Below, one piece after another: positions 1-64,000 of a DNA stretch of 64,000 nt. Below the pieces are notes generated by a model. That model ran no database searches, was not told the DNA's origin, and was given only the letters and a program-made list of their open reading frames with translations. The stretch is from Pilatotrama ljubarskyi (taxonomy: Eukaryota > Basidiomycota > Agaricomycetes > Polyporales > Polyporaceae). The stretch's first letter is position 1. Every line of letters begins with the position of its first letter. The DNA is taken from the NCBI GenBank assembly GCA_022385805.1, contig MU277735.1, forward strand, positions 111,173-175,172, written 5' to 3'. The position numbers and the translations under genes were made by a program.

Positions 1-273
1 AGAAGTACTAGACATTCGCACCCTCTCGGCGTCATCTTGAGGGTTGGCACTCATGGTGTGGAAAGTGGTGGTAAGCAGGAAGGATGTGTGTCTGCGATCG
101 GACTACATGCTCGGGCGTCACAAGCAGAGAGACGCCCGTGGTATGCACTCCGCCCGGGCGCGAGGTCTCCTTGTCCTCCTCCCCTTCTCTTGCTCTTGCC
201 TTGTCGCCAGACCCGCCCGCACTCCCTTGTCTTGGCTTGGGAGTCATCGCTCCGGTGCCAGGGATCCACGAAC

Positions 274-599
274 ATGTTCCTCTTCTCGCGCGTGTTGGCG
301 ACGACGCGCCTGTTTTCGTCGTCTGCTGTCGCGCAGTTCCCGAAGCTCAAGTCGCACTCCGGAGCGAAGAAACGGTGGAGGTCGATAGCTTCGGGCATCT
401 TCAAGCGTGTACGCATACTTTCTATCCCAAAGTGAGCCTGTCATGATACAATGGGAATGTGATGCAGGGAAAGGCTGGGCACAAGCATCTGAACGTGAAC
501 AAGAGCCCTAAGCGGAAAAACGCCCTCAGCCAGACCGCATATTCTCATGGGTCACAAACAGCAACGCTGAAGAAGTTGCTCCCGTATGGTTCTCCTTGA
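274..599 (+). CDS. MRPL35: Mitochondrial ribosomal protein bL35
   Basis: Large-subunit mitoribosomal protein, 88 residues. Exons 274-408 and 468-599; the intron has GTACGC/GCAG ends and is phase 0. The first 25 residues are rich in Arg, Ser and Thr with few acids (MFLFSRVLATTRLFSSS), as in a mitochondrial import signal. After it comes the bL35 signature KLKSHSGAKKRWRSIASG, and after the intron GKAGHKHLNVNKSPKRKNAL. The start is the only ATG that places the presequence directly before the signature. The gene ends 200 nt before the convergent phosphatase gene. Identity is clear from the motif; the C-terminal tail is less conserved in the family. Confidence 0.9.
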
Positions 600-799
600 A
601 GACGTTGCTAGAAGGATGCACTCGCGACTGTCCAATATGCGCCTTGCGATAATCCTGCATTTGGTGAGCTTCCTCTGGCGCGAGCTGCCCTCTCGACCTG
701 ACAACGCTCGCAGTTCCTGGCCACTTAGATGTATCTATACCGTATTCTACGTATTTCGTCATCTAGTCTTCGTTGATGACCGCCCTTTGGGCGTGCAAC

Positions 800-2077
800 C
801 TAGTGAATGTCCACGTCTACCTCGTCCCTCGCGTTGCTCTCGCTGCGACCCTCCTCGACCTCTGGAGCTGGAACTTCTGCTTTGACCTTTCCTCCGCCAA
901 AGAAGGCGCGAATGTCCTGTTGCTTGGGGTCGTATTCCGCGCTGCCTATGCCGCCCTTCTGGCGTTTCTGTACCGTCCGGTTCAACACACGGATATGCTT
1001 CTCGGAGTACTCTCACTTACTACGTCTCCCAGGTGCTCATGACGATTGACGTCTGTGACGCGCACTCGCAGCTTCGGTGGGTCGCTATCGGGGAAGTTCA
1101 GCGGCTCGCCTTCCTTTGCGCCCTGTACCCAAGTGTCAGTCGCTGGTCGAGTATTGTCGAAGGGGGGCAGGCACCTGAACGTCGACAGTAACCCTTGTCC
1201 AGGCCGTGTTATGCAAACCCCTGTACTTGTCCCCAGGATGCACGCCACTCTCGTCCTTCATGAGCAACGCGGGCACAAGCTCGCTGATGCACAGGCCATG
1301 GCTCGCGATGGCTATATGCACACCCTTCTTGCCCTCCCTCGCCGCGCGCCATACGTGCGGCAATACGAGCTCCTCAATGGCCTTGTTCGCCCTCTCGAAG
1401 AGGTCATCCAAGCTCTCACCCTCCGGGAACTTTTGGTGTCGCTCGTGGAGGACCGGGTAGATGCCCTTGGCGAAGTGTTCCTCCAAGGAGAGGCCGCGTG
1501 TTTGGCCCCATGCCCATGGGTTGCCCTCGGCGACGCCGAAGTGCTGCTCCCGCAGCAAAGGGGAGAGCTCGAGCGGGGGTTTGGGGTCGGGTTGCGCTTC
1601 TTGCACGGCTTGTCCCGTCCAGTGGGCACGTTTGAGCGGAGACGCGTAGATGGCGTCGATGCGGGTCTTGGATAGCGATTGACCCAAAGCCTTCGCTTGC
1701 TAGAATGACGGGTTAAGCATGCTTTAGCACTTGCTACCCATCCAAGTCACTCAGTGATAATAACGTTCATGCCTGAGTGATGCACAAAGTCAGCTTCTCA
1801 GGGAAACGCATGGAAGTTATCGTACATCCTAACCGTGGTTGGACAGCGGTGCATCTTTCCAGCCCGCCCATACACTGCGCTAGTAGCAGTATGAATGTCA
1901 GCGTTATAAATCCCGTCTGCGTCGAATATCTAACCAAGTTGTCTGTCGACTCTCCATGTCGGATCTGTCGGAACCACGTGTAAGTACGAATTCATCACAG
2001 TTGTATGCATGTATCATCTTGAGCACCGTTGAACTTACGAAGGTCACGGTCAGCGTAGGGACGGCTTCACTGGACAT
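800..2077 (-). CDS. Histidine phosphatase (phosphoglycerate-mutase-like) with PIP-box-like tail
   Basis: Branch of the histidine phosphatase superfamily, 305 residues; substrate unknown. Exons 2077-2039, 1964-1935, 1879-1834, 1772-1765, 1699-1175, 1122-1021, 967-800. The phosphate pocket motif IRHGEST is at residues 14-20, followed by NLRSVWAGWKDAPLSNHGMN, YASPLKRA, and a second catalytic His in IASHG. The order matches TIGAR and fructose-2,6-bisphosphatase-like enzymes. Exon 4 is only 8 nt and supplies the HGMN residues. The last exon encodes an acidic tail with KQQDIRAFFGG at 265-275, which fits the PCNA-interaction pattern QxxIxxFF. The family call is firm; the PCNA link is inference. Confidence 0.88.
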
Positions 2078-2347
2078 GGTTGGGTGGCAAGTTATGGTAC
2101 GTACACCGCCCACCCGAGCAGGTGTTTCCAATGTGGTCTGCGCGACGTGCCGACTTCCGAGTCATATAGTACGGCAGCTTCAGGCTCGTGGCCTCAGCGC
2201 ATGACGGTACAGCAGGTGCTCATTCTAGACCAATGTTTTGCGAGCTGTAAGACAATCCCGCACACATGGTCTCGGAGTGAGACTAAAAAGCCAAGGTGTG
2301 CACTCAATCACACGCATCTTCCCTCGTGGCTGAGCGTTGCAGGAGGG

Positions 2348-2352
2348 AAAAA
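2348..2352 (-). terminator. Pol III T-run after tRNA-Val
   Basis: Five consecutive T on the minus strand immediately 3' of the tRNA discriminator base, the usual RNA polymerase III stop signal. Confidence 0.8.
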
Positions 2353-2426
2353 TGAGTCGGCCCAGGTTCGAACTGAGGACCTTCTGTGTGTTAGACAGAT
2401 GCGATAACCAACTACGCCACCGACCC
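2353..2426 (-). tRNA. tRNA-Val (anticodon AAC)
   Basis: The minus strand folds as a tRNA. Acceptor arm GGGTCGG pairs with CCGACTC with one G-T wobble and is followed by discriminator A. The anticodon stem TCTGT/ACAGA encloses the loop CTAACAC, so the anticodon is AAC. The T-loop is GTTCGAACC. No intron is visible between stem halves. A run of five T follows at once, as expected for RNA polymerase III. Confidence 0.93.
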
Positions 2427-2643
2427 GCCGAGAGACTCCCTACTTGTACAACTTCAGAGAGGATCTGGAAGTACTTTAAATTAGGAGCCACGCGAATGTT
2501 CGCGCCCTTTCCTTTTCGGGGGAGCTACGCTTACGCCCGCTGACATGAAGCGCACAGCTGTGGCTGAGAGTCTGTTCCCAACCCACTTGGCAGTGCTTGC
2601 GCGTCCTCCCCTCGGTGGACGCGCGTCCCCGACCTTCCTCTGT

Positions 2644-2650
2644 TATAAAG
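2644..2650 (+). promoter_or_regulatory. TATA box of the AN1 zinc-finger gene
   Basis: TATAAAG lies 119 nt before the ATG at 2763, followed by a C/T-rich leader. The rest of the stretch between the tRNA and this gene (2427-2762) shows nothing else recognisable. Confidence 0.5.
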
Positions 2651-2762
2651 CAGCGTGGTCTTGGTCTCCGGAACACACCGTTTCCCTATACCCTCACCTC
2701 GGCATCGACTATCCCAACCCCGCACTTCTACCGCATCATACCCTCAGACTGCACCGTCCGCC

Positions 2763-3931
2763 ATGTCCGGTTCTGTCACACCTGAGCGCGACAACCAACT
2801 CCTCGACATCGGAAAGCAATGCTCAGCACCATCATGTCTAGTGGTGGACTTCCTTCCGTTCAGATGCCAGCACTGCGCACACCCCTTCTGCGGCGAGCAC
2901 TTCCTGCCCACTGCACACCAGTGTGACAAGTACGACGCTGCGAAGCATGACCGTGTCGCCCCGTCGTGTCCTCTCTGCAACACACCCGTCGCCATTCCTC
3001 CTGGGCAGGACCCGAACATCCGCATGGAGCTGCATATCAACACCCAATGCTCGGTGATGACTGGCAAGTCAGGCAAGGGGAAGTCGGCGCCGACGTGTGC
3101 TCGCCCGAAGTGCGGCAAGGTTCTGTTCTCTCCTATACGTTGCAACGTGAGTATATCCCAGCTCTATCATCCCGAGGTTGGTGCTGACCACATATCCAGT
3201 CCTGCAAGCAGCAGTACTGCCCGCAACACCGCTTCCCCAAGGACCACTCGTGCGCGAGTGTAGCCTCCTCTACCACCAAGCCTAGTCCTGCTTCAAACGC
3301 CTTCGCGAATGTCTCAAACCAGACAAGCGCTGCGTCAGCTGCTGCAGTGGCCGCCATCAAGCGTGCTGCGGCGTCCGCAAACACATCATCTCCAGCTTCT
3401 CGTTCGCAAGCTCAGGCCAAGCCCCAAACTCAAAGTGGTGCGCAGGCTGCCGGGACGTCATCTCGCCCGAACCCGTTCTCTGCAACCGGACGGTGAGTAT
3501 ACATCGTTTGATCTGTATTCAGTGGATCACTCATAGAGCTGCAGTCATACCATTTTGCTCACGACGCCCTCCCCCACCTCGACCCCGGTGACTACCCGCG
3601 ACGATTCTCACGACACGTCCAACGACCCGCCCGAACGCTGCTCGCCGAAACCGACCGCCTCATCTAATACGTCTACCCTATCCTTCGTCCCGCCTCCGCT
3701 CTTCGGGATGGCGTAATCGACTGCCTACTACCTGTATCAATATCTCGTGCTACTGTATTTCTCTTCATGCGATGATGGTCTTGTATCGCTATAACTAGTC
3801 GGGCGAGGGCTGAGAGGGAGAGCAGGAGGAAGGCGATCCAGGAGCGCGCGCGCAAGGGCCTTCCTCTCACGGACGAGGAGAAGGCTATCTTGGCTGAAGG
3901 ACCGGGGAAGGAGGAGTGCATTGTCATGTAG
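2763..3931 (+). CDS. AN1-type zinc-finger protein with C-terminal CaaX box (AIRAP/Cuz1-like)
   Basis: Predicted stress or proteasome-associated adaptor, 269 residues. Exons 2763-3146, 3200-3492, 3799-3931. The first AN1 finger uses C20, C25, C35, C38, C43, H46, H52 and C54; a second AN1 finger spans the first intron (CARPKCGKVLFSPIRCN then SCKQQYCPQH). A Ser/Ala/Gln linker follows. The last exon is charged and helical (RAERESRRKAIQERARKG) and the protein ends in CIVM, a good CaaX prenylation signal. Human ZFAND2B (AIRAPL) is known to combine AN1 fingers with a prenylated end. The last intron is 306 nt, unusually long here; reading through it would give a different tail stopping at 3716. Confidence 0.85.
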
Positions 3932-4205
3932 CGATCTCGGAATATATCGCATACTACGTTGTCGTTCTTCATGAGATCTCAACTTGAGTAATCCTCATCC
4001 TGCACCTCGATTCCTTGAGCAGCCACTCGACGAAGGCGGACGCAAAGCCTGCGCGCTTGATCACGTTCACAGAACGCGTCTCAGCGCGAGCGCCTCTAGA
4101 GCGACTCTGGAGTCCGGTTAAGCCTCGCTTGTCTCCTGCGTTTTTCTTTGGTCTGCTGTCCGCTCGTTCCTGGCTCTGATATCCTCCGCCTGGTCTCCTT
4201 GGAAT

Positions 4206-6768
4206 ATGTCTGACAACGAGAATGATGGCTCCGTGTTGGGAAAGCGGACGAGGAATGGGCAGGACGGCGAGGAGCATGAGGTGAAGACGGAGGAGCTGGA
4301 GGAGAGACACGACCAGATGGACGCGGACGACGACGACGACGATGACGACGTCGGGCCTATGCCCATGCCCCCGGGCGCGGAGGTGCACGTCGCGAAGAAG
4401 AAGCGCAAAGGTGAGCGCGCCGTGCTTCACGCATGCTCAGCTGAAGTGTATGCTGAAGGTCGTACTAGTCTTGCCTCACGAGAAGCTGTACTTGGACCAC
4501 CTGCCGAGCGCAGACCGCTACTCCAAGAGTTTTATGCACCGAGATGTGATCAACTTCTGCGTCATGACGAGGTATGTCGGGCTGCCTTGCCTGTACACGC
4601 GTTCCAGAGCTTACTCCGGACTTGTGCGGCGGACGCAGGACAGAGTTCCTCGTGACGACTTCTGTAGACGGAGTCGTGAAGCTGTGGAAGAAGCAGGAAC
4701 AGGGCATCGAGTTCGTGAAGCTCTACCGAGCGCATCTGGTCCCTATAGTCGCTGTCTCCGCGAGTGCGGACGGCCAGCTGTTCGCGAGCGTCGCGGAGGA
4801 CGGGAGCGCGAAGGTGTTCGACGTGATCAACTTCGGTATGTCGCATCCCCAACTCCCCCAGGGATCGCTAGACGAATTCCTCCCCTATGCAGATATGATC
4901 AACATGCTGAAGCTGGGGTACACTCCGAACGCGTGCTGCTGGGTGCACAAGCGCGGCCAGGCGATGGGTCTGTTGGCCGTGTATGTGGAGTTTCGCCCAT
5001 GAAGCCTAGGCTTACTGACCCATTCTTCAGCTCAGAGCGCGGCTCGGGAACTATCCGCATATACGACGGTAGAGGAGACCGGAAACCACTTGAGACGATC
5101 GAGAAGCTGCATCGTTTCCCGGTGCATATCATGACTGTGAGCCTTCTGTTGAGCTCGGAGGTTTGACGCTCGGGGAGGCTAACGTTGGTGGTAGTACAGC
5201 GACAAGTATGATTGTGTTATCTCTGCCGACGAGGGCGGTTTCGTCGAGTACTGGCAACCGTCAGAACCATTTGAGCTGCCCAGGAACGTCCACGGCTTGT
5301 GGCGATACAAGAGCGAAACGGACCTATACGAGTTCAAGAAGGTAGGGCCCCCTCTCTCCAAGTGCATGCTCCTCACCACTTAACAATCTGCCTCCCCTCC
5401 AGTCAAAATCCACGCCAACGTGCATCAGCCTATCGCCCGACTCCTCCCATTTCGCCACCTTCTCCCTCCCAGACCGGCAGATTCGCATCTTCTCATTCCT
5501 GTCGGCCAAAATGACGCGCAAGTACGACGAGTCGCTCGCGGCGATCCAGGAGATGCAGCAGGCGGGCACCGCCATCTACAAGGTTGAGGACATGGAGTTC
5601 GGACGGAGACTCGCGGTCGAGCGCGAGCTCGAGCTGCCGGGCCCGGACGACCGGATACCAGGGATGTGGATCAACGCGGTGTGGGACGAGAGCGGGTCGT
5701 TCGTGATTTATCCGACATTGCTCGGTATCAAGGGTCAGTATGGGGTGGCTGCGTTTTTGCTGGATGTTTGCTGATGGCGTCTTCACGTGACAGTCGTCAA
5801 CACGGTCACGAATAGGGTCGTCCGGCTGTTGGGCAAGGATGAGACTGTCCGCTTCATGAACTTGACCCTGTACCAGGGTGCACCGGCCAAGAAGGGCCGG
5901 ACCACAGCGGTACGTCCGTGTGATGCTTTCTGCACTATAGCAGTGGGCTGACTGAGTCATTTCGGGGCAGGCTGCGGCAGCATCCGCAAACCCTTTGCTG
6001 GCAGAGAAGTCGGTACGCGACCCGACGCTTGTATGCACAGGCTACAAGCGCCAACGGTTCTACATGTTCACCCGCTCCGAGCCTGAGTACGTACCAACTG
6101 CACGATCACGACGGGCTTTCGTTACTGAGCGGCCCCTAGGGACGACAAGTCGGGCGACCGCGACATCTTCAACGAGCGTCCCACACGCGAAGAGCAGACC
6201 ATCGCCTCGTCGACACCCGCGATCAAGGGCGGCCCCTCGCCGCTTGCGAGCAGCGCGACGATCCATACGACGCTCGGCGACATGCACCTGCGGCTATTCC
6301 CTCAGCAGGCCCCGAAGGCAGTGGAGAACTTCGTGGGCCACGCGCGGAGCGGCTACTACGAGGGCGTGATCTTCCACCGTGTCATCCCGAAGTTCATGAT
6401 CCAGACTGGGGACCCGCTTGGCGATGGTACGGGTGGCACGTCGATTTGGGGCAACGAATTCGAGGACGAGTTCTCGGACGACCTCAAGCACGATAGGTGA
6501 GATGCGACATGCTCCTTTCACACAGGACGAGTTGCTGATGGCTATGACAAGGCCTTACACCGTCAGCATGGCGAACGCAGGCCCGAACACGAACGGGTCG
6601 CAGTTCTTCATCACGACGACCGCGACGCCCTGGCTGGACAAGAAGCACACGATCTTCGGGCGTGTGCTGTCGGGACTGGAGGTCGTGCATGCCATCGAGA
6701 ATGTGAAGACGAACAAGATGGACAAGCCGTACGAGGATATCAAGATCATCAACATCGATATCGAGTAA
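4206..6768 (+). CDS. PPWD1: WD40-repeat cyclophilin, PPWD1 type
   Basis: Peptidyl-prolyl isomerase with an N-terminal WD40 propeller, found with spliceosomes in other eukaryotes; 660 residues, close to the human length. Eleven exons: 4206-4410, 4469-4571, 4639-4835, 4893-4980, 5031-5136, 5195-5341, 5403-5733, 5794-5909, 5971-6086, 6140-6496, 6552-6768. The start lies before an acidic, Asp-rich leader ending in the basic stretch KKKRK. WD repeats follow ([48 protein letters not shown]). The cyclophilin domain occupies the last third, with the catalytic [22 protein letters not shown] region, [16 protein letters not shown] and HTIFGRV. All introns stay in phase. Active-site residues appear intact. 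Confidence 0.95.
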
Positions 6769-7048
6769 TATATGGCTTTCTGTATCTCGTATGATTGTAA
6801 AGTTGTGTAACGATACCGCGCTCTTGCTATTCAATACTGTACACACTGTACGGTACAGGCAAATCTACTGCGTGTCGTACTGGGCGCTTCCGAGTGGATT
6901 GGGCGCAGTTCTATTCGAGCGCTCGCTGAACAACTTTTCGCAATTTAGTCACGGTACAGTATACCTACGTACTGCATGGAGGCTAGCCACACCGTCTACA
7001 GAAGTTAACACCAGGACGCGTCTCGAGCGCACTGTATAAAGCCTGCAG

Positions 7049-8594
7049 ATGGGGGAGTCTGTCTGCGTAGAAGAGGCCCCCCAGGTCCGCCTCGCTCCTC
7101 ACCCAACCGCTCGAAATGCGGCGGTCGCAGTATCTTACTTGCCATCTGGCTCAGTGGTCGCGTCCATACCAGCCCTCGCGACGTCCTTACTGCCCTCCGA
7201 GAAAGGGAAACGCTGCGATGCATGTCATGTCCTCCGATCAGACGAGGTGCAACTGAGGAGATGTTCCGGGTGCGCATCGTTTTGGTACTGCGGAACAGCA
7301 TGTAAGCAATGCGTACGCATGCATGGTCCACCCTCAATTGCTGACTGCAGCTGGTTGATGTAGGTCAGAATGCCGCCTGGAAAGCCCACCACAAAAAGTT
7401 GTGCAAGAGCTATAATGCGTTCGCCGCATCAACGGAATACCAGGCGTTAACGCCGCACGACCAAGTGGACGCCCTGCTGCTCTCACAGATGGTCGCGGAA
7501 CCCGGACCATGGCGTCCTGTACAGAACGGCGGCTCGGGAAACCTTCTTGACCCTTATGCGACATTCTTGGAATTGCTCAAGGGTCCCAGGGCCGACGGCT
7601 TCGAGCTACCGCTGTGTTTACCTCGAGGAGCGGGCAACCCGGAGATCCTCGCGGTCGCTAGGGAGCTATATATGCGCTTCGGCAACAATAACTTTGTCGT
7701 GCACTCCCACCTCAACTCTTACGGGCACGGCGTCTTTCCCCTGGCGAGCCGCCTCTTCAACCACTCATGCGTACCGAACGCGGTTTGCAAGTATGTCATC
7801 AGGCGCTCGGAACCGGTCCTGATGCAAGTCGTAGCCTTGCGCGACATCGAGGAAGGCGAAGAGGTAAATTCCTGGGACGATCTGTGTATTCCATTCATTC
7901 AATGACCTGGACCACAGATTACAATCCCATACCTGGATCCTGCGCTACCATACCAGACGCGGCAGGAGGCCCTCAGGGTCAACTATGGCTTCGAATGCAA
8001 TTGTAGACTGTGCGCCTTCATGAAGGCCATACACCCAGTTCTTCCTCCGCCTGAACGAGGCTCGGCCGCCTTGCACCGAATGGACGCGGCACTCCGTGCG
8101 TTCGCTCTGGGCGTCGGCGGAGGGCCGATGCGTATACCGACGATCCCGGGCCTGTTCGAAAGGATGCCTGCGACGCTGCATCCGGTCTTGCATGAATCGT
8201 ACCTCCCCACGCTTTCAGAGCTCTTCAGCAAAACGTCCCACGAGGGCCCGTACGTGGACGCGGTCGAGGACGGTCTCACGTCGCTTGCGTGGTATGTGCT
8301 GGTGTACCCGCCGAACTATCCTCAGATCGGTGAGTGATGCTCGGCCGAGGAAGACTTGGCAGTTGACACGATAGTGCGAAAGGGATGCACGCACTCGAGC
8401 TTGCAAAGACAGCGTGGAACCTCCTCTGCACAGACGGACCCAATCTTCAGCCTCGGGAAAGCGACATCCTAGAAGCGCAGACGCGGAGGTTCCTGGACAT
8501 CGCTGCCATAGTCCTAGAGAATTTCGGACCGGAGGGAGACGATGGCGGTCCCCTCAACGAGATTCAGCTGCTGAGAGATGCACTGGGAAGTTGA
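7049..8594 (+). CDS. SET and MYND domain protein (SMYD-like)
   Basis: Putative lysine methyltransferase, 458 residues. Exons 7049-7301, 7364-7863, 7918-8329, 8383-8594. After an N-terminal SET strand comes a MYND zinc finger, CDACHVLRS then CSGCASFWYCGTAC, continuing over the first intron as QNAAWKAHHKKLC. The SET core has FPLASRLFNHSCVPNA, where NHSC is the usual S-adenosylmethionine-binding motif, then ALRDIEEGEE, ITIPYLD and the post-SET cysteines CNCRLC. A C-terminal helical repeat region follows. The last intron ends in an unusual AAAG acceptor, chosen because it alone keeps frame into GMHALELAKTAWN. The substrate cannot be told from sequence. Confidence 0.88.
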
Positions 8595-9550
8595 TATAAA
8601 CGGTGACCGAAGGGGCCTGGTGCGGACCCTGGGTGGATGAAGAGGGCAGTCGGGGAACATCTACAGGAGCATGTAAATAATCCGACACGCGCTAATCTCA
8701 GCCTCCCCGTGAAGGACCGACGTACACTGACCATCGCAGTGCACACACTGCGACTGCGCGGGAAGTGCATGGGATCCACGTCACGAAGCTCGTTAAGTTC
8801 AATATACGGGCATATGATCCCTTCCGTGCTGTGCCAGCGGTGTTAAAGCGGTTACTGCGAGCATGTAACCACCCTCAGTCCAAAGCACTCCGTAGAAGCT
8901 CACGTAGGCTCACGCGGTGAACGTCGTGAGCGAATCCGGATGAGCGGATTTACCGTGGCATTGCGAGTGGGAGTTCAAGGGGCACTCGTGGTCGCACGGT
9001 GTTGAGTAAATCTATACAGTCGAGAGACTTCCTCCGCGTGGAAGTTGTGGCAATTGAGCTCAGCGCAAATCATGAATGTGTGAAGTCCGCTACCAGCGTT
9101 CTTTGTCAGGACATTCTTCAATGATCAGATGTGACGAGACCGACGCTGCACGTCGTAAAGCATGCTTCAGTAAAGGAGTAGTTTCGAGCGTCAATCGTTA
9201 TTGATGCTTGGATGAAGCTAGTATGGACTAGACAGCGATTCGTGCTGCTCGCTGACGCGCACTGACCACGGACGACATGCCATATTGTTGTCAGTTGCTC
9301 GAGTAGCTAGCGGGCGGCGGTCTCAAATCATCGGGATTATCCCACTAACACCCGAGACTTCTCTGCCCGTAGCACGCCATACGCGACGGCTTCGCTGATG
9401 GGCAATGTCACTGACCATTCAGCGGAGCACAGAGAATCTCTCAGCCATGAAATAAAACGAGTCGCCGCATAGGACATGCGGGCAAGTCGCCGAGCCGCTA
9501 GCCCCGCCGCCCGCTCACCGACCTGCCCCCAATACCTCGTCATCGGCCGG
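8595..9550. other. Intergenic, no gene seen
   Basis: About 950 nt between the SET/MYND gene and the DUF4436-like gene. Open frames are short and resemble no known protein; no repeat or RNA gene was recognised. An ATG at 9476 is in frame with the next gene and could extend it by 25 residues. Confidence 0.5.
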
Positions 9551-11125
9551 ATGTCGACCCGTCACTCATTTCTTTCTACTACTGGCTTAATTAGGCCTCC
9601 TTCAGTGGCCTCCGTCGCGGAGAGCACTATCCCATCTCGACATGCCCATTCCGGCGGCACGAAGCCGGGAAGACGCACGCCCAAGGCAGCCACGAAGCCT
9701 GCGAAGCAGCCACCTGTCCTCAGAGCGAAAGCAGGAGTCATACCGCTGGGCCCAGCATTCGTCGTCGGTATCGCGGTGTTCTTATCTCTGCTGTTCATTG
9801 CGGCCATATCATGCGCATTCATTTCCGACGAGGATGAGCGGTCGCCCTTTGCCGACCTTCTCGACGATACTGCGGCGAACACGCCAGGTGTAAGTGCAGA
9901 TCTTCGCTACCGTCGACGACAAGACACTTACGTGAGTAGATTGTGCTCATCGGTGACGATGTGGACGTCGACATCGACGAGCCTGCAGTTACTATCCGTT
10001 GGTCGATCATCGCCTGCGGTCAAGCCTTTGTGCTCCCGGGATCCGGAGGCACTCACGGGAGTGCAGGTTGTGGATTGCCGAATATACCACTGAACATCTT
10101 TGTAGATGGGTGAGTCATCATGTTGACGACAGCAGGAAGCACGCTCACCTTTCCTAGTAACAAGGATGCAGCGGCAACCTATGATCCTACGCTCTTCCCA
10201 TACGTCAACAGCACAGGACGCCGGAACAAGTTGGTTGCATACCCGTTATCCCTCTGCAAAGCACTGATGACCCTATGCGCAGCATCCAGAATCTGTTTCA
10301 ATTCGATGACGACCATGTGTTAGACGTCCATCGAGCACGCTTCTATCCGTTTGACACCTACATCCTCACGACCTCCGTGCGAGTGGAGGATAGGTCGGCA
10401 AACGACCAGAGCCTACCCATCCAGCATTTGTCGACCATCTCGCTTACCTCCAGCTTCGTCATATCATCCACCGAGATGGCTACTTATACGCAAGACGCCA
10501 ACGGTGTGCAGCAGCTGTCCGGTGACCTCACCTTGCGTATCAGCAGGCCCGCAGAGGCGCGGATGTATGCTCTTCTGCTGTTCGGGGCCAGTTGGATGCT
10601 GGCGCATGCCACCGTGGGCCTGGTGGCATACTCGTGGCGTAGCGAAGGCTCGGACAAGATTCGCAAGCAACTCGTCTTCATCTTGGCTGTCATCCTCGTC
10701 ATTCCCCAGTTGCGAAGTGCTATGCCTGACGCTCCTGGTTTTGATGGTAAGCTTCATGGCTGTCCCCCTGTCATAGAGTACTGACACAGAACCCAGGAGT
10801 GCTTATCGGTAAGTGAAAGTTACCTGGAGATAGAGAAGGACTTCGATAAACTGAACACGCATATGCAGACGCAATAGGCTTCTTCCCGCAGATGCTGGTA
10901 GCTTCCGCAGCCACCATCATGCTCATTGCGATGATGGTGAAAAGGGAGATACAGGCCATCGAAGAGATTACGCCGCCGGATGAAGAGCGCAAGGAGGCAC
11001 CAGCACCTCTCTCAACTGGCTTATTGAAGATGCGGAGAGGAGGAGCGTCCGTGGATATCAGTCATGTGCGGAATTTGAGCCGCTCATTCACAGCGTTTGG
11101 CCGACCTACCGGATGTCCTCAATGA
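9551..11125 (+). CDS. Multi-pass membrane protein, DUF4436-like
   Basis: Membrane protein of unknown function, 437 residues. Exons 9551-9889, 9940-10109, 10158-10229, 10283-10746, 10797-10808, 10869-11125. One membrane segment near residue 75-100 (GPAFVVGIAVFLSLLFIAA), then a large extra-membrane domain with RFYPFDTYI, then a segment ALLLFGASWMLAHATVGLVA, another VFILAVILVIPQLRS with PDAPGFDG, and a last one after GVLIDAIGFFPQMLV. The YPFD motif and the order of segments resemble the DUF4436 family; that assignment is from memory. Exon 5 is only 12 nt and is needed to join PDAPGFDG to IDAIGFFP in frame. The third intron has a weak GTTGGT donor. Confidence 0.68.
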
Positions 11126-11686
11126 GTCCGAGGCAGTACGTACACCGCTCGAAGCCTCCGTATGGAGCGTTATCCTGTAAATCATGGTACAGCTGTTATC
11201 GCTACAACAGTGTCAGAACTGTATGATAGATTCGAGAATCCTGGAGAGGGCTATGAGTGTTCAAGAACTCACGCGGTGTCACTGCCAGTTCCGTGGCATA
11301 GTAAGGGCCTACCAGGAGGCTGTCCGCCGACTGCTTGGACCAGTCTTGCCGGAGACGCAGGCCTACACAGTTATACAGATGGCTAGACATGTATTGCGTG
11401 CACAGCGATTGACAAAACTGAGTGCATGCGTACGGTACCATTGCAACGACGGTAGATTGAGGAGCTCGAGGCGACAGTTGCAGTTTAGTAGAAACACACG
11501 TGACTCGCTGATGACGCGCCACGTTCGCGCTTGTAGGCGCCCGTGCGCCGTGTTCCAACGCCTGCAGTGCATCCGCCATGTCCTCGCTCTCTTCTGCTCT
11601 GTCGTGCATCAGATTTCTCAGCGCGTACTTCCCTGGCGCAAGGGGTACAGACGAATTGGGGTGATTGAATCCCAGCAGTGTCAAAC
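11126..11686. other. Intergenic, no gene seen
   Basis: Promoter region of the derlin gene. A long minus-strand frame overlaps this stretch and the first derlin exons but has no recognisable domain. Confidence 0.5.
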
Positions 11687-12683
11687 ATGCCGGTTGGTAT
11701 TGAAGCCTGGGTAACGCAAATACCGCCCGTAACACGAGCTTGGCTTGCGCTCTCCGTCCTGACGAGTCTTGCAGTTGTGAGTACGTTGGAGAGACGCTTG
11801 GAGGATTGAAATTGAACAACATTGTTGTGTAGCAATGCCAACTCGTCACGCCGCTGCAGCTGTACTTCAGCTTCAAAGCCGCGTTCACGAACATGCAGGT
11901 GCGTACAACGGCCTTGTGGCGTTGTCGTACCTACCCTGACGGTGCAGCCCCAGCCATGGCGTGCTTTCACGACATTCCTCTACTTTGGCAGCATATCCCT
12001 CGACTTCGTGTTTCACATGTTCTTCTTGTGAGCCTCTGTCTTCGTGGCGCCGTCGGTGCTTCGATTGACGGCACTCGTTATCGGTAGCATGCGCTACAGT
12101 AGGATGCTAGAAGAGTCATCCTTCGCGAACAGGAAAGCAGACTACTTCTGGCTGCTTTTCCTCTCCGCACTCATGCTTCTGGTGAGTTTCTTACGCATCG
12201 AGCATATACCCGCACCAGGGCCCCGCTCTCCGTCGCATGACGAGCTCACGCAATTACTCCTCTTTTTTTGAACATCAGGCCCTGTCTCCACTGGTGAACC
12301 TTCCGTTCCTCTCCTCACCACTAGCCTTCGTTCCGATCTATCTCTGGTCGCGGCGACACCCCTCGACCCCAATCTCGCTCTTCGGCCTGGTCACCATCAC
12401 TGCGCCGTACCTGCCGTTGGCGCTGGTGGGTCTCGCCTGGCTGCTCAACGGAACGTGGAAAGCGGCGGCGGCGGATCTCTTGGGTTGTGCAGTGGGTCAC
12501 GTCGGCTGGTTCCTACGGGATGTATGGACGCGCGAGATGGTCGGCGGACCAACGGTGCTGAGCGAAGCGCCTGAAGCTCTGTAAGTAATCAGGACGCTGA
12601 GGCGATACTGAGTTGTTGTTCGTCCTCCTTGTGGCTCATGCTGATGACGAACCTTTAGAAAACGCTTATTTGGGGACATATGA
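11687..12683 (+). CDS. Derlin (ER-associated degradation channel protein)
   Basis: Rhomboid-like ER membrane pseudoprotease that helps move misfolded proteins to the cytosol; 218 residues. Exons 11687-11776, 11833-11898, 11948-12027, 12088-12181, 12279-12580, 12659-12683. The N-terminus MPVGIEAWVTQIPPVTRAWL is the family hallmark, followed by QLVTPLQLYFSFKAAF, PQPWRAFTTFLYFGSIS, the loop MRYSRMLEESSFANRKADY, and further membrane helices around APYLPLALVGLAWLLNG and GCAVGHVGWFLRDVW. The final short exon (KRLFGDI) is used because GTAAGT sits at the end of exon 5; if it is not spliced the protein stops six codons earlier at 12584. DER1 versus DFM1 type cannot be decided safely. Confidence 0.9.
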
Positions 12684-13366
12684 TCGCTGCTGCAGCGCCT
12701 TTGTACATTATACTTGGTTGCAACTCAGAGGACAAGATAAAATCAACCATATAACTCTGCGGAAACCGCACTACGTACAAGCTCGGTCAAAATCACAGCG
12801 ATGGACGCTGGAAATTGTCTGGACTCCGCAGACGGTGCGCCGGGCCTCGCGCCGGTGACCCCATACTCCGCTATCGACGCACTTCGGCGTCTCGCTCTCC
12901 TGGGGGCAGTGGATCACCGAACATAGTGCGGTATGATCGATGAGGGATACTGGAGAGAATTACGAACATCGCTAGTGAGGGAGCCATCTGACATCACGTT
13001 GTCCAGTCCTTCTTCAGGGGCTTGTTGTGATCCTATTTCCGATCCACCTTGAGGCAGGTTCGATGTATCTGACGCTGCCTTCGCGAAGGTACTCTACTCA
13101 TGTTGTTCCTCATGAGGCGGGACGTCTTCCGTGCTCTATCTAGATGGCCGAATGATGCATGTCAAGCACGCAATCGTTGGTACCATGCGTAGTGCTTCTA
13201 GCAGGATGGAACGAGTAGCGAAAGAAAAGCGCCAGAGGCTGTGGACGTCTGAACGTCTAAAGCAGAAGCATGGACAATCCGAGTCGACGGCCTCAAGTTC
13301 CTACTGATTTCCGGCGTGCACGCAGCAGCAGCGGCTCCAGTTCGCCCGCGTCTGTCTACGGGTCTA
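12684..13366. other. Convergent intergenic region, nothing seen
   Basis: Lies between the 3' ends of the derlin and thioesterase genes. No gene, repeat or RNA was recognised. Confidence 0.5.
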
Positions 13367-14483
13367 TTAGTCGATGTCTTCGCCCTCGATAACGCGCTCG
13401 CCATCATCGGAAAACTTGACATCGTGCTGCGAGAGAAAGGACATAGTGAGATGGGCCAACCGTGCTGGGCGGAGCCGTGGCATGGTCCAGGAGCCGCTGG
13501 GAACCGTTCACGCACCTTGTGGCCGGCCGACTTGCCAACATACTTCGTATGATCTGGGGCAGTGACGTTGGGTCGGGGTGTGCTGCAAATCCCTGGAATG
13601 ACACTGGGACTCACGGCCATATGCGGCCAATTGGCCCTGAGCGTTGTAGAAGTCCACACGGGTATACGCTAGGGACTTTCCTGCGAGTATTTTCAGGCCA
13701 TGCCGTTCCGTGTTAGTAGAGTTTCCGAAATGGGCGATGAGGGTATTTCTACGCACCTATGCCGGTAACGACGGCCTTGGCAGTGAGCTCTTCGCCGACC
13801 CGCCCTGCAGGCTTGACGAAGGATGTACCGATGTCTACGGACACTCCCGTCATGTACTGGCCCTTGGTAGCGACCGCAAGCGAGCCAAGGGTGTCCGTGA
13901 GGGACATGATAAGCCCTCCATGGACAGTCTACGGGTCCTTATCGCTCAACATCACTCCTGGCGGGATGTGGAGATTGAAGCAGTGGACACTCACTCCGAC
14001 ACGGTTCACTACGTTCGTGGGAGAAGACGTTCGTGGTCAGCGTGAACGAGGAGCAGGTGGCGGCCGAACAGGCACAATCGAACGCACAGTTGTAGGGCTC
14101 GATCTTAAGCGACGCCTTGAGCTCCCCTGGCTTTGCGTCCAGAATCCTGAGCTGAATGATGGAGATGTCAGTCCGCTGTATCTCTGACGGGACAAGCGAC
14201 TGCATGCGGCGGCGTACATTGGGAAAACACTGCTGGTCGTGCCCTGTCGGAGTACGGGGCAAGGGTAAAAGTTGAGGCCAAGGATCATGAGTTAGAAGCG
14301 CAGTGTCAGAAGAAGGCATCCCAACCTTTGTTCTCCACAAAAGATTTCCAGACCTGTCAGTAGCGTCAGTACATAGATGGGCATGTCAGCACGCCAGCGG
14401 ACTCGTGTCAGAGTGCGATGTATGGGCGGGTGCGTGCGGGAGCCTCTACTCACCCGACGGGTGAATCTGAGACAAGCGGCCAT
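13367..14483 (-). CDS. Hotdog-fold acyl-CoA thioesterase (ACOT13/PaaI-like)
   Basis: Predicted thioesterase of 187 residues. Exons 14483-14454, 14353-14326, 14243-14088, 14008-13995, 13928-13757, 13680-13615, 13553-13516, 13426-13367. The hotdog core reads KIEPYN, then LNRVGTVHGGLIMSLTDTLG, the HGG helix that binds substrate, then SVDIGTSFVKPAGRVGEEL and KSLAYTRVDFYNAQGQLAAYG. The N-terminus is short and Arg-containing (MAACLRFTRR), possibly a weak mitochondrial signal. Exon 4 is 14 nt (LNRVG) and is required to link the core in frame. The substrate cannot be predicted. Confidence 0.87.
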
Positions 14484-16669
14484 CTTGCGACGCCCCTATG
14501 TTCGTTGAAGTAGTGACGGCTTGGTAGCTACTCGCTGGCCGCTCGCAGGTCGTGCCTTGGGGGTTGCACTTTAGTTCAAGATACGAGCTGCCGGTGCGGC
14601 TGCAGTGGTTCGGGGAGCCGGGGAGAGTGTTCCGGTACTCCGCCGTCACGTGCACTCATCGCCCCCCCACTGGGTGGCAGCGCTGCTCCGAGGTCCGACT
14701 CCGACGAGGGCTGTCTCTTTCCACGACTTCTCCTGCAGCCAGACTGACTTGACTCCAAACGGCTCACCCTTATCCCCGAAAAAAATCCTCTACAGTACCC
14801 GGATACATCTTCTCAAGAGCAAATGCAGCAGATCTGGAGCGTTCCTGCGGCGCTAGCGTTGCAGCGTGCTCTGCAGATCGCGACTTTCCCGGCTCTCCAG
14901 GATCATTCAAGCGTGCCCGACAAGCACCGCGTCGTGTCCTGATCGGACGTCGACAGAGATGTTGATTAACAGTGCTGCCCATACAAGTCACTGTATGCCC
15001 CTTTTCAGATGTATGTCTTCGCAGGGCGCCGCTCGGCGACGGTAATATCCAGCTCATCCTCTGCTGCCGGCCGACTCCGAGTCGGTCGGAAAGGCTTGTG
15101 TCTTGCGGCAACGCCACTCCCAGCACAGCGTGCCGTAGGGCGGCACTCTGGCACAGATGGCATCGTCCCGTGGCAATGGGCCGAGCTGCCAGACGGACGC
15201 CCTTCATATCGTGGTCACACACATCGCCAAGACCTCCTCAGGGGAACAACTGTCATTTGGGTAAGCGCTACAAATTTCCGAGCAGATACCGTGCAACTTA
15301 CTGCCTGTACACCTCCTTGCGCTGCATAGCACAAGTATCTCACAGCGACAGCCTCTGAGCAAAGCGTGGACGACACAACACCGCACCTTCGAAGTCGCGA
15401 CCTGATGCCTATGCAGCGATTTTGCTGTCTGCCTCTAGTGAATAGCAAAATGAGCCGCGGTTGAGACTTCGAGCTTCTGGCAGGCAACCTCCAGAGGACT
15501 CCCTTCGGTACCGCCGTTGCGATGTGGGGTGACACAATATCAATACTCCCGTGGATAGATTGGCGCAACAATGGAGATCGCCGCCAAGATCATCCAATAT
15601 GTTCCTCGGGAACCGGAGTTATGGGTAGCGCCGCGATTTTTTTTTCCAGACATCATATGTTATCGTTCGCGGGTGCTAGCAGGTGCTAGCTACCGCATGG
15701 ACGCAGTATCCACACCGCTCATCCGGCTTCCCCTTCTCCGAGGTGAGGACAAACCCTGCTGCTCTTCGTTATTTCTCATCGGACAGTATTGTTGACACAC
15801 CGCCAAGTTTACACACCACCAAAATTGCCAGACAGTCCTGAGGTTACTAGACAAGCCGAATCTCACGCTCATCCGGAGCGCTCTACCAGCGTTTGCCTGG
15901 CGGAAACATCGGCGTGACATGTCTTGACAGTAGACATACTGTGTCTAGACGTCCGGATGTCGGAAAGAATCATGGTTTGTCCTATCATTGCGCAATATGC
16001 TTTGACGCTAACCTATGTGGTCTAGATCTGTATCGTCTGAGAAACTGAGGTGCTTTGTGGCGCTCGACGGAGAGAGTGAACGCGCGACGTCAACCTTCTG
16101 GCATGCTGGCGCCTTGCTCCTTGGCTGTTCCACGCGTTTTGTCTCCGTTATCGAACCCCCCATACCGCGCAGCCCTGCACGCAATTGGAGCTCAAACTTG
16201 TTTCATTCTCCCCAGAATTCCTTGCTCGAGCACTCCCTCGATCGCCATTTCTTGCGCATCCTGCGAGTAAAGCGCCGTGCCGTACCACCCACTCTCACCC
16301 GGCTCTCACTTTATCGTGGACCCTGAAACTTCGACATGCGGAATTTGGAGCTCCTTGACATGTAGGATTCCTGAGATCAGTCCCTTGCGCGATCCAGGGC
16401 CGCCAAGCTATGTTCGTCTGTTATCGTGCTGCGCCTCGGGCTCCAGAATTGCTCGCCCGGGTGCTTCTTTGCTCTCGCGATTTTCGAAGCACTCCGGCGT
16501 GCGTTTTCAGAAACATCGCCGGCCACCTGCTGGTGCTGCTGGTAATTGACATCGAGGTGCGCGGGAGGGTATATCAAGGATGCCGATTTTCCTAGCCTCC
16601 CAGCGACCTCTTGACCATAGTCCCTCTCTCCTCCGCTCCCCCTCCCTTCCCTTCCACTTGCTCTTCGTA
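14484..16669. other. Long gene-free stretch
   Basis: About 2.2 kb between divergent genes. Frames of up to 150 codons exist on both strands but none has a recognisable domain or splice-linked continuation. A short direct repeat (GGTGCTAGCA) occurs near 15680. The last 90 nt are C/T-rich, typical of a fungal leader. Confidence 0.5.
16570..16575 (+). promoter_or_regulatory. TATA-like element of the flavoprotein gene
   Basis: TATATC, 100 nt before the ATG at 16670 and followed by a C/T-rich leader. Confidence 0.4.
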
Positions 16670-18531
16670 ATGCCTACCGTCGCCGACATTGTGGACGTGC
16701 CTCGAGAGAGTCAACTCTCGGCTGTCAGCAAAACGGCGATCGTCGCTCTCCCCCCTCGTGCTCACCAGGCTCCCCCTCCCCCCTCATACGAGCTGGAGAG
16801 ATCGACACTAAGCACACCCACAGCGGCCTCGTCGATTTCCGATATGAAGAGCGAGGTATCCGTCGAGAAGGGCGGCGTGCCCTGGAAGGGGTACCTCGAC
16901 GACGATCTGCCGGAGAAGACGCAGGGCCGCTGGATCCGCAATCTACGTTTCCAGATCTTCTCCCTTTACCGCAGACTATTCGGCGTTGTTTTTGTCACCA
17001 ATATGGCCGTGTTCATCGCCACTTGCGTTCAGGGTGGCGTCCAAGGAGCGGACGCACAGTTCCTGGGGAAGGTGGCGATTGCGAACATCTTCGTCGCTAT
17101 CCTTATGCGCCAGGACTACGTGATCAATGCGTTCTTCACTGTCGCCTGTGCGGCGCCTCAATCGTAAGTATCACCGTTGAATTGCAGCGTCTAGGTTGGA
17201 ATATAACACTGCCACAGCTGGCCGCTCTGGGTCCGCCGTATCCTCGGCCGCGTCTATACGATCGGAGGAAGTGAGTGCCTATCATCGTCGTTGTATTCTG
17301 CCTTGCTGACGTCCGGATTTTAGTTCACTCGGGCTGTGCTGTGAGCGGCACCGTCTGGCTTGTGCTCTTCGCCGCGCAGGCAACGCGTCAGTTCATGAGG
17401 AAGGATCACGTAAGTCCTGGAACCCTAGCGGATTTTATGTGGTCATGTTCACCTGCGCTTCAGATCACAGTACCTACGCTGGTCTTTACGTACATCATTC
17501 TCGCGCTCCTGGTCGGGATGATCGTCTTCGCCTATCCAAAGGCGCGCACTCGTCACCATGATACGTTCGAGATGACCCACCGTTTCTTGGGTTGGACTGC
17601 GATTGCGCTCGTGTGGTGCTTGGTAAATTTCATTTACGCCGCAGAAGTTCGACAGAGGCTCATCCAGGTTTACGCAGATCATGTTTCTCATCAAGGACTA
17701 CCAGCTGCCAGGCCAGACTCTCGGTCAGGCCGTCGTGCGCGCACCGCCGTTCTGGCTTGTGCTGATCATGACTTGCTCTATCATCCTTCCCTGGCTCCGC
17801 CTCCGCAAGGTCCCTGTCCGGGCCGAAGTCTTGTCCAACCACTGCGTTAGGCTGTACTTCGATTATGGTGAGCCGATTCCCCGCCTCCTTCGCTACTACC
17901 CAACTCACGGGCGCTGCAGTCAACACCCATCCGGGGCACTTTACACGCATGTCGCTCAGTCCGCTCACCGAGTGGCACTCCTTTGCCACGATCTCCGTGC
18001 CCGGGCAGAAGGGATACTCCGCCGTCGTTTCTCGCGCTGGTGACTGGACGAGCGAGTGCATCGCCAATCCTCCGACGAAGCTATGGGTGCGCGGAGTCCC
18101 TTGCTACGGCGTTGTGCGCGTCACGCCGCTATTCCGCCGCGTCGTGATGGTCGCAACCGGCAGCGGCATCGGCCCCATCGCTCCCGTTATCTATGCCAGG
18201 AAGACGGAGCTGCAGCTGTTGTGGACTGCCCCGGCTGTGCGCAAGACCTTCGGCGACAAGCTCGTTGATTCGCTGTATGAGGCGAACCCGAACGCGGTGA
18301 TTTACGGTGAGCGACGCCCTTCATGCCAGTTATGCTTCATGATTGCTGACGTGACGTACAGATACTCGCGAGCATGGCAAGCCCGACATGGTGAAACTCA
18401 CGTACCGTATGGTCCGCGAGTTCAACGCAGAGGCTGTTGTCATCATATCCAACGAGGCGTTGACGAAGAAGGTTGTCTATGGTATGATGAGCAGAGGCAT
18501 TCCTGCTTTTGGGGCTATTTGGGATTCGTAA
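16670..18531 (+). CDS. TmpA/NPS12-like integral membrane flavoprotein (ferric-reductase-like)
   Basis: Membrane oxidoreductase-like protein of 512 residues. Exons 16670-17163, 17218-17270, 17324-17409, 17464-17622, 17678-17867, 17920-18306, 18362-18531. A Pro/Ser-rich cytosolic leader of about 95 residues precedes several membrane segments (FGVVFVTNMAVFIATCVQGG, LVFTYIILALLVGMIVFAY, RFLGWTAIALVWCL, PPFWLVLIMTCSIILPWL). A ferredoxin-reductase-like domain follows: HFTRMSLSPLTEWHSFATI is the flavin side and VVMVATGSGIGPIAPVI the nucleotide-binding glycine loop. The layout matches fungal TmpA proteins and the C-terminal part of NPS12-type enzymes; that placement is from memory. No adenylation domain is attached here. 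Confidence 0.72.
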
Positions 18532-19226
18532 AAGCGCCACGGCCGCGGTGCTCTCGACCCGGGGGAGTTGCTTCATAGCTGACCACACCTTCAACCACTA
18601 CTTTCGATTAGGCCTAGATGGTCGACCCTATGATAGATGATGTATTCTATGACGTTCCTCCGAGCTTCTCTCGCTCTACTGTATACCAGTGCAACTTGAA
18701 CGTAACACTCCTGCCAGCACATGAGCTCTCGTGCTTCTTTGTTTACTCATGGAAGTCCTGCCATAATAGCGCTCACGCTGATGATGCTCATCGAGCTACA
18801 CGCAGAAATTCTCGTCGGCGACGCCGCCGCGACGCTTGCTACGCGTGCGAGCGCCGCGGATCGACTGCGCCCCTGCCCTAGGCCTGCCCGCCGATCATCG
18901 TGACTGCGCTCGTGAACTGCGACACCTGCCAAAAGGGGTAGAGTGGTATGGACCGCCAAGTCCGCCGGCACCGGACTTTGCTTCATTCCGAGCTTTCAGG
19001 GCTCATGATTCCCTGAGGAGCCGTACGCCCCGGGGCGTACAAGGGCGCAGGCGACGCCTTCGAGTTCCTCGTCTTTGTTGACATCCCTTCCATCGTGTGG
19101 GGCACCCATAGGAGTTGCGGAGAGAGGCACAAACACCCACTGCTGCGGCAACGGCATCCAACACGCGACTGCGGAGTCACAGCCACAGAACCTGATTCAT
19201 CCTACACAAGTTCCTTTTCCTTTGCC
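18532..19226. other. Intergenic, no gene seen
   Basis: About 700 nt between two genes on the same strand. Short frames only, none recognised. Confidence 0.5.
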
Positions 19227-21466
19227 ATGCGCGTCGAGGAAGGATTCCAGCCGGTGAGTAACCAGATCATAGCATACGGCGACATGCATTAATCTGAGCT
19301 GCATGCGCTAGGTTCCATTCGTTGAAGGGAACCCGTACAGCACGGACCCTGTTCTCCCAGCGCTTCTGAAGCGCATTCTCCCCTCGGACGTATTCCAAGA
19401 TGTTAACGAAGATCTCGAACGCTTCGGGGGCGAGGTCTTGACGAGTACGTCCTGGTTAATCTTGCGATGCTAGAACCATCGCTGACAAGGGAAAATCACC
19501 AGCCGTGCGAGACCTGAGCAAGCGGGCCACGCCTCCCCAGCTCATCCAATACGACTCCTGGGGCCGGCGCGTGGACGATCTCCGGACGTCGGAAGGCTGG
19601 CGTGGGCTCAAAGACGTGTTTCATCGCGAAGGGATCGTTTCCATTGCGTACGAGCGGAAATACGGCGAACACAGTCGGCCGTATGGCTTCGCAAAGCTAT
19701 TCATCACCGCGGCCGACTCCGACGTGGTGCGTCCATTCTTGCGGTCGTTCTATCGAACATGATTGAGGTGACTGAAAGGGGGGCCGTTAGACCGACTGCC
19801 CGATGAGCATGACGGACGGCGTTGCCCGAGGTGGGCTTTTACACCTAGAGACGTCGTGCCTGCCAACTGAACAAGCCACACAGTGCTTGAACTGATCGGC
19901 TCCCCGGCTTTGAAGCGAGATGTCTTTACAAGACTGATTAGGAACGTATTCCGGTCTTCCCCCTTCATATCGATTCTGACAGTTTCTGCAGTCGCGACCC
20001 GGGGCAAGCATATACCGCAGGGCAATGGATGACCGAGGTGCGTCCAGACATTGCATTTCCGTGACAAGCGGTATCTGAATCCAAACATACAGCGGCCGGG
20101 TGGCTCAGATGTTTCCCGCACAGAGACCGTCGCTGTACCGGTCCCAGGCGCCACATCTCCGTACGGCATGCAGTACAAGATTGATGGTTTCAAGTGGTTC
20201 TCGAGCGCTACCGATAGCGACGTTGCGCTCGCCCTGGCGCGCACCGGACGCCCCGAGGACGGCTCCCGCGGCCTGTCACTGTTCCTGATCCCCGTGCGGC
20301 TGCCGCTCGTCCGACCTCCCGGCGCGCCTCGCCCGTCTGCGCTCACGAACAACATCTACATTCACCGCCTCAAGAACAAGTTTGGGACGAAGATCGTGCC
20401 CACCGCGGAGCTGTCCATCCAGGGCGCTGAGGGCTATCTCCTCGGCCAGCCCAACCAAGGCGTGAAGCTGATCACACCGGTGCTCAACATCACGCGGACG
20501 CACTCCGCTGTGGGCTCCGTGGCGTACTTCCGCAAATGCCTGGCGATCGCGACGGCGCACTCCACAGCGCGCGCGATCAAGGGCGGAACGCAGCTCTTGA
20601 AGGACACGCCGCTGCATGTCTCCGAGCTTGCGAAGCTCCATGTGCTCTACCGCGCTCTCGTGCACTTCGTGTTCGGCTCGGTCATCCTCCTTGGCAAGAC
20701 CGAGTGCGGTGTCGCGAGTGAGAGCGAGAGCCTGCGCCTGAGGCTGCTGACGCCGGCGATCAAGGCCTTCGCTGCGGAGAAATGTCCGACCGCTATCGAG
20801 GAATGCATGACAATGCTCGGGGGCGAGGGTTATATGGAAGAGAACGGGATTACCAAGTGATTAGCTCGCTCCACAGGCAGTGCATCCAGGTGTGGCTCAC
20901 ATGGACCGTTAGGTTGATCCAGGATGGCTTAGTGGAGAAAATCTGGGAGGGTACTATCACCGTGCTTTCCTTGGACCTCCTGAGGGCGGTCGAGAAATCC
21001 GCTGCTCTCGATGCCTTCGTCAAGGTATGCATCGCGCATCTCATCCCGTGCGACGCTTGCTCACGGCGTCACCCTTTAGTGGGCGGACGAGATTCTCGCC
21101 TCATGCCCAGGCCAGCTGGCACGGACGCTCGCCGAGCCATTGGCTGTCTTGCGCAAAGCATTGGCAGCGCTGGTGGACGCCTACAAGGCTCCCATACATC
21201 CTCTCCTCCCTCGTCCGGCGCTGTTCTTGTTCAGCCACGTCGCGTCCAGCGTAAATATGCTGGAGCACGCCATCTGGGCCGTCACGACGTCGGAGTCGGG
21301 TGCTGAGATTGACGTCGAGGCGTTCAAGCGATGGGTTTTGGAGGGAGGCCTTGATGCGGCTATGGCTGACGTGACGAGGAACAAGAACTCACCGAATGAC
21401 CGCACACAAGCGAATTCTACAATAGTCTACGGCGGGAATGGTGGCCGTGCCGGTGCGCGGCTGTGA
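19227..21466 (+). CDS. AidB-like acyl-CoA dehydrogenase
   Basis: FAD-dependent acyl-CoA dehydrogenase of the AidB branch, 596 residues. Exons 19227-19253, 19312-19444, 19503-19726, 19791-19830, 19884-19941, 19992-20037, 20093-20856, 20913-21024, 21080-21466. The frame gives FVEGNPYSTDPVLPALLKR, CPMSMTDGVAR, then AGQWMTE and RPGGSDVSRTE, the FAD/substrate loop of AidB, FKWFSSATDSDVALALART, and MLGGEGYMEENGI near the catalytic region, then LVEKIWEGTITVLSLDLLR. The intron 19942-19991 fits the family only if it begins with GA; the next usable GT-type choice (donor at 19956) leaves a 36-nt intron and adds residues absent from the motif. The exact acyl substrate is unknown. Confidence 0.85.
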
Positions 21467-21639
21467 GCGCGTCACGTCCTGCGTCGGATTCATATACCAA
21501 AGTTAACGAATATAGTGGGGTGCTAATGTATGGACGGACGGGATGAGGAATTTGAGTATTGCAATACAAAGGATTAGTGATACAGTCCTGTTGGAGTGCG
21601 GGGAGACATAGGTACAAGTGAACACCATGGGTGTAGGAA

Positions 21640-22462
21640 TCATGCGGTATACGGTACGATATGACAACTGGCGAGCATGTCAGCTGGGAAGAAACGCGGG
21701 AGTATGTATGGGCAGCAGCACTTACCCTAGTAAACCTCGTCCACCCCAACCTCGACGCGGAACGAAAGCGAGTCTCATTCTCTGGTCATTGGACCGCAAT
21801 ACTTCGATGATGAGCTCTTGCTGTTTCGAAAAAGAAGCGATGATGATGGATGAGAAATGGTCGCGCTCATGGCATGTACGAACCACTCACGTTTTCTTGC
21901 GCAGCCACAAGTTCGGCCAGTGGCTGCAGTGACGAAGTTGCGAAGGATGACTTCGTCAGGGGACCAAAGGATAGAATGAGGTCTTCCCGTAGCAGTCCCT
22001 GAGGTGCACCTTCAGCACTATGGACCGCTGTAGCAATGGATGTGTACGAACCGCAGTTGCTGCTGGGCTGCCTGGTGCGACACCATCCACTCTCGCGAAC
22101 GGCTGTGGTCCGCTTTCCGACGCACTATTCTCGGAGGAGTCTGAGGTGGATGGCGGCTGAGATTGGGCTGTTGGGTCGTAAACTTCTTGCAATGCAACCA
22201 TGATCTTGTCCATCAGAGCCTTGTGGTCGTTTCGCAATTCGATGATCCGCACACGGGCGTGGCGAACGGCCCATACATCAATGTCTGCTCGAGGAAAGCC
22301 CTCGGGATCGACCAGAGGGGTGTCCATGGTCACGGCATTGCTCTGAAGAATCGAGAATTGGGCCTCCATCTCTGCCTCGATAGCGTCCTTACGCGCCACG
22401 AGAGAGCGGACATTGTCAGCGGATGGGTTGTTGTTCATTCGGGGCGGCAGCGTAAATCCCAT
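21640..22462 (-). CDS. NAS2: 26S proteasome assembly chaperone Nas2/PSMD9
   Basis: Chaperone for proteasome base assembly, 213 residues (human PSMD9 is 223). Exons 22462-22052, 21998-21891, 21820-21726, 21667-21640. The N-terminal helical part is visible as ARKDAIEAEMEAQFSILQSN and VDPEGFPRADIDVWAVRHAR with RNDHKALMDKI, the Nas2_N core. A PDZ domain follows over the introns: PFARVDGVAPGSPAATA, GLLREDLILSFG, and ends GRGLLGCHIVPY. Start MGFTLPP at 22462 is preferred; an upstream in-frame ATG at 22489 would add nine residues. The gene is convergent with the dehydrogenase and divergent from ALG6. Confidence 0.92.
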
Positions 22463-22689
22463 TGCAGTCGGTGGTGGTCGCAGTAGCAAAGCAAGTGTCG
22501 TAAGTAAGCAGACGCGTATCGCTTTCGCAGAGGATTAGCTAGTTTACATAACCGTAATTTAGAGGTCAAATAGGCCCTAATGTGGACATATTCTGCGAAA
22601 TCATGCGGCTATTCACGAATGTCTCGGTGGCCAGCGCCGGGGTACCCGGACGATTGTTGGCCGCCACCACATTGACCATCTCCCCCGAC
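22463..22689. promoter_or_regulatory. Short bidirectional promoter, NAS2 / ALG6
   Basis: Only 227 nt separate the divergent start codons, so both promoters must lie here. No TATA box is obvious. The exact size depends on which ALG6 start is used. Confidence 0.45.
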
Positions 22690-25341
22690 ATGGACGAGTT
22701 CACCCAGGGCAGCTACTCTTCGCAATCCAGGACACGCATACGCAAGGCCTCTTTCAACTCACAAACATCTGCACAGACTGCGCCTGTGAACTGGGCACAG
22801 AGGGCGGCCACACCGGTCCTGAGACATCGACCATCTGCAGTCAGCATTCGCAGCGATGTGTACGTATTGTCTCTCTATGACAGTGCTTAAGAGATGACCT
22901 GAGAGCTTGCCACATGAACTAGTTCAGATACGGACCGGTCAGAGATCGTTGCGCCTGTTCCTCGCAGACATCACATCCTCCAGACCTCTGAGAGCCGGCA
23001 TTGGCTTGGAACTCCTCCACTCTCTCCTCATTCGCGCTCAACTTCCCCTCTATCTACCACTGCAGCATCTCCGTCACGCAGGAAACTCAATTCGACTTTG
23101 AGCTTCAGCTCTTTGGGCGTCCAGGACAGCCGACGGGGGGCGTTAGCATCCCACCCATCCATTACCTTTCATGCGCAGCAGGAACGTAAACCTGAGGATG
23201 AAGGCATGGCTAAGAGGTTGGTCCGGTGGATGCATCGTGAGAACATGAAGTCTTGGGTCGCACCCTGCCTGATATTGGTTTCGGTCTGGGTGAAGTGGGC
23301 GGTTGGGCTAGGGTCGTACTCCGGTTCGCACTTCGCATGCTCTTGCCAATGGTACATTTGTTTACGATGTGCGCAGGGCAGAGGACACCGCCGATGTATG
23401 GAGACTATGAGGCGCAGCGGCACTGGATGGAGCTTACCATTCATTTACCCGTCCGACAGTGGTATACCTACGATCTCCAATACTGGGGACTTGACTACCC
23501 CCCGCTGACGGCATACGTATCATGGCTATGCGGTATAGTGTACGTCGCCGTGTCAGCGAGCGATTGAAAACCACTCACGCAGGCACAGAGGAGCGCGGAT
23601 AGACCCATCCTGGTTCGCCCTTGATCGGTCTCGGGGTGTCGAAACGCCTAGCAGCAAAGTATTCATGCGGTCCACCGTGCTTGCCTTCGACACTTTGATT
23701 TACCTGCCGGCCCTCTTCACGTTCACCAAGACCTGGCAGGCCACGCGTTCGTCCCGAAGACAGGTGACGCCGTCCCCAACACCGTCGTCTATGCATTCTG
23801 ACAGAAACATCTGCGAACAGGAACTAGCACTCGCCATGCTGCTATTCCAACCGGCCTTGATACTGATCGACTTTGGCCATTTCCAGTACAACTCAGTCAT
23901 GCTCGGTGAGTGAGGATGTGCTTCAAGCGCTGGTGGTGCTGCGACTGATAGCGTCAAGGTTTCACACTGCTGGCGGCGAACTTCTTTGCCATGGAACGTG
24001 ATCTGCTTGGTGCTGTCTGCTTCGTTCTCAGCTTGGGGTTCAAGCAAATGGCGCTATACTATGCTCCCGCCATAGGCGGCTATCTCCTTGCCAAATGTGT
24101 ATGCCTGGGCCCTTCAAAAGGGTGAGTCTTGCAGCGTGTGTCGCAGTAGGGTTGTGGTTAATGTGCATTTTTCTAGCACAAGGCTTTTCAATCGTTTGGC
24201 ACTCGTGACCGTTGCTTCTTTCATCCTGCTATTCCTCCCCTTCATCCCGCCGTTCGCCCCAGTTCGCTCGATCCTCGATCCTCTGACCCGCATCTTTCCC
24301 TTTAACCGTGGTCTCTTCGAGGACAAGGTCGCAAACTTCTGGTGTGCGACAAACGTTGTCCTGAAGTGGAAGTTCTGGGCCTCTCAGGGTTTCCTAGTGA
24401 AGCTATCCGCTGCTTTGACTGCTCTCGGTTTCATGCCGGCCGTCGTTACCCTGCTTGTCAGCGCCTACCGGCTTCAAGCTCGGAACGCCACTCACGATAC
24501 CAAGATTACACAGCCTACGCCGCTGTTGCCGCTTCTTCCATATGCGCTCCTTACATCCTCTCTGTCCTTCTTCCTCTTCTCATTCCAGGTGCACGAGAAG
24601 ACCATCTTGGTTCCCCTTCTTCCTATGACTTTGCTACTCTCGGGGTCCTCGCCCGATGAACAGACCTTCCAGCTCGGGATGCTCATGAATAATGTCGCTG
24701 TCTTCAGGTACGAGTTGTCTGGTGCACAGCGTAGCAGCTTGTATATTGACTTCTCTGCAGCATGTGGCCACTGCTCAAGCGAGACGGCCTTGGGCTTCAA
24801 TACGTCGCGCTATTGGTCTTCTGGAACAGGCTCGTTGGATATAACCCCATCAAATTCAGCAAGGGATCTCTACTCCAACTGCTCTCCATCGTAGGTCTCT
24901 TGTTTGGAATCTCGCTGACCCATCCTCACCATCCTGCCTCAGGCCGTCTACGCCGCATGCGTAGCACTGCACCTCGCCGAGCTCCTCTTCGCTCCCCCAG
25001 CCCACCTCCCAGACATCTTTCCCGTCCTCAACGTGCTCATCAGCACCCCGGTCTTTGCGCTCGTCTGGCTCTGGAGCATCGAGCGCGGCATCGAAGTCAG
25101 CTGGACGCTCGGCGGCCTAGCACCGCGCTCGAGCGCGAACGGCACCCCCTCTTCGTCTTCCAAGAGGCTCGTCCCCTTCCCTTCCGACAGTCGTTCCGAT
25201 ATTGGCATGGGCGATGGAGTCGCAGAGGCGCGAGCCGATGGAGTTGCCTCCTCGCGCGGTCCTGGGCTGCGTACAGTGAGTTTGGGCGTCGCGCAGGGTC
25301 GGCGGAGAAAGGTTCGGAGCGGGAGTGTGGATATCCACTAG
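22690..25341 (+). CDS. ALG6: Dolichyl-P-Glc:Man9GlcNAc2-PP-dolichol alpha-1,3-glucosyltransferase
   Basis: ER membrane enzyme that adds the first glucose to the N-glycan precursor; 740 residues. Exons 22690-22859, 22923-23323, 23377-23539, 23583-23763, 23821-23905, 23959-24121, 24177-24707, 24761-24890, 24943-25341. The lumenal signature is complete: [17 protein letters not shown], then [16 protein letters not shown]. Many membrane helices follow ([47 protein letters not shown]). A Ser/Pro/Arg-rich leader of about 165 residues precedes the first membrane segment, longer than in yeast or human. In-frame ATGs at 22582 and 22690 are both possible; the latter is chosen. The C-terminus also carries a Ser/Arg-rich tail. 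Confidence 0.93.
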
Positions 25342-26422
25342 ATCGTGTAAGCGGTGTATACTATGCTGGATCATTGGGTAGCTCTACATTGGTTCTGTAT
25401 CGCGTCGCGATGAGAGGTCCGAGATATAGACCATGCGGAGAAAGCTTCCCCTCATGCAATTGACGTTGCCTGTATGCAACCGCGCGTCGCAAGCGCCCGG
25501 AGGGCTGGATCCATCTCTGGCATCCTACTATCCCTACCACGGATATGCAAATCCTGAGGCGCTTAGGCTACAGCTCTAGCACATCTTCACCGTACCACCT
25601 GAAACTTCGTGAGCATATTCTATACGGTCTGACCTTCACTTTTGTGAGTTTTCGTGGTGAACGATGGCGTACAAGCTCGGTCGGGGCACTTCCGGTGAGG
25701 GGCATGAAAAGTTCAGGGTAATGCACATCCTCGTCGCGCAAGCGAATTGTACTCCGATTCGCGTAAATCGGCGATACCCTGCCGACCGTCCTGCCACTGC
25801 AAGCCTCGCAGAAGGGATTCACGAATGCAACTCTCGGCTACTATCGCTTGGTAGCGGAGTGCGAAACCCTCCCTCCCTGAGCACACTTCAGCCACATTGT
25901 TTGTATTCCTACTCTTCTAGGATACAGAGTACGGATCGGCCAAGCCTGACTGGTGCGAAAGGCTCAGCGAAGCTCATATCCGAAATTTGAGGTTAATCGG
26001 TTAAGAAGCTGCAGCGGGATCTGGGCATCAGCAGTTGCAGAAGTGGGTACATTGGCTCTCAAAACGAGTATTTCAGACCTGTAGACCGCAATTCTCCGTC
26101 TACCCCGTTCAAACTACATATATGGCCTCTCTATAGCATTCCGAACATACTACAAAAAGAAGCGAGAGAAGAGCATGAGCGGATGCCGCGCTATTGCAGA
26201 TTTGCATTACTGTGTACTTTTGCATATCCGTGGTAGGGATAGTAGGTGCTTTCTAACGCGAGGCTGTGCACGGTGTACATCAGGAGCACCTCTCCCGGGT
26301 GTCCGCCCGAGCCCCGCAGTTCCTAGTGATCATATACGTATCCCTGGGACCCGACGTCGGCTCTAAATCTCTACCCGTAATCCGCAAGGACGTTTCAGAG
26401 GCGATGCAATACTCTGGTCGGC
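25342..26422. other. Intergenic, no gene seen
   Basis: About 1.1 kb with only short, unrecognised frames. The 5' part of the next gene may extend into it because that start is uncertain. Confidence 0.45.
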
Positions 26423-27559
26423 ATGGATTCTCAGTCCCACCGCTCGAGCACGCACGAACGAAGGGGCAGTTTGTCGGCGTATATTCGGCAGCGGTCTCGT
26501 CGCTGCAGAGTATACCAAACTTGAGACACGTTCCTCGGGAGAAGATTTGTCAGGCTGCAATGGACATGACCATTGTAGCCTTTGCGATCAGGTCGAGACG
26601 TTCTTTTTGTCCGCGCGAAAATTACTCACAGTGCAGCTCGTCGTAGACAGAACGGGATATCTCTTCGACGCATTCGCTATTCGTGACAAGCGCAAGACCT
26701 TGAAAGAAGTCCTCACGGATTGTCTAAAGAGTCTACGGAAGGTACTGCGAATCGCAAACATCTGCTCGCGGTCGCATGGGGCCCTCCTCATCGTGCTGGC
26801 GTGCGAACAGTCGTGCTGGGCCTGTTCTCCCACTTTGAGGCGCAGCATTGACCACTTTCCAGGATATACCACGATTCAACGGGGTCACCCTCCTCCATGA
26901 TCCAACCTCCGACCAGCTGTTCTACGTCAATGCAAAGCTGTTGCAGCAGCATCCTCTAGGTAGAGCAGACCTCGCTGCTCCCCTGGTAGCGGACGCAGGC
27001 GATCTTCCCGCCGTAACGTTCGTACAACTGGATAGTTCAGTCACTAAGGTCGGTCCTCTATCCGTCGGCCTGCGGGCGAGATTCAAACCTTTCGCAGATC
27101 TGTCCGCCCCCTTCGCAGCTACTGTCCCTCTTCGCCCACCTCGAACTCGCACTCCTCGGCGAAAAGCTCCTGCCAGAAGTGGTCTCACTACCTGAGGACA
27201 AGCGCACACAGGACATCGGAACAATGGTGGCATTCGCTGCTTGCCTGCTCGAGTTCCCAGTCGCCTATGTGCCGGCATCGGGCGGTAGCGGCCCTTTCCT
27301 GGCCGGCGTGCCGCTGGATGTATACGAATGCGTACTCGAGTTGGATGACGACCCTCGGCCTACCGGTCTACCAGAGAAGCACGTCATGCTCAAGTTCTCG
27401 TGTCCCTGTATCGTCGCAGAGACTACACCCGAGTTGCGTCCGGAGATGGTGGTCGGCAGGTTGAAGGCACGATTTGGTGTCAGGCTGGAGCAGTCAGGGT
27501 TCCCAGGACGGATGATTGTGCGCCATTCAATAGAGACGCTGGACAGAGTGGCAATGTAG
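26423..27559 (+). CDS. Conserved protein, possibly C1orf74-like (DUF4504)
   Basis: Function unknown; 286 residues in this model. Exons 26423-26468, 26554-26741, 26863-27048, 27119-27559. The last three exons are well supported by frame and splice sites: CDQVETFFLSARKLL and RTGYLFDAFAIRDKR; then FNGVTLLHDPTSDQLFYVNA; then LFAHLELALLGEKLL, PVAYVPASGGSGPFL and HVMLKFSCPCIV. The size and the PVAYVP...FSCP pattern recall the C1orf74/UPF0739 family, but this is a weak recollection. The first exon is tentative, with a poor GTTTGT donor. An alternative acceptor would add 21 nt to the last exon in frame. Confidence 0.5.
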
Positions 27560-28175
27560 GATAGAGGTTATCCATCTGAGTCTTTCCGCGAACTATCCGA
27601 AGATTCAGTGACATCCCTGCCAATGTAGAAGATGGGCTATCATTCATTCGACTCCTGGTGTCCGAGTAACCAGGCCAGGCCACCAGGGCCTGCGAGTGAT
27701 GTACGAAAACTGCAGAATCACAAGCGAGAGGCGAGAGTGTTGGGCTGCGAAGTCGGAAACACCCTCAGGACAAGCAGAGACTTTTCAGATTGACTTGAGG
27801 ACGACAGTAAGTATTGCCGTGATTCTTGACCAAATCTGGGCGGTGGCAAGGAGGCGACGCGGCAAGAGCAAGGCCCAGCAGTGCCCAGGGTTTGGCATGA
27901 AGTGGTCAAGAGCACGAGGAGTGAGAGACACCGTCAGACAGAAAAGCTGGTAGTACTACCGCCGTGCGGTTAACTCGCCTCAAGGCTCAAGCGTCCTGCA
28001 GCGACTCGGAAACGCGGGAAGCGTGACGTGACAACAGTGAAGTGTGACTTGTGTGTCTCCGGAGTTAGCCGGGGGCAGCTAGCTAGTTGTGGCAAATAGA
28101 GTTCAGCCACTCTGCCCTCCGCTACCGCACGATACTGACGACCGGAATCGGGAACGCCAAACTCAAGACCTCAAG
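27560..28175. other. Intergenic, promoter side of RPL17
   Basis: About 600 nt with no recognisable gene. It must contain the RPL17 promoter; no TATA box was seen. Confidence 0.5.
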
Positions 28176-29076
28176 ATGGGTGCGTATACTGAAACTATGC
28201 TCGTACGTCGGACGAGAGAGTGCTGATCATGGATCTCTCGCAATGCAGTTCGTTACGCCGCCGCCGCCCTCGCCACCAACCCCGAGAAAAGTGCGTTTGG
28301 ACAGGAGGAACATGCGTTTGGATTTTGAAGGAACTGACGGTGTGTGCCCTATGCCTGCAGCCTCCCGCGCCCGGGGTGAGTACCTCCGGACGCACTTCAA
28401 GAACATGCGCGAGGTTGCGGCTGCCTTGACGGGTCAGTCATTCGGTTCACAGGAGGGAAGTGGGAGAGACTGAAGGTGGATCTGTCTTGCAGGCCTCAAG
28501 CTCACGAAGGCGTACGCGTACCTCAGCGACGTCAAGGAGCACAAGCAGATCATCCCCTTCCGCCGTTTCGCTGGCGGTGTCGGCCGTGCGAGCCAGGCGA
28601 AGCAGTTCAAGGCGACTCAGGGTGCGTCATGATTCGCTTATACAAGGGGGTTTGCATGTGTTGAGGCGAGAACCGGTGGAAAGGTCGCTGGCCCGAGAAG
28701 TCCGTCAAGTTCATCCTCCGCCTCTTGAAGAACGCCGAGTCGAACGCGGATGCGAAAAACCTTGAGCTCGAGGACCTCTACATCAAGAACATCGTCGTCC
28801 AGCAGGCTCCCGTATGTCTCCCCCACAGCATCTGGCCAGCTACGCGTCAGTCTGAGCTGTCTCCTTTCACAGAAAACCCGCCGCCGCACGTACCGCGCAC
28901 ATGGTCGTATCAACCCTTACCAGGGTCACCCGTGTCACGTCGAGATCATCCTTTCGGCGTCCGATGCCGAGGTCGAGCGGGCGAAGGACAAGGATGCCGT
29001 CGCTACCTCATCACTCACTGGCCTCAACAGGCGGCAGGTTGCCCGCAGGCGCATTGAGGCTGCCCGGACCGCGTAA
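28176..29076 (+). CDS. RPL17: 60S ribosomal protein uL22 (L17)
   Basis: Cytosolic large-subunit protein at the tunnel exit, 192 residues. Exons 28176-28179, 28249-28290, 28361-28432, 28493-28621, 28684-28811, 28873-29076. The first coding exon is only [18 protein letters not shown] follows. Family motifs are [60 protein letters not shown], and [20 protein letters not shown]. The start is fixed by the N-terminal MVRY typical of the family. It converges on the EAF7 gene, with 330 nt between stop codons and nothing else visible there. Confidence 0.96.
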
Positions 29077-29406
29077 GGTCCCTTTTGCCCCAGAGCGAGG
29101 GGAGGCCGAGGTGCGGTGGGAGGTATAGGTGGGAGCCATGCCATCTGCTTGCGATGCCGTGTACGGGCGTCGTTGTCTTCATATGTATGCGTATGCCATG
29201 TCGCCAAAACGAGAACAGACCACGCGGTACTATACACATGGGTTATGCATATTCTCTGCTTTTGGACCTATGCATGGCGCCTTTGCCGCGGTTGTTCTTG
29301 ACTGCAGAAAGAGTGGGTATTGCGAGAAGATGTACTAATACAAGACAGCACCATATCACAGCAAGCGTAGATGCGCGACAACCAGACTCTATGCAGGGCG
29401 AGACAG
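29077..29406. other. Convergent 3' region of RPL17 and EAF7
   Basis: 330 nt between two stop codons; only 3' untranslated sequence is expected and nothing else was seen. Confidence 0.5.
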
Positions 29407-30347
29407 CTACTTCTTTTTCTTCCTTGTGCCACGGGACGCTGCTGTTGAACCACCTCGTCCGCGGGCGCCGCCTCCACCTCGCCTTGACCCTTTCCCGCCC
29501 TTGCGAGGTTGTTTAGACGCTATTGAGGCGGCTGTGATATCGCCTTAGTATGGCCGAAGCGAATATGAGGACACTATGTAGAACGCACCTGGAGAATGTC
29601 TTGGATCTTCTTCGTCCTCCGCATACTCAGTCCCCGCATCCGTCCCGGTCGCGACGCTATCTCGTGGGGTGGGTGCTACGCTCTCGTCCCCGCTCTCCTG
29701 AGTCAACGCGCTGCTGTCGCTGTCCCCGCCAACCAAGCCGGCCATGTGCTTGAGCTTGCTCTTGCCTTTCCGCCCTCCTCCGCGTCCCGACTTTGCATGT
29801 GCCGCTGGTGAAGGTGCAGGGGACGACGAGGGTAGTGATGCAGACGCGCGCATGCGGCGCTCGGAGACTAATGATTCGAGCGTCGGATCTTGGGGTAGGC
29901 TATACTCGTGGCGGAAGAAAGGGTGCATGGAGAGGTTGTCTGAGGGCGATGGCGAGCGGACGGGTAATGGTGGTGTGCTTGACGCGCTTTCTCCTGGGAG
30001 GTCGTATCCGTCTGCTTCCTGTCAAAATCCAACATGCACCATGAGAGCGAATCGGCTCGTGAACAATGAGGGGCGTGTACAGATATCGCGGGAAGACTGA
30101 CGATGCTCTCGAGTATGTCAAGGTCATAGCAGCTACGTAGCTTGTCCCACAAGTCATTTATTGAGACCAGATGCCCAGTGTCGCGGAGTATCGCGTTGCG
30201 CATGGTGAGGACGTGGAAGTGGCGGTGGATGCCGACTGGGCGCGCGCGCATGAGCGAGCGGAAGAACGCAATCTCGCCCTCGACCGTGTCGAGCCAGCGA
30301 GCTTCGGGAGGACCTGCGTCGTCGTCGACTTCCATCTTTGTAGACAT
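29407..30347 (-). CDS. EAF7: NuA4 histone acetyltransferase subunit Eaf7 / MRG-binding protein
   Basis: Chromatin protein of the CT20/Eaf7 family, 266 residues. Exons 30347-30102, 30018-29589, 29531-29407. The conserved domain is N-terminal: TVEGEIAFFRSLMRARPVGI, then HRHFHVLTMRNAI and INDLWDKLRSCYDLDILE. After the first intron come FFRHEYSLP and a low-complexity, acidic region rich in Ser, Asp and Glu. The last exon is a basic Gly/Arg tail ending RGTRKKKK. The start MSTKMEVDDD directly precedes the domain; upstream in-frame codons are Pro/Arg-rich leader. It shares a 1.3-kb upstream region with the reductase array. Confidence 0.9.
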
Positions 30348-31682
30348 GGTGAGCGGCGGCGGCAAGGAGGGTGCAGGACGGAGAGGGCAGCGACGAGGAG
30401 AGTGGTGGCGGGGACTTCGTGCAACGCGATCGCCGACGGCGCGTTCCAGTCCGCGAAATCCGCCCCGGCACAGCGGGCCGGCGCACGGTTCACCCAAGGG
30501 GCGGCAGCGAGGAGCTCTCCTGCAGCTGCTTTCCTCCTACCACCACCTGCTCAGAGACTCAGAGACTCTTTGAACGGCAAGCTGTTTCTGGTGTGCAAAC
30601 CGCTACTGGCCCACTCAACACTCTACTGTGAGACTCTGGGCTATGGCACGTCGTAGTCTGCAGCGTGCGCGACGCTTTCCATGAGCTGACATCTATCGTG
30701 ACGACCTGCAAGTACTGCTCCTGCATCTATGTATCAGACTGGGAAAGCGATCTATGACATGCTTATGGGGCCTCGTGCATCTCTTCCATCCGCTTCTTGA
30801 GCGAACGTACAGACCGGGCTCTTCTTTAACGATAGCCAACGACGTACCGCGAGGTTATACCATCGCAGGTGGCGGGAGGCAACCCGCGTGTCCAAACGTT
30901 CGAGCTCAGGCTTCATAGAGCATTTCGACACTTACACCTCTGCCCACTGTCTGATTCTGTTCGCGGCCAACGCCAACTCGGCCGCCCCGGCGACACGTAA
31001 GGTTCAAGGCTCGTCAGCGGGTGTATATCACGCTCACAACATGTTCAGGACGCATCACGGGCACGCGCCATTCGGTGAACATTCTCTGGTCAGAGTGGGC
31101 GCAAAGAGAGAGGGCCCTAGGCACGCCCAGCTTCACCGATAACTTTCATCGAGCGATAGAAATTGAATAGCTGGACACATACGCTGATCTTTCCCATGCG
31201 ACGGCCGCCAGAATACCGCGACAAATATACCAAAGGCGCGGGCAGAGCCCTAGTCATTTCTTCACGCATACTGCGCGACAAGCCGGAGTGGAAACCCCCT
31301 GCGGTCCCTATGACCAGTGTCAGCTTGTGTAAAGGAGGTTCCAAGGACCATCTACCATCCGAAGTGGTAGCAGAGCAGGTGAGTGGTGAGTACAGTTACG
31401 TGTTTTCAGCTGCGTGGTTATGTGGCTGTTCTCGATGCAGTCCACTGCACATTTTGTCGCCTCCATGGCTTGAGAAAAGAAGAGAAGCTCGGCAGGTAAG
31501 CAGCGATATTTTGCCATGGGGCTAATACGGCGGGAACGTACGACGGTGGAGTTCACAAGGCATAGTAAGCGTATCAGCCTTTTTCCCAGACATACACTTA
31601 TAAGAGCATCCTCGTAGTGCTTACAGCCTCGACCCTCCGTACGAGATTTCCACTGTCTCAAGCACCCGCTGTCTCTACTGCT
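30348..31682. other. Divergent intergenic region, EAF7 / reductase array
   Basis: About 1.3 kb. Open frames near 30.4-30.6 kb mirror the EAF7 leader and look like shadows. No transposon, RNA gene or other protein was recognised. Confidence 0.5.
31598..31605 (+). promoter_or_regulatory. TATA box of reductase 1
   Basis: TTATAAGA, about 80 nt before the ATG at 31683. The two sister genes carry TATA elements about 95 nt before their starts. Confidence 0.5.
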
Positions 31683-33207
31683 ATGTCGCTCTTCGAATCG
31701 GCACCACCACCGGCAACCAAGCTCGGCCGCCACCGCCAGCTTTCTAACCTCGCCGGGCTTCATGTCTCCCCTTTATGCCTGGGTGCTATGAGCATCGGTG
31801 ACTCGTGGGCGAAGCGCGGCATGGGAGAGATGAACAAGGAGAGCAGCTTCAAGCTGCTTGACGCGTTCTACGAGGCAGGCGGCAACTTCATCGACACGGC
31901 GAACAACTACCAGGATGAGACGTCCGAGATCTTCATCGGCGAGTGGATGGAACTGCGCGGAAACCGCGACCAGCTGATCATCGCGACCAAGGTGTGGGAA
32001 ACGCGAAAGACAGCCTCGGTCGAGTGACGCTGACCGCGTCCGCAGTATACGAGCCCTTTCAAGCTGCACGACAAGGACATCAAGCAGAAGTCGTCTTACA
32101 TTGGCAACAACCTCAAGTCCCTGCACTTGTCGGTGGAGGCATCCTTGAAGAAGCTTCGAACCACGTACATCGATATCCTCTATGTGCACTGGGTACGTTT
32201 GCGCAACCTCCCGGCTTATTAACCCTCCTAACGTATTGTAAGTGGGATTACGTCACGAGCATCGAAGAGGTCATGAATGGGCTGCACAATCTGGTGGTTT
32301 CCGGCAAAGTGCTATACCTCGTGCGTCGCCAGTGCGTTCGTTACTCTGGACATATCAGTAATATATCCCTCCATAGGGCGTTTCGGATACACCGGCCTGG
32401 ATTGTCTCGAGTGCTAACACATATGCTCGCCTCACCGGCAAGACGCCCTTCGTAATCTACCAAGGCGCATGGAGCGTGCTGCAGCGCGACTTTGAGCGCG
32501 AAATCCTTCCCATGGCTAAATCGCAAGGCATGGCGCTCGCGCCCTGGAACGTACTCGCCGGCGGGAAGATCCGTACTGACGAGGAAGAGGAACGGCGTCG
32601 TCAGACCGGAGAGAAAGGTACGATGAGTCATCCATAGCGAGCTCCTTCGCATGAATCTGACTTTGTCTGTTCTCTCAGGTCGCCTTATTTTCGGCCCGGA
32701 TTGGGAACGCAACGAGACCGAGAAGAAGGTCGCTAAAGTGCTCGAAGGTGTTGCTGCCGATGTCGGCGCGTCTAATATCCAAGCGGGTCAGTAAGGCCAC
32801 TCTGTGTCGAGATGAACATAGGGCTCCGTCCGAGTCGCTCACATTTCGTAAACACGCACAGTGGCTATCGCATACGTCATGCAGAAGGCTCCGTTCGTTT
32901 TCCCCATCATCGGCGGGCGCAAGGTCGAACAGCTCAAGGCGAACATTGAGGCACTCGATATCGCTTTGACGGACGAGCACATGAAGCAAATCGAGGGTGT
33001 GGTGCCGTTCGACCTCGGCTTCCCAAGCAACTTCATAGTGAGTCCCTCCGAACATGTCTCAATATGCATAATGACATGCTCTTCTCGTGACTGAATGGGG
33101 AAAACATCTAGGGCAACGGAGAAGACTACTGCTTCCTATTTGCTAGGGCCGGTCACTTCGACAAGTGGCCTGGCCCCTCACCAATCCGTCCGCGTTGCCC
33201 AGAGTGA
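31683..33207 (+). CDS. Aldo-keto reductase, AAD / norsolorinic-acid-reductase type (copy 1)
   Basis: NADPH-dependent aldo-keto reductase, probably aryl-alcohol dehydrogenase-like; 384 residues. Exons 31683-31991, 32046-32192, 32243-32320, 32377-32617, 32679-32786, 32862-33037, 33112-33207. The catalytic tetrad can be read as D71 and Y76 (FIDTANNYQ), K103 (IATK) and H151 (YVHW). Cofactor-side motifs are [21 protein letters not shown] and [14 protein letters not shown]. It is the first of three tandem copies with identical intron positions and phases. Its last exon has diverged most from the other two (YCFLFARAGHFDKWP against YPPFG...AGTFDKWP). The substrate is not known. Confidence 0.92.
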
Positions 33208-33716
33208 TGGCCAGCTTGGCATTCCCCTGCGAATGCAGGTGTCTGTGCCGCACTCGTTGACTCACCAGTCTCTTCGAAACTGTAGAGGCCGGCCGGAATG
33301 TGATGACTAACAGCCCATCTGCAGTCGACGCGATCTAATGCAATGCAATTGATGCCGCATGCGGTAGCAGCGATCATATGTTGGTATTCCTCAGGCTAGT
33401 GCTGATGGTATCACATTTAGCTGGTGTTAGTACTACGGAAACGCAGCTGTACGTTTGGACCAAGTTCGTCGACCTACAGGAATGCATGTCATTACGGATC
33501 TTTCTCACCAGCAGGTCGATCTCCTCGAGAAGCAAGCATGTTCTGGGCTCAGCTGCCTCTACGGGGAAGCTGCACTACATACGATCATCACGAGCACAGG
33601 TGCGCAGCCGCAGTCAAGTCTAAGGGCCGACGGCCCATCGGAGTCATGCTGTGCTCGTCTGGGCTCAACACGCCGATGAGGTATCGCCTTTGGTTCTACG
33701 TACCCAAGCGATGGCT

Positions 33717-33746
33717 GACAATGAAACGTACGACAATGAAACGTAC
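33717..33746 (+). repeat. Perfect 15-bp tandem duplication in reductase 2 promoter
   Basis: The unit GACAATGAAACGTAC occurs twice in direct succession, about 230 nt before the ATG of copy 2. It may be chance slippage or a doubled regulator site. Confidence 0.7.
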
Positions 33747-33878
33747 AGCTACAACGTCACGGAGGGTGTTTGTGCGCTGAGCGTTTCCCGACGATCGGCC
33801 ATTACTGAGAGCTTTTTATTGCTAAGCACGCTTCTCCAGACCGATCGTGTGTCCGTTCCAGCTCCCGCGTTGCGATGC

Positions 33879-33886
33879 TATATATA
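33879..33886 (+). promoter_or_regulatory. TATA box of reductase 2
   Basis: TATATATA, about 95 nt before the ATG at 33976. Confidence 0.55.
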
Positions 33887-33975
33887 CTGGACTCCTGCTG
33901 GTCCTTCGCGCATCGACCTCTTGTTTCGGGGGTACTCACACTCAACGCGCATCACTCCAGATCGATCCCCCAACG

Positions 33976-35487
33976 ATGTCTTTCCTCACTCCCGCTCCAC
34001 CGCCTCCGACCAAACTCGGTCGTCACCGCGTCCTATCCAAGCTCGCCGGTATCCATGTCTCCCCGATATGCCTTGGGGGCGGAAACATTGGTGATCAATG
34101 GCATAAGATCGGCGTAGGCGCTATGAACAAGGAGAGCAGCTTCAAGCTGCTCGACGCGTTCTACGAGGCCGGAGGAAACTTCATTGATACGGCGAACAAC
34201 TATCAGGACGAGACGTCCGAGATGTTCATCGGCGAGTGGATGGAGCAGCGCGGGATCCGCGACCAGATGGTTATCGCGACGAAGGTTGGGCGGTGCCATA
34301 ACATGTGTTCGTGCATACGCTGATGCGTTCTTGCTCGCAGTACACGAGCCCCTACAAGTTGCACCGGGACGACATCAAGCAGAAGACGTCCTACGTGGGC
34401 AACAACCTCAAGTCTATGCGTGTCTCGGTCGACGAATCCTTGATAAAGCTTCGCACGTCGTACATTGACATCTTCTACGTCCATTGGGTACGCATGTCGG
34501 CGTTTGACCGAAGAAGCGTGTACTGTACTGACCTGACCCGCATGAGGTAGTGGGACTGGGATACCAGTATCGAGGAAGTAATGAACGGTCTGCACAACCT
34601 CGTCGTCGCCGGCAAGGTCCTGTACCTGGTACGAAAGATGTTTATGTCTCTACCTCCTTTTCGCGGCTGATGCAGGATGGTCCAGGGCATCTCCGACGCG
34701 CCAGCCTGGGTCGTGTCTCGCGCAAACACCTATGCGCGTCTGACTGGGAAGACCCCGTTTGTTGTCTACCAGGGCGCTTGGAGCATTCTGCAGCGCGACC
34801 TTGAACGCGAGGTCATACCAATGGTGAGGGAAGAGGGCATGGCTATCGCTCCCTGGAACGTCCTTGCTGGTGGCAAGATCCGGACGGACGAGGAGGAAGA
34901 GCGGCGTCGCCAGACTGGAGAGAAGGGTACGGTCTGCGTTTCACTACCTGATGAATGTGAGGCTGAGATCCCGCCCTGTGTGCTAGGTCGCACTATGTTT
35001 GGCCCGGATTGGGAACGTAACGAGACCGAGAAGAAGGTCGCCAAGGTCCTCGAAGAAGTTGCCTCTGAGGTCGGCGCGTCCAACATCCAAGCTGGTGAGT
35101 AACCAGGCTAAATATCGCCCTCCTGTATGCGCGACTCATGCCTGTTACCCTATATGCAGTCGCCATCGCATATGTCATGCAGAAGGTTCCATACGTCTTC
35201 CCGATCGTTGGCGGCCGGAAAGTCGAGCAGCTCAAGGCGAACATCGAAGCTCTCGACGTTGTCCTAACGGAAGATCAGATCAAACGACTCGAGAGCGCGG
35301 TGCCCTTCGATCTCGGTTTCCCGTTGAATTTCATCGTGAGTCTTTTCAAATTCTGGTGGCTTCGAACGAAAGCCCTTATTGAGCATAGGGTGACGGCACG
35401 AGCTACCCTCCCTTCGGCTTCCGCTCGGCGGGCACCTTCGACAAGTGGCCTGTTGCCCAAGCCATCCGTCCCGAACGTTCCCAGTGA
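33976..35487 (+). CDS. Aldo-keto reductase, AAD type (copy 2)
   Basis: Tandem paralogue of copy 1, 385 residues. Exons 33976-34284, 34341-34487, 34551-34628, 34686-34926, 34987-35094, 35160-35335, 35389-35487. Exon lengths are 309, 147, 78, 241, 108 and 176 nt, the same as in copies 1 and 3; only the last exon varies. The tetrad residues (D, Y, K and H at the same positions) are kept. The C-terminus is the full GDGTSYPPFGFRSAGTFDKW form. Parts of the first intron still resemble copy 3 (CCATAACAT and GCTCGCAG), so copies 2 and 3 look like the more recent pair. Near the P-loop-like cofactor region nothing appears broken. Confidence 0.92.
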
Positions 35488-35544
35488 ATAGGTATCTCAG
35501 CAGGCTGTCGCACGAGGGGCATTAGCCCGTGCTTCCCTCCTGAA

Positions 35545-35754
35545 CAGGCCAGGAATTTGAACTGAACTGGACTCCTGTCGACAACCTGGTTACCAGCCTG
35601 GTTCAGGTCCGGAATCTGGATAAGTAAATCTACTTATCGATAAGAAACGCGATGAATGCGGCGCTTTGTGTTCTATTGTCTGGATTCCTAGACTGGCTCC
35701 GGACCAGAACCAGGAGAACAATTCACCCCATTTCCCCTGCCTATTCCAGGCCAG
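35545..35754. repeat. Nested imperfect inverted repeats, MITE-like
   Basis: Outer arms 35545-35556 (CAGGCCAGGAAT) and 35743-35754 match inverted at 10 of 12 bases. Inner arms 35597-35613 (CCTGGTTCAGGTCCGGA) and 35698-35714 match inverted at 16 of 17. A palindrome TTATCGATAA lies between them. Size and symmetry resemble a small non-autonomous DNA element, but no clear target-site duplication was identified. Confidence 0.4.
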
Positions 35755-36880
35755 AGCATGGGCCATTGCCCCTCGTGTCGTTACCTAGTTTCTGCGCAGC
35801 CCCTTCTGTGACTGCGTCTGTATAGGCGATCGGAATCCAGAGTTTTGTACTTCACGACGACCGTGTACATGTGAGGTTTCTTACTGTAAAAGCCGCTCTT
35901 AAAAGACGGTCTGCTGCCCGGCTGCCACAAGGCTCGGCTATGGTCGCATCTTGGGCACCGAGCCTACGTTTAGCTGAACCTGCACTTCGATCCGTCCCAA
36001 AGATGCATTCGCGGGAGCGGGGAACAGACAATCCATTCATCAGAGAATAGTATGGCTGTGGCGGCGGTATTGCCAAGTCGAGAGTCTCGAACTCCGAGTT
36101 CATGTCTTCGCAAACCTTCTGTATCTCTCCATCGAGATGATGTTACAGAGCTCCGGTAGCCCCGGTTCTACTCCTGTAGTGAAGTTCCAACGAGCCATAG
36201 ACGTCAGCACATGTATATACACAGCAGCTTATAGGTGAATCAGCACTGGCAGCGCGTCTAGCCCGTCAATAGTAGCTCAATTAGCGTATAAATTAGGCAG
36301 GTTCGCAGGTGGCAGGAGGTACTCATTATGCTGCCCATCAGCTGGTCCAAAGGTTCTGCGAGACTACTGCGATACATGGAGCAGCTGGCGAAGAGGCCGC
36401 CTTATTCCCTGTTTGAATACAGAGGCTATTGCGCAGCACAGAGCCTGGCCAGGCGTTGAAGCGGTCGCGCACGACCGGGAGTGGGCCGACCGGTTGAGCT
36501 GTTACATACAACAACTTACGGCCCGCGATGCCAGTGTTCGCGCGCACTCAGGCTGTGCTAATCAGGTATTGAGTTCTCATTTCTTTCCCTCACGGCGAAT
36601 CACTAACTTGAATATAATCATGGCGACTTCAACTTCCTTCACTCGCACCCCTCTCACGCTGTGACCCATGCATGTATACGGCCGCAGCCTGGAACGATGT
36701 ATCAGCGCCGGGCATCGGGCAAATAGGTGGGTCAAGCTGCGGCTACGCGGCTACAACGCAACGGTCATTCCCGATCGGCCTTTCGTCCTTGGATGCCGCC
36801 TCGCTGTCGCACTTCTTCAGTGTGTCCGGCATGGCCTTGACGCTGCCTCGATCGCCTAGACGCCTTGATGGCTGAGAGGA

Positions 36881-36887
36881 TATAAAG
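36881..36887 (+). promoter_or_regulatory. TATA box of reductase 3
   Basis: TATAAAG, 96 nt before the ATG at 36977, the same spacing as in copy 2. Confidence 0.6.
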
Positions 36888-36976
36888 CGAGCTCTCTGAA
36901 CCACGTAGGACACCACCGCAGCCTCCGGCTCATATATTCTCTACTCACTCAGTACCTTTTCGAAGCGTCGCTCAGC

Positions 36977-38494
36977 ATGTCCATCTTCAAACCCGCTCCC
37001 CCGCCCGCGACCAACCTTGGTCGTCACCGTGTTCTCTCCCCGCTCGCCGGTATTCATGTCTCGCCCCTCTGCCTCGGCGGGATGAGCGTCGGCGACCAAT
37101 GGGACAAGATCGGGATGGGCGCCATGAACAAGGAGACCAGCTTCCAGCTGCTCGACGCGTTCTACGAGGCCGGAGGCAACTTTATCGACACGGCGAATAA
37201 CTACCAGAACGAGACGTCTGAGATGTTCATCGGCGAGTGGATGGAGCAGCGCGGGATCCGCGACCAGATGGTCATCGCGACGAAGGTTCGGCCGCGCCAT
37301 AACATTTATCTGTGCATATGCTGAGGAATTCTGCTCGCAGTACACGAGCCCGTTCAAGTTGCACCGCGACGACATCAAGCAGAAGACGTCTTACGTCGGG
37401 AACAACCTCAAGTCGATGCACATCTCCGTCGAGCAGTCTCTACAGAAGCTGCGCACGTCGTACATCGACATCCTCTATGTCCACTGGGTATGTCGTTTTC
37501 AGCGCTACTGCTCTACGTACAAAGTTCCTGATTGGTGCGTGATAGTGGGACTGGGATACCAGCATTGAGGAGGTCATGAACGGCCTTCATAACCTGGTGG
37601 TCTCAGGCAAGGTCTTGTACTTGGTAAGCAACGTCTCACACTACTGAATCCCATGGCCAAATGCTGATAGCGGTTTATTTAGGGCGTATCGGACACCCCC
37701 GCTTGGATTGTCTCTCGTGCTAACACCTATGCCCGCCTTACCGGCAAGACGCCCTTCGTCGTCTACCAGGGAGCCTGGAGCGTACTGCAACGCGACCTGG
37801 AGCGCGAGATCATTCCCATGGTGCGGGCCGAGGGCATGGCCATCGCCCCCTGGAACGTTCTCGCCGCTGGCAAGATCCGCACGGACGAAGAAGAGGAGCG
37901 GCGTCGCCAGACGGGCGAGAAGGGTAAGTTTACTGTTCACGTACAAAGCACACGCGGGTCCTCACGGTTGTACATTCGCAGGCCGCGCCGTATTCAGCCC
38001 GAGCTGGGAGCGTAACGAGACGGAGAAGAAAGTCGCCAAGGTGCTCGAGGGTGTCGCCGCCGAGGTCGGCGCGTCGAACATCCAGGCCGGTCAGTCGCCA
38101 CACTCTCGTGCTATCCTCCAATAGACCGCTGATACCTCCGGCGTTTCGCACAGTCGCCATCGCGTATGTCATGCAGAAGGTGCCCTACGTGTTCCCGATC
38201 GTCGGCAGCCGCAAGGTCGAGCAGCTCAAGGCGAACATCGAGGCGCTCGACATCGTCCTCACGGACGAGCACATCAAGCGCCTCGAGAGCGCGGTGCCCT
38301 TCGACACCGGTTTCCCTACGAACTTCATCGTGAGTTTGATCCTATTGTGGTGTGTCTCGACAAGAGAGTTGACTGACGCCCAAAACCCATAGGGCGACGG
38401 CACGGAGTACCCTCCCTTCGGCTTGCGCATGGCAGGCACCTTCGACAAGTGGCCTCAGGCGCAAGCTCTCCGCCCCCAGTCGCGTTCTCAGTGA
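36977..38494 (+). CDS. Aldo-keto reductase, AAD type (copy 3)
   Basis: Third tandem paralogue, 386 residues. Exons 36977-37285, 37341-37487, 37546-37623, 37683-37923, 37982-38089, 38154-38329, 38393-38494. Catalytic residues are retained ([18 protein letters not shown]). The cofactor-binding end reads [19 protein letters not shown], where copies 1 and 2 have GGRKVEQ. Its C-terminus [20 protein letters not shown] is of the same full form as copy 2. Codon choice is more GC-rich at third positions than in copies 1 and 2, which could reflect stronger expression; this is inference. Confidence 0.92.
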
Positions 38495-39138
38495 ACGATG
38501 TGCGCCGGCCGTCGTGTAATCGCGGCAGAACCAATGCCTGTACCATAGTTGATGGCGATCTTCAGTTCGTCAGTGATCGAGGTGAATGCCATATGATATC
38601 CGCGCCGGTGTTTTTTTCGCTGCAGAGTGCGCTTCGAGTTACAGAGATGTCCTCTCCGCTCTAGCGGAGCATGATAGGTGCGCCTCTGGCTGACCGGCAC
38701 ATCGACGAGTTCTACCATCATCGGAAGCTGCAGGACACGAAACATCGTGAAGTTGCGGGGGTAGCCGGCCTTCATACCAACGGTCCGCCGCACCCCATCC
38801 TCAGTTAACCCAGGCTCATGGCTAAGTACATATCTCGAGAAGAAGTGGTACCATGGGGAAAGGGTGTTACTGCGTGTACCCGGGGAGACCGAGTTGCATC
38901 TCTTCCACCAGCATAGCGACGCACCAGCTGCTCGACTTCAATTCATAATCCATCCGTAGCTCCCGAAAAGATGATAGTACTGTAAGTTTCGCGAGGAACC
39001 AGTTGCGCTATGGGGCACTTCCAATACATTTAAAGCCTCGCGCATGGCGAGCGGTGTGTCTCACACCGATTTACTTACCCTGAGGTGCGTGGGGAAGGTC
39101 GGGGACGGACCAGCGTTCCGCGCCGCAATTTGCAGCGT
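38495..39138. other. Intergenic, no gene seen
   Basis: About 640 nt downstream of reductase 3 with only short unrecognised frames. Confidence 0.5.
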
Positions 39139-39563
39139 TCAACGATCGACGTCGAGGGAAAGGGCGAGCCTGTCGACTAGCGTCGTAGCGAGGCTTGGTC
39201 CGAAGTTGGTCGGTTCGGCATGGCTCCCTTGATGACGTCTGCGTATGACAAGCAAGCCAATAGCGAAGATCGCCAGAAGAGCCATACCGCCAAAAGTACT
39301 AAGACCCCAGAGCCAAAAGCGAGAACATGGCACCGAATGCTGGTCTGAAAGGAACCCAGTCGGTCAAGGCGATACAGTGAGCACCGCAGTCAGCCAGACT
39401 CACCCCGCGCTTCCGCCGTAGATTGAGTAGGTTGTGTGACGCTCTGGGCACAGCTCACGACGGGCGCTCCGGGATTTCGGCGCTTAGGGTGACTTACAGG
39501 GTACTTATGTAAATGCGCACGGCGGTGGTCTAAGAAACGGCTTCCTCGCACGATCGCCTTCAT
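39139..39563 (-). CDS. Candidate small single-pass membrane protein
   Basis: Tentative gene of 103 residues; not recognised. Exons 39563-39498, 39443-39404, 39344-39139. Two introns have good GTAAGT/CCCAG and GTGAGT/TTCAG ends and keep a continuous frame. The last exon encodes one strong membrane segment (GGMALLAIFAIGLLVI) followed by RRRH, as in a type I anchor with a cytosolic basic stop, and an uncharged Ser/Thr/Gln-rich stretch precedes it. No signal peptide is clear. The coincidence of splice sites and frame is the only evidence, so this could be a chance model or a fragment of a decayed gene. Confidence 0.25.
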
Positions 39564-40376
39564 GAGGAGACGTCGAATGGCGCACGGGGCGGCGAGTAGA
39601 GTATATCAATCCGAAGGCGTTTGAGGTCATTGCGTGTTTCTATAGAGGTCATGGTCAGTGTCACCGACGTCGACGTCCTCCCACCTGTCTCCTCTGCAGG
39701 GTTCAACATAACCGGGTACCCTCAAAATCCTCACAGGAGTTCCCCGGGGCGGCGCCGAGTGCAGAGGTGCGTTATTGCGTCCCCTGACCTCACCGAGGGG
39801 GGTCGACGACACGAAACGCACCCCGCGGTCCGCCTCTGTCCAAATGCGGTTTATCCGCCCCCCGCCAAGTGACGTCCCCCGGCGAGAGGCACACCGGACC
39901 AGATTATCGCAGCCCATGTGCGCATTGCGCACGCGAGAAAAAGCCACCGCAGAGCAGCCTCGCGGAAGCATACCTTAGCCCGCATGAGCTCCAGGCGTCC
40001 GCCGCGCCCGCCATGTGCGTCGGGACCGAAGTACTCTCCATTCCCGAGGCGGGCAGCGACCTGGGGGAGCGAGCCAAAGGCAAAATCGGTGAAAATAATT
40101 TGTGCCGTACAAGTCGATCGTACGGTCCCTGGGTGCTCGGGCCCGCCCTCCTATAATACAGGCAGATCGGGCGAGCGATTGCCTCGGATTAGATGCCTCC
40201 CCCTGAGTGTGTAACGTACTTTGGTTCTCCCGGCTGCTCGCGCACGCGTGCGTACCGCCGTCGGCGGAGGCCGCAGCGGTGCCGGCGCACGACGATTCGC
40301 TCTCGGGACCGACGCCCCCGGAATGCTCTCTCCACCTCCTACTCGGTACCGAAGTGCGGCGTCAAATTCCAGGGCC
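39564..40376. other. Intergenic, no gene seen
   Basis: About 800 nt, GC-rich, beyond the 3' end of ILV3. Nothing recognised. Confidence 0.5.
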
Positions 40377-42801
40377 TCAGGCGTCGGTGATACAGCCCCT
40401 ACTCGCGTCCTCGACGAGCTTGACGTATTTGTACAGCGTGCCTTGCGAGACCTTGAGCGGCGGCGCGGTCCAGGCGGCGCGGCGCCGCTCGAGCTCGTCG
40501 GCCGGGACTTGCAGCTCGATCGTGTTCTTCACTGCGTCCACGGAAATAATGTCTCCGTCGCGGACGAGGGCGATCGGGCCTCCGACTTGCGCTTCAGGGA
40601 CGACGTGCCCGATGCAGAAGCCGTGCGAACTGCGTCAGGAGAATTATTAGTGAGCGGGCGCGCGACAGGGGAGCGAATAGTGGCGAGCAGACGGTGGTGG
40701 TGAACGATGACGAAGAAAAAACGTACCCGCCGCTGAATCTGCCGTCCGTCAGACACGCAACGTCGTGTCCGAGCCCTGCACCCATGATCAGACTGGTGGG
40801 CTTGAGCATCTCGGGCATGCCTACAAAGAATGGGTAAAGGAGAGTCGTCAGTCAGTGCCACAAATTCAAGAGTATCGCCGCGGACGTACCGGGACCGCCC
40901 TTCGGGCCGAGATAGCGGAGTACGACGACGGTCTTCTCCCCTTTCTTGATCGACCCGCTCTCAACGGCCGCGACGAAGTCGTCCTCCGTGTCGAACGTGC
41001 GGGCCTTCCCGGTGAAACCAAGCCCCTCCTTGCCCGTAATCTTCGCGACCGCGCCACCAGGCGCGAGGTTGCCTCTCAGGATACTGCGCAGGGCACGAAG
41101 GCGTGAGCGTTTTGCCACACACGCTCGAAACGGGGTGCGTACCGCAAGTGGCCCGTCTCCTTAATCGGCTTCTCCAGGGGCCGAATAACGTCCTGCCGGC
41201 TGAACTCAAGTTCCCCGTGCTCGTGCGTCCATCGATCCAGGTTCTCGCCGAGCGTGCGGCCGGTCACGGTCATATTGTTTCCGTCGATCAGGTTGTTCTT
41301 GAGGAGATATGCGAGGACCTCTGTGACCGTCACGCCAATGATCAATATTTCTTAGTTTATAGCCAAGGCAACGGGGAGGTTCCGTACTCGGGATGCCGCC
41401 GATTCTGTACACGTCCACCATGACGTATTTACCGCTGGGCTTGAGGTCCGCGATGAAGGGTACACGGTCCGAGACGTTCTGGAAGTCCTCCAGCGTCAGG
41501 TTGATACCGACGGAGTGAGCAATGGCGATGAGGTGGAGGACGGCATTTGTCGAGCCGCCGAGAATCATCGTCAGGACCTGACGAGGACGAATAAGCCGTA
41601 TTCAGGCACCATATAACTGGGAAGAGGACATACCATGGCGTTTTCGAAGGCCGAGCGCGTCATGATGTCTCTAGGCAGGATGTTCTTCTCCAGGAGGTTC
41701 CGCATTGCCGCGCCGGTCGACTCGCACTCCCTGAGCTTCTCGGGGAACTCTGCAGGGAACGACGAAGAACCAGGAAGCGTCATGCCCATAGCCTCCGCTG
41801 CACTGGCCATTGTATTCGCCGTGTACATCTACGGTGGATGGATTAGCTCCTGCCGCCTTCGTACGACGTAAAACGCACTCACTCCGCCGCAGGCCCCAGG
41901 ACCGGGGCACGCATGTCGGATCGTCTTGTACCGTTCCCGCTCAGCTTCCTCGGTCTTCCCTGCTTCTAGGTACTTGCCGTAGGCCTGGAACGCGGACACG
42001 AGGTCCAGCTGAGGCGCGCCTTCGCACGAGCCGGGACGAATAGTACCACCGTAGACCATCAGGCCAGGCCTGTTGAGCCTTCCCACTACGACGGAGCGTC
42101 AGACATGCAAAGGATGATGCATTTGGTGACAGTACGTACAAGCCATCAAGACGCCGGGCATGTTCTTGTCGCACCCCGGAACGACGACCATGCCGTCCAG
42201 CCAATGGCCGCCGGCGGCCGTCTCCACCTGGTCCGCAATCAGGTCGCGGGACTGGAGGGAGTAGGTCATGCCCTTGGTTCCCATGCTGATACCGTCGCTA
42301 TGATATCTCATGTTTGAACGCTGTGGCTGAGATGTGGCGGCAACTGCACGCACCTGACGCCGACGGTACCGAACTGGTAGCCAATGATTCCGGCGTCTTG
42401 GAGGGACTTTTTGATGTGCTGTCCGAGCCCGAGCAAGTGCTTGTTGCATCTGGAGGGGCGTAAGTACATGTTTGGAGGCTAGAGATAGCCATACGCACGG
42501 GTTGCCCTCATACCTTCGACCAGTTAGCTGCACCGCTTGCAATCTACAGAAGACGCGTCACTCACCAAACGCTTGCTACCCCGACCATCGCCTTATCAAA
42601 GTCCTCATCGCTCTGGACGCCATCGGTGTCGTAGAGCATGGCCTGACTTGCTCCCTGCGTCTTTGGCTTGGTGACCGTCCGGCTATACCGGTTCATGATG
42701 GGCTTTTCGCTGCATGTCGCCGCAGACGTCGAGAGCAGCCTGCGGGTGGTCCTCTTGAGGACACCGCGGGCAGGGAGAGCAGCAGCGTTCCAGGAATGCA
42801 T
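40377..42801 (-). CDS. ILV3: Dihydroxy-acid dehydratase
   Basis: Iron-sulphur enzyme of valine, leucine and isoleucine synthesis, mitochondrial; 603 residues. Exons 42801-42566, 42513-42499, 42449-42354, 42297-42140, 42085-41883, 41828-41634, 41577-41388, 41320-41143, 41083-40890, 40820-40727, 40629-40377. An Arg/Ser-rich import signal ([20 protein letters not shown]) precedes [20 protein letters not shown]. Cluster-binding motifs [16 protein letters not shown] and PGPGACGG are present, and [28 protein letters not shown] and [10 protein letters not shown] mark the rest of the active site. Exon 2 is just 15 nt and carries the YEGNP residues before the first cluster cysteine. All phases agree. 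Confidence 0.96.
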
Positions 42802-44361
42802 GGTGGCGGCGAGCAGTCTCGGCGATAGCACAGTCCACCGTCTCAGCCTCAGTCTCAGTCTCGCACACCGAGTCAATCGCTTCCAAAGCACGAGTCACCC
42901 ATTGGCTGTGACCGTCTTCACGTGCACCGTGACACTTTCCATGCATGCGCGACTGCACGCATCCTTGCACCGCTTCGGCGTTCGTCCGAGATCTGCCCGT
43001 GGAGATCTCGATGCCCGCCCCCAGTCCCTGCGCCGTAAAGTCAAATTGCAGCCGGAACCGTCGTCCCAGCGTGCGGATGTTTCACGTTCAGGCACCGTGC
43101 ATGCTACGTAGGTTCGTCCAGCATAATGAAAAACGGCGCTTCGCCTGCGCCAAGCTCGCAAAACTCGCAGTTGTGAACGCAAAGGAGCCGGAGGAGTCCG
43201 TCGAGCCTCCGCGCCGCCGTGCCGGCGCGCTGTGACCCGATATCAGCGAGCAAGCGCGGCTCCCACGATCCAGATCGAGATAGCGTTCTGCGCAAACCGG
43301 GCGATATCCCCCAAAAGTTCAGGACCCGACCGACCTGATCGAGCCTATCGGAACGCGCACCGGTGACAGCGTACCATGTGCCAGAGCCTGTTTCTACCCA
43401 AAGTGCGCCACCTCCGTAACCCATTGCGCCGTCCAAGAGGGGCATCGCTCCCGACCGCGCCCGCCGCACAGGAGCCCGCTCGCCGCTCGCGTGCGCCCCC
43501 GGGGGCGCAAGCGCGGCCGATGTTACCGGGGGCGCGGGGCCGCATGCACAAATACAGCAGCAGCCTCCTAGGGGCCAAGTATATTGCCAGTCACGCCGAT
43601 CGTGTTTCGGCTCGACAGTGTGACCGTGACCCATTCTTGCAGCAGCGCGACTGTGCTTAACCGGCGCGCACAGATCATCGCTGTGGTGAATTTCCACCCC
43701 GACAAATCAGCGTCCCTCTCGAGTGCGATGACAACCGCGCCTTCTCCACCCCGTCGGGCATCCAGGTGGACAGAATGACGACAGTGCGCACTGCACGCCG
43801 AGCACGCTAGATAGCGCGTGTCGTCAGTGGCCGTCAGGACGCTCGGGTGTGAGGCGTCGCAATAACAACCGCGGAGCGGGGCTACCTGAGTGTCGGTGTC
43901 GGAGTGTGGCTGACATCGATCGTTTCTTGACTGCATCCCCGTAAACACCAGCGCTTGCCGGTACCGCGATCTGGAAAGTCTGCTATGCACCCCGGCTCTC
44001 GCCCGGCGCGTCGTCGTTCGAGGGCTCACGATTTGCGCCCGCCCCCTGGCCTCCAGTGCAGCGGAAGCAAACTCTCTCGGGTCGACCTTTTCAGCGGCGC
44101 AGAGACGGGGGCACCGCTGTGAAGGGTACCCGTTTATCTCCTGCCCCTCTTTTCCTGTTGAAAGACAAACTTACCCCGTCCGTCCAAGATCGCGCTTCTC
44201 CCCGATATACCCCTGCGGCATATGGGCTCTGTATTCTTCACCGTCATCTTCACTGCTGCTGCTGCCGCCGCCGCCTTGCGCGCCGTCTGGAGATATCGTC
44301 TTTAGTAGTAGCCGCGTCTAAAGCCACTGTAGAAGAGGACGCCCACGTTACCACAACCGGC
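42802..44361. other. Divergent intergenic region, ILV3 / zinc-cluster regulator
   Basis: About 1.5 kb, very GC-rich. It holds a 197-codon minus-strand frame (43104-43697) without recognisable domains. An open frame also runs from 44056 into the next gene, but without an ATG in that part. Confidence 0.5.
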
Positions 44362-46596
44362 ATGGACCGTCAAGGGCGCGGTCCGCCACAACGGCACAGC
44401 TCGCTCCCTGTCAGCCTCCACCGGCTCCTGGTCTCGGGTCCGCCTCAGCCTCCACAAAGCCCCAATGCAGACGATACGACAACCCTAGCCCTCGCGCCGC
44501 AGACGGGAGTCGAGGGCGGGCGGGTCTCGCCCGGAGGCATCGTTACTTCCGCTTCCGTTCAGCCCGCTCCGGGCGCGGAACAACAGCTCCCCTCACTTGT
44601 TTTGACAGAGGCGGCGTTCCAAGGTGTCCCAGGAGTCCAACCCGCGGGTGCACGGCAACAAACGCGGTCTCCAGCATCGGGTAACGTCGGCCAGGAGACT
44701 GGACCAGCCGCCGTCCCTACTTTGCCTGCTCTCCCGCTACCTCCGCCACCGCCACAGCACGTCCTACGCACAGATCCCGCCCTCTACGCCTCATCGTCGT
44801 CCTTACCATCCACCTACACAGCCGCCCGTTCCGGGCCTCACCTTCGTCCTATCTCCTGGAGCTCAGGGAGCGCTGTCAGCGCGCCGCCGACAGCTGCCAG
44901 ACTTGGCAGCCCGGATAGGAGCGCCCCTCCGCTGGCTCGGACGCTCCCGCAGCCGCGTCCGATTGCTGGGCCGCCTCACATCCCTGTCTCTCCCCCCTCA
45001 CCTCCTGTTGCTGGCCCGTCTCGGCTGCCGGAGGAGCCTGCGCCAACGCGCGGACGAAAGCGCAAGACGGCAGCGAAGAAAGCGCAGCCTGCGCTGCTTT
45101 CAGCGGAGACATCCTCGGCCTCAAGGAGCACCTCCCGCACTCGTCGACGGCGGGATGCCAGCGGCGCTGAGCTGGGTGAGTCGACTCAATTCATCAGAAC
45201 AGGACGCGTGGATACGAGCCGAACAGACTTTGGCAGGAGCGCCGGAGCGCCGGCTGCAGTCCCTCCTCCCGCAGGAGGTGAGGCGAGCCAACGGACCGCT
45301 CGCCCCAGCGCGAGCACACGCCGAGCGGAAGCAGGCCCTTCTGCGAGACGAATATCCGAGAGCGGGCGGGGAAGCCCTGCGTCATCGACAACGGAAAATT
45401 ATCCTGTCGCGGTGGGAGCAACGGCCTACTCTGTCACCACGCTGTCGCCGCTGCGAGCGACGATCCTGCCGCCCGTGCTCGAGCCGGATCCCCCGCCAGA
45501 GGGCCCCACGGTCGAGTCCGTGCCTCCCGGGATGTCTGCCGCTGGCGCTGGGCCGTCGACGAGCCGCGGTGGGGTGGGAGAGCGGGCGGCGGAGGTGAAG
45601 CGTAGCGAGTCGGACACAGAGGAGGCGGAGGCAGAGGGGAGGGGGAAGCGGCGGCGGCGGGGACGGAGCTCGCGGCAAGAGAGCAGCACGACGTCGAGCA
45701 GCTCGGAGCACGCGCAGGCGCCAAAGTCGAAGAAGACGCTGATTGCATGTCACTTCTGCCGAGGTAAGCACCTTCCCCGCTCGTCCCGGCCGACCGCCGT
45801 CTAGGCCGTCTTGTGGGAGATCCAGTACAGACCCAGTCCAGAGGCTGACGTCTGTTCCCCCTCCTCCTCCGGCACGACAGCCCGGAAGCTGCGCTGCGAC
45901 GGACAGAAGCCGTCCTGTGCGAACTGCAGGAAGCGCAGCCACCCCTGCACCTACGAGCAGCAGCCCAAGCGTCGCGGGCCCGGCAAGACGCCCAGGGGAT
46001 CAAGCAGCAGGAGGCGCACAAGGTCATCCGCGGCGGGCAGCTCGGCGGCGGATCCAACGCGGACGGCGGAGGCGAGTGGAAGTGGGGCTGGCACTGGTCC
46101 ATCCGCGGCGGGCGCCCCGCCGGCGCCGGAAGCCGCGGGAGCGTTCAACGCGGAAGCAGCAGCTGCGAGACGGGCGGCGGCAGAGGCAGCCCTCGCAGCC
46201 GCCACCGCAGCCCGCGCCCAGCAGCAGCAACGTTACCCTGAGCCGCCAGCGAGCCCGCCGTCCATCGCGTTCGAGCCGCAGCTGACGGGACCCGTCCCCA
46301 CCTACCCCGGATTCGCATACCGCCCTCCGTCCGCGTCGTCGTCGTCATTCAGCGCCACGGGCCAGCTTCCGCCCTTCCACTTCTATAGCGTGGGACGGGG
46401 CATGAACCGGAGCGTCGCATCCGACAGCGTGCGGTCCTCGAACACGTCAAACGTCTCGTCCGCCCCCTCTGTCCCCGACTCTGAAGAGGGCGTGGAGGGC
46501 AGCGTGGTGGACGAATTCATGGACTACACGGAACTGGAAGAGTTCTATCTGCAGCCACAGCCTGGGCCAGGGCCAGGAGAAGAGGGTTCGCAATAG
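44362..46596 (+). CDS. Zn2Cys6 binuclear-cluster transcription factor
   Basis: Fungal-type DNA-binding regulator, 705 residues; targets unknown. Exons 44362-45763 and 45881-46596. The cluster has cysteines at 463, 466, 473, 480, 483 and 490 (ACHFCRARKLRCDGQ then PSCANCRKRSHPC), the canonical Cx2Cx6Cx6Cx2Cx6C spacing, and lies in the second half of the protein after 460 residues rich in Pro, Ser, Ala and Arg. The intron cuts the cluster after CHFCR in phase 1, exactly as in both clusters of the next gene. Ala- and Ser-rich sequence and an acidic C-terminus (DEFMDYTELEEF), a possible activation region, follow. The ATG at 44362 is the first in frame. Confidence 0.85.
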
Positions 46597-47384
46597 AGAC
46601 TGCCCGCTGCGGCGACATATGGGGGTGAGGGATGGACGCCGCGGAAGACGCGTGGGACGGAGGGCGATATGCACTCGACAGCGCTCCGAGGCCCCGCTTC
46701 CCCACCTGTCTGCGCATGCCTGGGCCCGGAATGGGGGTGCTGTGTGCGTCTGCGTGGTGCATTCCCATGGGCAAGTTCGCGGTTGCCGGGGACGATGACA
46801 GTTGGACGCGGGCGCCCTGATTCTCGGACGAGGTCCGTTGGTCCGTTAGCGTTGGCGGACGGAGCGTGGGGGTGTGTGCACGCGTGAGGTCTAAGTTAAT
46901 CGTAATTTCGTAGTGTGCTGCTTCGTGCGAGCGACGCGAGCGAGCAGATTGTTTCCATAGGATATCCTGGCTGCGAGATGCCCGTAGTGTACGCCCGGTA
47001 TACATAGTTGCTAGTAATTACGTAGTGCTGTATCTACTGTAGAGGATAGTAATGCGAGACTAATGCCCAGCGGGCGGAGTAATGGAGGCGAAACGGCGAA
47101 GACGAGTGGTCGGAAGCGGGACCGGTTGATAGGACGGAAGCGGGGACCGTCGTCCGATGTGCGCTGGGGACGGTTTGGACCCTGCAATTATTGGCTGCAA
47201 TTGGACAGCCTCTCGATGCGCCTCGGATTCGGATCGCTGAGCCTGACCCAGCGGCTATGTCGGCGCCGGAACCTCGCTGATGGTTGTAGGCGTTCGAGAA
47301 CGGCTCGGCCCAGAACCTCCCCCATCCCCGCACATCCCGCACCCATATCCCTCCGCCGCTCCTTCTCCCCTCCACCCCTCTCTC
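46597..47384. other. Intergenic, promoter of the septin-like / zinc-cluster gene
   Basis: About 790 nt. The last 50 nt are C/T-rich leader. An ATG at 47280 is in frame and would add 35 residues. Confidence 0.5.
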
Positions 47385-50300
47385 ATGGATCCCCTCGACC
47401 ATCGCCATCGCCGCGCCGAGGTCGACCATGACCGCCGCCCGCGCGACCTCCACACCCACCACCACCAGTTCGAGAACGCGGACCCCAGTGGCAAGTCCCC
47501 CCACACCCGCTGCCCGAGCCGCTCGCGCGCAGAGAGGATGCCCGACGGAGACGCCCCCGCCCCCGGCTACACTCTCATGGTCGCTGGCCGCCGCACAGGC
47601 AAGACCTCCTTTCTGAGGCTCCTCCTTGACACCTCCAACGTCGCCTCCTCCGTCACGCGCGACCAGCTCGCGTCCGTCGCAAAGTTCGTCCAGGGCTCCA
47701 GCGGACACACCTCGCAAGTTCGGACCGTCTCCGTCGACATTGACCTGGCGCCTGACGAGGTCGACGAGGAGCTCCCCCTAACGCTTACGCTCATCGACAC
47801 GCCCTCTCTCGACTTTGACGACAAGCACGCGTCCGACCGCGCACTCCAGGAGATCCTTCGACACGTCGAGTCGCGTCTGGGGCAGAGCTTGGACGACGTG
47901 AGTGTGCTAGCCAATTAGACGCCCATGAGCGCTAACCGTCGCGTCCCGTGCGTCTCTCAGGAACGCAAGGCCCTCAGCGGCGACCACCATGTACATCTGT
48001 GCGTCCCCTTTCTCCTGCTCCTTGTTCGCGTGGGGCTAATCGACGTCTTTGCACAGTTGCGTTTACTTCCTCGACCCAAACTACATAGTACCACCCTCCG
48101 TACCCGCACCACCCGCGCCGCCTGTACCTCGAGCACGTACCAACAGTCTTTCTACTCATGAGTCCGAACCTGTCATCCTTGATCCCCCGGTCACCAGCAA
48201 CCCGGTGCTGTGCCGCCCCATCCTCCCCTCCTGTGACATCACCGCCATCCGCCGACTCTCTGCGCGCGTCAACGTGCTCCCAGTAGTAGCCTGCGCAGAC
48301 ACGCTGACGACCGAGCGGCTGACGGCGGTGAAGATGGCCATCCGCAGAGACCTCGCCGAGGCGGGCATCGGCTTCGGCATCTTTGACCTCGACATCCCGC
48401 TGTACGCGCAGCTCGAGTCCAAAGTCGTGAAGCACAAGGCCGAGACCGGCGGCTACATGAAGCTCAACCACCACCTCAACGGCAACGGCAACAACTCTAG
48501 CACCTCGCCGCCCTCGACCCCGATCACGCCCACGTTGCTGAGGCTGCCGTTCTCGCTGATCTCCCCAGACATTTACTCGCACAGCGACGGCGTCGCGCGC
48601 GCGCCGCTGTCGCGCTCCGAGCTGATGCACCAGTACTCGCCATCCAAGCGCATGGCACCGAAGACGCAGTGTACGCCGAAGATCGTCCCCGGCAAGTTCG
48701 TGCGGACTTATAGATGGGGGGCGCTCGACGTCATGGATGCGAGCCACTGCGAATTCCTGCATCTGCGCGGTGCCATTTTCCATCACATGGAGGTATGCAG
48801 CCCACTCCTCTTATCTCCCTCCTGCAGCTCTCCATTCCCCGCGTGCGTCATACGCTGACTTCATATTGCCTCCGATGGTGACGGTGTCCGGACAGACCCT
48901 GCAAAAGTACACGCGCGAGTACCTGTTCGAGAAGTTCAAGACGGAGATGCAGCCGCCCCCGCCGCCGGTCCCGGTGCGATCTTCCCAGCCGGGGGCGGCA
49001 GCAGTTGCGCGTCTTCCGCCAATGCGGGGGTCCCGGCCTATCCTCGCGATAGACACCGCGCCTTCTCATGCGACCGCCAACGGCCAGGCAACTCTGTCCG
49101 TGCCCCGCTCGGCGGTGCCGCTGAATGGTGAGCCGCTGTCTGCCCCGACCATGCATGTGCAGGACCTTTCGCCGAAGACCGCGACCTCTGCAAGTCAGTC
49201 ACCTCCCCTCCTGCTCCTCCTCTCCCCCTTGCGCGTTCGACGTATTTGCGACGATGGCGTTGTCGTTGGTGTTCGCGTGGTTGCTGTCGTTGCTCGATAT
49301 CCCGTCGGACCGCATGCTCACGCCTCTCACAGGATCCCAGCGCCAGCGGGCGAAAAAGATAACGGTCGCGTGCAATTTCTGCAGATGTAAGTTCCCTCCC
49401 CCGTTCCTGCGTCCTATTCAGCCCCAAGTTGCCGCGTTCTCACGGGCTCTTCTTCTCGCTCTTCTTCCTTCGGACGCGCAGCGCGGAAGCTCAAGTGTGA
49501 CGGCGGCAGACCGGCATGCGGGCAGTGCTACAAACGTTCGAACCCGTGCGATTACACAGCGAGCAACAAGCGACGGCCGTCGAGCGCCAGCACCAACGCG
49601 GGCAGCAAGCAGCACTCGCACCTGCAGCAGCACCGGAAGGCGTACGGCAGCGACAGCGAGGGTGACAGCTTCGAAGACGCCTCGGGGGATCCCGATCACA
49701 CCACCACCTCATCGCACCAGTCACACCCGCACCCGCACTCGCACTCGCATCCGCCCTCGCAGCAGTCACAATCACAGTCGCGGTCCCCCGAAGTGCGGTC
49801 GTCCGCGCCGCACTCCCGGAGAAGCTCCAACGTGAGCATGCTTCTGACGGACCCACTCCCGCTTCCCCCGCTCAGCGCAGCCGTCGACCCGCGCGAGCGC
49901 GAAGCAGACGCCTCCGCCGTCCTACCCCCGATCACCACCGGCCTCGGTGTGCCCGCAGCCAACGGCAGCACGGCGGCCGCCAACTCTGCTGCTGCGTCTC
50001 GCCGCCGCCAGTCGATGAACACGGAGCTCCCGCCCATCGCGACGCTCTCGGCGCCCTCCGGGGGCGGGCAGCAGGAGGACGTGACGTCGTTCAAGGACAC
50101 GGACCGGGACCGGGATGCGTCTGCGGGGTCGCACAAGCGCGCGCCCTCGGTCGTGTCAGGGCGCGGCGGGAGAGGGGGCGGCGGATCAAAGATCGTCGCC
50201 TGCAACTTTTGTCGAGGTACGTCGGCGCAGCTGGGATCACGAACAGCGGCAGGATCATGTACTGACTGATCGTCCCCCTTTCAGCGCGCAAGACGAAATG

Positions 50301-50631
50301 CGACGGGGAGCATCCCACGTGCGGGAGCTGCTCGCGCCGATCTCTGCGGTGCAACTACGTCAACGACCCGCCGGCCAAGGCGCGCTCGAAGAGCAGCGCG
50401 GCTACGACGCCCCCGGACGCGTCTGCGTCCGTGTCCTCGCGCTCGTCCCCGGCGTCGTCGCACGCGGCGGTGTCGCTGGGCATGACGAGTGCGTCGGAGC
50501 AGCAGCAGTCGGCGGGCGTGCGCTCGATCAGCGAGCTCGATCCGGATTTGGCCCAGCAGCAGCCGGCGAAGAAAATGCGCCTCGCGGCGGAGCTGAGCAC
50601 ACCGTCCATCGCGGTGCTCAGCGCGCCATAG
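47385..50631 (+). CDS. Septin-like GTPase domain fused to two Zn2Cys6 clusters (predicted)
   Basis: Predicted 906 residues. Exons 47385-47897, 47961-47998, 48057-48792, 48896-49193, 49333-49386, 49482-50216, 50285-50631, all in phase. Residues 65-445 are septin-like: P-loop GRRTGKTS (68-75), DTPSLDF where septins have DTPGLD, VVACAD where they have AKAD, and a septin unique element RWGALDVMDASHCEF. Two Zn2Cys6 clusters follow, cysteines 542, 545, 552, 559, 562, 569 and 787, 790, 797, 804, 807, 814, both canonical. The G3 glycine and G4 lysine are lost, so GTP hydrolysis is doubtful. Alternative: two genes. Retaining intron 4 ends the septin part at 49390, and an ATG at 49314 is in frame with the first cluster. 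Confidence 0.6.
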
Positions 50632-51533
50632 GCTCTCTTTGTGATCTCTTTATCCCTTCCTCCTTCCTCCTTCCTCATACCCGATATCCATGATATTCCA
50701 GGACGCTCGTTCCACACCTCTCTCTTCCTTTCTCTCTGCTCTGTTCTGTCCTAGCACCATTACCACCTATGTCTACCCTCCACGCGGTACACTGTGACTG
50801 TACAAGAAAGGGACCCTGAGTCGTGCGCTGTTCCCTGTCGTCGTAGAAAATGTTCTGATCATCCTTCCCTCTCCGCCTCGCTGCCGCCATTGGCTTGTCT
50901 GTCTCCTTCTGTGTTCGCCTGTATTCTCCTCTTTCTATAGTCGCCTGATACGACTCCCTGGCATCGCATCGCATCCGCCTCCCATCCTTTTCCCATCTGA
51001 TTCCGTCTGCTGTTTGTTCCATAGTGTCTCCCGACTTCCCTCGCCTCCGTTTTGGGTCTTAGGATGATGGTCGATACGTCGCTCGTTGTGCATTGGAACT
51101 GTACTATATAGCCTTTCCGCCGCCGTCTCTTTCGCTCGAGGCTCGTTTGCGTATCTGAATGTTTTGCATTGCACCGTTGGCTGATCTCGACGTTCAAGTT
51201 CAAGTTCCACTTGAGGGTCTAGGGGCCGAGGCGTGGATCGCGTGTAAGGAACCGGCCGGATTGGGCCAAGTCGATTGAGTGAGTCGCGCGCCTGGGCGGA
51301 CATTCGCTTGTGTCTGTCTGACCCCGACGCTCACAGTACTCACCCTCCCTCCCTCCCACCTCTGCGCGCGGGCCACTGCAGCAAACGCACTTTGTCTGCT
51401 GCTGCATGCACATATCCCTCCGCTAGACCTCCTCACGCTGGTCGTCTCCGTAGCTCTCCGCTCCTTTCTCCGTCTCTTTCGTCTCACACTGTCCCCGCGC
51501 CCTCCTCGACCTCCAGCTCTGACCTCTCGCACG
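50632..51533. other. Intergenic, C/T-rich promoter of the septin gene
   Basis: About 900 nt, strikingly rich in C and T on the plus strand, which also makes long purine-rich frames on the minus strand. No gene recognised. Confidence 0.5.
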
Positions 51534-53702
51534 ATGTTCTCCTTCCGCCGCAAGCCCCAGAAGAGGGCCGCAGAGACCCCCTTCATCCGCACCTCCCCCT
51601 CCCTCCCCGAGCTCTCCGCCCAGGGCATCCCCTGGCCGAGCAACCTCGTCGACCTCTCCCAACTTCCCCAGGATGAGCCCCCGCCCCCGAGAGGCGCGGC
51701 CAAGACGTCGTTCACCACCGACTCTAAAGGACCCGTCCCGTTCCACAAGCCGTGGTCCTCCCCGGGCAAGGCGGTGGATAGCCCGGGCCCGGGGGCCATC
51801 TCTTCCCTGTACATGTCTCATCCCCCGTCCGCGTTCGAGACGCGCAAGCAGTCGCTCCAGGGCCGGCCGCGTCCTAGCCAGAGGCGCGCCCGGAATCCGA
51901 CGACGTTCAATCTCATGGTGCGTCCCTTTCATACCTAGACGTACGAAGTATGGGGGTTCACCGTGTCTCAGGTTGCTGGTGCGCAAGGCACAGGCAAGAC
52001 GTCGCTCCTCCGCCTCTTGCTAGAGACGGCAGACATCTCGCCCACTGCCACCGCCGACCAGAAGGCCGCCATGGAGCGCTTCCTCCGCGGCACCGCCAAG
52101 CGCACGGACGCCATCCAGACCGCGTGCGTCGAGATCTGCGAGAGCAAGTACGACCGGCTCCTCTTCTCCGTCATCGACACGCCCGGGCTCGACTTCCAGG
52201 AGGGCCACGAGCTCAAGCTCGAGCGCCAGGTGACGGCGATCGTCAAGTACCTCGACGCGCAGTTCGCGGACACGCTCAACGAGGAGAGCAAGGTCGTCCG
52301 CCAGAGCAAGGGCGACCAGCACATCCACCTCTGCATCTACATGATCGACCCCGCCTCCGTCACCACCCAGTCCGCCCGGCGCACCCACTCCTCCTTCCCC
52401 TCCCACGTCCGCTCCGAGACGACCGTCTCGTACAAGCCCCAAGAATCCCCTGCGCCCGACTCCGATTCGGACTCGGACGATGACTCGGACGACGACTCGA
52501 GCGGTACACATGGTCTGACGATGTCCCCCGTGGACATCCGAGTCATCCGCCGCCTCTCCGCGCGCGCGAACGTGCTGCCCGTGATCGCGAAAGCGGACTC
52601 GCTCACGGACGGGAAACTCGCGGCGATCAAACGCGTCGTCCGCCGCGACCTTCTCGCCGCGAACCTCGACTTTGGCGTCTTCGGGCCTGTGCTCGCGGGC
52701 GAGGTGCGCGCGAAGAGCCCCGCCGATGCCGGCGCCGGAAACTACGCCAACGGCGCTCCCAACGGTACCGCGAACGGAAACGGCGATGCTGCCGCCAATG
52801 GCGACGGCAACGCGAACGGCAACGGCAACGCGAACGGCAACGGCCATGCCGCGGACCACAACGACGACGAGGGCGACGAGCCCGCCGAGCGGCCTTCGCG
52901 CCCGGTGATCAAGCTACGCCCCACGCGGCTCGCGCGGACGCGCTCCTCGCGCTCGCGCTCGCGGCTCGACCTCACCGAGGCCGCGGAGGAGCCCGCGCTC
53001 GAGCTCAACGACACGGAGAGCGTCGCGAGCGTGCGCTTCTCCGCGCACATCGTCGCGAAGACGGACCTGAGCGCGCACCTCCCATTCGCGGTCATCACGC
53101 CCGAGCACGTGCATCGCAGGAAGGGGCTGAGGAGCGCCGCGAGCGCGGTCGCGTCGCCGTCGGGGGCGAGCGCGAACGGACACTCGCAGATCAACGGCAG
53201 CGGGCCCGGGGAGGAGCGGGCGTCGATGGTGTCGCCGTCGGAGGACGGGCACGCGCCGAGCGTAGCGCATTCGACGATGACGTCGCCCGTGAGCCCGTCC
53301 ACGCCGGCGTCGGTGCGCAACTTTGCGTACCTGTCGGGCCCGCCCGCGGATCTGCGCGGCGTGTTCGTGCGCAAGTTCAGGTGGGGCACCGTGGACGTGC
53401 TCAACCCGGAGCACTGCGACTTTGCCGCCCTGCGCACGGCGGTTCTCTCTACGCATATGAAGGTGAGAGCGTCACGGTATGCAGCGAAGGCTGAGAAGCT
53501 GAACGCGACCGTCTTGTAGATGTTGAAAATACGGACGAAGGAGGTGCTGTACGAGAAGTACAGGACCGAGAAGCTGCTCGCCCGGCGCGCGACGCGGAAT
53601 ATCAGCGAGGACGAAACTCGCCGATTGTTGGAAGGTCCGTGTCCCCTCTTCTCTCCCCGGCTTCGCTTCCCGACTGAATGCCTCGCAGATCTGGGCCTCT
53701 GA
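51534..53702 (+). CDS. Divergent septin-family GTPase
   Basis: GTP-binding cytoskeletal-type protein, 667 residues. Exons 51534-51917, 51972-53462, 53520-53634, 53689-53702. G1 is GAQGTGKT (131-138), G3 DTPGLD (197-202), G4 AKAD (334-337), all intact; the septin unique element is visible as FRWGTVDVLNPEHCDFAALR near the end of exon 2. Two features are unlike classic septins: an acidic Ser/Asp insertion before G4 (about 285-308) and a long insertion of some 240 residues after it, containing Asn/Gly repeats and Ser/Arg stretches. There is no long C-terminal coiled coil; the chain ends about 40 residues past the last domain motif. It sits directly downstream of the septin-like/zinc-cluster gene and appears to be its paralogue. 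Confidence 0.85.
52748..52846 (+). repeat. In-frame Asn/Gly-coding hexamer repeat
   Basis: Degenerate repeats of AACGGC and CGAACGGC within the septin gene encode runs such as NGNANGNGNANGNGH. Likely a slippage-prone linker. Confidence 0.7.
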
Positions 53703-54050
53703 TTTTTATGCGGTATTTGTCTGTGCCTTTCGCCACCTGTATATCCCTACTGCCATCGGATCCGGATGCGTCTCACCGTTCGTCGTCCGTCATTACTACC
53801 CCCCTCCCTGACCGCACACTATGTACCCCCTTGCTGATTCTTCATGTGCTGCACCGTGCTTACCATACCACTTACCGAGTTCTGTCTGTAGTTTGCATAC
53901 CTTTCGACTCTATGATACCGCCTTGGCCTTGTTAGTTATTGATTCCCCGCTGCTGCCGCGTGTCGTGGCCCACCCGTCGTGACCCTACCACCCCTACATC
54001 CCCATACGTACATAGCCTCAGAGGAAGTGACAATACGAATGCATTGTGTG
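53703..54050. other. Convergent 3' region, septin / chorismate mutase
   Basis: About 350 nt between two stop codons; untranslated sequence only. Confidence 0.5.
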
Positions 54051-55218
54051 CTATTGCTTCTTCTGCTTCGATGCTAGCGCGTCGATCTCCTCTTTGGACA
54101 TCCCATCTAGCCGCACTAGCAGGTAATCCACCTAGACCATCATCAGCATCGTACACCTTCGCTGGAAACGAGCGAATATACCTCGACCTCCTTCGTCAGA
54201 GGGATGATGTAATGCTCGTAGAGCTCGACGACGCCGTCCACGTCGATCTTCCGCAGCGCGGAATCGTCCACGGGCTCGCCGTCGGGCGTGAAGTTGAGCG
54301 CGTAGAGGTTCGCCTTCTTGCGCAGCCGCTGCAGGAGCTTCTTCTCCACCTCGGGCTTCGTGATCAGCGCGGCGAGCGCGTCGCGATTCCGGGACTGGAT
54401 GTGCGGGATGAACGCTGCGGGGTCGTCCCTGAACTTGCTCTCCGACACGAACTTCCCTGCGCGGAGACCCGGCGTCAGCACACTTCCAGAGCTTCGCCGA
54501 TCCCCACCGACGTCGATGCACGACTGGAGGGAGCGTACCGTAATGCACGCGCTTGGAGATGGCCTGGAGGACCTCGAGGTCGACGAACGCGGCGCTGCCG
54601 TAGTTGCCGTCGTCCTCGAACTCGGCGTCGCCGGTGATGCCGCTGGCGCGCTTGAGCGCGGAGAGGGCGAGCGTCGCCTGGCGGGTGATGCGCGGGACGA
54701 TGGACTGCACGTAGAAGGAGAGGATGGACGCGTTCATGTTGATCTTGTTCGGGTAGAGGATCGGCGGGTGCGGGTGCGGCTTGAGGATCGGCGGCGGCAG
54801 CTCCGCGGGGTCGGTGAACGGGTACTCGTCCGGGCTGCGTGGCGGGAGGGCGTGGTGAGCGTGCGGAGCGCGGACTGCGCGCGGGGACGGCGGCGTGCGC
54901 ACCTGGTGTATCTCCTCGCCTTCGCTGTGGTCCCCGATCAGTATTCAGGCAAGCTCTGTAGGTTGTCCCGTGCTCACCGTGGAACGTCTCGGTCTCCTTC
55001 AGGAACCACTCTAGCCAGCTCCCGTGGAAGCCGATGTCTTTGAGCTCCTGGAACTCGCCGCGGCGGTACGCGCGCGGGTTGTGCGCGAACTGGGCGCGCT
55101 CGATCAGCGAGAAGATGATGGTGTCCTCGAGGCGGACGAGGATGGAGCGGATGCGGTCGAGCGAGAGCGGGTCGCCGCCGAGGGTCAGGTTCTGGATCGG
55201 TATCGGGACGCTCGCCAT
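54051..55218 (-). CDS. ARO7: Chorismate mutase
   Basis: Converts chorismate to prephenate for phenylalanine and tyrosine synthesis; all-helical AroQ fold of the eukaryotic, allosteric type; 304 residues. Exons 55218-54978, 54924-54903, 54834-54539, 54456-54182, 54131-54051. Motifs: [44 protein letters not shown], then ARRYTSPDEYPF, matching the yeast loop IRRFESPDETPF, then [30 protein letters not shown], and [19 protein letters not shown] at the end. Exon 2 is 22 nt and was placed by this match. The regulatory region looks complete, so feedback by aromatic amino acids is likely. Confidence 0.94.
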
Positions 55219-56651
55219 GGCCGTCGGTCTGAGAGAGGTGGGGGAGGGTGTGAGAGGGTCGATGGAGTCGGCGTGAGGTGACTCTGCTCTAGTAGTTGCT
55301 GGGATTATATTATGGCCGTGGCTATCGCGCGCGACTCGTCCTCAGGCTCACGCTCGTCTGTTCGTCTGCCGCTGCCTCGGACTCTGCGCACGTCGCATGA
55401 GAAGCGGAGATACAGCGTGCAGTCCTTTGTTTTCATCGATCATCCGCCGGGGTCGACGGGGTGAGTAGCGCTGCATCTCGCTCGTCTGAACGCTCTGCAC
55501 ATTGCTAACCGCATTTATCGGACATGTAGATGTACATGCGCATTACGGCCGCACCGGCCAGCAGGCTTCTGTTCAGCTAGCATCCTCTTCTTCCGTTACG
55601 TGCGCACATCGTGATCGAATCGGAACTGAAGCGTTCGGTGTTTGCGGAAGTGATCATGAAGTCGATCGAGAGACTCTGTCGCTATGTGAGCAGGCAAGAT
55701 TCGGACGACGGATATCCACACCAGAGGAACGCATTGCGTCGCACTCCGCCAACCTGCACGGTTCTGAAGGACAGGTCTTTCAAGGCGCGTACATCACATC
55801 GGGCACCGTGCACGTTCTTTAGGCCTTTGCGTCGCATGAGACGAGTCATTTTCTGCAGTGGTGAGTCATGATTGCCACCCCAGAACAGAGCCTACAGCCT
55901 CCTGAGCTCTCGAGTCTGATCTCTACAGAAGTTCCGAACCTCTCCATGGGGTGACCTCGGAATGGACTCCCTCGCCTTGGCCCGCAATTGCTCTCAGGCC
56001 TATGACGACAAGGGCCAAGCGACCTGAGCCCACATCGGCAATGAACACGATCGATATCACTGCGAAGACGAGGGGAGCTGAGCGGCCCAGCCTCCACGTC
56101 CAAGATACACCGCGACGCTTCCTCTGCGGACCCCCAAAGCAAACATCATGCCCACTAGCACAAGGTTTGCACGGCCGAGAAGTGCCCCGTGGAGCCCCGG
56201 CTTCGTCGAACTCTCACCAGCGCGACGCCCCAGCCAATGTCGTCTGCGTGCGCATTGATTGCGCGGGTAAGAGGGGACGGCATACAGGTTATCGGTCTTG
56301 CCATCGCGGTGGGGTCTCCAGATTGCTGTGAGAACGCTGCACGCTCGTTCCGTCGAGAAGCCCCCGGCGCGGTTCCGGACTGTCCGTCGAGTGTCGAGTG
56401 ACCCAGGGTGCATGGAGCGGGGAAGGCGCGGACCGCGTTCGCTAGACCCTCGAGCGGACAAACTGCATCCCGGGAACGCAGGACGCAGAACCGTTCGCGC
56501 CAATTGGCTATCATGAACGTGCCCTTCTCCTGTCCCAGGGGCTATATATGCGACCCGGGACCCTCGAGACTGGGGGATAGGCTCGAGCTCGCCTCCGCCA
56601 CCTTTTGACTCTCCCGAAACTCTCCCTCGACCGCTTCTGAGATAGCGCAAT
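55219..56651. other. Divergent intergenic region, ARO7 / THI4
   Basis: About 1.4 kb with only short frames of no recognised identity. A TATA box for THI4 is near its right end. No TPP riboswitch signature was found in it. Confidence 0.5.
56543..56549 (+). promoter_or_regulatory. TATA box of THI4
   Basis: TATATAT within GGCTATATATGCG, about 105 nt before the ATG, as expected of a strongly regulated gene. Confidence 0.6.
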
Positions 56652-57828
<1,177 letters not shown>

Positions 57829-58572
57829 AGTCCCTGCAGAGGCTAAGAGAGACTGGGAAAAGAGAAGATTGTCAGAACCGGATGTACAAGACGAAACCGC
57901 GAACTCTGTATACATAGCACTCACCCCACTCACCCCTGTATCGCCCATGGTGGTCGGGTATGACTGAGCGTCGGCCAGCGAGGCCGCTGGCACGTCCCGA
58001 GTGTAATATCCTGAATATTGGGAGCACCGTACTCGTACAACACCACAAACCGGTCTGAGCTACGAAAGTCAGGACGAAGCAAGGATCAACCAGGATGCGC
58101 ACAGATGAAGGGCAAAAGACCACGATACACTAGGACTAGGAGAATGGAGGAAAAACGAGGGAGCAAAATGCGCGCGCCACCGTTCAGGAGTAGAGGGAAA
58201 GGATTATGTGCAGCGACGCCTGGCACCTGTGCTGGATTCCGAGACGGAGACTGTAGGGTTCGGAAGCAACGAGAGAAGACCGCGTGAATCAGGACCAGAC
58301 TGAGAGAGAGGACAGGAAGGGAAAGGGGATATATGTGAGTGCATAAACAACCAAGGGATACCATAACGCCTTCCGGCAGATTCGCGTTCAGATATCGTGG
58401 CGCATATATGCGTCTAAGCGCAGTGGAGCAGGGTATTACTCGGTTATCCTGGCGTAAGAGTCGAGCAAAAGATCACTCGTGCGGGTCGGGATCGTCTTCG
58501 GGGTCTCATCCGTCTTGAGGGCTGTGCGAGGCAGAGACGCGAGCGAGTAGCGTCACGGAGGGCGAGCAACGG
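57829..58572. other. Convergent 3' region, THI4 / NDK-like gene
   Basis: About 740 nt between stop codons; nothing recognised. Confidence 0.5.
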
Positions 58573-60517
58573 CTACGCCTTAACAGCCCTCGCCGGAGCA
58601 AGCGTAGGCTTGCCCTTCGCGGCGCCGCCGCCCAGCGCCGCACCCGCCATCTTCGCCGCCCTCAGCAGCGCGCTCTTGTTCGTCCTCGGCGCAAGGACCG
58701 GAGCCTGCAAGCTGCTCGGGCGCGGCTTCGGTTTCGCCGGCGGCTCCTCCTTCCCGTTCCCGTTCCCATTCCCATTCGCTTCTGCACCTCCCTCGCCGGC
58801 GGGTTTGGCCTTGGGGATGGCCCCGGTGGTCTTTGCGGAGGGCGCGGTCGAAGGGCGCGGGCCGGGGCGGGTACCGGTGGCTCTGGAGAGGGAGGCCGTG
58901 CGCGAGAGAGTGGGGCGGGCGGGGCCGGTGGCGGTCTGGACGGACGCGGAAGAGGGCGGGCGGGAGAACGTCGGGCGTGCGGAGCTCGTGCCGCTGAACG
59001 ACTGGCGGGAGGACGAGCGCGGCGGGCCTGCTTGACGGACTACAAAGTGGCGAGTCGTTAGCGAGCGAGCGAGCAAGGTGTACGCGCCACGCGGGTGGGT
59101 GAGCGTGCGAGCAGTACTCACATTGGAACGAAGACGGCGGCGCAGCCTCCTTCTGCTGACGGAGCGCGGCGCTCCTGTTGAGTCGGGGCGCGACGGTGGG
59201 CGGGCGGGTGCTCGCGACGGCGATCGTCTCGCGTCGCTTGTGACCCGGGACGCCTTCGAACGTCTGCTTTGGGTCCTTTTTCCCCGCCGCCTCTCCAGTA
59301 CTGTTCCCATTCCCGCTCCCCTTCCCGTTTGCACTCGCACCCCCATTGCTCGTTGTTGGCCGCCTCGGCTTCTCCTCCGGCTTGATCCCCAGCCTCAACG
59401 ACGCCGCCCTCGTCATCCTCGGGGCGACCGCAGGCGGCGCGATCGACGCCACGGTGATCGTCTCCGAACGCTTGTGTCCGGGAACGTTCGCGAACGTCTG
59501 CGCGAGGCGCTCTTTGGACGGGGGCGCGCGTTTGGGAGTCTCGACAGGTATGCCGGCGCGGAGGGCAGCGGCCTTGGACATGCGCGGGACGATGTCCGGG
59601 GCGGCGTGCGTGGGCGGGAGGGCGCGCGCTTTGAAGGCGGGCTTGCCCGAGGCGGAGGTGGAGGTGGCGCGGCCGCCGCCGTTGGTAGAGGTGCCGGCGG
59701 TCGAGGAGGGCGCGCGGCCGTTCCGCAGCGCGGAGAGGACGGAGGAGGACGTGGATCGCAAGGAGCCCGCGGGTAGGTTATCATGCTCGTACCCCGTCTG
59801 CGCATCTGCGGCGGCGGCGCCGACGACGTCCGGCAGATCGGTCGTAGGGAACGGCGGGGAGGACGCGAAGATGGCCTGGATCTGGAGCTCGGCCATCTGC
59901 TCGTCCGCGGAGCCCATGACCGCGTTCTGCGCGGCTGAGAGGCCGTAGAGCGCGCGGATGGAGTGGGGGGTGTCGCGGCGGGCGACGTCCGGGTCGGGGT
60001 CGCCCATGAGGGAGTGCCAGACCTCGACAGCGCGGCGGCGCTCGAGGACGTACACCCAGACGGGGCCCCTGTGGGCGTGATCAGCATCTCGGGGAACGAG
60101 AAAGGGGAGAATGGACAGAGATAGGGGGAGGGAGGAGGCGAAGAGGGGCGCGGGAGGGGTGGGACTCACTCGGCAAAGGACTCGTAGTCGGGCCCGAACA
60201 GCTCGTAGAGCGTGTCCGGGTCAGTCTCTATGTCGAACTCCATCTGCCTTTCCTTGACGATCTGCGTGGGGTCGAGCGCGACGTCAGTATCGCGATTGGC
60301 GAGCACGCGCACGAGAGAGAGGGAGAAGGCGCACCTCGAAGCCGGCATCCGAGATGCGGAGCTCGATGTCGAATCTGTGGTTGAGCGCATGGTTCTTGAT
60401 GATGGCGACCGTGCGCGTGGGGGCTGAAAGGGGGCTAGAAAGAGAGCTAGCAAGGGCCTCAGCCTGAGTCTCTCCGGGAGCCTGGATGGGGGAGGAAGGG
60501 GCGGAGTGGTCGGACAT
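58573..60517 (-). CDS. NDK-domain protein lacking the catalytic histidine
   Basis: 562 residues. Exons 60517-60335, 60261-60170, 60068-59122, 59039-58573. Residues 35-160 follow the nucleoside diphosphate kinase fold: RTVAIIKNHALNHRFDIEL, ISDAGFEIVKERQMEF, YVLERRRAVEVWHSLMGDP, ARRDTPHSIRALYG, and NAVMGSADEQMAELQ. The last should be N-x-x-H-G-S; Met143 replaces the phosphate-carrying His, so kinase activity is not expected. After it comes a disordered Ser/Pro/Ala/Arg-rich region with a repeated unit (VPGHKRSETITVASIAPP and VPGHKRRETIAVASTRPP, each followed by VAPR and a basic helix with Ala/Leu/Arg), perhaps a binding motif. The tail has Asn/Gly repeats and a basic end. The role is unknown. 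Confidence 0.78.
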
Positions 60518-61835
60518 GTCTGACAGAAGGCGAGAAGGAACGAAGCGGGCCGGGAAGTATACGGACGGACTGAGAAGAAATAAGGAAGCCAAGAACACTG
60601 GTAAAGGAAAGCAAGGTGAACAGGAAGGCCCCGGGAGAGAGAGGAGGATTCGTATGTTCAAGTTGGACGAGGGTCGAGGATGAAAGACTTGGGATCCCTC
60701 GCGTGCTGATCAGTCTCACGTCGCAGCAGGACCCCGGACACGTGCTCATCCCCTTTACGGCCGGTCTCCATCTCTGCCTTCTAATGCCTGCGAACGTTCA
60801 TGAAAGCACTGTTCTGCATGCGTTTGTGCTTGTTCTCGCTCGTCGCGCCCTCCGAAGCCCCAGCCTGTGCTTGTTCGGCTCACCAGCTGCCTTCCGATGT
60901 GTGACGAACGCGTCCAAACGCGTCCTGTCACGGTCACCCTCCTCTTGACGACCCCGGCGCCTCCCAATCGTCCTCGAGGCTCGCAACCTTTCCCTCGCCG
61001 CATCCTCCGCTGGTGCCCTTGTATTACTATATGTCTGTGGACCGGTCGCCTTCGAACTTTGCGCTGTACATGTATCTCTGTCTTCACTGCACGCGCGAGA
61101 CGGTGCCGATAGAAGGGACAAAGAAGACTAGCACCCTAAGTATGCGTGTACATCCTCAACAACCGCAAGGCGTCTTCGGCCGTTCTGCTACCACCAGCTT
61201 CAGGCATGAGCGTGCGCATCAACTCAACCTAGCAAGTCGCTTCGACATCGATGTACCCGGGAGAGCTGCACGCACTGGTCCAGTAAGGTCCCATGCAGCT
61301 CGCTCCACTTACGAGAACACACTACGGCGCCGCCTTGTACTCCCTCGTCTGTCTCCGTGGTCTCGCTGGCTGTTTGCTGGTGCGTTCTCTGATTCCATAC
61401 AGGACGGTCGAGAGTCCGAAGAACTCGATGCGCCTCAAGGATGGAGTGCCGTGTGCCCCCGAATGGACAACAGGAGGCTCTTGGACGATGTTCCGCCGTA
61501 GACAGTTGTCTCATGAAGTTCCCGCCCAGTATGCTGCGTCATAGGGTAGCTGCCATACAAGTCTGAAGTCTCGTCGGAAACGGTGTGCAAAGATGGCGGA
61601 GGGACGTCGCGTTCCACCGCGGGCGCGGGGCGCGATGGCGTAGAGCGGGGCGGGTCCCGTGACCAGGGCTGGAGTGTGTTTTGGTGGGCGTCTGCGATGC
61701 CGGCACGCAGATGCTGCTCACCGCCGTCTTTCGCTCTGTCCATCTCAGTCCCGCTCTGCATCTCCTACTAGCACTGGTATTACAACGCACGCTGCACGTC
61801 CCTCGCCTCTCCTTTCTTCTCTCCTACCGACCACC
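60518..61835. other. Divergent intergenic region, NDK-like / TAM41
   Basis: About 1.3 kb. No gene, repeat or RNA recognised. The last 60 nt are C/T-rich leader of TAM41. Confidence 0.5.
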
Positions 61836-63274
61836 ATGATCTCCCGCACGCATGCTCGCAGTCTCAAGCTCCCCACCCTCGTCGTTCGCTCCCTCTCCAC
61901 AGAAACTGCGACATCGTCCGGCCACGCACAACCCCCGCCCCCGCCCCCGCCCTCGCAAGCCAAGCATCCGACCAGCAAGCCCCTCGCCCGCACACGTCTC
62001 AATCCCGCTCCGCGCCCCGCCGTCTCCCACCGGCACCAAGTCCTCGCCTCGCTCCCGCCGTCCTTCGGGCGCAACCAGTTCCTGCCCGTCGCGGACTCGA
62101 CGCGCGCGCTGCTCGAGAGTATCGTCGCCAAGTTCGAGGCGCCGATTCGCTATGCGTTCGCGTACGGCTCCGGCGTGTTCGAGCAGGACGGCTATACGAC
62201 CACGAATCCGGCGTCCAAGGACGGCCCGATGCTCGACTTCATGTTCGCGGTGACACACGCTGATCACTGGCACTCGATCAACATGCACCAGTTCCCGGGG
62301 CACTACCCGCTGGGCGCGCGGATGCTGGGATCGTCGTTTGTCGCGAAGGTGGAGGAGATACCGCCGGGCGTGTGGTTCAATTCCATGGTCCAGATGGACG
62401 GCGTGGTACGTCCCGTGTCCCTGTGTCCCGTAGCCTCGTGCTCTTGAACGAGCGCTCACGAATGTACCGTCGGCACACAGACGATCAAGTACGGAGTGAC
62501 GACGGTCGACAACCTCTGCTCAGACCTGCTCAACTGGAAGACGCTCTACCTCTCCGGCCGCATGCACAAGCCGATCCGGATCATCAAGGACGATGCGCGC
62601 GTCCGGCTCACGCAGCAAGTCAACCTCACCTCCGCCGTGCGCACCGCGCTCCTCACTCTGCCGGGCGAATTCTCCGAACGCGCCCTCTTCGAGCGCATCG
62701 CGGGCTTCTCGTACGGCGGCGACGTGCGCATGCTCCTCCCCGCCGAGAACCGCGGCAAGGTCGGCAACATCGTCCGCAAGCAGGCGCCGCAGTTCAAGGA
62801 GCTCTATCACCGCCTCGTGGTCGCCCTCCCCGGAGTGCACTGGCCGGCGCACTCGGAGACGATCCAGCAGGACACGAGTCCGCACGCGCGCGCGGCGCAT
62901 CTGCGGAAGCTGCCGTCGAATCTGCTGCAGGCCGTGACGGGACAGTACGCGGCGCAGGCGGGCATCCCGCCCAGGGAGGCGGACGAGACCGTGTATTGGT
63001 CAAAGATCGCGGGCGACCCCGGGCTGGCCGCGGTCATCGAGAAAGGTGCGGACGCTCGCGTCGTCTCTGTCTGCGATGACTCGCTCACGCATGTCCGTAC
63101 GCAGAGCTGCATAGAATCGTGCGGTACCCGTCGGCCGTGCAGACGCTCAAGGGCCTCGTCAGCGCAGGGCCCGTGAAGAGCCTCCGCTACTCGGCCGAGA
63201 AGGTCGCGAAGTGGTGGAAAGGCTCCGGCTCGCCCTCCTCGGCGTCTCCCCCCAGCTCGGACTCGAAGCCATGA
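61836..63274 (+). CDS. TAM41: Mitochondrial CDP-diacylglycerol synthase Tam41
   Basis: Inner-membrane-associated enzyme that makes CDP-diacylglycerol for cardiolipin; 434 residues. Exons 61836-62405, 62481-63045, 63105-63274. An import-like leader (MISRTHARSLKLPTLVVRSL) and a Pro-rich linker precede the nucleotidyltransferase core YAFAYGSGVFEQ with DGPMLDFMFAV, where the GSG and Asp residues bind nucleotide and metal. Further family blocks are HWHSINMHQFPGHYPLGAR, IKYGVTTVDNLCSDLLNW, LYLSGRMHKPI, and YPSAVQTLKGLVSAGPVKS with SLRYSAEKVAKWWKG at the end. The C-terminal 15 residues are Ser-rich. Identity is clear. Confidence 0.94.
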
Positions 63275-64000
63275 CGGTGCGTCGTTCGGCGTTGCACCTT
63301 GAACCGTTGGCTAGTCACGGTGGCGCGCGTGCAGGTCGCGGCGGCGGACAACCCGGAACCCTCTTGTTGGGTCCGGCTCCTCCCTCTTATCTCGTACGGT
63401 ATAATACTACTTAGGTACACTTAGACATCACTGGCGGCGGCTGCGGGGCGCGGTTCGGCTTTAGTCTGGCATTTGTATCAATAATATTCGCGCATTGCAC
63501 GGCTCTCTCGGATATATACACAACCCCCTTGCCTCAATCGCGTCGCCAGTGTCGCCGCGTTGCTCGACGAGGAGTCCTCAAAATGGCCCATCGAGGCTCT
63601 TTGGTACGTTAGTGTTGAAGTTCGGTGCGCCATTACATCCTCCCGGGGGTAGCAGAAGTATGAATATGCATGTGAGTGATACGGCAGGCGAGGACGAGAC
63701 GCCAGAGACGATATGGGGGGAAAATGTACCAGCTCAAAGCCGAGGAGACGTTGCCCCAGCCCGAGGGTGCTTATATTGAGTACTGTAACTCTGAGCTTAT
63801 CTCGTGTATCTTACTAGCACTAACAAAGTAACTACGCATAACGGAAGCGCTCGTATGGTGCTCGTAACAAATACCCCCCTCTCAAGAATCGTGTCCTCAC
63901 GATTCCACGAGTACGTCTTCAACTAGTCCTAGAGTCCAATATTGTTTAGTACAGTATTTTTGCCACCCATTCCATGCTTTATCCCAGACTGTTTCTGTTG
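63275..64000. other. End of window, no gene seen
   Basis: About 725 nt downstream of TAM41, more AT-rich than the rest toward the end. No frame of interest. Confidence 0.5.

Follow-up and report, generated by a model that had tools for sequence, protein, structure and literature searches.

A septin-like domain joined to two Zn2Cys6 clusters in one predicted protein of Pilatotrama ljubarskyi, with fused homologs among the sampled Agaricomycetes

Introduction

Septins are usually studied as scaffolds that form filaments, and a protein that pairs a septin-like domain with a DNA-binding domain can escape septin surveys. In the accessible sections of one survey (PMC6323724), an alternative criterion, which concerned G-box-only proteins, excluded proteins with conflicting domains, e.g., DNA_binding. 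The closest described system is PoZCP55 from Pleurotus ostreatus, for which the accessible part of a zinc-cluster family survey (PMC7295025, PeerJ 2020) lists Septin (PF00735) matches followed by two C-terminal zinc clusters, i.e., the same order as in the protein described here, and which forms a separate clade among the 66 zinc-cluster proteins of that survey. Thus, the statement of the original prediction that no described protein joins a septin fold to fungal binuclear zinc clusters had already been overtaken in 2020. PoZCP55 is very probably an ortholog of the protein described here, because P0063 from P. pulmonarius is an ortholog. The spread of the fusion, its G motifs, and the function, location, and targets of PoZCP55 were not found in the accessible part of the survey. 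Likewise, open-access PMC yielded no functional study of the fusion, PoZCP55 being the sole description found, and nothing on a septin/zinc-cluster fusion was found in the accessible parts of PMC4035324, PMC11878562, and PMC4624876.

Canonical septins share the predicted fold, the septin unique element, and the P-loop with the fusion, whereas their DTPG and AKAD motifs correspond to DTPS and ACAD or ARAD in the fusion, which has zinc clusters behind the domain. Septin pseudoGTPases, as presented in the accessible text of PMC10731463, likewise carry non-conservative changes in the pocket motifs, but they are ordinary septin subunits, and the word “zinc” is absent from that text. Regulators of the Gal4/Hap1 type have the same cluster spacing, whereas in the fusion the clusters stand in tandem behind a septin-like domain. 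Relative to this prior knowledge, the conservation of the predicted fusion across Agaricomycetes, the data on its junction, the pseudoGTPase signature, and an adjacent paralog are additions. The fusion may connect cell architecture to gene control, and as a single gene it offers a test of a physical link between septins and transcription in mushroom development. A homolog from Coprinopsis cinerea (P0095) is among the matches listed.

Gene Structure at the Locus

The window, i.e., the whole stretch of 64,000 nucleotides that was analyzed (C66:111173-175172 of the 33.1-Mb genome of P. ljubarskyi), contains on its plus strand an uninterrupted frame of 906 amino acids, which runs through seven exons from the ATG at 47385 to a stop codon ending at 50631 and thereby confirms the seven exons with matching phases that had been proposed. 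The exons and the intron at the domain junction are as follows:

47385..47897, plus strand: exon 1, N-terminus, septin-like P-loop (AGRRTGKT) and G3 motif (DTPSLDF)
47961..47998, plus strand: exon 2, 38 nt
48057..48792, plus strand: exon 3, G4 motif (ACAD), an insertion, and the core of the septin unique element (R400, W404, H414)
48896..49193, plus strand: exon 4, end of the septin unique element and conserved linker (RPILAIDTAP)
49194..49332, plus strand: intron 4 (junction intron), 139 nt, phase 1, stop-free in every frame
49333..49386, plus strand: exon 5, 54 nt, first half of Zn2Cys6 cluster 1 (KKITVACNFCR)
49482..50216, plus strand: exon 6, remainder of cluster 1, low-complexity spacer, first half of cluster 2
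50285..50631, plus strand: exon 7, remainder of cluster 2, C-terminal tail, stop

All six introns (47898-47960, 47999-48056, 48793-48895, 49194-49332, 49387-49481, and 50217-50284, with sizes of 63, 58, 103, 139, 95, and 68 nt, respectively) begin with GT and end with CAG, and the GC3 of every exon lies within 0.67-0.90. A Pfam search with the 906-aa protein matched Septin in three stretches (E 1.1e-31, 110.5 bits against a cut-off of 26.2) and Zn_clus (PF00172) in two stretches (E 5.3e-18, 65.3 bits against a cut-off of 21). The proposed path from a septin-like P-loop and septin unique element into two Zn2Cys6 clusters was thus recovered within one protein, which is, as judged from its predicted sequence, a septin-like/Zn2Cys6 composite. 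Since Septin and Zn_clus were the only Pfam matches, the protein is without a Fungal_trans match; NCBIfam gave nothing useful.

The public model of the gene (P0001, hypothetical protein BV20DRAFT_1038796) begins at M52 (47538). Here, we tentatively prefer the start at 47385, because 57 of the 106 motif-bearing proteins among the homologs listed have at least 40 residues ahead of the motif after the P-loop and 39 of the 106 have an M..DxR-like beginning, although other homologs start later.

Conservation of the Fusion

One proposed check was a search for the same domain order in proteins of related Agaricomycetes. The whole-protein search yielded 192 homologs, and among the matches listed both PF00735 and PF00172 were present in 120 of 120; judged by the species names, these matches span Polyporales, Agaricales, Boletales, Russulales, and additional orders. 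As far as predicted proteins can tell, the fusion is kept across the Agaricomycetes sampled. For comparison by position, we used an alignment of 115 rows, from which P0033, P0036, P0043, P0057, P0060, and P0115 had been removed as truncated or merged with neighbors and in which the window model and P0001 stand for the same gene in two rows. The septin motifs, the linker RPILAID with close variants, the sequence leading into cluster 1 (QRxKKITVACNFCR), and the twelve cysteines are conserved in this alignment, and in 114 of the 115 rows the junction is flanked by residues on both sides. A strict cluster pattern found two clusters in 109 of the 120 listed proteins, one in 9, and three in 2.

For two further protein searches, lengths were chosen such that most fused proteins were excluded; as in the whole-protein search, a capped number of candidates was scored and 120 matches of each were listed. 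Among these matches, the named rows with a septin match only turned out to be split, truncated, or isoform models. Split annotations were found as the pairs P0122/P0243, P0123/P0247, and P0142/P0318, the last on equal-sized contigs, and the models P0131, P0161, and P0230 stop within the septin part. Besides P0121-P0123, only P0124 among the named models listed has the whole septin unique element but no zinc part; it ends at residue 471 and continues into an unrelated tail.

An erroneous fusion with a neighboring gene is on record for AspE of Aspergillus nidulans in the accessible part of PMC11238149. A chance joining by gene finders was ruled out for the protein described here, because the same architecture recurs in 120 of the 120 homologs listed and because further open reading frames (ORFs) have it as well.

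The Junction Intron and the Number of Genes

The main competing model holds that two genes overlap at the locus, a septin-like gene that keeps intron 4 and terminates at 49390 and a zinc-cluster regulator that starts at the ATG at 49314. Both signals are indeed present in the sequence: retention of intron 4 would give a septin-only product with its stop codon at 49390, and cluster 1 can be read in frame from the ATG at 49314. Further points in favor of two genes are the septin-only model P0124, the split models from Termitomyces (C0992_012619/012618) and Tricholoma (H0H92_006524/006525), both with neighboring tags, and a 588-aa isoform from Taiwanofungus camphoratus that enters intron 4. However, in both split pairs the zinc half starts only after cluster 1, so that cluster 1 is lost, and in Grifola the split lies inside the septin domain, with P0142 covering residues 56-301 and P0318, the zinc model, starting at residue 428.

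The size of the junction intron in other contigs also argues against two genes. Read-through ORFs from other contigs, among them P0225 with a tail whose ending resembles that of the window, show intron 4 at a similar position, whereby the tails diverge between species past the first residues. In P0250 and P0257, whose contigs reach up to 21,509 and 20,331 nt, respectively, the insert at the junction amounts to about 20 codons by eye, i.e., about 60 nt, so there would be no space for the terminator of one gene and the promoter of another. The stretch from the linker motif to ARKLKCDG measures 111 residues in P0250 and 110 in P0257 with introns 4 and 5 included, as compared to a median of 73 for 104 fused proteins, which vary widely in this respect (49-128).

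Moreover, transcript-like ORFs cross the junction. The ORF set (n = 224) comprised rows P0126-P0358 (233) without the 13 of ncbi source, plus four rows from the whole-protein search; 134 of the ORFs cover no intron position, 4 align over all six introns, and 3 over introns 3-6. A script counted 21 of the 224 as covering introns 4-6, a number that includes cross-matches between the two clusters, and only P0259 and P0273 cross these introns in one alignment. P0099 and P0078 cover the fusion in full, and their contigs extend just 129 and 259 nt, respectively, beyond the coding sequence, which is too little for six introns of usual size plus transcript ends. These two contigs therefore look like spliced transcripts, with loss of the introns as an alternative, and they already suggest full-length transcripts that join exons 1-7. 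In the accessible part of PMC7295025, zinc-cluster gene structures, PoZCP55 being in the set, were corrected against mapped RNA-seq reads.

Taken together with the fused state of 120 of the 120 homologs listed (192 found), the junction introns of about 60 nt and the splits that lose cluster 1 led us to reject the two-gene model as very unlikely. The original prediction of a fusion thus held, given the single frame, the listed homologs, and the transcript-like ORFs. We regard it as nearly certain, at the level of sequence comparison, that the locus is one gene for one protein consisting of a septin-like domain, a conserved linker, and two Zn2Cys6 clusters.

Retention of intron 4 could still have a role within a single gene. 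It is conceivable that the fused main product is accompanied by a septin-only isoform, which would arise by regulated retention of intron 4 and act in the cytoplasm with septins. In line with this, T. camphoratus has the fused form P0027 and P0121, which ends in intron 4, under one locus name (AcW2_007443), and intron 4 of the window has no stop in any frame. On the other hand, the read-through tails are not conserved, and P0121 is a single annotated isoform that additionally differs from the fused form at intron 3. We consider such a dual output rather unlikely.

The Septin-Like and Zinc-Cluster Halves

The septin fold is present in the predicted structure, for which a structure alignment (A3) was built from 60 of the 120 listed homologs. 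In the 115-row alignment, the P-loop GxxxxGK[ST] is kept, with K in 115, T or S in 115, and the preceding G in 113 rows. In contrast to canonical septins, the G3 motif DxxG (DTPG) has S in 110 and A in 5 of the 115 rows in place of its glycine (DTPS in the window), and the lysine of G4 (AKAD) occurs in 4 of 115 (ACAD in the window). The septin unique element is retained, with D265 in 115, R400 in 114, W404 in 115, and H414 in 106 rows. The accessible part of PMC6323724 gives these four residue types as conserved throughout the septin groups, whereby their assignment to D265, R400, W404, and H414 is our own positional match. The identity of the fused septin-like domain to the four canonical septins of the genome is 21-24%. 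Because G3 and G4 are degenerate, the domain falls outside the canonical GTP-hydrolyzing septins, and the label “GTPase” that had been given to it is doubtful. The motif changes suggest that the septin-like half is probably a pseudoGTPase.

Both zinc clusters show the spacing CX2CX6CX6CX2CX6C, which agrees with the family pattern CX2CX6CX5-12CX2CX6-8C, and each of their cysteines is found in 113-115 of the 115 rows. HAP1/CYP1 and GAL4 were the top-scoring solved structures for the clusters. A check for nuclear signals, which covered short basic runs only, found two such runs. In the predicted structure, pLDDT stays below 50 for the greater part of the sequence that follows the septin core, so that the model speaks neither for nor against a coiled coil there.

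Proposed Function

Gal4 has a coiled coil and recognizes CGG sites. By a narrow balance of judgment, the best explanation overall is that the protein acts as a DNA-binding regulator in the nucleus, in which a septin-like domain derived from a duplicated septin-like gene serves as a module for dimerization or assembly. In the nucleus, the fusion protein would function as a sequence-specific transcriptional regulator. Its septin-like domain would hold nucleotide with probably poor or no hydrolysis, perhaps in a nucleotide-locked state, and would provide dimerization or assembly in place of a coiled coil of the Gal4 type. With up to four clusters per dimer, composite sites of the CGG type might be recognized.

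Alternatively, the septin-like domain might dock on septin filaments or the septal membrane and keep the clusters outside the nucleus until a cell-cycle or morphogenetic signal releases the factor. The retained septin unique element and the residues D265, R400, W404, and H414 would fit with such a tethered latent factor, but the degenerate nucleotide-pocket motifs are located at the G interface and the domain is only distantly identical to the canonical septins (21-24%, see above), so that we find this improbable. Equally little credence is given to a transcription factor with direct readout of the septin cytoskeleton, in which the septin-like half would be part of, or dock on, septin structures at the septa of hyphae or at clamp connections. 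If this were true, release or a change of the G dimer would send the paired clusters to promoters, and a route from architecture to expression would consist of one protein.

The degenerate G3 and G4 motifs could also mark the septin-like domain as a relic in decay that has lost its function. This is hardly credible, given its long invariant stretches and a mean column identity of 69% over nine septin parts as compared to 53% over six zinc parts, the latter value including the variable spacer.

Neighboring Genes and Origin

Two genes next to the fusion gene resemble one or the other of its halves:

44362..46596, plus strand: upstream Zn2Cys6 gene, two-exon model of 705 aa with one cluster
51534..53702, plus strand: septin-like gene directly downstream, 667-aa model, unfused, with DTPG and AKAD

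The downstream gene, which has its own N- and C-termini, shares 34% identity with the fused septin-like domain over 259 columns. A tree of 19 rows, comprising the canonical septins of this genome and the two septin-like groups, placed the fused septin-like domains in one clade (100/98) and the downstream genes in another (81/91). Both clades together were split from the canonical septins (100/100), whereby long branches meet in this tree and call for caution. By this tree, the fused septin half is the sister of the group of the downstream gene.

Among the merged homolog models, P0036, P0043, and P0115 consist of the fused protein followed by a homolog of the downstream gene, whereas P0057 and P0060 have a zinc cluster ahead of the fusion that matches the upstream gene over the cluster only. 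From these shared neighbors it follows, as far as the gene models go, that Polyporales and Agaricales have at least partly retained a common neighborhood and that the duplication precedes their split. The septin half may thus derive from duplication of a septin-like gene, of which the second copy is still adjacent, and the tandem copy would have taken in an adjacent zinc-cluster gene.

The upstream Zn2Cys6 gene has an intron inside its cluster, as do both clusters of the fusion. This intron was considered as proof of a tandem duplication that links the upstream gene and clusters 1 and 2, but the idea was dropped because several other Zn2Cys6 genes of this genome seem to be interrupted at a similar position.

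Further along the window, the gene that follows has a first exon (54982-55218, minus strand) that matches chorismate mutases in the PDB (best E 9.4e-12, 6hjw), and a Pfam search of this exon gave no match. A tRNA gene is located at 2353-2426 on the minus strand (Rfam RF00005, 59.1 bits).
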